NCBI GenBank assembly: GCA_002395135.1
Contig: DGWC01000095.1
Coordinates: 1 to 34,629 of the forward strand
Length of the DNA stretch: 34,629 nucleotides
DNA from: Prevotella sp. UBA4268
GTDB lineage: Bacteria > Bacteroidota > Bacteroidia > Bacteroidales > Bacteroidaceae
Direction: 5' to 3'
The notes beneath the pieces are model-generated. The model saw only the letters and a list, made by a program, of their open reading frames with translations, was not told the DNA's origin and ran no database searches. Positions 1 through 34,629 of the stretch are shown here, piece after piece. The position numbers and the translations under genes were made by a program. The stretch's first letter is position 1, and each line of letters begins with the position of its first letter.

Positions 1-20
1 AAATTAGTGATTGAACAGTT

Positions 21-578
21 ATGAAGAAAAAGTGTATCTGCGCCGTTTGTGGATATATATACGAAGGCGATGCTGCTCCCGAGAAGTGTCCAATCTGTAA
101 GGCTCCGGCATCCAAATTCTCTGAATTGAAGGAAGATGGAGACGTTACTTATGCAACCGTTCATCGCATTGGTGACGGCAAACCAGAGGGAGTTAGTGAG
201 GAAATGATTCAAGACCTGCGCAACCACTTCAATGGTGAGTGCGGAGAAGTAGGTATGTATCTGGCCATGGCACGCCAGGCTGATCGCGAAGGCTATCCTG
301 AGATTGCTGAAGCATTTAAGCGTTACGCTTTCGAAGAGGCCGATCATGCCAGCCGTTTTGCAGAACTTCTGGGCGAGTGTGTATGGGATACCAAAACCAA
401 TCTTGAGAAGCGCGCTGCAGCCGAGGCAGGTGCTTGCGAAGACAAGTTCCGTATTGCCAAGAATGCAAAGGCAGCAGGCTTCGACGCTATTCATGATACC
501 GTTCATGAAATGGCAAAGGACGAGGCTCGTCATGGTGCTGGTTTTGCTGGCTTGCTCAAGCGTTATTTTGGAAAATAA
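21..578 (+). CDS. rbr: Rubrerythrin, reverse type (rubredoxin domain first)
   Basis: A 185-residue non-haem iron peroxidase-type protein that in anaerobes reduces hydrogen peroxide with electrons from NAD(P)H via redox partners, in the cytoplasm. The rubredoxin-like Fe(Cys)4 site lies at the N-terminus (C7-x2-C10 and C23-x2-C26, with an extra C5), followed by a ferritin-like four-helix diiron domain at about residues 60-182. Visible diiron ligands are the ExxH pair E106/H109 and E168/H171, plus a helix-1 glutamate (E73 or E76). Classical rubrerythrin has the opposite domain order, so this is the reverse form seen in clostridia and Bacteroidetes. The ATG at 21 is the only sensible start because the rubredoxin cysteines begin at residue 5. 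It appears monocistronic: a hairpin terminator follows within 12 bases. The promoter lies outside the window. Family assignment is firm; the physiological electron donor is not visible. Confidence 0.95.
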
Positions 579-588
579 TCTGTGAATG

Positions 589-618
589 AAGGGATACCCC
601 TATTAGGTTTCCCTTTTT
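589..618 (+). terminator. Rho-independent terminator after rubrerythrin
   Basis: AAGGGA-T-ACC (589-598) pairs with GGT-T-TCCCTT (606-615) around a 7-base loop and runs into a T tract at 614-618. It sits 11 bases after the rubrerythrin stop. It would lie inside the next reading frame if that gene were started at the upstream GTG at 582, which argues for the later start at 705. Confidence 0.75.
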
Positions 619-704
619 CATATCACATGGATTGCGCGGAATCTTCTGCACTGACGCAAGATGATTCTGCGCATTTCCTTTTGAACAACAATATAATTCT
701 GGTG

Positions 705-1715
705 ATGCGACGACTGTTTTTTTTGTTACTGCTTGTCCCTTTGAGTCTGAATGCGCAACCTATGTTGGAGCGAATGAACAAGCAACGCCATTTCAAAAAC
801 GAGATTCCGCCAGGCAATTATAGCGGAATTACGTATTTGGGAGACAGTCTCTATGCTGTTGTCAGCGATAAGTCGCCGCAAGATGGTTTCTTTCTCTTTC
901 GTCTGCATATTGATTTGATGACCGGTCAACTGTATCGTGCGGAGAATCTGGGGTTCCATGAGAGTGGGGAATCTGGCCGCGATGCTGAGGGTATTGCCTT
1001 TTTCCCGTCACAAAACACCCTTCTAATATGTGGTGAAAAGGACAATCGTGTTTTGGAATATACCTTGGACGGGCAATTTACCGGCAGGCAAGTGTCCCTT
1101 CCGCCTGTTTTCAGTAAAGCCAGGAGCAATTATGGGCTGGAGTCGATAACTTGTTGTGGTGAAGATGGCACATTCTGGATAACAACGGAGGCCTCCTTGC
1201 GCCCTGACGGCAGTATTGCCACTCCTGTGAATCATGTTGAAAACCGATTGCGCCTATTGACGGTCGATTCCTTGCTTCAGCCCAAGGCGCAGTATGCCTA
1301 TTTGATGGATGCACCGCAGGCACGCCGTAAGGCTGCTATCTATGCCATGGGCGTGAGCGAAATGCTTGCCATGCCCGACGGTCACCTGCTCGTGTTGGAG
1401 CGAGAGGTGTATGTGCCGAAAAAGAAAGTGGGCGCGTTTGCTCATTGTAAACTGTATGCCGTGAATCCCTCCGAGGGGGAACCCATTGACAATCAGTCTG
1501 TTCTTGGTGACGGTTCTCCTTATCTTCCTAAACAATTATTGTGCGAATGGCGAACTCGGCTGACACTTCTTGGGCGGAAATTTGCCAATTATGAAGGTAT
1601 GTGCCTTGGTCCTCGTCTCCAAGATGGCTCATACGCCATCGTATTGATAAGCGATTCGCAAAATCAATACCATGGCGTGTTGCGCGACTGGTTCAAGACC
1701 CTTGTGGTGCGTTAG
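705..1715 (+). CDS. Secreted esterase-like/phytase-fold protein (PF13449 type)
   Basis: A 336-residue exported protein. The start at the ATG at 705 gives a clean signal peptide (MRR, then a leucine-rich core ending LNAQ). An in-frame GTG at 582 would add 41 residues with no signal character and would span the upstream terminator. The body has the pattern of the 'esterase-like activity of phytase' family: a YSGITYLGDSLY-like opening near residue 33, EGIAF, a GEKDNRVLEYTLDG blade, NYGLESIT followed by WITTEASL, and a late NYEGM motif, consistent with a beta-propeller. It is probably periplasmic or surface-associated. The substrate is unknown; the family name rests on weak similarity to phytase-like esterases. 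The 3' end interlocks with the convergent DUF4861 gene, whose stop codon overlaps this one by 4 bases, and no terminator is visible between them. The family assignment is from pattern recognition and is fairly confident; function is not. Confidence 0.7.
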   Translation: MRRLFFLLLLVPLSLNAQPMLERMNKQRHFKNEIPPGNYSGITYLGDSLYAVVSDKSPQDGFFLFRLHIDLMTGQLYRAENLGFHESGESGRDAEGIAFFPSQNTLLICGEKDNRVLEYTLDGQFTGRQVSLPPVFSKARSNYGLESITCCGEDGTFWITTEASLRPDGSIATPVNHVENRLRLLTVDSLLQPKAQYAYLMDAPQARRKAAIYAMGVSEMLAMPDGHLLVLEREVYVPKKKVGAFAHCKLYAVNPSEGEPIDNQSVLGDGSPYLPKQLLCEWRTRLTLLGRKFANYEGMCLGPRLQDGSYAIVLISDSQNQYHGVLRDWFKTLVVR

Positions 1716-2926
1716 CGAACAACAACAGGGTTCTCAATCTCTTTTTTCCATGCGGTGAGGAATTGATACCATTCCGATGCTGAATGAAAACCGAAGTCTT
1801 CGTTGTCACTGCAGAATACGATGTCATAGTGAAGAGACTGATCGGGCGTACTCACCAGATATCCGTAATTATCTTTGTTGGCAGGAAGTTCGTTCACAAT
1901 GTGTTTTGCGGGGATGCAAATGCCCAGGCCAACGGTCTCACGCTTGTGTCCGGCACTGTCTTTCTCTGATACCGGCCAGTCGGTTCCCCAGCATCCTCTG
2001 AGTCCTTTCTTGTCGGAAAATTCCGTGGAATTCTTCACGTTGATAATACCTGTAGCAAACTGATGCTCGCTCACGGGTCTGTCGAAGGTTACGTCCACTT
2101 GGCAGTCACGGTGGCCGGCATAGAGCGTATACCTTGTTGTCATCTTGAATCTTGGTGCATTGTTGTGCTTCCAACCGTCGTCAATGACTTCCACTATGGT
2201 GCGCAGCGGACCGCGAGAGATGATTCTTTGTGTGCGGTGGTTCACGTCTTCCAGCATGGTGGGCTTGTTTCCGTCCCATCCACGCAATGTTCCTACACCG
2301 AAAGTAGAGCCCACCCATAGCACATCGTCGCCAAATCCGGCATCTTTTTGTTGCTGGTCGGGATAGAACTGTGTCTGTTTCAGTTCCAGCCCTTGGTGAT
2401 ATTTGCCGTAAATATCCACAGTTTGGCGGTGGTCAAAATAGATTCTATAGGCCACTTTCTTACTTTCGAAAGCGGCTCCGTGGTGATGAATCATCCAATA
2501 GGCATTGGTTCCGTTCTCCACGGTGAGTTGTGAAATATACAAATCCTGCTTATTGCTCTCTTTAACCTTCTTGTTGCTCAGCATCATCTCTACATATACC
2601 TGTGGCTCATAGGTTCTTGGTTCGCCTTGAGATGCCAGTTCAATGCTGAAAGATTTCTTTTCTTTCTTTCCAAGGTTGGTCAGAAAACATAGTTCATCAT
2701 ATTCTCCGTCGCCGTTCAGGTCATCCAGTTGGCAGGGAATTTCATTTCCGTTACAAGAAACGAGTGCTGATTTCACACTAAAGCCGTCCTGATTGACGGG
2801 GATGACCACTGGTGCGGCCTCTCTTGCCACTTTCAGGGGATTGCTCACGGTGATTTTGATTGTCTTCTGTGCATTGGCAGCGAGCACGAATGCAAAGAGT
2901 AGCATGTTGGTAAGTAGTTGTTTCAT
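1712..2926 (-). CDS. Secreted DUF4861 family protein
   Basis: A 404-residue exported protein with a signal peptide at residues 1-19 ending NAQ, a typical Bacteroidetes cleavage site. The first about 120 residues look like a beta-rich domain (a VSNPLKVAREAAPVVIPV type opening, then a calcium-like DLNGDGEYDEL stretch). The remainder contains aromatic-rich blocks such as YRIYFDHRQTVDIYGK, a GWDGNKP turn and a GPLRTIVEVIDDGW motif, matching the DUF4861 pattern. DUF4861 proteins often sit near carbohydrate-degradation genes in Bacteroidetes and are suspected to act on glycans, but no activity is established to my knowledge. No SusC/SusD pair or glycoside hydrolase is nearby. A second, divergent paralog lies at 7322-8539. 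Candidate minus-strand -7 elements (complement of CAAAnnTA) lie at 2975-2982 and 2986-2993, without a convincing -33 partner. Confidence 0.75.
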   Translation of the reverse strand: MKQLLTNMLLFAFVLAANAQKTIKITVSNPLKVAREAAPVVIPVNQDGFSVKSALVSCNGNEIPCQLDDLNGDGEYDELCFLTNLGKKEKKSFSIELASQGEPRTYEPQVYVEMMLSNKKVKESNKQDLYISQLTVENGTNAYWMIHHHGAAFESKKVAYRIYFDHRQTVDIYGKYHQGLELKQTQFYPDQQQKDAGFGDDVLWVGSTFGVGTLRGWDGNKPTMLEDVNHRTQRIISRGPLRTIVEVIDDGWKHNNAPRFKMTTRYTLYAGHRDCQVDVTFDRPVSEHQFATGIINVKNSTEFSDKKGLRGCWGTDWPVSEKDSAGHKRETVGLGICIPAKHIVNELPANKDNYGYLVSTPDQSLHYDIVFCSDNEDFGFHSASEWYQFLTAWKKEIENPVVVR

Positions 2927-3021
2927 TGGATCAATTATTCTTTGTTAATTCGCTTTCTTGAAAAAATCTATATGCAAATATACTTCAAAACTAATGTTTG
3001 TTTAATTTTTTTAGCGGAAAA

Positions 3022-3053
3022 TTTGCATTATACAATATTTTTTAGTAATTTTG
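3022..3053 (+). promoter_or_regulatory. Bacteroidetes-type promoter for the GldB-like gene
   Basis: TTTG at 3022-3025 is followed after exactly 20 bases by TAATTTTG at 3046-3053, a full match to the Bacteroidetes sigma-ABfr consensus TTTG-N19/20-TAnnTTTG. It is 29 bases upstream of the GTG start. Confidence 0.8.
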
Positions 3054-3082
3054 TGGCGTTATTTTAACTTTTTTGGCAAACC

Positions 3083-3883
3083 GTGGGTAGAATAATCATT
3101 CTAATACTTTCCATCTTGTTGTCTCTTTCTTCATGTGAACTCAAGTTCAGAAATGACAACGACGACGCTGTAAAACCAATCGAGGTGCAGCGTTATGACC
3201 GATTGGAAAGCATTTATCTCACCACGGGCGATTTCTCGGCACTTCAGCAGATGGAGACCGGCTATCCCATGGAAACCAGAACACTGATAGAAAACATCCT
3301 GAAACTGGGTTCTGTGAACGATGCGGAAATCAACAACAAGTTTCTGGCTTTCTTCCAAGACACCACGTTGCAGGTGATAATCAGTGATGTGGGCGCACAA
3401 TATGCTAACATGGACGATATCAATGAGCAATTGAATGATGCCTTTCGCAAACTCACTTATTATGTACCAGGTCTCCCCGTGCCGCAATTCTATGCGCAAA
3501 TTGGTGCACTCGACCAGAGCATTGTGGTTGGTGACGACCGTGTTGGTATTTCTCTTGATAAGTATCTTGGAGAAGACTATCCTGTTTACAAACGGTTTTA
3601 TTCTGATTCGCAGCGCTCCACGATGAAGCGCAGTTATATTGTGCCTGACTGTCTTTGTTTCTATCTCATTAGTCTTTATCCGCTCCACGATTTCGATACG
3701 CGCAGCCAGAAGGAGCGAGATGCTCATGTGGGCAAGATCTTGTGGGTGTGCAATCAGGTAATGGGCAGCAAATTTTTCAAAACAAAAAATGTGGATTCCA
3801 CTGCGCTCTTTATGAAAAAGAATCCGCATGTCACCATCGAAGGTCTGCTGAAAATGAAAGACAATAGCCAGATTGCGGATTGA
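3083..3883 (+). CDS. gldB: GldB-like gliding-motility-associated lipoprotein
   Basis: A 266-residue predicted lipoprotein: a short hydrophobic leader ending in the lipobox LSSC (Cys18), then an acidic linker. The body follows the GldB pattern: VQRYDRLE near residue 36, an LQQMETGYP segment, a YYVPGLPVP stretch, then VGISLDKYLGEDYPVYKRF and a late IVPDCLCFYLISLYP helix. The start must be the GTG at 3083, because an in-frame TAA lies at 3065 and no ATG gives the leader. The start is supported by a perfect promoter 29 bases upstream. In gliding Bacteroidetes GldB is essential for motility and linked to the type IX secretion/gliding machinery, but homologs persist in non-gliding Bacteroidales, where the role is unclear. 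No other gld gene is adjacent. The protein ends about 110 bases before the convergent radical SAM gene. Confidence 0.75.
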   Translation: MGRIIILILSILLSLSSCELKFRNDNDDAVKPIEVQRYDRLESIYLTTGDFSALQQMETGYPMETRTLIENILKLGSVNDAEINNKFLAFFQDTTLQVIISDVGAQYANMDDINEQLNDAFRKLTYYVPGLPVPQFYAQIGALDQSIVVGDDRVGISLDKYLGEDYPVYKRFYSDSQRSTMKRSYIVPDCLCFYLISLYPLHDFDTRSQKERDAHVGKILWVCNQVMGSKFFKTKNVDSTALFMKKNPHVTIEGLLKMKDNSQIAD

Positions 3884-3992
3884 CTTTTTTTAATAAATAC
3901 CGGCTTTCTAATGCTGTAAGTCCCTTCCTTTTGAAGTTTCTAAAGTTGTTGAATTCAAGTATGCTGTTGAAAAAGAATGCATTTTTGATGAA

Positions 3993-4955
3993 CTACTGTT
4001 CCACGGGTATGAATGCTCCATCAGGGTGATGGGCACCTTGATAAATGTTTTTCTGGCAAAGGTAATTGTGGAGTAGGTTGGCAAACTCATGGTTTTTGAG
4101 TCCCCATTTGGGAGCAATGAGCATATCGGCAGGACTTTGCGAGACGAACCGCTCTAAAATAATATCTTTTCTTATCAGTTGTATATAATTGGAAATCAAT
4201 TCAATATATTCTTCCGGAGAATAAAAATGAAAAGGCTTTTCTTCGTATTCTTTGGCCAAGCGCGTGCCTTTGATAATCTGCAACTGGTGTATCTTGAGGA
4301 TGTTCAACGGCAGCGATGAAATGACAGAAGCCTGTCGTAGGCTTTCTTCCGCATCTTCTCCTGGCAAACCAACAATGATGTGGGCACCCGTAAGTATGCC
4401 GCGCGCTGCTGTTTTCTCAATTGCTCGTTGCGAACAGGCAAAGTCGTGACCACGGTTGATGTGTTTCAGCGTTTCATCGTTAGCGCTTTCAATGCCGTAT
4501 TCCACGATTACCGTGGTTGTTTTGCTCAATTCCCCGAGATAGTCGAGTAGCGATTCGGATACGCAATCAGGGCGAGTTCCAATCACAATGCCGACTACAT
4601 CTTCGACGTTGAGAGCCGTCTCATACATCATCTTGAGTCGGTCGAGTGGGGCATATGTGTTGGTAAATGCTTGGAAATAGGCGAGATACTTCATGTCGGG
4701 GTATTTGCGGGCAAAAAAATTCTTGCCAGCCTCAATCTGAGAAACGATGAGCGAAAGAACGTTGGCTGTGTTTGCGGCAGTGCTTTCTATGGAAAGGTAC
4801 GACGGATTGAACGTGCGGTTGTCACAAAATGTGCATCCTCCGAATGAAATACTCCCGTCGCGGTTGGGACAGGTGAACCCGGCGTTGACGGATATCTTTT
4901 GTATGCGGAAGGGAAAGCGCATTCTTGCCCAGGTGCCGAAATCGTTGTAGTGCAT
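3993..4955 (-). CDS. yhcC: TIGR01212-family radical SAM protein (YhcC-like)
   Basis: A 320-residue radical S-adenosylmethionine enzyme. The cluster-binding cysteines sit in the unusual spaced form seen in YhcC/TIGR01212 proteins: CPNRDGSISFGGCTFCDN at about residues 29-46, with C29, C41 and C44 as the likely [4Fe-4S] ligands. Further family marks are FQAFTNTYAP (about 114-123), a GTRPDCVSESLLDYL block and VEYGIESANDETLKHINRGH. A TIM-barrel core and a C-terminal region ending in a HPDGAFIP-like tail complete the usual length. The start ATG at 4955 begins directly with the conserved MHYNDFGTW. The reaction is not known for the family; homologs are often annotated as Fe-S oxidoreductases. It is divergent from dipeptidyl peptidase IV with an interlocked promoter pair between them. 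Confidence 0.88.
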   Translation of the reverse strand: MHYNDFGTWARMRFPFRIQKISVNAGFTCPNRDGSISFGGCTFCDNRTFNPSYLSIESTAANTANVLSLIVSQIEAGKNFFARKYPDMKYLAYFQAFTNTYAPLDRLKMMYETALNVEDVVGIVIGTRPDCVSESLLDYLGELSKTTTVIVEYGIESANDETLKHINRGHDFACSQRAIEKTAARGILTGAHIIVGLPGEDAEESLRQASVISSLPLNILKIHQLQIIKGTRLAKEYEEKPFHFYSPEEYIELISNYIQLIRKDIILERFVSQSPADMLIAPKWGLKNHEFANLLHNYLCQKNIYQGAHHPDGAFIPVEQ

Positions 4956-4977
4956 TAACCTCTTTTATATTATAAAC

Positions 4978-5009
4978 GTTGCAAATGTACACATTTTTTC
5001 GTAACTTTG
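4978..5009 (+). promoter_or_regulatory. Promoter for the dpp-iorAB operon, interlocked with a divergent promoter
   Basis: GTTG at 4978-4981 (one mismatch to TTTG), 20 bases, then TAACTTTG at 5002-5009 gives a plus-strand Bacteroidetes-type promoter with a leader of about 90 bases before the ATG at 5107. On the opposite strand TACATTTG (complement of 4982-4989) forms a -7 element for the radical SAM gene, with GTTG (complement of 5011-5014) 21 bases away as a weaker -33 element. The two promoters therefore overlap almost completely. Confidence 0.7.
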
Positions 5010-5106
5010 CCAACTGAATAAAGAAAAATACGAGAATTCGAGAATAGATACCATGAACAGACATTGATAATCATGCTGTTTAATGGGAAAAAAGTAGTTT
5101 TACAAA

Positions 5107-7311
5107 ATGAAAAGAATCATTCTGATGGGGGCGGTTTTGCTGATGAGCGCCGCCAGTGTGTTGGCTTCAGGGAATCTTCAGTTGAAGCAAGTGGTTGACG
5201 GAACATATAGTGCTGAGAATCTGCGCACGGTAACACCGCTGGTAGACGGTGAGAGTTATGCGCAGATTAGCAGTAACCGCAAGCAAATCGTGGCCTGTTC
5301 GTATAAGACGGGCAAGCAGACGGAGGTGCTTTTCGATGTGAACGACACGAAAGGACAGACAATTTCAGCCTTTGATGATTACATCCTGAGCCCAGACGGT
5401 AAGAAAATGCTCATCCAAACCCGCACGCATCGCATCTATCGCCGCTCGTTCACTGCCGAGTATTATATTTACAATATCGGTACAAAACTGTTGGAGCGCC
5501 TTTCTGACGGCGGTCCGCAGCAGGCTCCTGTATGGAGCAACGACGGATTGCAGGTGGCTTTCGTGCGCGAGAATAACATTTACCTGGTGAAACTGCTGTA
5601 TGACAATGCGGAGAGTCAGGTGACAAAGGACGGAAAATGGAATGAAGTCATCAACGGTATACCTGATTGGGTGTATGAGGAGGAGTTTGGTTTCAACTCA
5701 GCCCTTTCGTTTAATGCAGACGGTACGATGATTTGCTGGATTCGTTTTGACGAATCGCAAGTGAAAGAATATCCCTTGCAGATGTTCAAAGGTTCATATC
5801 CGGTGATGAAAGACAATGCCACCTATCCTGGTGTATATTCGTATAAGTATCCCAAAGCGGGCGAAGTGAACTCGAGAGTGAGCGTGCTGAGTTATGATAT
5901 TAAGAGTCATCAGACGCGCATACTTCAGGTTCCGCTCGACCATGATGGTTATATTCCGCGCCTCAAGGCCACTCGCGATGCCGACAAGATGATTGTTTAT
6001 ACGATGAACCGCCATCAGGACGTGCTGAACATCTATAGTGTGAATCCGCGAAGCACGGTTTCTCAGTTGCTCATCAAGGAGACGGTAGACAAGTATGTGG
6101 AAGAAGATGCCATGTCGGGCATACAAATTACCGACAATCACATGCTGGTGCCGAGCGACCGCGATGGTCACATGAAACTTTATCTCTACAATATGAATGG
6201 ACAGTTGCTGAAACAATTCAGCACACCGATAGGCGAGGTGACCGCTGTTTACGGCTACGATGAGGCTACGGGAAGCGTGTATTATCAGTCAACGGGTGGC
6301 AACCCGCTGAACCGCGGCGTGTATGTAACGCTTAAAAACGGCAAGACACAGTTGCTCACACCGAAGGCCGGATGGAACACGGCTATCTTCAGTAAGGGCT
6401 ATCGATATTTCGTGAACCAGTGGAGCGACTGCAATACACCGTATGTATTCACAACATGCAGCAGTGCTGGCAAGGAATTGGCAACGCTGATTGATAATCA
6501 GAAACTCCGACAGGCACTTTCGTCCATACAATTGCCTACGAAAGAGTTCTTTGAGTTTACCACTTCGGAGGGCGTTAAACTGAACGGTGTGATGATCAAG
6601 CCTTCCGATTTTACGCCATCCAAGAAATATCCTGTCATCATGTGGCAGTATAGCGGCCCTGGCAGTCAGCAGGTTACCAACGCTTGGTCTATGGGATCAA
6701 TGGGTAGTGGTGCCCTATATGATACCTATCTCACACAATTAGGTTTCATCGTGGTGTGCGTAGATGGTCGCGGAACAGGTGGCCGTGGAGCAGAGTTTGA
6801 GAAATGCACCTATATGAAATTAGGCGAATTAGAGTCTAAAGACCAGGTGGAGGCCGCGCTTTACTTGGGAAACCTTCCTTATGTAGACAAGGATAACATC
6901 GGAATATGGGGCTGGAGTTATGGCGGATTCAACACGTTGATGAGCATGAGCGAAGGTCGTCCAGTGTTCAAAGCAGGTGTTGCCGTTGCTCCTCCTACTG
7001 ATTGGCGCTACTATGACACCGTTTATACCGAGCGGTTTATGCGTACTCCCCAAGAGAATGCCGTTGGCTATGACATCAATCCCATCAACAGGGCTTCGAG
7101 AATGAGTGGAAAACTGCTCATCTGCCACGGTCTTGCCGATGACAATGTGCATCCGCAGAATACTTATGAGTATACAGAGGCGCTTGTTCAGGCAGACAAG
7201 GACTTCAAGATGAATGTATACACCAACCGTAACCATAGTATTTATGGTGGCAATACGCGCAATCACCTGCTCCGGCAGATTGCAGAACATTTTGTGGAAT
7301 ATTTAAAATAA
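5107..7311 (+). CDS. dpp4: Dipeptidyl peptidase IV (S9B prolyl peptidase)
   Basis: A 734-residue exported serine exopeptidase that removes X-Pro (or X-Ala) dipeptides from the N-terminus of peptides in the periplasm. A signal peptide (about residues 1-20, ending VLA) precedes an eight-bladed beta-propeller (about 40-470) carrying the DPP4 double-glutamate substrate anchor in DWVYEEEFG (E192/E193). The alpha/beta-hydrolase domain has the oxyanion tyrosine Y515 in WQYSGPGSQ, nucleophile S604 in GWSYGGF, acid D678 in LADDNVHPQ and base H710 in NRNHSIYGG. The catalytic set is complete and the length is typical. It is the first gene after the promoter at 4978-5009, and the next gene starts 10 bases downstream, so it probably leads an operon that also carries amino-acid-derived 2-oxoacid metabolism. 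Prolyl tripeptidyl peptidase is the main alternative within S9B; the intact EE motif and overall sequence favour DPP IV. Confidence 0.92.
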   Translation: MKRIILMGAVLLMSAASVLASGNLQLKQVVDGTYSAENLRTVTPLVDGESYAQISSNRKQIVACSYKTGKQTEVLFDVNDTKGQTISAFDDYILSPDGKKMLIQTRTHRIYRRSFTAEYYIYNIGTKLLERLSDGGPQQAPVWSNDGLQVAFVRENNIYLVKLLYDNAESQVTKDGKWNEVINGIPDWVYEEEFGFNSALSFNADGTMICWIRFDESQVKEYPLQMFKGSYPVMKDNATYPGVYSYKYPKAGEVNSRVSVLSYDIKSHQTRILQVPLDHDGYIPRLKATRDADKMIVYTMNRHQDVLNIYSVNPRSTVSQLLIKETVDKYVEEDAMSGIQITDNHMLVPSDRDGHMKLYLYNMNGQLLKQFSTPIGEVTAVYGYDEATGSVYYQSTGGNPLNRGVYVTLKNGKTQLLTPKAGWNTAIFSKGYRYFVNQWSDCNTPYVFTTCSSAGKELATLIDNQKLRQALSSIQLPTKEFFEFTTSEGVKLNGVMIKPSDFTPSKKYPVIMWQYSGPGSQQVTNAWSMGSMGSGALYDTYLTQLGFIVVCVDGRGTGGRGAEFEKCTYMKLGELESKDQVEAALYLGNLPYVDKDNIGIWGWSYGGFNTLMSMSEGRPVFKAGVAVAPPTDWRYYDTVYTERFMRTPQENAVGYDINPINRASRMSGKLLICHGLADDNVHPQNTYEYTEALVQADKDFKMNVYTNRNHSIYGGNTRNHLLRQIAEHFVEYLK

Positions 7312-7321
7312 ACATACTACT

Positions 7322-8539
7322 ATGAACAAGTCAAGATGGATAATGGCACTGGTGGCAAGCCTGATGATGGCTCCATCGTTTGCCAATGATGTCACTGTAA
7401 CAGTGACGAATGAAGAGAAAGTGCAGCGACAAGAAGTTGTTGAAATCGACTTATATGCTGTTTACAAACTACTCGGCATTAATGTGGGACAACCCATTGT
7501 GGTGAAAAATGCGCTGGGACAAGAGGTCGCCTATCAGATTTCCTATGATGGCAAGATTTTGGTCGACGTGGCTGTGCGCCCTTGCGGTAGTGCCGCGCTT
7601 ACCATTTCTTCGGGTACTCCGCGTGCCATGAAGACTTTTGTCACCGGAAGAATGTATCCTGAGCGTGTGGATGATATCGCATGGGAGAACGACAGAACCG
7701 CTTACAGAATTTACGGACCTGCATTGCAGAAGAGCGGAGAGCGTGCCTTTGGCGTGGATGTGTGGGTAAAGAACACACCAGACTTAGAGGTTGAAAAGCG
7801 CTATGTGACAGAATTGACGAACCACCCGAAGATAGGAGCATTGAAAGCGGCTGGAAAGAAAGAAGAGGCTCTTGCCATGGAAGAGGCGACAACCTATCAT
7901 TTCGATCATGGCTACGGTCTTGACTGCTACAAGGTAGGACCCAGTCTCGGTGGTGGAGCACCCGCATTGATGGACGGTGACAAACTGATTCTTCCTTATT
8001 GCTATAAGGATTACAAGATTCTGGATAATGGTCCGCTTCGCTTTACCGTTCAAGTTTCTTATCATCCTACAGCCATCAACGGAGATGCAAATGTGGTAGA
8101 GCATCGCATAATCAGCCTTGACAAAGGGTCGAATTTTAACAAATGCACCGTTTGGTATGACGGTCTGACCAAGGCTGCTAATCTTGCCATGGGCGTCGTG
8201 GTTCATCAGGAAGACCTGGAGAGTATGATTCTCGGCGAAGACATGGTGCTCTATGCCGACCCGACCGATAATCCTGCTGCACAGAATTTCCAGATTTACG
8301 TGGGTGTTCTATTCCCCAATGGTGTGAAAACGACCAAGACAGTGATGGACAAAGAGGTATTGAACGGCATTGCCGGCCACGCTGTGGGAATTGCCGCTTA
8401 CCAGCCAGGTGAAAAATACACTTATTATTTCGGCTCTGCATGGAGCAAGAACGATGTGCGCACAATGAATGAGTGGAAATTGCGTGCCGAGGAGACGATA
8501 AATGCCCTCCATACGCCGCTGACCATTACAATGAAGTGA
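7322..8539 (+). CDS. Secreted DUF4861 family protein, second copy
   Basis: A 405-residue exported protein with a signal peptide at about 1-21 (ending SFAND). It has the DUF4861 layout: an N-terminal beta domain opening VTVTVTNEEKVQRQEVVEIDL, then YRIYGPALQKSGERAFGVDVWVK near residue 125, and a HGYGLDCYKVGPSLGGGAPAL block near residue 200. This last block is a hallmark of the family and is much better preserved here than in the copy at 1712-2926. It starts 10 bases after dipeptidyl peptidase IV and lies 35 bases before iorA, with no promoter-like element in either gap, so it is probably co-transcribed with both. The biochemical role is unknown; a carbohydrate-related role has been suspected for the family. 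Being placed between a peptidase and a 2-oxoacid oxidoreductase is unusual for a presumed glycan protein. Confidence 0.75.
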   Translation: MNKSRWIMALVASLMMAPSFANDVTVTVTNEEKVQRQEVVEIDLYAVYKLLGINVGQPIVVKNALGQEVAYQISYDGKILVDVAVRPCGSAALTISSGTPRAMKTFVTGRMYPERVDDIAWENDRTAYRIYGPALQKSGERAFGVDVWVKNTPDLEVEKRYVTELTNHPKIGALKAAGKKEEALAMEEATTYHFDHGYGLDCYKVGPSLGGGAPALMDGDKLILPYCYKDYKILDNGPLRFTVQVSYHPTAINGDANVVEHRIISLDKGSNFNKCTVWYDGLTKAANLAMGVVVHQEDLESMILGEDMVLYADPTDNPAAQNFQIYVGVLFPNGVKTTKTVMDKEVLNGIAGHAVGIAAYQPGEKYTYYFGSAWSKNDVRTMNEWKLRAEETINALHTPLTITMK

Positions 8540-8574
8540 GACTTTTATCTTTATCTATTAACTATTATAATTAT

Positions 8575-10185
8575 ATGAAGAAACTTTTATTAGGTGATGA
8601 GGCTATTGCTCAAGGTGCCATCGATGCAGGGCTGAGCGGTGTTTATGCCTATCCAGGAACGCCGTCAACGGAAATCACGGAGTATATCCAGGATTCTCCT
8701 TTGGCTAAGGAACGAAACATTCATCGTCGCTGGTCAACCAACGAAAAAACGGCGATGGAAGCAGCGCTCGGTATGTCGTTCATGGGAAAGAGGGCGCTTG
8801 TTTGTATGAAACATGTCGGTTTAAATGTCTGTGCAGATCCCTTTGTGAATTCTGCTATGACGGGAACGAATGGCGGTATCGTGGTCTTGGTGGCTGACGA
8901 TCCATCCATGCACTCATCGCAAGATGAGCAGGATTCACGTTTTTACGGAAAGTTTGCCATGATTCCTACCTTTGAACCCAGCAGCCAGCAGGAGGCTTAC
9001 GACATGATGGAAGTGGCTTACGACTTCTCTGAGAAGATTCATTTGCCGGTGCTGATGCGTGTAACAACACGCATGGCTCACTCTCGTGCCGTAGTGGAAG
9101 TGAAGGAAACTGCCCGCCCGCAGAACGAGATGAATTATAATGCTGAGGCTTCCAGTTGGGTGCTCCTGCCTGCCAACGCCCGCAAACGCAACGTAATCGT
9201 AACAGGGCAGCAGGCCATGTTGGAGGAATGTGCAAAGAACAGTGCATATAATCGCTATGAAGATGCCGGAAATCACAAATTGGGTATCATCGCAAGCGGT
9301 ATTGCATACAATTATCTGAAGGAATGCTTCCCTGAAGGATGTCCTTATCCAGTGCTGAAAATCAGCCAGTATCCTCTGCCCAAAGACTTGGTTCGCCAGA
9401 TGACAGAGGCTTGCGAAGAGGTGTTCGTTGCTGAAGAGGGCCAGCCGTTTATTGAAGCTATAGTACGTGGAGTGATGCCGGGCAATGCTGTCATCCGTGG
9501 TCGTTTGACGGGCGAACTGCCCCGTACGGGCGAATTGAACCCCGATGCACTGAAGAAAGCCTTGGGATTGGCTCCGCTTGAGAACCATGAACCATGTGAA
9601 GATGTTGTGTCTCGTCCGCCGGCACTTTGTCAGGGATGCGGCCACAGAGATGTTTATGCCGCCTTGAACGAAGTGTTGAAGGAGTATGAAAACCCAAGAG
9701 TGTTTGGCGATATCGGCTGTTACACGCTGGGATTCCTGCCTCCATACCGTGCCATTCATTCATGCGTGGATATGGGAGCATCCATCACGATGGCTAAAGG
9801 TGCTGCAGATGCTGGCCTGTGGCCTGCTGTTGCAATCATCGGAGATTCTACTTTCACTCATTCTGGTATGACAGGATTGCTGGATGCTATCAATGAGAAT
9901 GCAGACATTACCGTGATAATCAGTGATAATCTGACAACAGCCATGACGGGAGGCCAGGATTCTGCAGGAACAAACAAGTTTGAGGCTATTTGCCGCGGTT
10001 TGGGTGTTCCCGAAGAACATCTTAAAGTGGTGGTTCCACTGCCTAAGAATATGCCAGAAATAACCCAGACATTGCGTGATGAAATCAACTATCATGGTGT
10101 GAGTGTGATTATTCCGCGTCGTGAGTGTATGCAAACACTTCAGCGCCATTTGAAACAAAAGAAAGCAAAGGAGGCACAGAAATGA
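8575..10185 (+). CDS. iorA: Indolepyruvate:ferredoxin oxidoreductase, alpha subunit
   Basis: A 536-residue cytoplasmic subunit of the thiamine-diphosphate enzyme that interconverts aryl-pyruvates (indolepyruvate, phenylpyruvate) and aryl-acetyl-CoA with ferredoxin. The N-terminal pyrimidine-binding domain opens GDEAIAQGAIDAGLSGVYAYPGTPSTE. The C-terminal diphosphate-binding domain contains CQGCGHRD (C352-D359), GDIGCYTLG (from 378) and GDSTFTHSGMTGL (from 423). The ATG at 8575 aligns with the family start; an in-frame ATG at 8473 would run back into the upstream gene. The archaeal-type enzyme carries a C-terminal domain with two [4Fe-4S] clusters; here the protein stops after IIPRRECMQTLQRHLKQ and has no such domain, so the electron path must use another protein or only partner ferredoxin. 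It overlaps iorB by ATGA. Confidence 0.92.
   Translation: MKKLLLGDEAIAQGAIDAGLSGVYAYPGTPSTEITEYIQDSPLAKERNIHRRWSTNEKTAMEAALGMSFMGKRALVCMKHVGLNVCADPFVNSAMTGTNGGIVVLVADDPSMHSSQDEQDSRFYGKFAMIPTFEPSSQQEAYDMMEVAYDFSEKIHLPVLMRVTTRMAHSRAVVEVKETARPQNEMNYNAEASSWVLLPANARKRNVIVTGQQAMLEECAKNSAYNRYEDAGNHKLGIIASGIAYNYLKECFPEGCPYPVLKISQYPLPKDLVRQMTEACEEVFVAEEGQPFIEAIVRGVMPGNAVIRGRLTGELPRTGELNPDALKKALGLAPLENHEPCEDVVSRPPALCQGCGHRDVYAALNEVLKEYENPRVFGDIGCYTLGFLPPYRAIHSCVDMGASITMAKGAADAGLWPAVAIIGDSTFTHSGMTGLLDAINENADITVIISDNLTTAMTGGQDSAGTNKFEAICRGLGVPEEHLKVVVPLPKNMPEITQTLRDEINYHGVSVIIPRRECMQTLQRHLKQKKAKEAQK
10167..10174 (+). promoter_or_regulatory. Shine-Dalgarno site deciding the iorB start
   Basis: AAAGGAGG lies inside the last codons of iorA, 7 bases before the iorB ATG at 10182. 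Strong Shine-Dalgarno sites are uncommon in Bacteroidetes, so it both fixes the start and suggests translational coupling at the ATGA overlap. Confidence 0.7.
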
Positions 10186-10754
10186 AAACAGATATTATCT
10201 TATGTGGAGTGGGAGGCCAAGGCATCCTGTCCATAGCAACGATCATTGGTGAAGCAGCCATGAAAGAGAACCTCTATATCAAACAGGCCGAAGTTCATGG
10301 AATGTCGCAAAGAGGTGGAGACGTGCAGAGTAATCTCCGTATTTCATCTGATCCGATAGCCAGCGACCTTATTCCTGCGGGCGGTGCCGATGTGATTATA
10401 TCCATGGAACCGATGGAAGCATTGCGCTATTTGCCATATTTGGGCAAGAACGGATGGATTATTACCTCAAGTACGCCATTCGTAAACATCCCGAATTATC
10501 CTGACATGGAGGTGATTAATGGTGATCTGGCAAAGGTAAAGAACGTTATCTCTTTGGATATAGAGAAGGCTGCCAAGGAAAATGGTGTACCTCGCAGTGC
10601 AAATGTTATCCTCTTGGGTGCTGCCCAGAAAGCCCTTGGAATCGAATACGGTAAATTGGAAGATGCCATTCGCCGTGTATTCGGACGTAAGGGAGATGCT
10701 GTCGTTGAGGCAAACATCAAGGCATTGGCTATTGGTAGGGAGGCGCAGCGATGA
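10182..10754 (+). CDS. iorB: Indolepyruvate:ferredoxin oxidoreductase, beta subunit
   Basis: A 190-residue gamma-type domain subunit of the 2-oxoacid:ferredoxin oxidoreductase superfamily. The N-terminus reads MKTDIILCGVGGQGIL, the expected glycine-rich motif, followed by EVHGMSQRGGDVQSNLRI at about residues 36-53, the signature that contacts the thiamine-diphosphate/CoA region in this family. The length is normal for IorB. An in-frame ATG at 10125 would add 19 residues read from iorA coding sequence and is rejected in favour of the ATG at 10182, which has a Shine-Dalgarno site and forms the ATGA overlap with the iorA stop. It overlaps the next gene (aminotransferase) in the same way. Together with iorA it should form the complete heteromeric catalytic unit. 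Confidence 0.92.
   Translation: MKTDIILCGVGGQGILSIATIIGEAAMKENLYIKQAEVHGMSQRGGDVQSNLRISSDPIASDLIPAGGADVIISMEPMEALRYLPYLGKNGWIITSSTPFVNIPNYPDMEVINGDLAKVKNVISLDIEKAAKENGVPRSANVILLGAAQKALGIEYGKLEDAIRRVFGRKGDAVVEANIKALAIGREAQR
10736..10743 (+). promoter_or_regulatory. Shine-Dalgarno site for the aminotransferase
   Basis: TAGGGAGG inside the end of iorB, 7 bases before the ATG at 10751. As at iorB, it supports translation restart at an ATGA overlap. Confidence 0.6.
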
Positions 10755-12067
10755 AACAGACTCCAATTCAGAAAGAACTTATTGATGGTGCCATCCGCGA
10801 TTTTGGCATTCAGGACTTTGCCAAGGCAACTATCCGTGAAGTGAAGTCTATTGCAGCCTTTGCTGAGAAGGAGTCTGGCGTTGAGTTCATTAAGATGGAA
10901 ATGGGTATTCCTGGCCTGCCTGCTGCAAAAGTAGGAGTAGATGCACAGATAAAAGCCTTGAATGAAGGGATAGCGCACAGTTATCCCGACATTCAAGGTC
11001 TCCCAATGTTGAAAGAGGAAGCATCCCGTTTTGTGAAAGCATTCATCGGTGTTGACATTTCTCCTGAAGGTTGTGTGCCTGTATGTGGTTCTATGCAGGG
11101 AACATTTGCTTCGTTCCTAACCTGCTCACAGTGCGATCCGAAGAAAGATACCGTGTTGTTTATCGATCCGGGATTCCCTGTCCAGAAGATGCAGTTGCAG
11201 GTTCAGGGTGTGAAATATGAGACTTTTGACGTTTATGATTACCGCGGAGAGAAACTGGGGCCTAAACTGGAGAGTTATCTTTCAAACGGTAACATCTGTG
11301 CAATCGTATACAGCAACCCGAACAATCCTTCGTGGATTTGTTTCAATGAGGAAGAACTGAAGGTTATTGGAGAACTTTCCAACCGTTACGATACGATTGT
11401 GATGGAAGACTTGGCTTATTTTGCCATGGATTTCAGGAAGAATCTCAGCCAGCCGTTTATGCCGCCTTATCAGCCGACAGTGGCTCGATATACAGACAAT
11501 TACATTCTTTTGATCAGCGGATCCAAGGCTTTCAGTTATGCTGGTGAGCGAATTGGCGTGACGTGTATTGGTGACAAACTGTTCCGTCGCCATTTTGAGG
11601 CTTTGGCAAATCGCTATGAAGGGTTGCCTTTTGGCTTGGTTTTCTCCACTCGTATGCTCTATGCCTTGTCATCAGGTACCAGTCACAGTGCACAATATGC
11701 CATGGCTGCCATGCTGAAAGCAGCCTCTGACGGCACATATGATTTCCGCAAGGAGGTGAGTGTCTATGGTGAGCGAGCAGGAAAACTTAAGGATATTTTC
11801 CGTCGTCACCATTTCTATGTTGTCTATGACAAAGATTTGGACGAGCCAATCGCCGATGGATTCTATTTCACGATAGGATATCCCGGTATGACAAGTGGGG
11901 AACTAGCCCATGAACTGATGTATTATGGGGTGAGTGCCATCTGTCTTGTCACCACAGGAAGCCATCAGGAAGGTCTGCGCGTATGCACATCATTCATCAA
12001 TGACAATCAGTATGCATTGCTTGATGAGAGAATGGCAATCTTTGCGGAGAACAATCCTGTGGATTAA
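10751..12067 (+). CDS. Class I/II PLP-dependent aminotransferase linked to iorAB
   Basis: A 438-residue fold-type I aminotransferase. The internal aldimine lysine is K259 in SGSKAFSYAGERIG. The substrate/cofactor asparagine motif reads YSNPNNPSW at about 179-187, and the PLP-ring aspartate is in VMEDLAYF near residue 220. The start forms an ATGA overlap with iorB and has a Shine-Dalgarno site. Its position suggests it transaminates aromatic (or branched) amino acids to the 2-oxoacids that IorAB oxidises, or runs in the opposite direction to make phenylalanine, tyrosine or tryptophan from aryl-acetates, as known for rumen bacteria. Substrate specificity cannot be read from the sequence. The gene ends with a stop codon interlocked with the convergent pqqD-like gene (4-base overlap) and has no terminator of its own. 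Confidence 0.88.
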   Translation: MKQTPIQKELIDGAIRDFGIQDFAKATIREVKSIAAFAEKESGVEFIKMEMGIPGLPAAKVGVDAQIKALNEGIAHSYPDIQGLPMLKEEASRFVKAFIGVDISPEGCVPVCGSMQGTFASFLTCSQCDPKKDTVLFIDPGFPVQKMQLQVQGVKYETFDVYDYRGEKLGPKLESYLSNGNICAIVYSNPNNPSWICFNEEELKVIGELSNRYDTIVMEDLAYFAMDFRKNLSQPFMPPYQPTVARYTDNYILLISGSKAFSYAGERIGVTCIGDKLFRRHFEALANRYEGLPFGLVFSTRMLYALSSGTSHSAQYAMAAMLKAASDGTYDFRKEVSVYGERAGKLKDIFRRHHFYVVYDKDLDEPIADGFYFTIGYPGMTSGELAHELMYYGVSAICLVTTGSHQEGLRVCTSFINDNQYALLDERMAIFAENNPVD

Positions 12068-12336
12068 GGCTCAATGATTCCTGCTTCAAGCCATTGCTTT
12101 GCCAGTTCGGTGGCATCGGCGAGAGCAGTAGCGTCATCAACATCATATTCAGCAGTGAGCAGTTCTTTGAGGTCTTCCTCTGTGAAACTGTCTCGCTGCT
12201 GAACGTTTCTCCACAGATAAGCAGACGATTCGTTCATACTGATAATGCTGCTAAAGTCAATGTTTTCCTTGCCTTCGGCAACGATAACCTGTTCTTTACA
12301 AACCGTTCTGAGATTAAATCCTTTTTTCGCTTTCAT
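12064..12336 (-). CDS. PqqD-family protein (RiPP recognition element-like)
   Basis: A 90-residue protein with the PqqD layout: an N-terminal beta-wing (GFNLRTVCKEQVIVAEGKENIDFSSIISM), the conserved NESSAYLW segment at about 35-42, then two helices ending with QWLEAGIIEP. PqqD and related domains bind leader peptides of ribosomally made, post-translationally modified peptides (RiPPs) and present them to a maturase. Here it is free-standing and the last gene of a minus-strand run: HPr-kinase-like gene, S26 peptidase-like gene, then this one, with a 21-base gap to the peptidase gene. No radical SAM maturase and no plausible precursor peptide are next to it. Its stop codon interlocks with the convergent aminotransferase. 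Family assignment is good; the partner and substrate are unknown. Confidence 0.8.
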   Translation of the reverse strand: MKAKKGFNLRTVCKEQVIVAEGKENIDFSSIISMNESSAYLWRNVQQRDSFTEEDLKELLTAEYDVDDATALADATELAKQWLEAGIIEP

Positions 12337-12357
12337 ATCCTTGTTATACTTGTTTTG

Positions 12358-12843
12358 TTATATTGCCTTGAAAAAACGTAACCATATCCTTCTGTAGAAT
12401 GCAAGCAGGTAGCGGCGAATGGGAAAGAGCCTGGTCCAAATCCATGAATAGACTTTCCATTTCAAACCGTCGGTGGCATCCAGTTGGTCACGTCCTTTTC
12501 GGTAGAATCCTTTTACGCCTCCTCTTATATCTTCTGGCCGGCAGCGCTCAACACCAAGATTCCCGTCACCCCTTAGTACCACTTCCTTGTCATTGATGGC
12601 AATGATGCGGTGTAAGACGAAGTGTCCAGGTGCTATTTCTGCAAGCACTGGATCTCCTTTTTGCGGATGCTGCGGCTTCACAAGAAGGGCTTTGTCGCGC
12701 CCATCTTCTAAAAACGGGCGCATGCTGAATCCTTTCAGACGCAAAGTCACTGTGTGACCTTCGTTGAGGAGTTTCACGATTTCTGGAAGAAACTCAGCAT
12801 TTGTAAACTGAATCTCTGTTATTTTGATATGGCTTGATGGCAT
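12358..12843 (-). CDS. S24/S26-type signal-peptidase-like protein (SipW/ER type)
   Basis: A 161-residue protein from the ATG at 12843; a TTG at 12873 would add 10 residues and seems less likely. It carries the S26 nucleophile motif GFSMRPFL (S40) and the box-D-like VLHRI with H78 where bacterial type I signal peptidases have lysine, plus RGDGN (91-95). A Ser/His pair is the arrangement of SipW/ER-type signal peptidases. The C-terminal 40 residues are rich in aromatic and basic residues (WIWTRLFPIRRYLLAFYRRIW) and could associate with the membrane, but there is no clear N-terminal anchor, unlike secretory signal peptidases. The 5' end overlaps the HPr-kinase-like gene by 25 bases, showing tight coupling. 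A role in cleaving a peptide handled by the neighbouring kinase and PqqD protein is inference. Confidence 0.75.
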   Translation of the reverse strand: MPSSHIKITEIQFTNAEFLPEIVKLLNEGHTVTLRLKGFSMRPFLEDGRDKALLVKPQHPQKGDPVLAEIAPGHFVLHRIIAINDKEVVLRGDGNLGVERCRPEDIRGGVKGFYRKGRDQLDATDGLKWKVYSWIWTRLFPIRRYLLAFYRRIWLRFFKAI

Positions 12844-13721
12844 ACAATGGCTGCTTCTCTGTTGGGGAGACAATGAAGAATGTATAATCCGGTTGTCTCA
12901 ACTATTCTGGTAACATTATTACAGATGGCATCAAAAATGTCTTTGTCCCATCTCATGGAAGAGCAAGAGGGCAAGAGCGAGGCAAATGCTTCTATAGGAG
13001 GCAGTTTCTCCACGCTGTTTTCTTTCGCCCGGTCTATTCGCGTGATGGCTCCCAATGGTGCTTTTACTTGGCGATAGCATGGCGTCTTCCCGCTCCAAGG
13101 GCTTCCGTATATGAACGGTTCTCCGTCGATGATGCGTATAATGGGGTTGTCGTCGTTCATTAAGTCACAATTGGGAATGTGTCTGAGCCACATGCTCACC
13201 TGTGTGCTCTTTCCCGTACCGCTTTTTGCAATAAATGCGTATCCGTAGCCATTATGCCTTACCAGTGAAGCGTGTATGAGTACGGTTTGTTTCAGACTGC
13301 CAGCAAATGCAAAAATAAGCATCAATGCATTATTCAGTCCGAAACAACGCATGTTGTAATTGCCGTTGAGCGCACATTTACAGTCGTTGAAACTCTTGTT
13401 TGCTTGCAGCAGACAGCACTCGTAACCATTGATGTCCTTGATGATATACTGATAGCCGCCGTCAGGAAACCTGTCAACAATGGTTTCTCCATTTCCAGTG
13501 TCGAATTTCCCGATATGTTCTTTTCCTTCCTTTGGGCGGGGCTTTAGTTCATCGTCGACGGTGAGTCGGAAAAACAGATCATCATCTGTTGCTTCTTGTC
13601 TGAAGGGCTCAAATGAGGGAAGGAGTCTCATGTCGTTTATCTGAGACTCCTTGAATACTATTTTGACGTTAAAGTCTGCAATCTTGAAATGGTTGATGTT
13701 CATATTCGATAACAATGCCAT
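12819..13721 (-). CDS. HPr kinase-like (PEPCK-fold) serine kinase
   Basis: A 300-residue protein with a weakly conserved N-terminal half and a C-terminal HprK-like domain. Visible motifs are HASLV with H150, the Walker A AKSGTGKST (165-173), a NDDNPI acidic box (D190/D191) matching the catalytic aspartates of HPr kinase, and GSPWSGK (206-212), a second glycine-rich loop found in HprK-related kinases. It is not true HPr kinase: the normal C-terminal signature is absent and no HPr gene is nearby. HprK-related kinases phosphorylate peptide serines in some lasso-peptide clusters (for example the paeninodin kinase), so the co-occurrence with a PqqD protein and a peptidase points to peptide modification. 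The start may be the ATG at 13721 or the one at 13703. It lies 14 bases after the unknown secreted protein gene. Confidence 0.78.
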   Translation of the reverse strand: MALLSNMNINHFKIADFNVKIVFKESQINDMRLLPSFEPFRQEATDDDLFFRLTVDDELKPRPKEGKEHIGKFDTGNGETIVDRFPDGGYQYIIKDINGYECCLLQANKSFNDCKCALNGNYNMRCFGLNNALMLIFAFAGSLKQTVLIHASLVRHNGYGYAFIAKSGTGKSTQVSMWLRHIPNCDLMNDDNPIIRIIDGEPFIYGSPWSGKTPCYRQVKAPLGAITRIDRAKENSVEKLPPIEAFASLLPSCSSMRWDKDIFDAICNNVTRIVETTGLYILHCLPNREAAIVCHQAISK

Positions 13722-13735
13722 GATGACAGTTTAGC

Positions 13736-14275
13736 CTATGCCGGTGCTCCCTTTTCTACAACAGGCTTGGCAGGTCTCTGCTTGTTCTTTTTGGGCTTTT
13801 TGACTTTTACTTTCGGCTCATCCTGATCATTGTCGTATTCATTGGGAACGACGACTTCGTATTTAAAGTCGTTGAGCGTCAGTAATTTGATGTCATAGTT
13901 CCGAACCTTTTTCTTGTTTTTCTTTTTTCCTTTCAAATCATTTGAGTACAGGCTCTTCATTTCCAGATACTTCTTTTCAATGTCTTTTCTGTTCAAGGCA
14001 TAGGAAGTAATACATGTACGGTTGGGCTGTCCTTTCTCAATGAAATAGTCACGCAACTGGTATGAGTAGTTGTTCCTGTGCAAAAGGAAATTATTCTTGT
14101 CATTGATCCATGCACTGTCTATTTCCTGGATTTCCGTGAAATAGACTATAGAGTCATTGAATGATGCAGATAAACCGAAGACATAGATCTTTGGAACTAC
14201 CTTATTCTTAGCAGATGCTGTAAATGCGCACATCAGTAATGTTATCGCAAAAACAATAACAACGTTTCTTTTCAT
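13736..14275 (-). CDS. Secreted protein of unknown function
   Basis: I do not recognise this gene. With the ATG at 14275 it encodes 179 residues beginning with a good signal peptide (MKRNVVIVFAITLLMCAFTASA); an upstream in-frame ATG at 14305 would place ten extra residues before it. The mature part starts KNKVVPKIYVFGLSASFNDSIVYFTEIQEI, followed by a region rich in aromatic and charged residues and a very basic stretch (KGKKKNKKK). The tail has lysine/proline repeats and ends EKGAPA. No lipobox fits the cysteine in the leader, so it is probably soluble or loosely envelope-associated. It is 38 bases downstream of rpoD (8 bases if the longer start is used) and 14 bases before the HPr-kinase-like gene, so it may be co-transcribed with both. 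Whether it belongs to the kinase cassette is open. Confidence 0.65.
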   Translation of the reverse strand: MKRNVVIVFAITLLMCAFTASAKNKVVPKIYVFGLSASFNDSIVYFTEIQEIDSAWINDKNNFLLHRNNYSYQLRDYFIEKGQPNRTCITSYALNRKDIEKKYLEMKSLYSNDLKGKKKNKKKVRNYDIKLLTLNDFKYEVVVPNEYDNDQDEPKVKVKKPKKNKQRPAKPVVEKGAPA

Positions 14276-14313
14276 TTCAAATTTAAAGATTCTTAATTGT
14301 TTCATTCATCGCC

Positions 14314-15177
14314 TTATTGACCAAGATATGCTTTCAAAAGGCGGTTCTTCGTATTATGGCGCAAGCGTCGAATTGCCTTTTCCTTGATTTGTCTGACACG
14401 TTCGCGCGTGAGTCCGTATTTGTCGCCGATTTCTTCGAGTGTCATTTCCGGGCGGTTGATGCCGAAAAAGGCCTCGATGATATTCCTTTCGCGCTCATTG
14501 AGCGTGAGCAGAGCCCGATTGATTTCTTCTCTCAAGGATTCCAGAACAAGTGTTTTGTCGGCCATGGGGGAGTCATCGTTCACCAAAACGTCAAGCAAAC
14601 TGTTGTCATCTCCGTCTGCAAACGGTGCATCCATGCTGACATGCCTTCCCGTTACCTTGATTGCATCTTCGATTTTTTCCTGTGGAAGATCCACTTTATC
14701 TGCTATTTCGTCAATGCTGGGGCGTCGTTCATTCTCCTGTTCGAATTTACTCAGCACGCGGTTTATCTTGTTTACCGACCCAACTTGGTTCAACGGCAGC
14801 CTTACAATGCGGCTTTGTTCAGCAATTGCCTGTAAAATGCTTTGACGAATCCACCATACAGCATAACTGATGAACTTGAAACCGCGCGTCTCATCGAACT
14901 TCTCGGCGGCTTTTATCAATCCGAGGTTACCCTCGTTGATCAGATCGGGAAGACTAAGTCCCTGATTCTGATACTGTTTTGCTACAGAAACAACAAATCG
15001 CAAATTCGCCTTGGTGAGTTTTTCGAGTGCTTCACGGTCGCCTTTTCTTATGCGCTGTGCGAGTTCTACCTCTTCTTCCACAGAGATAAGGTCTTCATGA
15101 CCGATTTCCTGCAGATATTTGTCAAGAGAAGCACTCTCTCGATTTGTTATTGATTTTGTGATTTTTAGTTGTCTCAT
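14314..15177 (-). CDS. rpoD: RNA polymerase primary sigma factor (RpoD/SigA, Bacteroidetes type)
   Basis: A 287-residue primary sigma factor of the short Bacteroidetes form, lacking the long region 1.1. It begins [22 protein letters not shown], includes region 2 ([32 protein letters not shown], then the promoter-melting [15 protein letters not shown]), region 3, and the region 4 helix-turn-helix ([15 protein letters not shown], then [23 protein letters not shown]). The start at 15177 matches the known N-terminus of Bacteroides RpoD; a GTG/ATG-type extension to 15186 adds only three residues. A full-consensus promoter lies 25 bases upstream, overlapping the terminator of htrA. Downstream, genes follow in the same direction at short spacing, so the kinase/peptidase/PqqD trio may be driven in part from the rpoD promoter. 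Confidence 0.96.
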
Positions 15178-15202
15178 GGTGCACATTGATTAAAAGCAAA
15201 TG

Positions 15203-15234
15203 CAAAAATACGGGTTTTCTTTCGTAAAAACAAA
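15203..15234 (-). promoter_or_regulatory. Consensus promoter of rpoD
   Basis: On the minus strand TTTG (complement of 15231-15234), exactly 20 bases, then TATTTTTG (complement of 15203-15210): a full match to the Bacteroidetes consensus. The -33 element lies within the T tract of the upstream htrA terminator. Confidence 0.8.
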
Positions 15235-15235
15235 C

Positions 15236-15269
15236 AAAATGCCAATTATTTTTACGTAATTGGCATTTT
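15236..15269 (-). terminator. Rho-independent terminator of htrA
   Basis: A perfect 13-bp stem (15236-15248 with 15257-15269) around an 8-base loop, followed on the minus strand by a T-rich tail. It starts 27 bases after the htrA stop and abuts the rpoD promoter. Confidence 0.85.
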
Positions 15270-15295
15270 TGTTTTGAAAAGATGACTGTATCCTA

Positions 15296-16780
15296 TCAAT
15301 CGTCTTCCAACGGTATGGCAAAGAAGTCCACTTTACCGCTTGGATACATTCCCTTTATATACAGCACCGGCGTTTTGCTGGTTGATGCTTCTTTTACCAG
15401 TTCTTGCAGTTGTGTTATCGACTTCACTGGCTGGTCGTTAACCGTCAGAATGATGAACTTCACGGGAACGCCTTTCTTCTTGAATGGGCCATTGTCAACC
15501 TTGGTAACCACGATACCGTAATTGATGTCGAACTGTTCTTTTTCTTCCTTGCTGATTTCACGGAAGTTGGCACCCAGCACATCAAGGTCGGCTTTCTTCA
15601 CCACCTTGGTGTTTCCTTGTGCGTTCTTCAGTGTCACAGTGGCGGTTTTCTTAGCCTTGTTGCGCAGATAAGACAGTGTAACCTTATCACCCGGGCGCTT
15701 GTTGGCAAGATATTCCTGCAGTTCTGCCATCTTTGACAGTGGCTTTCCATCAATGCTTGTAATCACGTCACCCTCTTTCAGACCGGCAGCAGCACCTGCG
15801 CCGTCTTCAACAACCTTGGCCACGTAGATGCCATTCACTACTCCGAAGTCTGGAACCTCTTTGCCTTGTTCTTTCAAATTGTCGGTATAGTTATTCAAAT
15901 CGCTGCCTTGAATTCCTATTAATGCACGCTGCACGGTGCCGTATGTCTTCAAGTCGCTCACCACCTTATTCATAATAGTGGTGGGAATGGCAAATCCGTA
16001 GCCGCTATATGAACCTGTTTCTGAATAGAGCATGGCATTGATGCCCACCAGTTCACCATTGGTATTGACCAGTGCTCCACCGGAATTACCGCGGTTAATG
16101 GCAGCGTCAGTCTGGATGAAACTCTGAACACCGCCGCCCATTGAGCGTGCCTTTGCACTGACAATACCTGCTGTGACAGTTGTTCCAATAGAGAATGGGT
16201 TACCAATGGCCAATACCCACTCGCCAATTCTCAGTTTCTGGCTGTCTGCAATGGTAATGGCTGGTAGGTCTTTTGCGTTTACTTTTACCAAGGCAAGATC
16301 TGAATCGGCATCTGTTCCGATGACTTTTGCAGAGAATTCACGGTTGTCTGTCAAAATGACAGTAATCTCATCAACATCAGCAACCACATGGTTGTTGGTC
16401 ACGATATATCCGTCTGATGATATAATCACACCAGAGCCGGAGCCTTGCTGCTTTGGAGTCTGCTGCTGATACTTGCGTGTGCCGCCGTTTCCTCTATTTG
16501 GAGTGCCGAAGAAACCAAAGGGATCGCTGAAGAAATCTTCAAACGGGTCGTTCTGCACTTCTCGTATTACAGTCTTTGAGTTCTTCACCACACGAATGGT
16601 AACCACCGATGGAAGTGCCTTGTCTGCTGCATAAGTGAGGTCAACTGGCTGCCCGGGGGCTGCAGTAGCACTTGAAGCGAGAGGTGCTTTGTTGGCATAG
16701 ACTTTTACAAAAGATCCTGCTGAAAATGCAATGGCAATGATGCACATCGCATAAACCAAATAGTTTGATACCTTTTTCAT
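15296..16780 (-). CDS. degQ: Periplasmic Do/HtrA-family serine protease (DegQ-like)
   Basis: A 494-residue envelope quality-control protease/chaperone. An N-terminal signal or anchor segment (about residues 5-28) is followed by a linker with a glycine/glutamine-rich loop (85-115). The trypsin-like domain has the complete triad H131 in TNNHVV, D161 in DADSDLAL and S233 in GNSGG. Two PDZ domains follow, at about 285-385 (peptide-binding loop near GIYVAKVVEDGAGAAAGLKEGDVI) and 400-490. Length and domain order are normal for Do-family proteins. The ATG at 16780 gives the signal peptide directly. It appears monocistronic, with its own terminator at 15236-15269. The leader contains an 8-bp inverted repeat at 16829-16847, 49 bases before the start, that could be a control site. 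DegP versus DegQ cannot be told apart here. Confidence 0.94.
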   Translation of the reverse strand: MKKVSNYLVYAMCIIAIAFSAGSFVKVYANKAPLASSATAAPGQPVDLTYAADKALPSVVTIRVVKNSKTVIREVQNDPFEDFFSDPFGFFGTPNRGNGGTRKYQQQTPKQQGSGSGVIISSDGYIVTNNHVVADVDEITVILTDNREFSAKVIGTDADSDLALVKVNAKDLPAITIADSQKLRIGEWVLAIGNPFSIGTTVTAGIVSAKARSMGGGVQSFIQTDAAINRGNSGGALVNTNGELVGINAMLYSETGSYSGYGFAIPTTIMNKVVSDLKTYGTVQRALIGIQGSDLNNYTDNLKEQGKEVPDFGVVNGIYVAKVVEDGAGAAAGLKEGDVITSIDGKPLSKMAELQEYLANKRPGDKVTLSYLRNKAKKTATVTLKNAQGNTKVVKKADLDVLGANFREISKEEKEQFDINYGIVVTKVDNGPFKKKGVPVKFIILTVNDQPVKSITQLQELVKEASTSKTPVLYIKGMYPSGKVDFFAIPLEDD

Positions 16781-16828
16781 ATTCTCTTCTTTAATGTTTT
16801 AATTATTATTCTTTTTTTCTTGTTAGCC

Positions 16829-16847
16829 TGGGAATGGAGCATTCCCA
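16829..16847. repeat. Inverted repeat upstream of htrA
   Basis: TGGGAATG-GAG-CATTCCCA, a perfect 8-bp stem with a 3-base loop, 49 bases before the htrA start codon. There is no T tract on either side long enough for a terminator, so it could be an operator or an mRNA leader hairpin of the protease gene. Confidence 0.5.
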
Positions 16848-17368
16848 AAACTTACTTTAACACGTTTGTTCGATATTCAAAAAAACTTTTGTGCAAAAAT
16901 AGGGGCAAAAAATGTAAATCTGACATTTTGTCCTATTGTTTTGTTCTCTTTTAACAATCCAATTGATGCCGTTAAAAGTAATTTGCGCGCCAGCCATGTA
17001 TTTTTACATTCGTTTATCATTCCATATTTTATTTGATTTTCAATATTTTTTATTGATATGCCTTTTGTAGTCATAGCCATTGCCCCGTTCATGATAGACC
17101 TTGCTTGTTAGGGCGTTATTTCCATGAGCATCGGTAATGGATAGGCATTCCAACAAACCCCAGAATCCCTTTCTGCATGGTGGTCTGCGTCTTTTGTCGG
17201 AATCTTATAACTCCAGCGCTCTGTTACTCTTATGAATGCGGTCAAATGTCAAAAAGCAAGAAAAACTGAAAAGAAATGTCACAAATAAGCCGTTTTCTAC
17301 CGATTTTTTATCTGTACTGGCTGCTAATTCGGGATTTTTGGTTAAATTTGCAACCAAAAACAAGACTG
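16848..17368. other. Gene-free stretch between htrA and lepA
   Basis: About 520 bases between divergent genes. I see no credible gene: the longest open frame (16877-17092, minus) has no signal, domain or start context. A minus-strand -7-like element (complement of CAAAAATA at 16894-16901) could serve htrA and a plus-strand TAAATTTG at 17343-17350 could serve lepA, both without a good -33 partner. No tRNA or repeat was recognised. Confidence 0.5.
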
Positions 17369-19159
17369 ATGGAAAAGATTCAACATATTAGGAATTTCTG
17401 TATTATCGCGCATATAGACCATGGAAAGTCTACATTGGCAGACCGTTTGCTTGAATATACCAAAACTATTCAGGTAACGGAAGGGCAGATGCTTGACGAT
17501 ATGGACCTTGAACGCGAGCGCGGAATCACCATCAAGAGCCATGCCATACAGATGGAATATACCTATAAGAATGATAAGTATATTCTGAACCTGATAGATA
17601 CTCCGGGACATGTGGACTTTTCGTATGAGGTGTCCAGAAGCATTGCTGCCTGTGAAGGAGCCTTGCTCGTGGTGGATGCCACGCAAGGCGTTCAGGCACA
17701 GACCATCAGTAACCTGTATATGGCCATTGACAATGACCTGGAAATTATTCCTGTTATCAATAAGATTGACATGCCCAGTGCGATGCCCGATGAAGTGGAA
17801 GACGAAATCGTGGAACTGATTGGCTGTGACCGGAGTGATATCATCCGGGCATCGGGAAAAACAGGTGAGGGCGTTGAGGATATACTCAACGCTGTGGTAG
17901 AGCGTATACCTGCCCCTGTCGGAGATCCAGAGGCTCCATTGCAGGCATTGATATTCGATTCGGTATTCAATTCATTCCGTGGTATCATCGCTTATTTCAA
18001 GATTCTGAATGGAACCATTGCCAAAGGTGATAAAGTGAAATTCTTCAACACGGGCATGGAATACGATGCCGACGAAATTGGAGTGCTCAAGATGGATATG
18101 ATTCCCAGAAATGAACTCAGCACGGGCGATGTGGGGTATATAATCAGTGGCATAAAAGACTCCAAGGAAGTAAAAGTGGGCGATACCATCACGCATATTG
18201 CCCGTCCTTGCACTAAGGCAATAGAGGGATTCCAGGAAGTGAAGCCCATGGTGTTTGCCGGCGTGTATCCCATTGACCCGACCGAATATGAGAATCTTCG
18301 TGCTTCTTTGGAGAAACTGCAGTTGAACGATGCCTCTCTGACGTTCCAACCCGAGTCTTCCGTGGCATTGGGATTTGGTTTCCGTTGTGGATTCCTGGGA
18401 TTGCTTCACATGGAAATCGTGCAAGAGCGATTAGACCGCGAGTTCAACATGGATGTGATTACAACCGTCCCCAATGTCTCGTATATGGTTTACGACAAGC
18501 AAGGTGGCGAGAAAGAAGTGCACAATCCCTCCGGTCTGCCAGAGCAGACGATGATTGACCACATCGAGGAGCCATATATCAGGGCAAGTATTATCACGGC
18601 ATCTGATTTCATCGGACCGATCATGAAATTGTGTCTTGACAAGCGAGGGGAACTCATCAAGCAGGAATATGTAAGCGGCAATAGGGTGGAGTTGCACTTC
18701 ATGCTGCCGCTGGGCGAGATTGTGATTGATTTCTATGACAAACTGAAAAGCATTTCCAAGGGGTATGCTTCGTTTGATTATCATATTGACTCATACAGAC
18801 CTTCGAGGCTGATTAAACTGGATATTCTCTTGAATGGAGAGCCCGTCGATGCATTGTCTACACTGACTCATCAGGATAATGCTGTCGGTTTCGGAAGGAG
18901 AATGTGTGAGAAACTGAAGGAACTCATACCGAGACAGCAGTTCGACATTGCCATCCAGGCCGCCATTGGTGCAAAAATCATTGCACGCGAGACGGTGAAA
19001 CAGGTGAGAAAAGACGTCACGGCCAAGTGTTATGGCGGAGACGTGAGTAGAAAACGTAAACTTTTGGAAAAGCAGAAGAGGGGAAAGAAACGCATGAAGC
19101 AAATCGGCAACGTGGAAGTTCCCCAGAAAGCATTCCTTGCAGTTTTGAAACTTGACTAA
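17369..19159 (+). CDS. lepA: Elongation factor 4 (LepA), ribosome back-translocase GTPase
   Basis: A 596-residue translational GTPase that acts on stalled or mistranslocated ribosomes. It starts [22 protein letters not shown] with the G1 P-loop (AHIDHGKST, 14-22), then the G2 region RGITIKSH, G3 DTPGHVDF and G4 NKIDMP. Domain II, III and V-like regions follow, and the LepA-specific C-terminal domain ends [24 protein letters not shown]. Length and order match the family. An in-frame ATG at 17276 would add 31 hydrophobic residues that are not part of LepA and would cover the probable -7 element (TAAATTTG, 17343-17350), so the ATG at 17369 is chosen. The leader would then be very short (about 12-15 bases). 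The gene is followed 72 bases later by the Crp/Fnr-like gene, possibly from read-through. Confidence 0.97.
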
Positions 19160-19217
19160 CAAACTATATAAAACTATAAAAGAATCAGATTTATTGAATA
19201 AGGCAGATTAATTGAAC

Positions 19218-19225
19218 AAGGAGGA
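19218..19225 (+). promoter_or_regulatory. Strong Shine-Dalgarno site of the Crp/Fnr-like gene
   Basis: AAGGAGGA ends 6 bases before the ATG at 19232. It is one of only three strong Shine-Dalgarno sites noticed in this window; the others are at iorB and the adjoining aminotransferase. Confidence 0.65.
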
Positions 19226-19231
19226 ACAGGA

Positions 19232-19825
19232 ATGAGAGAATTACACAACACGACACGCGATGTGGCCCGAGAACTGGCCAGAAAGTACAGCACCATGAGC
19301 CATGACGAACTTGATATCCTCGAGAGCGTGCTTGTGCCACGCAAGGTTGCCAAGGGTGAACGGGTGCTCCACGAGGGAGATATCTGCAAGAGCATCATCT
19401 ATATCGATAAAGGACTCATGCGCCAGTATTATCTGAAAAACGGCAAGGAGGTAACAGAATATCTTGCCGTTGAGGGTAGTATTATGATGTCGATAGAGAG
19501 TTTGTTCAAGGAAGTGCCTTCTCTTCAAGAGATAGAAGCCCTCGAACCGACCATTCTATATGAACTGCCGAAGCAGAGACTTGAGGAGGTTGCTCTGCAT
19601 AATGTGAACATACAGATTCTTTATCGCAAGATATTGGAGGAATCGCTCATCGTTTCGCAGATTCACGCCGACCTCGTCCGTTTCGAAAGTGCAGAGAACC
19701 GATACAGGCGTTTGTGCAAATTGTCACCTCAGATAGCGCTGCGAGCACCTCTGTTGTATATCGCCAGTTATCTGCAGATGACTCCTGAAACGTTGAGCCG
19801 TGTACGTTCCACGGTGTTGCTTTGA
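19232..19825 (+). CDS. Crp/Fnr-family transcriptional regulator
   Basis: A 197-residue protein with an N-terminal cyclic-nucleotide-binding-like beta-barrel (about residues 30-120: VAKGERVLHEGDICKSIIYIDKGLMRQYY, then EVTEYLAVEGS). A dimerisation helix follows (about 125-160), then a short C-terminal helix-turn-helix whose recognition helix reads MTPETLSRVRS. The arginine and glutamate that contact cAMP in true Crp are not evident, so the ligand is probably not cAMP, as in many Bacteroidetes members of this family. It has a strong ribosome-binding site and ends in a bidirectional terminator. It is divergent in function from lepA upstream and convergent with the acyl-CoA synthetase genes. A role in regulating neighbouring lipid genes would be guesswork. 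Confidence 0.88.
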   Translation: MRELHNTTRDVARELARKYSTMSHDELDILESVLVPRKVAKGERVLHEGDICKSIIYIDKGLMRQYYLKNGKEVTEYLAVEGSIMMSIESLFKEVPSLQEIEALEPTILYELPKQRLEEVALHNVNIQILYRKILEESLIVSQIHADLVRFESAENRYRRLCKLSPQIALRAPLLYIASYLQMTPETLSRVRSTVLL

Positions 19826-19826
19826 T

Positions 19827-19868
19827 AAAAAGATACCTGTACTTTATTCGTAGTACAGGTATCTTTTT
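19827..19868. terminator. Bidirectional terminator overlapping the end of an acyl-CoA synthetase gene
   Basis: A perfect 17-bp stem (19827-19843 with 19852-19868) flanked by A and T tracts on both sides, so it can work for the Crp/Fnr-like gene (+) and the acyl-CoA synthetase gene (-). Its right arm encodes the last residues (KRYLYY) of the minus-strand protein. Confidence 0.9.
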
Positions 19869-21505
19869 ATGCTCTTCTTGGGAGTCTTGGCGAACTCCTC
19901 TTGATGGATTCTGATGGCAGAAATTTTGCAATATGCAGGCAGTGTGCTGTTCAGTTGCTGCCTGTTTTCTTCCATGATCTTCTCCAGATCTTCATTGGAG
20001 AATCCCATTGACTTGGCTTCATCGAAATCGGGGAACACCAATCCTATCAGTTTGTCGTCCTTCTGAATGACGATGCTCTCAACGATCATGGCCAGAGAAT
20101 TCAGTTTGTCTTCGATTTCCTCCGGGTAGATGTTCTGTCCGTTTGCACCTAAGAGCATGTTTTTCGATCTTCCTTTGATGAAAACATTGCCGTCACGGTC
20201 CATCGTACCCAGATCTCCAGTATGATACCATCCCTCGTCGTCAAGCGTTTCGCGTGTGGCTTCCTCGTTTTTGTAGTAGCCAAGCATCACATTCAGTCCG
20301 CGAGCAAGTATTTCTCCAGGAACATTTTCCGGGTCGTGGCTGTCGATTTTCACTTCCATGTGCAGGGCTGCTTTACCGCAAGAGCCAGGAACGAACTTCC
20401 GCCAGTCTTCATAGCAAATAATCGGAGCACATTCTGTTGCCCCATAGCCTACGGTATATGGGAATCCGATGCCGTAGAGGAATTGTTCCACCTCTTGGTT
20501 GAAGGCGGCTCCGCCGATAATAACCTCCTCGAATTTTCCGCCGAAGGCATTCACCACTTGCGCGCAAATCTTTTCCCGCACCTTTTTGCTGATCATGGGC
20601 ATGCTCATAAGTAGGCGCATGCGATTGTTTTGTATCTTTGGGAAAACCTTTTTCCTGATAATCTTCTCGATAATCAGTGGCACGGCGATGATGATTGCCG
20701 GACGAATATCGGCAAATGCTTGTGCGATAATGGCTGGTGAAGGTATTCGCGTCAGGTAGAACACATGGCATCCGTGTAGGAATTCAAACATGAATTCAAA
20801 TGCCATTCCATACATATGGGCCATGGGAAGAATGCTGATGGTGTTATCGCCTTTCTTGATGGTTTTGCCGAGCACGTCTTCTGCGAAATCGTAGTTGCTC
20901 CACAGCGCACGATAAGGTATCATCACGCCTTTCGAGAATCCCGTGGTTCCGCTGGTATAGTTAATCATTGCCAACTCATCGGGAGCGCTGTCCAGATAGT
21001 AGTTCACATGTTCTTTCCTGAAATATTTGGGATATTTCTTTCCGAACATTTCGTTTAGGTGTTCCCGGGCATACGTCAGTTTGTCTGTTCGTGAGAGAAT
21101 CAGCGAATAGTCTGGTATATATATGATTCCCTCAAGCATGGGCATCTTGGTGGCGTCGATAGTCGTTGATACCACATCACCGGCAAAAAGCAGTTTTGCT
21201 TCACTGTGGTTCACAATGTTATGCACCTGATCGGCGGTGAATTCATGCAGTATCGGCACGGCAATGGCTCCATAAGTAAGTGTGGCAAGGAATGCTACAG
21301 CCCAGTTTGCACTGTTGCGGCCGCATAACGCAATCTTGTCGCCTTTGCTTACGCCACTGTTTTCAAACATGATGTGCAACTTTTCGATTTTGCGTGCTAC
21401 GTCATGATACTGTAGAGTAGCCCCTTTGTAGTCTGTCAGTGCATCAAGATCCCAATTGTCGATGATGCTCTTCTGGATAATTCCATTAAAACTCGGTACG
21501 TCCAT
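19844..21505 (-). CDS. fadD: Long-chain fatty acid--CoA ligase (AMP-binding), downstream copy
   Basis: A 553-residue member of the ANL adenylating superfamily that would activate fatty acids with ATP and CoA. Motifs are YTSGTTGFSKG (A3 P-loop, near residue 183), GYGATECAP (A5), GWYHTGDLG (A7, near 423), KGRSKNMLLGANGQNIYPEEIE (A8) and the C-terminal lysine region KTPKKSIKR (A10). All core motifs are present. It is a tandem paralog of the gene at 21553-23211, starting 47 bases after that gene's stop with no promoter in the gap, so the two are probably co-transcribed from the promoter at 23235-23265. The last codons and the stop lie within a bidirectional terminator. The exact substrate (long-chain fatty acid, or an aryl acid) is not readable from sequence. 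Confidence 0.9.
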   Translation of the reverse strand: MDVPSFNGIIQKSIIDNWDLDALTDYKGATLQYHDVARKIEKLHIMFENSGVSKGDKIALCGRNSANWAVAFLATLTYGAIAVPILHEFTADQVHNIVNHSEAKLLFAGDVVSTTIDATKMPMLEGIIYIPDYSLILSRTDKLTYAREHLNEMFGKKYPKYFRKEHVNYYLDSAPDELAMINYTSGTTGFSKGVMIPYRALWSNYDFAEDVLGKTIKKGDNTISILPMAHMYGMAFEFMFEFLHGCHVFYLTRIPSPAIIAQAFADIRPAIIIAVPLIIEKIIRKKVFPKIQNNRMRLLMSMPMISKKVREKICAQVVNAFGGKFEEVIIGGAAFNQEVEQFLYGIGFPYTVGYGATECAPIICYEDWRKFVPGSCGKAALHMEVKIDSHDPENVPGEILARGLNVMLGYYKNEEATRETLDDEGWYHTGDLGTMDRDGNVFIKGRSKNMLLGANGQNIYPEEIEDKLNSLAMIVESIVIQKDDKLIGLVFPDFDEAKSMGFSNEDLEKIMEENRQQLNSTLPAYCKISAIRIHQEEFAKTPKKSIKRYLYYE

Positions 21506-21552
21506 ATATAGATGTTATTTTTTGCGATGTGTAATAAGGATAATGTTAGATA

Positions 21553-23211
21553 TTAGTGGTATAGATATCGTTTGATGCTCTTTTTGGGTGTCTTGGAAAA
21601 CTCTTCCCCTTGCAGTTGGATGGCGGAAATCTTGCAATAACCGGGCAGGTGGGCATTCAGTTCCTGTCGGTTATGTTCCATGATTCCCTCTATGTCGGCT
21701 TCAGAGAATCCCATTTCGGCCACTTCCTCATGGTCTGGGTAAACGAGTGCCACCAGTTTGTCCTCACGTTGCACGATAATACACTCAGACACTAAGGCCA
21801 TTGAGTTGAGTTTGTCTTCTATTTCTTCCGGGTATACATTCTGACCGTTGGAACCCAAAAGCATGTTCTTGATGCGTCCTTTAATAAATATGTGTCCGTC
21901 TTCAGACATAATTCCTTGGTCACCGGTATGATACCATCCGTCTTCATCTATCACTTGGCGCGTTGCTTCTTCGTTTTTGAAGTAGCCGAGCATCACGTTC
22001 ACGCCTCGTGTGAGTATTTCTCCAAGTTCATTCTGCTGGTCGTTGCTGTTGATTCTCACTTCCATGTGGTCAACAGGTGTCCCGCAACTGCCGGGAACAA
22101 AGTCGTGATAGTCGCTGTAACTGATAAGCGGGGCGCATTCAGTGGTACCATAGCCCACCGTCAGGGGGAAGTCGATGTTCTTTAAGAACGCTTCCACTTC
22201 CTGGTTCAGCGCAGCACCTCCCACAATCACTTCATAGAGATTGCCGCCGAAAGCCTCATACACCTGATCGCAGATTCTCTGTTTTACTTTCTTGCTTACT
22301 ACGGGCATGTTCAGCAGCAGGCGCACCATGTTGTTCTGAATCTTGGGGAATACCTTCTTGCGGATAATCTTTTCGATTACCAAAGGTACGGAAATCACGA
22401 TGGAAGGCTTTACTTCTGCAAACGCTTGTGCTATTATTGCCGGCGACGGGAGACGTGTCAGGAAGAACAAATGGCATCCATGGCAGAACGGGAATATGAA
22501 TTCGATGGCCATACCATACATGTGGGCCATGGGCAGGATGCTCAGCACATTGCTTCTGCTGGCTATTTTGGAGCCAAGTCTGTTAAGACAGAAATCAAGA
22601 TTGCCCCAAATGGCTCTGTAAGGTAACATCACGCCCTTCGAAAACCCAGTTGTTCCACTTGTATAGTTGATAATTGCCAGTTCTTCAGGCATGTCCTGAT
22701 GATAGGAGATGTGTTCCGGCCTAAAGAATTTGGGATATTTTGATCCAAAAAGTGCATTAAGATGCTCGCGGGCATAGGTTAGCGACTCAGAACGAGATAT
22801 AATTAAAGAGAAATCAGGCAGGTGCACAATTCCTTCCAGTGCCGGCATCTCCTCTGGTTGGATGGTTTTTGCCACCACATCGCCCACGAAAAGCAACCGG
22901 GCTTCGCTGTGGTTCACGATATTGTGTATCTGTTCTGCATTGAATTCATGTAATACGGGCACAACAACGGCTCCGTAGGTGAGTGTGGCGAGAAAGGCCA
23001 CGGCCCAATGAGCACTGTTTCGTCCGCATAATGCAATCTTGTCGCCTTTGTTGATGCCACTGCTTTCGAACAGAATGTGCAGTTTTTCTATTTTTCTGGC
23101 AACGTCGTTGTATTGCAGGGTGGCTCCTTTATAGTCGGTCAATGCGTCTTGATCCCAATTCTTAATGATAGTTTTTTCTATATATGAATTGAAGGATGGT
23201 ATCTTTTCCAT
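21553..23211 (-). CDS. fadD: Long-chain fatty acid--CoA ligase (AMP-binding), upstream copy
   Basis: A 552-residue paralog of the preceding gene, colinear along its whole length and similar in nearly every block by eye (for example the N-termini share NWDQDALTDYKGATLQY / NWDLDALTDYKGATLQY). The adenylation motifs YTSGTTGFSKG, GYGTTECAP, GWYHTGDQG and KGRIKNMLLGSNGQNVYPEEIE and the KTPKKSIKR lysine motif are intact. It is first in the pair and has a full-consensus promoter 24 bases upstream. Tandem duplication followed by divergence is the likely origin. The differences are spread evenly and neither copy shows a frameshift or lost catalytic residue, so both are probably functional, perhaps with different acyl preferences. 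Confidence 0.9.
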   Translation of the reverse strand: MEKIPSFNSYIEKTIIKNWDQDALTDYKGATLQYNDVARKIEKLHILFESSGINKGDKIALCGRNSAHWAVAFLATLTYGAVVVPVLHEFNAEQIHNIVNHSEARLLFVGDVVAKTIQPEEMPALEGIVHLPDFSLIISRSESLTYAREHLNALFGSKYPKFFRPEHISYHQDMPEELAIINYTSGTTGFSKGVMLPYRAIWGNLDFCLNRLGSKIASRSNVLSILPMAHMYGMAIEFIFPFCHGCHLFFLTRLPSPAIIAQAFAEVKPSIVISVPLVIEKIIRKKVFPKIQNNMVRLLLNMPVVSKKVKQRICDQVYEAFGGNLYEVIVGGAALNQEVEAFLKNIDFPLTVGYGTTECAPLISYSDYHDFVPGSCGTPVDHMEVRINSNDQQNELGEILTRGVNVMLGYFKNEEATRQVIDEDGWYHTGDQGIMSEDGHIFIKGRIKNMLLGSNGQNVYPEEIEDKLNSMALVSECIIVQREDKLVALVYPDHEEVAEMGFSEADIEGIMEHNRQELNAHLPGYCKISAIQLQGEEFSKTPKKSIKRYLYH

Positions 23212-23234
23212 TGCACAATTTTAAATATTTTGTG

Positions 23235-23265
23235 CAAAGTTAATAGATATTCTGCACATTTCAAA
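23235..23265 (-). promoter_or_regulatory. Consensus promoter of the acyl-CoA synthetase pair
   Basis: On the minus strand TTTG (complement of 23262-23265), 19 bases, then TAACTTTG (complement of 23235-23242), 24 bases before the start codon. It matches the Bacteroidetes consensus fully. Confidence 0.8.
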
Positions 23266-23351
23266 ATTATTTGTGCATTTTTTGTTGTATAAAGATAATA
23301 TTATTCCGTTATCGGACAATAATGCTCGCAAAGCAACGAATATATACATGA

Positions 23352-24599
23352 TTATTCGTATCTCATCGACTTTGCAGGATGGATATGCGAGATAAGATAA
23401 CTGGGTGCAATGAGTACGAAAACGCTAATCAGCAAAGTGGCAACGTTCAAAAGAACAATCAGGGGAATATTCATCTCCACCGGGACCGTGTTCACATAAT
23501 AGGTGGTTGGGTCGAGTTTGATAATTCCTGTGATTCGCTGCAGCAAAACGATGCCGATTCCAAGAATATTACCGATGAGAAGGCCTTTTCCAATGATGAA
23601 AACGGCAAACCAGAGGAACGTATGTCTCACTGTTTTGTTCTTGGCACCTAATGCTTTGAGCACGCCAATCATATTTGTGCGTTCCAAAATGATGATGAGC
23701 AGTCCGCTGATCATGGTAAAACCAGCCACACATACCATCAGGGCAAGGATGATCCACACATTCAGGTCGAGCAAATCAAGCCAGGAGAATATTTGCGGAT
23801 AAGTATCTTGGATTTTCTGTGCGGCATACGTCTGTCCGAAATGGTCGGTAGTCCGGTTTACTTTATGCACCAATACATCCTCCACTTCATCCAGTTTGCT
23901 GAAATCTTCAACGGTAATCTCTGCTCCGCTTGCCTGCTCGGGCTCCCATCCATTCAGTTTCACCGTGGAATACATGTCTGTCAGGCATGTCACTTTGTCA
24001 AACATGGTCAGGTTTGTCTGATAGATTCCGGCCACGGTGTAACGTCTTGCCCTCACATCGTTGTCTCTTAGGAAATAGGCAAAGACTTTGTCGCCCACAT
24101 GCAGTTTCAACTGGTCGGCAATCATCTTGGATATCACGATTACCTGCTTGCTCGATTCATCGCTGAAATGAGGAATACTGCCTTCGATGAGATGGTTATG
24201 GATGAACGTGGTGTCATATTCTTGCGCTATTCCCTTGAACATCACGCCCAGAAAATCCTCGTCGGTTTTCAGTATGCCCTGTTTCATCGCATAGCGTTGC
24301 ACATGTTTCACTCCCCATGAATGGCTCAGTACGCTCATCATGCTGTCATTCATCACGATGGGATTCATGTCTGTTGACTTTACCGTCATGAATTCTCCCA
24401 CTGAAATATGGCTGCCAAAGCCAACCACTTTGTCGCGAATGGTATGTTTGAATCCCAGCACCACGCAAACAGATACAATCATGACGGCCAGTCCGATGGC
24501 CACACCGAGCGTGGCAATCCGTATGGCCGGGCGGCTCACCATGTGCTTGTCGCCCTTGTCACGATATATCTTTTTTGCTATGAAGAGAGGGAAATTCAT
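23352..24599 (-). CDS. LolC/LolE-type ABC transporter permease (FtsX/MacB fold)
   Basis: A 415-residue inner-membrane protein from the ATG at 24599; a GTG four codons upstream is possible. The first membrane helix (about 30-52, RIATLGVAIGLAVMIVSVCVVLGF) precedes a large periplasmic MacB-like domain (about 55-260). A three-helix FtsX bundle follows, at about 272-300 (WIILALMVCVAGFTMISGLLIII), 320-345 and 375-400. The short family motif ALGAKNKTVRHTFLWFA, a coupling-helix region, follows the second helix. Such proteins form a complex with a LolD-type ATPase that releases lipoproteins from the inner membrane. No ATPase gene is present here, so it must be encoded elsewhere. It starts 18 bases after the stop of the aminotransferase gene and probably shares its promoter at 25847-25877. 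Confidence 0.85.
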   Translation of the reverse strand: MNFPLFIAKKIYRDKGDKHMVSRPAIRIATLGVAIGLAVMIVSVCVVLGFKHTIRDKVVGFGSHISVGEFMTVKSTDMNPIVMNDSMMSVLSHSWGVKHVQRYAMKQGILKTDEDFLGVMFKGIAQEYDTTFIHNHLIEGSIPHFSDESSKQVIVISKMIADQLKLHVGDKVFAYFLRDNDVRARRYTVAGIYQTNLTMFDKVTCLTDMYSTVKLNGWEPEQASGAEITVEDFSKLDEVEDVLVHKVNRTTDHFGQTYAAQKIQDTYPQIFSWLDLLDLNVWIILALMVCVAGFTMISGLLIIILERTNMIGVLKALGAKNKTVRHTFLWFAVFIIGKGLLIGNILGIGIVLLQRITGIIKLDPTTYYVNTVPVEMNIPLIVLLNVATLLISVFVLIAPSYLISHIHPAKSMRYE

Positions 24600-24617
24600 C
24601 GTTTTCAACACATTATT

Positions 24618-25820
24618 CTATTCTTCCACTCTGCCGGGATACTGCTCCAATGCCTTCTGCAAGATGAAGAGTGCGCGGTTTAGGTCTTCCTTTTTAAGCA
24701 CATAGGCGATGCGCACTTGGTTGATTCCGGCACCTGGCGTGGTGTAGAATCCGCTTGCGGGAGCCATCATCACCGTCTCACCTTCATAGTTGAATTCTTC
24801 AAGACACCATCTGCAGAACTTCTCACTGTCGTCTACTGGCAACTTGGCAACCGTGTAGAATGCTCCCATGGGAATAGGGGAGTAGACGCCCGGTATGCGG
24901 TTCAGACCGTCGATCAGGCATTTTCGGCGTTCCACATATTCGTCGTACACATCGCGCAGGTATTCTTCCGGGGTGTCGAGCGATGCTTCGGCGATGATCT
25001 GGCCTATCAATGGCGGCGAAAGACGTGCCTGGCAGAATTTCATCACTGCCTGTCGTATCTCCTTGTTCTTCGTTATAAGTGCCCCAATGCGTATGCCGCA
25101 CTCGCTGTATCGTTTGGAAACGGAGTCGATAAGCACTACATTCTGTTCGATTCCCTCCAGATGGCAGGCGCTGATATAGGGTGAGCCGGTGTAAATGTAT
25201 TCCCGATACACCTCGTCAGAGAACAGATACAGATCGTATTTCTTCACCAAATCCCTGATTTGGTTCATCTCCCTACGTGTGTAAAGGTAGCCCGTGGGGT
25301 TGTTGGGGTTACAAATCAGGATGGCTCTTGTGCGGTCGTTGATGAGTTCTTCGAATTTTTCCACTTTCGGAAGTGAGAATCCCTCTTCAATCGTGGTCGC
25401 AATGGTGCGTATTTTGGCACCTGCCGATATGGCAAATGCCATATAATTGGCATAAGCAGGCTCTGGAACGATGATTTCATCGCCCGGATTGAGGCATGAC
25501 ATGAATGCAAACAGCACTGCCTCCGAACCTCCGCAGGTGATAATGATATCGTCTGCAGTAACGTTAATGTCGTATTTGGCGTAATAATTCACCAGTTTCT
25601 CGCGGTAACTCAAGTAACCTTGCGACGGGGAATACTCCAAAATGGTGCGGTCAACGTCCTTTATGGCATCGAGCGCCACTTTCGGTGTGGGCAAGTCGGG
25701 CTGTCCGATGTTCAAATGATACACCTTTGTGCCTCTCCTCTTGGCGGCTGCGGCCAACGGGGCGAGTTTTCTGATAGGGCTTTCGGGCATCTCCAGGCCG
25801 CGAACTGATATCTGGGGCAT
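24618..25820 (-). CDS. Class I PLP-dependent aminotransferase (AspC-like)
   Basis: A 400-residue fold-type I aminotransferase, different from the one linked to iorAB. Motifs are NIGQPDLPTP (38-47), YSPSQGYLSYRE (63-74), ICNPNNPTGYL (169-179, with N174), SDEVYREY (D202, Y205), SVSKRYSECGIRIG with the PLP lysine K236, and QVRIAY near 375 with the carboxylate-binding arginine. This pattern is typical of aspartate or broad-range aminotransferases. The MPQISVRG start fits the family N-terminus. A full-consensus promoter lies 27 bases upstream. The next gene, the LolC/E-like permease, follows after 18 bases; there is no evident functional link between the two. Confidence 0.9.
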   Translation of the reverse strand: MPQISVRGLEMPESPIRKLAPLAAAAKRRGTKVYHLNIGQPDLPTPKVALDAIKDVDRTILEYSPSQGYLSYREKLVNYYAKYDINVTADDIIITCGGSEAVLFAFMSCLNPGDEIIVPEPAYANYMAFAISAGAKIRTIATTIEEGFSLPKVEKFEELINDRTRAILICNPNNPTGYLYTRREMNQIRDLVKKYDLYLFSDEVYREYIYTGSPYISACHLEGIEQNVVLIDSVSKRYSECGIRIGALITKNKEIRQAVMKFCQARLSPPLIGQIIAEASLDTPEEYLRDVYDEYVERRKCLIDGLNRIPGVYSPIPMGAFYTVAKLPVDDSEKFCRWCLEEFNYEGETVMMAPASGFYTTPGAGINQVRIAYVLKKEDLNRALFILQKALEQYPGRVEE

Positions 25821-25846
25821 ATGCTTCTGTTATTTCAAATTTGTTG

Positions 25847-25877
25847 CAAAATTACTATAATTTGTGATAATCACAAA
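25847..25877 (-). promoter_or_regulatory. Consensus promoter of the aminotransferase-permease pair
   Basis: On the minus strand TTTG (complement of 25874-25877), 19 bases, then TAATTTTG (complement of 25847-25854), 27 bases before the ATG. Confidence 0.8.
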
Positions 25878-25889
25878 AGAAAAGTTGTA

Positions 25890-28199
25890 TTAATTGAAGA
25901 AATTCCACGAAACACCGAACCTGAGCACCATGCCGTTGAGGGGATAATGAGGCACAAAGAAGCGCTTTCCGCCGTCGCCGGCATTCACATGGCTCATCAT
26001 GATATAGAACCGTGTGTGCTTTAAGTGCATGTTGGCATAAACATTGATGATGGGGTAGTTGCCGATGTCTATGTTGTTCTCTCCATTATCTTGTGTGGTG
26101 AACTGGCCAATGAGCGGACTGTATTCTGGTGCCTGGTAACTGGTGAAGTAGCGGATGTCGCCTCCGAGGTTCACGGTAAGCACTTTCGCAATCAGGAATT
26201 TCAGGTACAGGTTGCTGTAGACATTGAGTTTCGGCACCGGGAGAACTTCCTGCTTGCTGGTTTCCTGATATGTAATCTGGCTTTCCCAGTTAAGCGGTCC
26301 CACGGTAAAGTCTTGATTCAACTGCAAGGTGAGCAGACTGATGTTGTCACTACACTGTCTTGCCGTCACAGAAGTTGCTGAACGCACGTTGTTTTCATTG
26401 CCATAACTCTGGGAAAAATAGGTGTAGTTCTTCATATTGTCCACAGCCACGCGCAGTTTAGTGCGTGTTTTTCTGTAAGAGAACACTCCTTCAATCCTGG
26501 TATGGTATTCTTTGTCATACTCTTGGTCCCACCACAGGTGCTTCCCGTGATAGTGGCGCTTGTAAAACTCTGGATTCAGCCTGTGGATAAATGCCTTGGC
26601 AGCCAGTTGAACAGTATCTCCCAGGAACTTAAAGTTAAGATCGGCCGTGCCGTCTATCTTTAACTGGCCTGCATCTTCGCCTGTCAGCCATGTCTCTGCA
26701 CCTATTTTATAATGCAAAAGCGAGCCCTCGGTCTTGATCAACTGACCTCCTATGCTCAGGTTGTGCTCATTATAACTCCTGTATCTGGTATCCAGCGAGT
26801 CGGGAAGTGTGAAACGGCGCAGGTCAGATGTGATAAAGGCCTTGAGTCCTGCCTTTGCCCATTTGTTGAACCCCTCTAATAGCGAGAGCGCGATAGTGTT
26901 TTTGAGTTCAAAATGTTTCATCTTGTCATAGATGCTGTCACCTCCCAAGGCGTCGACAAGCGGATAGGTGTGCAGGTAATAATTGGATGGCGTTTCGTAA
27001 GCCTGGTATATCCTCTTGTAATTGTCGAACTGCGCTGTATGGATGATGCTGGTCACGGGCACAAACTCATTCTTCATCCACGACGTGTCTTCTTTTTGAC
27101 TGTTCATGGCATTCATCAAACTGTCGGCCATGGCCTTGCTGCTCACCGTGATGCGGGTGCTGTCTTTCTGTTCTCTGCCATTTTCGGCTGGCTCAGTCCC
27201 CGCAATCCTTGCTCCTTCAGGCCTTCCTGCAAAGGTTTTCGGCTCGCTTACTTCGTCCTCTTCATCACCTTTTATGTCGCGTGCCTTTCTTCTATCGCGC
27301 TTTTCCTTGTCTTTTTGCGCTTCAATGGCAAACTTCTTGGCCTTGATTTCGTCTGCGGTCATCCGCACCTTCCGGTTGAAACCGATGTTATAGCGGTGGC
27401 TCAGGAACACGTGCTGATTGTCGTTACGGTTCCAGTTCTTTTGTAAAACGGTGGGAATTTCATCGGTACGGAAGTCATCCTGGAATATTTCGGGGTGGCT
27501 AACATACTCATCGTTGGTGATGCCGCCGTTTTCTGACACCTTCTGGTGGTTGGTCGACACGAGCAGATGCGCCTGATATCGGTCGCCAAGATACGATCCA
27601 TACAAGGTGTAATTGAAGTGGGCCGTGCTTTGGTGCTGGTAATAGCCGCGGCCATAGATGTAGTCGAACTTCATGCCGGCACCGATTTTCTTGCCTGCAT
27701 TCACGGCAAAGAGGGCTTTCAGATGGTCTTCTCCATTATTCTTGTCGCCGCATTCGTTGAAACTAATGTTGGTAATGGGCGACAAAGTGTTTGTGAAATG
27801 GAACTGGTTTACCGGTGTGATGAAATAGTCGTAAGGCTGTGTGAACAAGAACTGACCGGTTTGCAGGCGGTCGATAAATATCCTGTTGATGCGCGGAGCA
27901 CCCAGATTGCCGGTGGTGTTGTATTCTCCTCGCATGCCAGTGGTGAAAGGCGTGTTCATGAACATGTGCGACATCGTGTCGACTTCGGCAGCCCTGCGGT
28001 CGCCGAAACGCTCATCCACCGTCCAAACTTTCAGTCCTTTGGGTATTTCCTTGTTGCCATGCCCCAGTGAATCCGTCCTTCCGTTCATGCCGGGAGTACC
28101 AGTATCTCTGAAGTCTCCGTTCTCCGGGCCGTTGATGTCTTGTGCTTTGCCGGTGCAACACAGCAGCACAACCATCATCAGCATTATCAGTCTTTCCAT
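25890..28199 (-). CDS. Putative outer-membrane porin (Porin_10 type) with a charged insert
   Basis: A 769-residue predicted outer-membrane beta-barrel protein. A signal peptide (1-20, ending GKAQ) is followed by the family's KVWTVDERFGDRRAAEVDTMSHMFMNT segment and the GAPRINRIFIDR...QFLFTQPYDYFI block (about 100-128). The rest alternates aromatic and polar strands typical of a barrel and ends VLRFGVSWNFFN. Between about residues 276 and 380 lies a long hydrophilic segment very rich in Lys, Arg, Glu and Asp (KDKEKRDRRKARDIKGDEEDE and following), which would be a large surface loop or periplasmic turn. The family ('putative porin', Bacteroidetes) has no firmly known substrate. It overlaps the upstream 60-residue membrane protein gene by 13 bases, so the two are translationally linked. 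Confidence 0.8.
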   Translation of the reverse strand: MERLIMLMMVVLLCCTGKAQDINGPENGDFRDTGTPGMNGRTDSLGHGNKEIPKGLKVWTVDERFGDRRAAEVDTMSHMFMNTPFTTGMRGEYNTTGNLGAPRINRIFIDRLQTGQFLFTQPYDYFITPVNQFHFTNTLSPITNISFNECGDKNNGEDHLKALFAVNAGKKIGAGMKFDYIYGRGYYQHQSTAHFNYTLYGSYLGDRYQAHLLVSTNHQKVSENGGITNDEYVSHPEIFQDDFRTDEIPTVLQKNWNRNDNQHVFLSHRYNIGFNRKVRMTADEIKAKKFAIEAQKDKEKRDRRKARDIKGDEEDEVSEPKTFAGRPEGARIAGTEPAENGREQKDSTRITVSSKAMADSLMNAMNSQKEDTSWMKNEFVPVTSIIHTAQFDNYKRIYQAYETPSNYYLHTYPLVDALGGDSIYDKMKHFELKNTIALSLLEGFNKWAKAGLKAFITSDLRRFTLPDSLDTRYRSYNEHNLSIGGQLIKTEGSLLHYKIGAETWLTGEDAGQLKIDGTADLNFKFLGDTVQLAAKAFIHRLNPEFYKRHYHGKHLWWDQEYDKEYHTRIEGVFSYRKTRTKLRVAVDNMKNYTYFSQSYGNENNVRSATSVTARQCSDNISLLTLQLNQDFTVGPLNWESQITYQETSKQEVLPVPKLNVYSNLYLKFLIAKVLTVNLGGDIRYFTSYQAPEYSPLIGQFTTQDNGENNIDIGNYPIINVYANMHLKHTRFYIMMSHVNAGDGGKRFFVPHYPLNGMVLRFGVSWNFFN

Positions 28200-28369
28200 T
28201 TAATCAGTCTCAATGCACATTCAATAATCTTGAAAACAATCGATGCCAGTATGATGTAGGTTCCCGTGTCATGGTTTGAATAGAAATAAACCAGAACGCC
28301 TATCACAGCGCCCACCATGAAAATCAGGTTCAGAATCTGGCGTATCATTGCTATGCGGTTGCTATCCAT
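28187..28369 (-). CDS. Small two-helix membrane protein
   Basis: A 60-residue protein with two hydrophobic segments (about 11-30 and 37-54) and charged ends (MDSNRIAMIRQ..., ...RLIKWKD). I do not recognise a named family. It looks real because its 3' end overlaps the porin start by 13 bases, the hydrophobic pattern is clean, and an 89-base gap to the upstream DUF4468 gene in the same direction suggests one transcript. It would sit in the inner membrane. No promoter element is visible directly upstream. Confidence 0.65.
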   Translation of the reverse strand: MDSNRIAMIRQILNLIFMVGAVIGVLVYFYSNHDTGTYIILASIVFKIIECALRLIKWKD

Positions 28370-28458
28370 GTCTTGATATGTTTAATAAAGTTGTTTTAAA
28401 AACGTATGCTTCTCGTGACTGTGGCCGGCGTTTATGCTTGTGGCAGCCAATGTCTTGA

Positions 28459-29112
28459 TTATAGTTTCTTCAGCATTTGGGTGATGTCGTTGAACAGAAA
28501 GTCTTTGCGGTCGATGGTTTTGCGGCGGAATTTGGCCGTCCCCTTGTACATCTTGGTCTTTTTCTTGTTCAGCGAGTTGCGGTCGTTGATCAGTTCTTCT
28601 GCCTTCATCACCTGTCCGCCATGTTCGCGGTTCTCCTCATAACGGTAGACCAGCCGGTTCATAACCACGCTTACATGTCCGTCGGAACATGTCGTCACCA
28701 GGTTGAAAGAGAATCGTGAGCGGTCGAGAGAGAAGAACTGGTCTTTGAAAACCAGCCATTCTTTCACGCTGGTCACAATCATGTGGTCCGATTTGTTCAC
28801 TAATGCCACGATGCTGCCCTCAAGTTGGTTCTCAGTATGTGTGAGCGCGTCCATGTATTTGAGCATGGCATCGTAGAGTTCCTGCGCTTTCTTGCCTGGA
28901 ACATCCACGTTTAAGGTCCATTCCACGCGTCCGTCAACCTCGGGAACTGCCCCCTCAAGATACTTTTCGTCCTCCTGTGGAATTGTTTTCTGCTTTTCTG
29001 CGGGTGTTTCGTGGCTTTCTTGCTTGATGTCAGGCCGTTCCCAAACGTTTTGAGCCACCATGTTCAGCGGCAGGCATGCTAATGCCAGTATGATGTATTT
29101 CTTCATTTTCAT
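28459..29112 (-). CDS. Secreted DUF4468-like protein
   Basis: A 217-residue exported protein. A signal peptide (about 1-20, KKYIILALACLPLNMVAQ) is followed by an acidic linker and a domain beginning PEVDGRVEWTLNVDVPGKKAQELYDAMLKYMDAL. This matches the DUF4468 pattern ('TBP-like fold', common in Bacteroidetes), with a later FSFNLVTTCSDGHVSVVMNRLVYRY strand pair. The C-terminal about 50 residues are basic and predicted helical. The start may be the ATG at 29112 or the one at 29106. A minus-strand -7 element (complement of CAAAATTA at 29117-29124) lies just 4 bases before the first ATG, without a good -33 element. If used, the message would be nearly leaderless. Function is unknown. Confidence 0.65.
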   Translation of the reverse strand: MKMKKYIILALACLPLNMVAQNVWERPDIKQESHETPAEKQKTIPQEDEKYLEGAVPEVDGRVEWTLNVDVPGKKAQELYDAMLKYMDALTHTENQLEGSIVALVNKSDHMIVTSVKEWLVFKDQFFSLDRSRFSFNLVTTCSDGHVSVVMNRLVYRYEENREHGGQVMKAEELINDRNSLNKKKTKMYKGTAKFRRKTIDRKDFLFNDITQMLKKL

Positions 29113-29265
29113 GGTGCAAAATTAGTAAATAATATGCGATAAACGCTCGTTTAAGCATTATTTAACCTTTAGACGCATGCATGCGCAACGCTTTCATGCA
29201 AAATGGCAGAGCGCATCCTCCATCGGATCTTTCGATGCTTTCTGCGTTCACTGACGGCTTCTTCG

Positions 29266-29297
29266 GGCGGCCAGTCATTTACGCGGAAGCCTGCGGA
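29266..29297. repeat. 32-bp imperfect direct repeat, copy 1
   Basis: Matches 29312-29343 at a 46-base offset with about 5 mismatches; the best conserved part is GAAGCCTGCGGA at the end of each copy. Confidence 0.6.
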
Positions 29298-29311
29298 ACC
29301 GAGCGATTGAA

Positions 29312-29343
29312 GGCAGCAAGTCATATACGATGAAGCCTGCGGA
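29312..29343. repeat. 32-bp imperfect direct repeat, copy 2
   Basis: Second copy of the repeat at 29266-29297, 46 bases downstream, sharing GGC-GC-AGTCAT-TACG and the terminal GAAGCCTGCGGA. Confidence 0.6.
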
Positions 29344-29536
29344 CATGGCAGTCCTTGTGCATGAAATTGTCATGGAAATTCCGAATTTTAGGCGCTCATA
29401 CGGTCGATCTTAGCCACAAACGGTCGATGAGGCGTAAAATACGCAAGTTTTGGGGCATGTTTCGCAATTTGTTGGTTTATAGACTATTACGGTAAAAGTA
29501 AGTTCTCGTTGAACGAAGAAATCAGATGTTTGCTGG

Positions 29537-29641
29537 CAAAACCTATGCTTTGGGGTTGCAAAAGCATAGGTTTTGAGGTGCGAAACCATAGTTTTTGGGC
29601 AGTAAAACCATAGTTTTTGAAAGGTAAAAGCATAGGTTTTG
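29537..29641. repeat. Array of five near-palindromic 17-bp elements at a strict 22-bp period
   Basis: Cores begin at 29537, 29559, 29581, 29603 and 29625, exactly 22 bases apart, with 5-base spacers of unrelated sequence. The core consensus is close to CAAAAnCATAGnTTTTG, which is nearly its own reverse complement. Unit 1 is the inverted form of units 2 and 5, while units 3 and 4 share AAACCATAGTTTTTG. The spacers are far too short for CRISPR, and the 22-base period is not a multiple of three, so it is not coding. Confidence 0.9.
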
Positions 29642-29818
29642 CGAGTCGAAATGTGCGACGCGGTAACGATTCTTTACATTTTTGCATTTCTAACGCCCGT
29701 TTTGTCAAAAATCAATTTCTATTTCGAAGAAAAACGGCAACATGGTTTTGTCGCGTTTTTTCGAATCATCCGCATGCCGCCAGATGGCGGAAAATGGGAT
29801 TTGGCATCCATGGAAACG

Positions 29819-31858
29819 TTACTTGAGCAGTTCTTGCAGACGAATGATTTCGTCGCGATATTGCGCCGCCTGAATGAAGTCGAGGTCCTTGGCAGCCTGC
29901 TTCATCAGTTTGGTGGTGTTGTCAATGCTCTTGCGCAACTGCTCCTGACTCATCTTGGCAATGATAGGATCGGCAGCCATATCCATGGAATCGGGCTCCA
30001 CGTAAGGCTGATAGGCCACGGGTTGTCTGCTCTTTCGCTTGTCGGCAACGGCCTCCTCGGCAGACTGTCCGAAGGTGGATTGCTTGATTTCTTTCACAAT
30101 CTGGTGAGGCGTGATGCCGTGTTCCTCGTTGTATTTCAATTGTTTGCTGCGTCGGCGCAACGTTTCGTCGATAGTGAGTTGCATGCTTTGGGTGATGGTG
30201 TCGGCATACATGATTACCATTCCGTTCACGTTTCGTGCTGCACGGCCAGCGGTCTGTGTGAGTGAGCGGTGCGACCGCAGGAATCCTTCTTTGTCTGCAT
30301 CGAGAATGGCAACGAGTGATACTTCAGGCAAATCCAGTCCTTCGCGCAGCAAGTTGACACCAACGAGCACGTCGAACACACCGGCACGCAGGTCGCTCAT
30401 GATTTTTACGCGGTCGAGTGTGGCCACATCGCTGTGTATGTAGTTGGCTCTGATGTCGTGATTGAGCAGATATTCAGTGAGTTCCTCTGCCATGCGCTTC
30501 GTGAGAGTGGTCACCAGGATGCGCTCGTTGCGCTGGCTGCGCACCAAAATCTCCTCTGTTAGATCGTCAATTTGGTTCTCGCTGGGTCGCACAACGATTT
30601 CCGGGTCGAGCAAACCTGTAGGTCGGATGAGTTGTTCTACCACAATGCCCTCCGATTCTTGCAGTTCGTAGTCGGCAGGAGTAGCAGAAACGTAGATAAC
30701 TTGTTTGACAAGTTGCTTGAATTCCTCGAATCTGAGCGGCCGGTTGTCAAATGCTGCGGGCAAACGGAAGCCATATTCCACCAGATTTGTCTTGCGTGAG
30801 CGGTCGCCACCATACATTGCGCTGATCTGCGGCACACTTACATGGCTCTCATCTATGACCAAAAGATAGTCGTCGGGGAAGAAATCAAACAGACAATAGG
30901 GACGTTGTCCGGCTTCACGGCCGTCAAAATAGCGGCTGTAATTCTCTATTCCCGAGCAGTGGCCTAACTCTTTAATCATCTCTATGTCATATTCCACGCG
31001 CTCTTTAATTCGTTGTGCCTTAATGGGTTCTCCTATTTCGTTGAAGAAATCCACCTGTTTTATCAAGTCGTCTTGTATGGCGCGGATGGCACTCTCGGTC
31101 TGTTCCTTGGATGTGACGAACAGATTGGCGGGATAAATCTGGTATTCCTCAAACGAAGCCAAGCGGTGGAAGGTTACCGAATCTAACTCCTCGATGGCAT
31201 CAATCTCGTCGTCCCACCATGAAATGCGCAGCACGTTGTCGCTGTATGCCATAAATACGTCAACGGTTTCGCCCTTCACCCTGAAGTTTCCACGCTTTAG
31301 TTCCAGGTCGTTGCGCACATAAAGCGCGTCAACCAGTCGGCGCAGGAATGCGTTGCGCTCGAATTTCTGTCCCTTTTTGAGCGTGATGACACTGTTTGCC
31401 ATGGCCACAGGACCGCCCATACCATAGATGCACGATACCGACGACACCACAACCACGTCTTTTCTGCCCGACAACAGTGACGAAACAGCAGAGAGCCGCA
31501 GCCGGTCTATCTCGTCGTTGATGGCCAGATCCTTCTCGATATAGGTGTCGGTTTGCGGAAGATAAGCCTCTGGCTGGTAGTAGTCGTAGTAGGAAACATA
31601 GTATTCCACGGCATTTTCCGGAAAGAATCCCTTCATTTCCATATATAGTTGGGCTGCCAGAGTCTTGTTGTGGCTGAGAATCAGGGTGGGCTTGTTCACT
31701 TCTGCTATGACATTGGCCACGGTGAACGTCTTTCCCGAGCCAGTAACTCCTAAAAGCACTTGCGCCTTATCGCCCCTTTCAATGCCGTCAACCAGTTGCC
31801 TGATGGCCTCGGGCTGATCACCCGTGGGCTGATATTTCGATGTTAACTTGAAATTCAT
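29819..31858 (-). CDS. uvrB: UvrABC excision nuclease subunit B
   Basis: A 679-residue DNA-damage recognition helicase of nucleotide excision repair. It starts MNFKLTSKYQPTGDQPEAI; the Walker A GVTGSGKT (37-44) and LSHNKTLAAQLY motif are followed by the beta-hairpin YYDYYQPEAYLPQTDTYIEKD region (about 90-110) that clamps DNA. The DEAD-like box VIDESHVS, motif V GVNLLREGLDLPEVSLVAILDADKEGFLRS and motif VI QTAGRAARN are present. The C-terminal UvrC-binding UVR domain (SQEQLRKSIDNTTKLMKQAAKDLDFIQAAQYRDEI) completes a full-length protein. A minus-strand -7 element (complement of CAAAATTA, 31864-31871) lies 5 bases before the ATG, with a weak -33. It is divergent from bamD. Downstream lies the repeat-bearing gene-free region with no clear terminator. 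Confidence 0.97.
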   Translation of the reverse strand: MNFKLTSKYQPTGDQPEAIRQLVDGIERGDKAQVLLGVTGSGKTFTVANVIAEVNKPTLILSHNKTLAAQLYMEMKGFFPENAVEYYVSYYDYYQPEAYLPQTDTYIEKDLAINDEIDRLRLSAVSSLLSGRKDVVVVSSVSCIYGMGGPVAMANSVITLKKGQKFERNAFLRRLVDALYVRNDLELKRGNFRVKGETVDVFMAYSDNVLRISWWDDEIDAIEELDSVTFHRLASFEEYQIYPANLFVTSKEQTESAIRAIQDDLIKQVDFFNEIGEPIKAQRIKERVEYDIEMIKELGHCSGIENYSRYFDGREAGQRPYCLFDFFPDDYLLVIDESHVSVPQISAMYGGDRSRKTNLVEYGFRLPAAFDNRPLRFEEFKQLVKQVIYVSATPADYELQESEGIVVEQLIRPTGLLDPEIVVRPSENQIDDLTEEILVRSQRNERILVTTLTKRMAEELTEYLLNHDIRANYIHSDVATLDRVKIMSDLRAGVFDVLVGVNLLREGLDLPEVSLVAILDADKEGFLRSHRSLTQTAGRAARNVNGMVIMYADTITQSMQLTIDETLRRRSKQLKYNEEHGITPHQIVKEIKQSTFGQSAEEAVADKRKSRQPVAYQPYVEPDSMDMAADPIIAKMSQEQLRKSIDNTTKLMKQAAKDLDFIQAAQYRDEIIRLQELLK

Positions 31859-31890
31859 AACTGCAAAATTACTAAAAAAGACCTAATCTA

Positions 31891-31906
31891 TAGCAATTTT
31901 TTGCTA
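31891..31906. repeat. Inverted repeat between uvrB and bamD
   Basis: TAGCAA-TTTT-TTGCTA, a perfect 6-bp inverted repeat with a 4-base loop in the middle of the divergent uvrB/bamD promoter region. It could be an operator; no known binding consensus is recognised. Confidence 0.4.
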
Positions 31907-31923
31907 AAAAACTATCACATGAC

Positions 31924-31954
31924 TTTGTAATTATTGGATTTTGCCGTATCTTTG
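31924..31954 (+). promoter_or_regulatory. Consensus promoter of the bamD-rpoZ operon
   Basis: TTTG (31924-31927), 19 bases, TATCTTTG (31947-31954). The ATG at 31964 is only 9 bases after the -7 element, so transcripts starting a few bases downstream would have almost no leader. Confidence 0.75.
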
Positions 31955-31963
31955 CACCTTGAT

Positions 31964-32830
31964 ATGAAGAAAATGAAGAATATAATGGCAGTTGTATGCG
32001 CCTCGATTCTATTCTCTGGTTGCGCTCATGAGTTCAACCAGGTGTACAAATCGGCCGACTACGACTATAAATATGAATATGCCAAGGAGTGTTTCGCCAA
32101 GCAGAAATACCAGCGCGCAGCCACTTTGCTGCAGGATGTGGTGACTATGATGAAGGGAACCGAGAATGCGCAGGAGAGTGTCTATATGCTTGGCATGTCG
32201 GAATTCTGCCTGCGCGACTATGAAACGGCCTCGGAATGGTTCAAAAAGTATCATCAGTCGTATCCGAAAGGGGTATACGCAGAGATGGCTTCCTATTATG
32301 TGGGCGAGAGCCTCTATATGAGCACTCCCGAACCGCGCCTTGATCAGACCGCCACAGTGAGTGCCATTGCTGCTTATCAGGAGTATCTTGACCTGTATCC
32401 CGATGCTCAGATGAAAGATGAGGCTCAGTCGAGGCTGATTGAATTGCAGGATAAACTTGTGAAGAAAGAACTGCTTTCGGCTCAGTTGTATTATAATCTG
32501 GGTACTTATTTCGGCAACTGCCTTACTGGCGGAAGCAATTATGAGGCTTGTATCATCACTGCCCAGAATGCATTGAAGGACTATCCGTATAGCAGCATGC
32601 GCGAGAACTTCGCCCTGCTCATTATGAAGAGCAAGTTCGAACTGGCTGAACAGAGCGTGGAATCTAAGCGCGTGGACCGCTATCGCGATGCAGAGGATGA
32701 GTGCTACGGCTTTATCAACGAGTATCCAGACAGCAAAGACCGCAAGGTGGCTGAGCGATACATTAACACCTGCAAGAAATATACGGGCGAGGCCGATGGA
32801 GAAAGCAATCAGGAAATGAACAACAATTAA
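31964..32830 (+). CDS. bamD: Outer-membrane assembly lipoprotein BamD
   Basis: A 288-residue lipoprotein component of the beta-barrel assembly machinery on the inner face of the outer membrane. A leader ending in the lipobox LFSGC (Cys20) is followed by five TPR-like helical repeats. These include YEYAKECFAKQKYQRAATLLQDVV, YMLGMSEFCLRDYETASEWFKKYHQSYPKG and a later AYQEYLDLYPDAQMKDEAQSRL pair, the usual YfiO/BamD pattern. The ATG at 31964 is preferred to the upstream TTG at 31934, which would overlap the promoter; the ATG at 31973 is also possible. It is first in a compact operon with rpoZ (15-base gap) and a DUF4293 gene. This gene order is, to my recollection, common in Bacteroidetes. Confidence 0.92.
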   Translation: MKKMKNIMAVVCASILFSGCAHEFNQVYKSADYDYKYEYAKECFAKQKYQRAATLLQDVVTMMKGTENAQESVYMLGMSEFCLRDYETASEWFKKYHQSYPKGVYAEMASYYVGESLYMSTPEPRLDQTATVSAIAAYQEYLDLYPDAQMKDEAQSRLIELQDKLVKKELLSAQLYYNLGTYFGNCLTGGSNYEACIITAQNALKDYPYSSMRENFALLIMKSKFELAEQSVESKRVDRYRDAEDECYGFINEYPDSKDRKVAERYINTCKKYTGEADGESNQEMNNN

Positions 32831-32845
32831 CAGAAATAAAATAGA

Positions 32846-33175
32846 ATGGATTACAAAAAATCAAAGGCGCCGGTGAATACCGTGACGCGAAACATTATGG
32901 ATCTCTGTAAGGATACGGGCAACATTTATGAGAGCGTTGCCATTATCTCTAAGCGTGCCAACCAGATTTCTGCCGAAATCAAGCAGGATCTCAGCAAGAA
33001 ACTTGCCGAGTTCGCATCTTATAACGATTCTTTGGAGGAAGTGTTTGAGAACCGTGAACAGATAGAAATATCGCGCTATTATGAGAAACTGCCCAAGGCA
33101 TCGCTGCTGGCAACGCAGGAATTCATAGAGGGTCAGGTGTATTATCGCGATCCATCAAAGGAAAACCAGAACTGA
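32846..33175 (+). CDS. rpoZ: RNA polymerase omega subunit (Bacteroidetes type)
   Basis: A 109-residue omega/Rpb6-like subunit that stabilises the beta-prime subunit during RNA polymerase assembly. The conserved N-terminal region TRNIMDLCKDTGNIYESVAIISKRANQISAEIKQDL (about 14-49) contains the family's helix with the arginine/alanine-asparagine-isoleucine motif. The C-terminal part is longer than in E. coli omega, as usual in Bacteroidetes. It lies 15 bases after bamD and overlaps the next gene by one base (TGATG), so its expression is tied to an envelope-assembly factor. Confidence 0.9.
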   Translation: MDYKKSKAPVNTVTRNIMDLCKDTGNIYESVAIISKRANQISAEIKQDLSKKLAEFASYNDSLEEVFENREQIEISRYYEKLPKASLLATQEFIEGQVYYRDPSKENQN

Positions 33176-33627
33176 TGATACAGCGTAAGCAAACTCTCTA
33201 TCTCCTTCTGGCAGTAATCGTGAATGTCGTCTGCCTGTGCCTGCCCATAGGGAAGTTCATTCCCGAGGCAATGGGCGTTGCCGACGAGATGTTCAATCTG
33301 TGGATTGTCAACGGTGATGGTGTACGCGATTTCAGTGTGTGGGCGTTGTTTGCCATTCTGCTGCTCACGTGTCCCATCGCACTTGCTGCCATTTTCATGT
33401 ATCGCAACAGAATGCTGCAGGCGCGCCTGTGTCTTTTCAACATGCTCTTGCTGCTTGGTTGGATTATCGTATATGCCGTATTCTCGTTCACGAAAGGGGA
33501 GCAGGCCACATTCCAGCCCATGTTTGCAGCATGTCTGCCTTTCGTTTCAATCATTCTCCATTTCCTTGCGCATCGCGGAATCATAGCCGATGAGCGTCTG
33601 GTGAGGTCGATGGACAGGATAAGATAA
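33175..33627 (+). CDS. DUF4293 four-helix membrane protein
   Basis: A 150-residue integral membrane protein of the DUF4293 family. Four hydrophobic segments are visible: about 7-26 (LYLLLAVIVNVVCLCLPIG), 52-73 (VWALFAILLLTCPIALAAIFMY), 82-103 and 114-133. A conserved start MIQRKQTLYLLLA is typical. A short loop between helices 1 and 2 carries the acidic ADEMFNLWIVNGDG segment. The start codon overlaps the rpoZ stop (TGATG), so translation is coupled. The family is nearly always in this neighbourhood in Bacteroidetes to my recollection, but its function is unknown. The operon ends in the bidirectional terminator at 33642-33686. Confidence 0.85.
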   Translation: MIQRKQTLYLLLAVIVNVVCLCLPIGKFIPEAMGVADEMFNLWIVNGDGVRDFSVWALFAILLLTCPIALAAIFMYRNRMLQARLCLFNMLLLLGWIIVYAVFSFTKGEQATFQPMFAACLPFVSIILHFLAHRGIIADERLVRSMDRIR

Positions 33628-33641
33628 AATTTTCAACTCAT

Positions 33642-33686
33642 ACAAAAAGAAATCCGCAACCCCAATGGCTGCGGATTTCTTTTTGT
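33642..33686. terminator. Bidirectional terminator between the bamD operon and the LEA-like lipoprotein
   Basis: A perfect 17-bp stem (33642-33658 with 33670-33686) with A/T tracts on both flanks and an 11-base loop. It serves the convergent genes at 33175-33627 (+) and 33702-34364 (-). Confidence 0.92.
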
Positions 33687-33701
33687 TATGGTACTTTCCG
33701 A

Positions 33702-34364
33702 TTAGAGACCTAACTTCTTCTTTGCGTCAGAAGCAGCCTTGTCAATAGCGGCACCAGCCTTTTCTTTGCCTTCGTTTACGGCATTTGCAGCCTTCTCGGC
33801 AGCAGCGTCTTTGGCATCTTTCACTGCGTCAACAGCAGCATCCTTTGCATTTTCAACGGCTCCAGCGGCTGCATCTTTCACGTTCTCAGCAGCAGCACCA
33901 GCAGCGTCAACAGCATTGCCTGCCAGAGAAGCAGCATCAATACCGATGGCTTTCAGTGCATCGCCAGCGTTCATCAGTGCGTCAACGCTCTCGCTTGGGA
34001 TGGCTGTAACGGTGTTGAGCAGACCTGCAACAGCAGCATTCTCACCAACAACGGCCTTGATCTTGTCAGCATTATCCTTCAGGAAGCCCTGAACCTTTGC
34101 CAGATATTCTTTGGCAATCTCGGGATTCTTAGCAATGAACTCTGCAACTTTAGCCTTTACTGTCTCGAGAATACCCTGCAATGCATTGGCATCCTGAACC
34201 TCTCCTAACTGAGCGATTACTTCGTCGGCAGCGGCATTAGCCTCTTCGAGAGCCACTTCGGTAGAATCAACAGCCTCTTCTACAGGAGCCTGGGTCTTGT
34301 TGTTTCCGCAACTTGTGAATGTGAAGGCAACTGCTGCAAGTGCCATAAATAAGACTTTCTTCAT
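33702..34364 (-). CDS. Alanine-rich LEA-like lipoprotein
   Basis: A 220-residue predicted lipoprotein: leader MKKVLFMALAAVAFTFTSC with the lipobox cysteine at 19. An acidic spacer (APVEEAVDSTEVALEEANAAADEVIA) and a helical middle (about 60-130, AKVAEFIAKNPEIAKEYLAKVQGFLKD) follow. The C-terminal about 80 residues are built of degenerate 11-residue helical repeats such as AAENVKDAAAGAVENAKDAA and DAVKDAKDAAAEKAA. These repeats resemble group-3 LEA and other amphipathic-helix proteins that bind membranes or protect proteins from drying or stress. It is probably anchored in the inner or outer membrane facing the periplasm. I do not know a specific family name, and the repeat resemblance could be convergent because of low-complexity composition. 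Its own terminator is the bidirectional hairpin at 33642-33686. Upstream, a minus-strand -7-like element (TAACTTTA, complement of 34409-34416) differs from consensus at the last base. Confidence 0.8.
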   Translation of the reverse strand: MKKVLFMALAAVAFTFTSCGNNKTQAPVEEAVDSTEVALEEANAAADEVIAQLGEVQDANALQGILETVKAKVAEFIAKNPEIAKEYLAKVQGFLKDNADKIKAVVGENAAVAGLLNTVTAIPSESVDALMNAGDALKAIGIDAASLAGNAVDAAGAAAENVKDAAAGAVENAKDAAVDAVKDAKDAAAEKAANAVNEGKEKAGAAIDKAASDAKKKLGL

Positions 34365-34460
34365 AATTTTTTGTTTTTAGTTAATAATAATTGATATAAA
34401 ACTGGCCGTAAAGTTACATTTTTTATTGATACGTTGTATATTTTATTGACATGCTTTAAC

Positions 34461-34501
34461 AAAAAAGCGGTTATTCACGTTCCATGAATAACCGCTTTTT
34501 T
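34461..34501. terminator. Very strong bidirectional terminator
   Basis: A perfect 17-bp stem (34461-34477 with 34485-34501) with A6/T6 flanks. On the minus strand it follows the degenerate tRNA 3' end at 34515-34540. Confidence 0.9.
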
Positions 34502-34514
34502 CTTTTCTTTTTCG

Positions 34515-34540
34515 TGATTCCGTTGGGATTTCGACCCCAA
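34515..34540 (-). pseudogene. Degenerate tRNA 3'-end fragment
   Basis: On the minus strand it has the acceptor 3' strand CGGAATC plus A, and a T-stem TTGGG/CCCAA, identical to the tRNA at 34607-34629. The T-loop has 8 instead of 7 bases (GTCGAAAT against TTCGAAT). The sequence where the tRNA's 5' half should lie is instead taken up by the other copy's terminator (34565-34595). It cannot fold as a complete tRNA. Confidence 0.75.
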
Positions 34541-34564
34541 GTCCCATTGCGTTTCGGTCGGGGC

Positions 34565-34595
34565 AAAAAAGAGAGAACCTTTAGGATCCTCTCTT
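34565..34595 (-). terminator. Terminator of the tRNA at the window edge
   Basis: A short stem (AAGAGAG at 34569-34575 with CTCTCTT at 34589-34595, with an inner CC/GG pair) followed on the minus strand by a T6 tract. Confidence 0.65.
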
Positions 34596-34606
34596 CTTTT
34601 TTTTCG

Positions 34607-34629
34607 TGATTCCGTTGGGATTCGAACCC
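34607..34629 (-). tRNA. tRNA gene, 3' end only (cut by the window edge)
   Basis: On the minus strand: T-loop TTCGAAT, a T-stem ending GGG/CCC with the CCCAA side visible, acceptor 3' strand CGGAATC and discriminator A. CCA is not encoded. The anticodon is outside the window, so the amino acid is unknown. Confidence 0.8.

Follow-up and report, generated by a model that had tools for sequence, protein, structure and literature searches.

A kinase, a peptidase and a PqqD protein encoded by three minus-strand genes in Prevotella sp. UBA4268 probably constitute a stand-alone enzyme set for phosphopeptide processing guided by a RiPP recognition element (RRE), acting in trans on many small peptides that are paired with exported proteins. 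The three genes are real and part of a widely conserved operon, and their likely substrates, judged from sequence, are a multi-copy family of YxxP peptides that this genome itself carries, as a rule beside the gene of an exported protein. The stretch analysed (contig DGWC01000095.1, 34,629 nucleotides) is referred to as the window, and the coordinates of the cassette and its neighbours are given in Table 1.

Table 1. Genes of the cassette and adjacent genes in the window
Feature	Coordinates	Strand	Remarks
Kinase, HprK-like peptide kinase	12819..13703	-	294 aa from MNINHFK; ORF open from 13721
S24/S26-like serine peptidase	12358..12843	-	161 aa; ATG at 12843
PqqD-type RiPP recognition element, free-standing	12064..12336	-	90 aa
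189-aa neighbour (u189), function unassigned, probably not a cassette member	13736..14305	-	signal-peptide-like start by eye
Primary-type sigma-70 factor, neighbour, not a cassette member	14314..15186	-	Pfam sigma-70 regions 1.2-4

The ORF positions confirm the place given to the three genes in the first-pass annotation. The kinase start is most likely the ATG at 13703, since the alignment of its relatives begins there. The S26-like gene starts inside the 3' end of the kinase gene (25 nt overlap), and a gap of 21 nt separates it from the PqqD gene. None of the genes immediately flanking the cassette encodes a radical SAM enzyme, an exporter or a precursor, and the empty neighbourhood that had been described is thus borne out by the gene scan and by the peptide profile: the nearest radical SAM match is ~7 kb off, and no sequence of the window scores as a precursor in the peptide-profile search (best E 0.77). 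Short ORFs near 12 of 80 named loci, mostly loci with unusual gaps, show nothing conserved by eye; this reading and the profile search of the window speak against a hidden precursor beside the cassette.

In the kinase, H144, SGTGKST (161-167), NDDNP (183-187) and G-x-PWSGK (200-206, except x) are invariant in 36 aligned sequences, as is the catalytic His-Lys-Asp-Asp set (H144, K165, D184, D185); the Walker A, NDDNP and GSPWSGK boxes are present as the first-pass annotation described them. The lasso-peptide kinase BsfK has an equal His-Lys-Asp-Asp set with the same 21-residue His-to-Lys spacing, and its His, P-loop Lys/Ser and Asp-Asp, all kept in the window kinase, matter there; a point against the parallel is that BsfK has a glycine, important for activity, at the position of A159 of the window kinase (PMC10368454, in the parts available to us). 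Searched against Pfam and NCBIfam profiles, the kinase reaches no cut-off, with no significant Pfam match (HprK included) in the scanned copy; the protein database carries a precomputed PF27840 tag for this protein. The ScmC profile gives 20 bits (cut-off 125) and HprK_rel_A (TIGR04352) 16 bits (cut-off 200, so that the family cut-off is not reached). Sequence searches of the PDB give no firm match: for the kinase profile, crystal structures of HprK rank after ABC-transporter P-loops, with E=0.018-0.028 at best. Phosphorylation of a peptide by this kinase is proposed by analogy with BsfK.

The S26-like protein taken alone scores weakly (PF00717, 17.2 bits, cut-off 23.3), while the homologous domain passes that cut-off in four fusion proteins. 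An alignment of 33 sequences shows S40-M-x-P43, H78-R79 and G92-D93 without variation, the putative catalytic residues S40/H78/D93 among them. Hydropathy indicates no transmembrane segment (maximum over 19 residues 1.27), and the protein is predicted to be a cytosolic leader peptidase. PqqD passes its Pfam cut-off (PF05402, 54.9 bits, cut-off 23.4) and is the sole PF05402 match at E<=0.1 in its own genome, which is 84.7% complete. The enzyme types proposed in the first-pass annotation (HprK-like kinase, S26-like peptidase, PqqD) are supported.

Kinase matches at E<=0.001 number 7726 of 8000 scored candidates, and the kinase is found in 122 of 151 sampled family genomes. PqqD is likewise found in 122 and shares the presence or absence of the kinase in 149 (exceptions G001 and G085). 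The order kinase > S26-like > PqqD on one strand is kept in 73 of 80 named Bacteroidales loci; in four of the exceptions (L099, L126, L127, L138) the sequence runs on for <1.5 kb past the kinase, in L122 the gap ahead of S26 is wider, L132 carries a nucleotidyltransferase-S26 fusion and L104 is without S26 and PqqD. The strict kinase motif is present in 79/80 loci, the remaining one (L124) having an insertion ahead of an intact P-loop. The strict S26 motif is present in 74/78; three more prove intact on visual inspection, and in L131, the last, the ORF taken is without the Ser region. The checks of co-occurrence and of catalytic residues suggested in the first-pass annotation thus both come out in favour of a functional cassette.

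A first profile, built from similar peptides, gave six places in the own genome (E 0.001 to 0.29), all of them YxxP ORFs. With those six added to the profile, the number of matches at E<=0.05 was 11, and 10 of these were read. The own genome thus holds at least 10 scattered YxxP peptides, six of which belonged to the training alignment. In all, 69 peptides of 33-88 aa were read over 60 loci, taken mostly from the top of the profile-match list and not at random. All 69 have YxxP inside the first 30 residues, having been chosen with a profile that itself contains the motif; Ser stands exactly at Y+19 in 60/69, and Trp is found among the last 14 residues in 59/69. In 45 of the loci, matches of >=20 bits number 49 in real frames and 0 in reversed or shuffled frames. 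Among 10 representative peptides from relatives, none has an NCBIfam match and Pfam gives only one chance-level match (E 0.19). The first-pass annotation left open whether the substrate is encoded elsewhere or is a protein; it is probably encoded elsewhere, with the multi-copy YxxP peptides now as candidates.

The peptide genes are paired with genes of exported proteins. In the own genome, 8/10 lie directly 3' of a gene whose product has a sorting-like tail. Six of these eight partners begin, by eye, like proteins with a signal peptide (at L207 and L208 the start is missing or unclear). Among the partners scanned are BspA-type leucine-rich repeat and bacterial Ig-like proteins. For 49 held-out peptides, a same-strand gene lies within 250 bp upstream in 36, and the C-terminal tail 'Y-N-L-x-G ... 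K-G-I-Y-I-V-N-G-K-K' is found in 32/36 of these upstream genes and in 1/195 other genes, according to a tail profile with 12 upstream neighbours in L207-L221 as its training set and L222-L266 as its test set, which was used in place of an initial regular expression that was too strict (19/69). The gap between peptide and upstream gene is 11-50 bp in 37/48. The type IX sorting domain PF18962 is matched at E<=0.01 by none of 10 partners scanned (7 from the own genome); in deep relatives, it is matched by 6/7 scanned upstream proteins, 4 of them over the cut-off. SprA is present in the own genome. In genomes with SprA, 47/60 peptides come after a gene, and in genomes without SprA, 8/9 precede a lipoprotein gene (six of the nine are from G149). 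The peptide-gene arrangement tracks the type IX secretion system (T9SS).

More distant relatives bring enzymes, accessory genes and peptides together. At the order level, 37/247 genomes have a kinase profile match at E<=1e-10, and loci from 33 of the 37 were examined; L167, L176 and L194 gave no kinase in ORF picking. Among the loci listed, an ABC exporter and a nucleotidyltransferase (PF14907) often join the enzymes, a pair described, in the literature sections available, as the accessory genes in clusters for phosphorylated lasso peptides. The S26-type domain is fused N-terminally to an ABC exporter in L181, L185 and L193. There are also a kinase-S26 fusion (L063) and a PqqD-nucleotidyltransferase fusion (L061), both identified partly by profiles built in this analysis. 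Together with the nucleotidyltransferase-S26 fusion of L132, these fusions link the parts of the system to one another. In the 33 order-level loci, a short YxxP peptide lies between PqqD and the kinase in seven (L180, L183, L190, L191, L192, L196, L198) and just 5' of the kinase in L186 and L177, and some of the loci with such a peptide also hold an ABC exporter. Y-x-x-P, common to the eight aligned deep-relative peptides, is the lasso RRE recognition motif (PMC12710340, in the parts available). Ser/Thr stands at Y+20 in 8/8 deep-relative peptides; the L177 peptide departs from this spacing, with Ser at Y+18.

Across the 151 family genomes, kinase and peptide are both present in 111, the kinase only in 11, the peptide only in five and neither in 24 (P=7e-15), with the reservation that most of the peptides used to train the profile come from genomes with the kinase, a source of detection bias between genera. 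Removal of the five training family genomes leaves 106/11/5/24 (P=2e-14). In genera variable for the kinase, 49/58 genomes are concordant (permutation P=1e-4), and 39/48 are concordant in mixed genera without the training genomes and g3 (P=5e-4). In g3, G149 alone of nine has the kinase, and it alone has peptides. Split by SprA, the association persists both in genomes that have it (94/6/4/7) and in those that lack it (17/5/1/17). SprA is itself associated with the kinase (P=6e-6) and with the peptides (P=2e-7); the control u189 is associated weakly with the kinase (P=0.013) and not with the peptides (P=0.62). Lineage effects thus remain, as the SprA associations and the weak kinase-u189 association indicate. 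Two groups of genomes count against the proposed link, the 11 with the kinase and no peptide match and the five with peptide matches and no kinase (G044, G067, G079, G112 and G139); G067, G079 and G112 are >=90% complete, and G112 has a single peptide match (E 0.0017).

In the first step of the proposed mechanism, PqqD would bind Y-x-x-P near the N-terminus of the scattered short peptides. The kinase would then phosphorylate the fixed Ser/Thr 19-20 residues past the Tyr, and the cytosolic S26-type peptidase would cut near the same small-residue site (A/T-G/A-S). In the available parts of PMC10368454, BsfA has its leader Tyr at position -17, and the residue that BsfK phosphorylates is Ser3 of the core, hence Y+19, in a reaction that the RRE speeds. 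The same Y+19 spacing of the Ser in the YxxP peptides predicts PqqD-guided phosphorylation there and S26 cleavage near the same site. Export by some route, and a role of the product for the partner protein, would follow.

The pairing with exported proteins allows a different reading, which we regard as unlikely, that the kinase targets the exported partners or other proteins and that the YxxP peptides are a parallel lineage feature, e.g. chaperones or regulators of partner expression. The peptide genes are indeed operonic with genes of tail-bearing proteins or lipoproteins, and the kinase(s) phosphorylating gingipains are unknown, according to the parts of a T9SS review available to us; however, the peptides bear the RRE motif and in some deep relatives are encoded inside the operon of the enzymes, and the kinase-peptide association is present both with and without SprA. 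It is highly improbable that the cassette acts on a neighbour, be it the 189-aa protein or the sigma factor. Close relatives often keep these genes next to the cassette, and kinase and u189 are weakly associated, but u189 is not seen beside the cassette among the more distant loci listed, and its homologues occur in 145/151 family genomes, including 25 of the 29 without the kinase; u189 is judged an unlikely substrate because its family is near-universal.

There is little probability that a lasso or other RiPP cluster once stood here and that the cassette is what is left of it, in decay, after loss of precursor, cyclase and exporter. The exporter, nucleotidyltransferase and precursor are missing from the window, yet adjoin the enzymes in part of the distant relatives, as a remnant would suggest; against this, the kinase motif is intact in all 80 loci (79 by the strict pattern, one by eye), and both the gene order and the joint occurrence of PqqD and kinase are kept as described above. 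Similarly improbable is a division of labour in which enzymes of the radical SAM or graspetide type mature the peptides, with leader removal as the sole task of the cassette. Kinase/S26/PqqD sets do lie near YxxP-like peptides and radical SAM-looking genes (by eye) in L061 and L062, so that other maturases may exist. The own genome, however, has 13 radical SAM matches, of which one is on the contig of a listed peptide, ~49 kb off, and the kinase active site is kept.

As for the purpose of RRE-guided processing, we tentatively suggest that surface proteins are co-made with YxxP companions, that a single central PqqD-kinase-S26 set adds phosphate to these companions and trims them, and that the phosphopeptide, possibly extended by the nucleotidyltransferase in some lineages, helps display, anchor or regulate the T9SS cargo or lipoprotein. 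On this suggestion, the peptides would be a new class of ribosomal peptides. RRE-guided processing, if true, would provide a function for an orphan operon, with its kinase widespread in the family, and for a peptide family with several copies in many genomes and unmatched in the libraries tried. It would also tie RiPP chemistry to exported-protein display, with a directly testable phosphorylation site.

We found no description of the cassette with these peptides in the open-licence PMC literature, and in the available parts of a survey of Bacteroidales RiPPs (PMC10352776) PqqD appears once, in the references. The partner genes resemble those of T9SS cargo with a C-terminal sorting domain in ending in a sorting-like tail, while the available parts of the T9SS review mention no small companion peptide.

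PCAT exporters are peptidase-ABC fusions with a C39 cysteine peptidase that acts at a GG leader. An N-terminal peptidase domain is likewise found on the ABC exporters of L181, L185 and L193, but there it is of the serine S24/S26 type, with no GG leader. SynChlorMet ScmC and HprK-related kinase A are kinases paired with PqqD; the PqqD partner is alike here, while the profile scores are far under the cut-offs. In the lasso kinase systems (BsfK/BsfB1/BsfA; PadeK, ThcoK, PsmK/PsmN), as far as the available sections describe them, an HprK-like kinase, a PqqD-type B1 protein and a YxxP leader are found as here, and some have a nucleotidyltransferase and an ABC exporter, like some relatives of the cassette. 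Assignment as a lasso-peptide system was rejected, as the own genome (84.7% complete) has no match to B2 (PF13471) at E<=0.1. The lasso systems use a B2 transglutaminase-like protease, whereas an S26-type serine peptidase takes its place here; and unlike those systems, one cassette is accompanied by many dispersed peptides, paired with exported proteins.

In one family genome (G149; L216, L217, L059 and L200), a kinase-ABC locus is surrounded by nine matches to the YxxP peptides, the short putative cassette substrates, over a span of about 51 kb. The six peptides read are closely similar to one another and each precedes a large lipoprotein-like gene, which suggests a recent expansion or transfer.

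Other peptide types accompany related kinases, including longer YxxP-like peptides (about 140-165 aa), followed in L061 and L062 by radical SAM-like genes (by eye).

Features at related loci and in the window
Feature	Locus	Position	Context
Longer YxxP-like peptides	L061	7586-9163	related kinase genes nearby
Longer YxxP-like peptides	L062	9636-12181	related kinase genes nearby
Longer YxxP-like peptides	L064	11262-12939	related kinase genes nearby
Distinct short peptide type	L066	9244-9429	directly 5' of kinase-PqqD-nucleotidyltransferase-ABC operon
Distinct short peptide type	L067	9060-9212	directly 5' of kinase-PqqD-nucleotidyltransferase-ABC operon
N-terminal S24/S26-type peptidase domain on ABC exporter	L181	1716-3956	
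N-terminal S24/S26-type peptidase domain on ABC exporter	L185	7594-9876	
N-terminal S24/S26-type peptidase domain on ABC exporter	L193	1176-3593	
Radical SAM protein, 320 aa	window	3993-4955 (-)	

The window radical SAM protein, one of 13 such matches in its genome, showed no link with the cassette. In L038, L041, L042, L044 and L046, the gene between the 189-aa gene and the kinase/S26 genes encodes a clostripain-like (C11) protease, an assignment checked against Pfam for L042 alone. Related kinase, PqqD and nucleotidyltransferase genes, or parts of that set, lie near polysaccharide genes in L052-L055 and L071, with glycosyltransferase, Poly_export and GNVR/AAA_31 matches in the members scanned.

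The S24/S26-ABC fusions are a serine-peptidase counterpart of the PCAT transporters, which carry a C39 cysteine peptidase.
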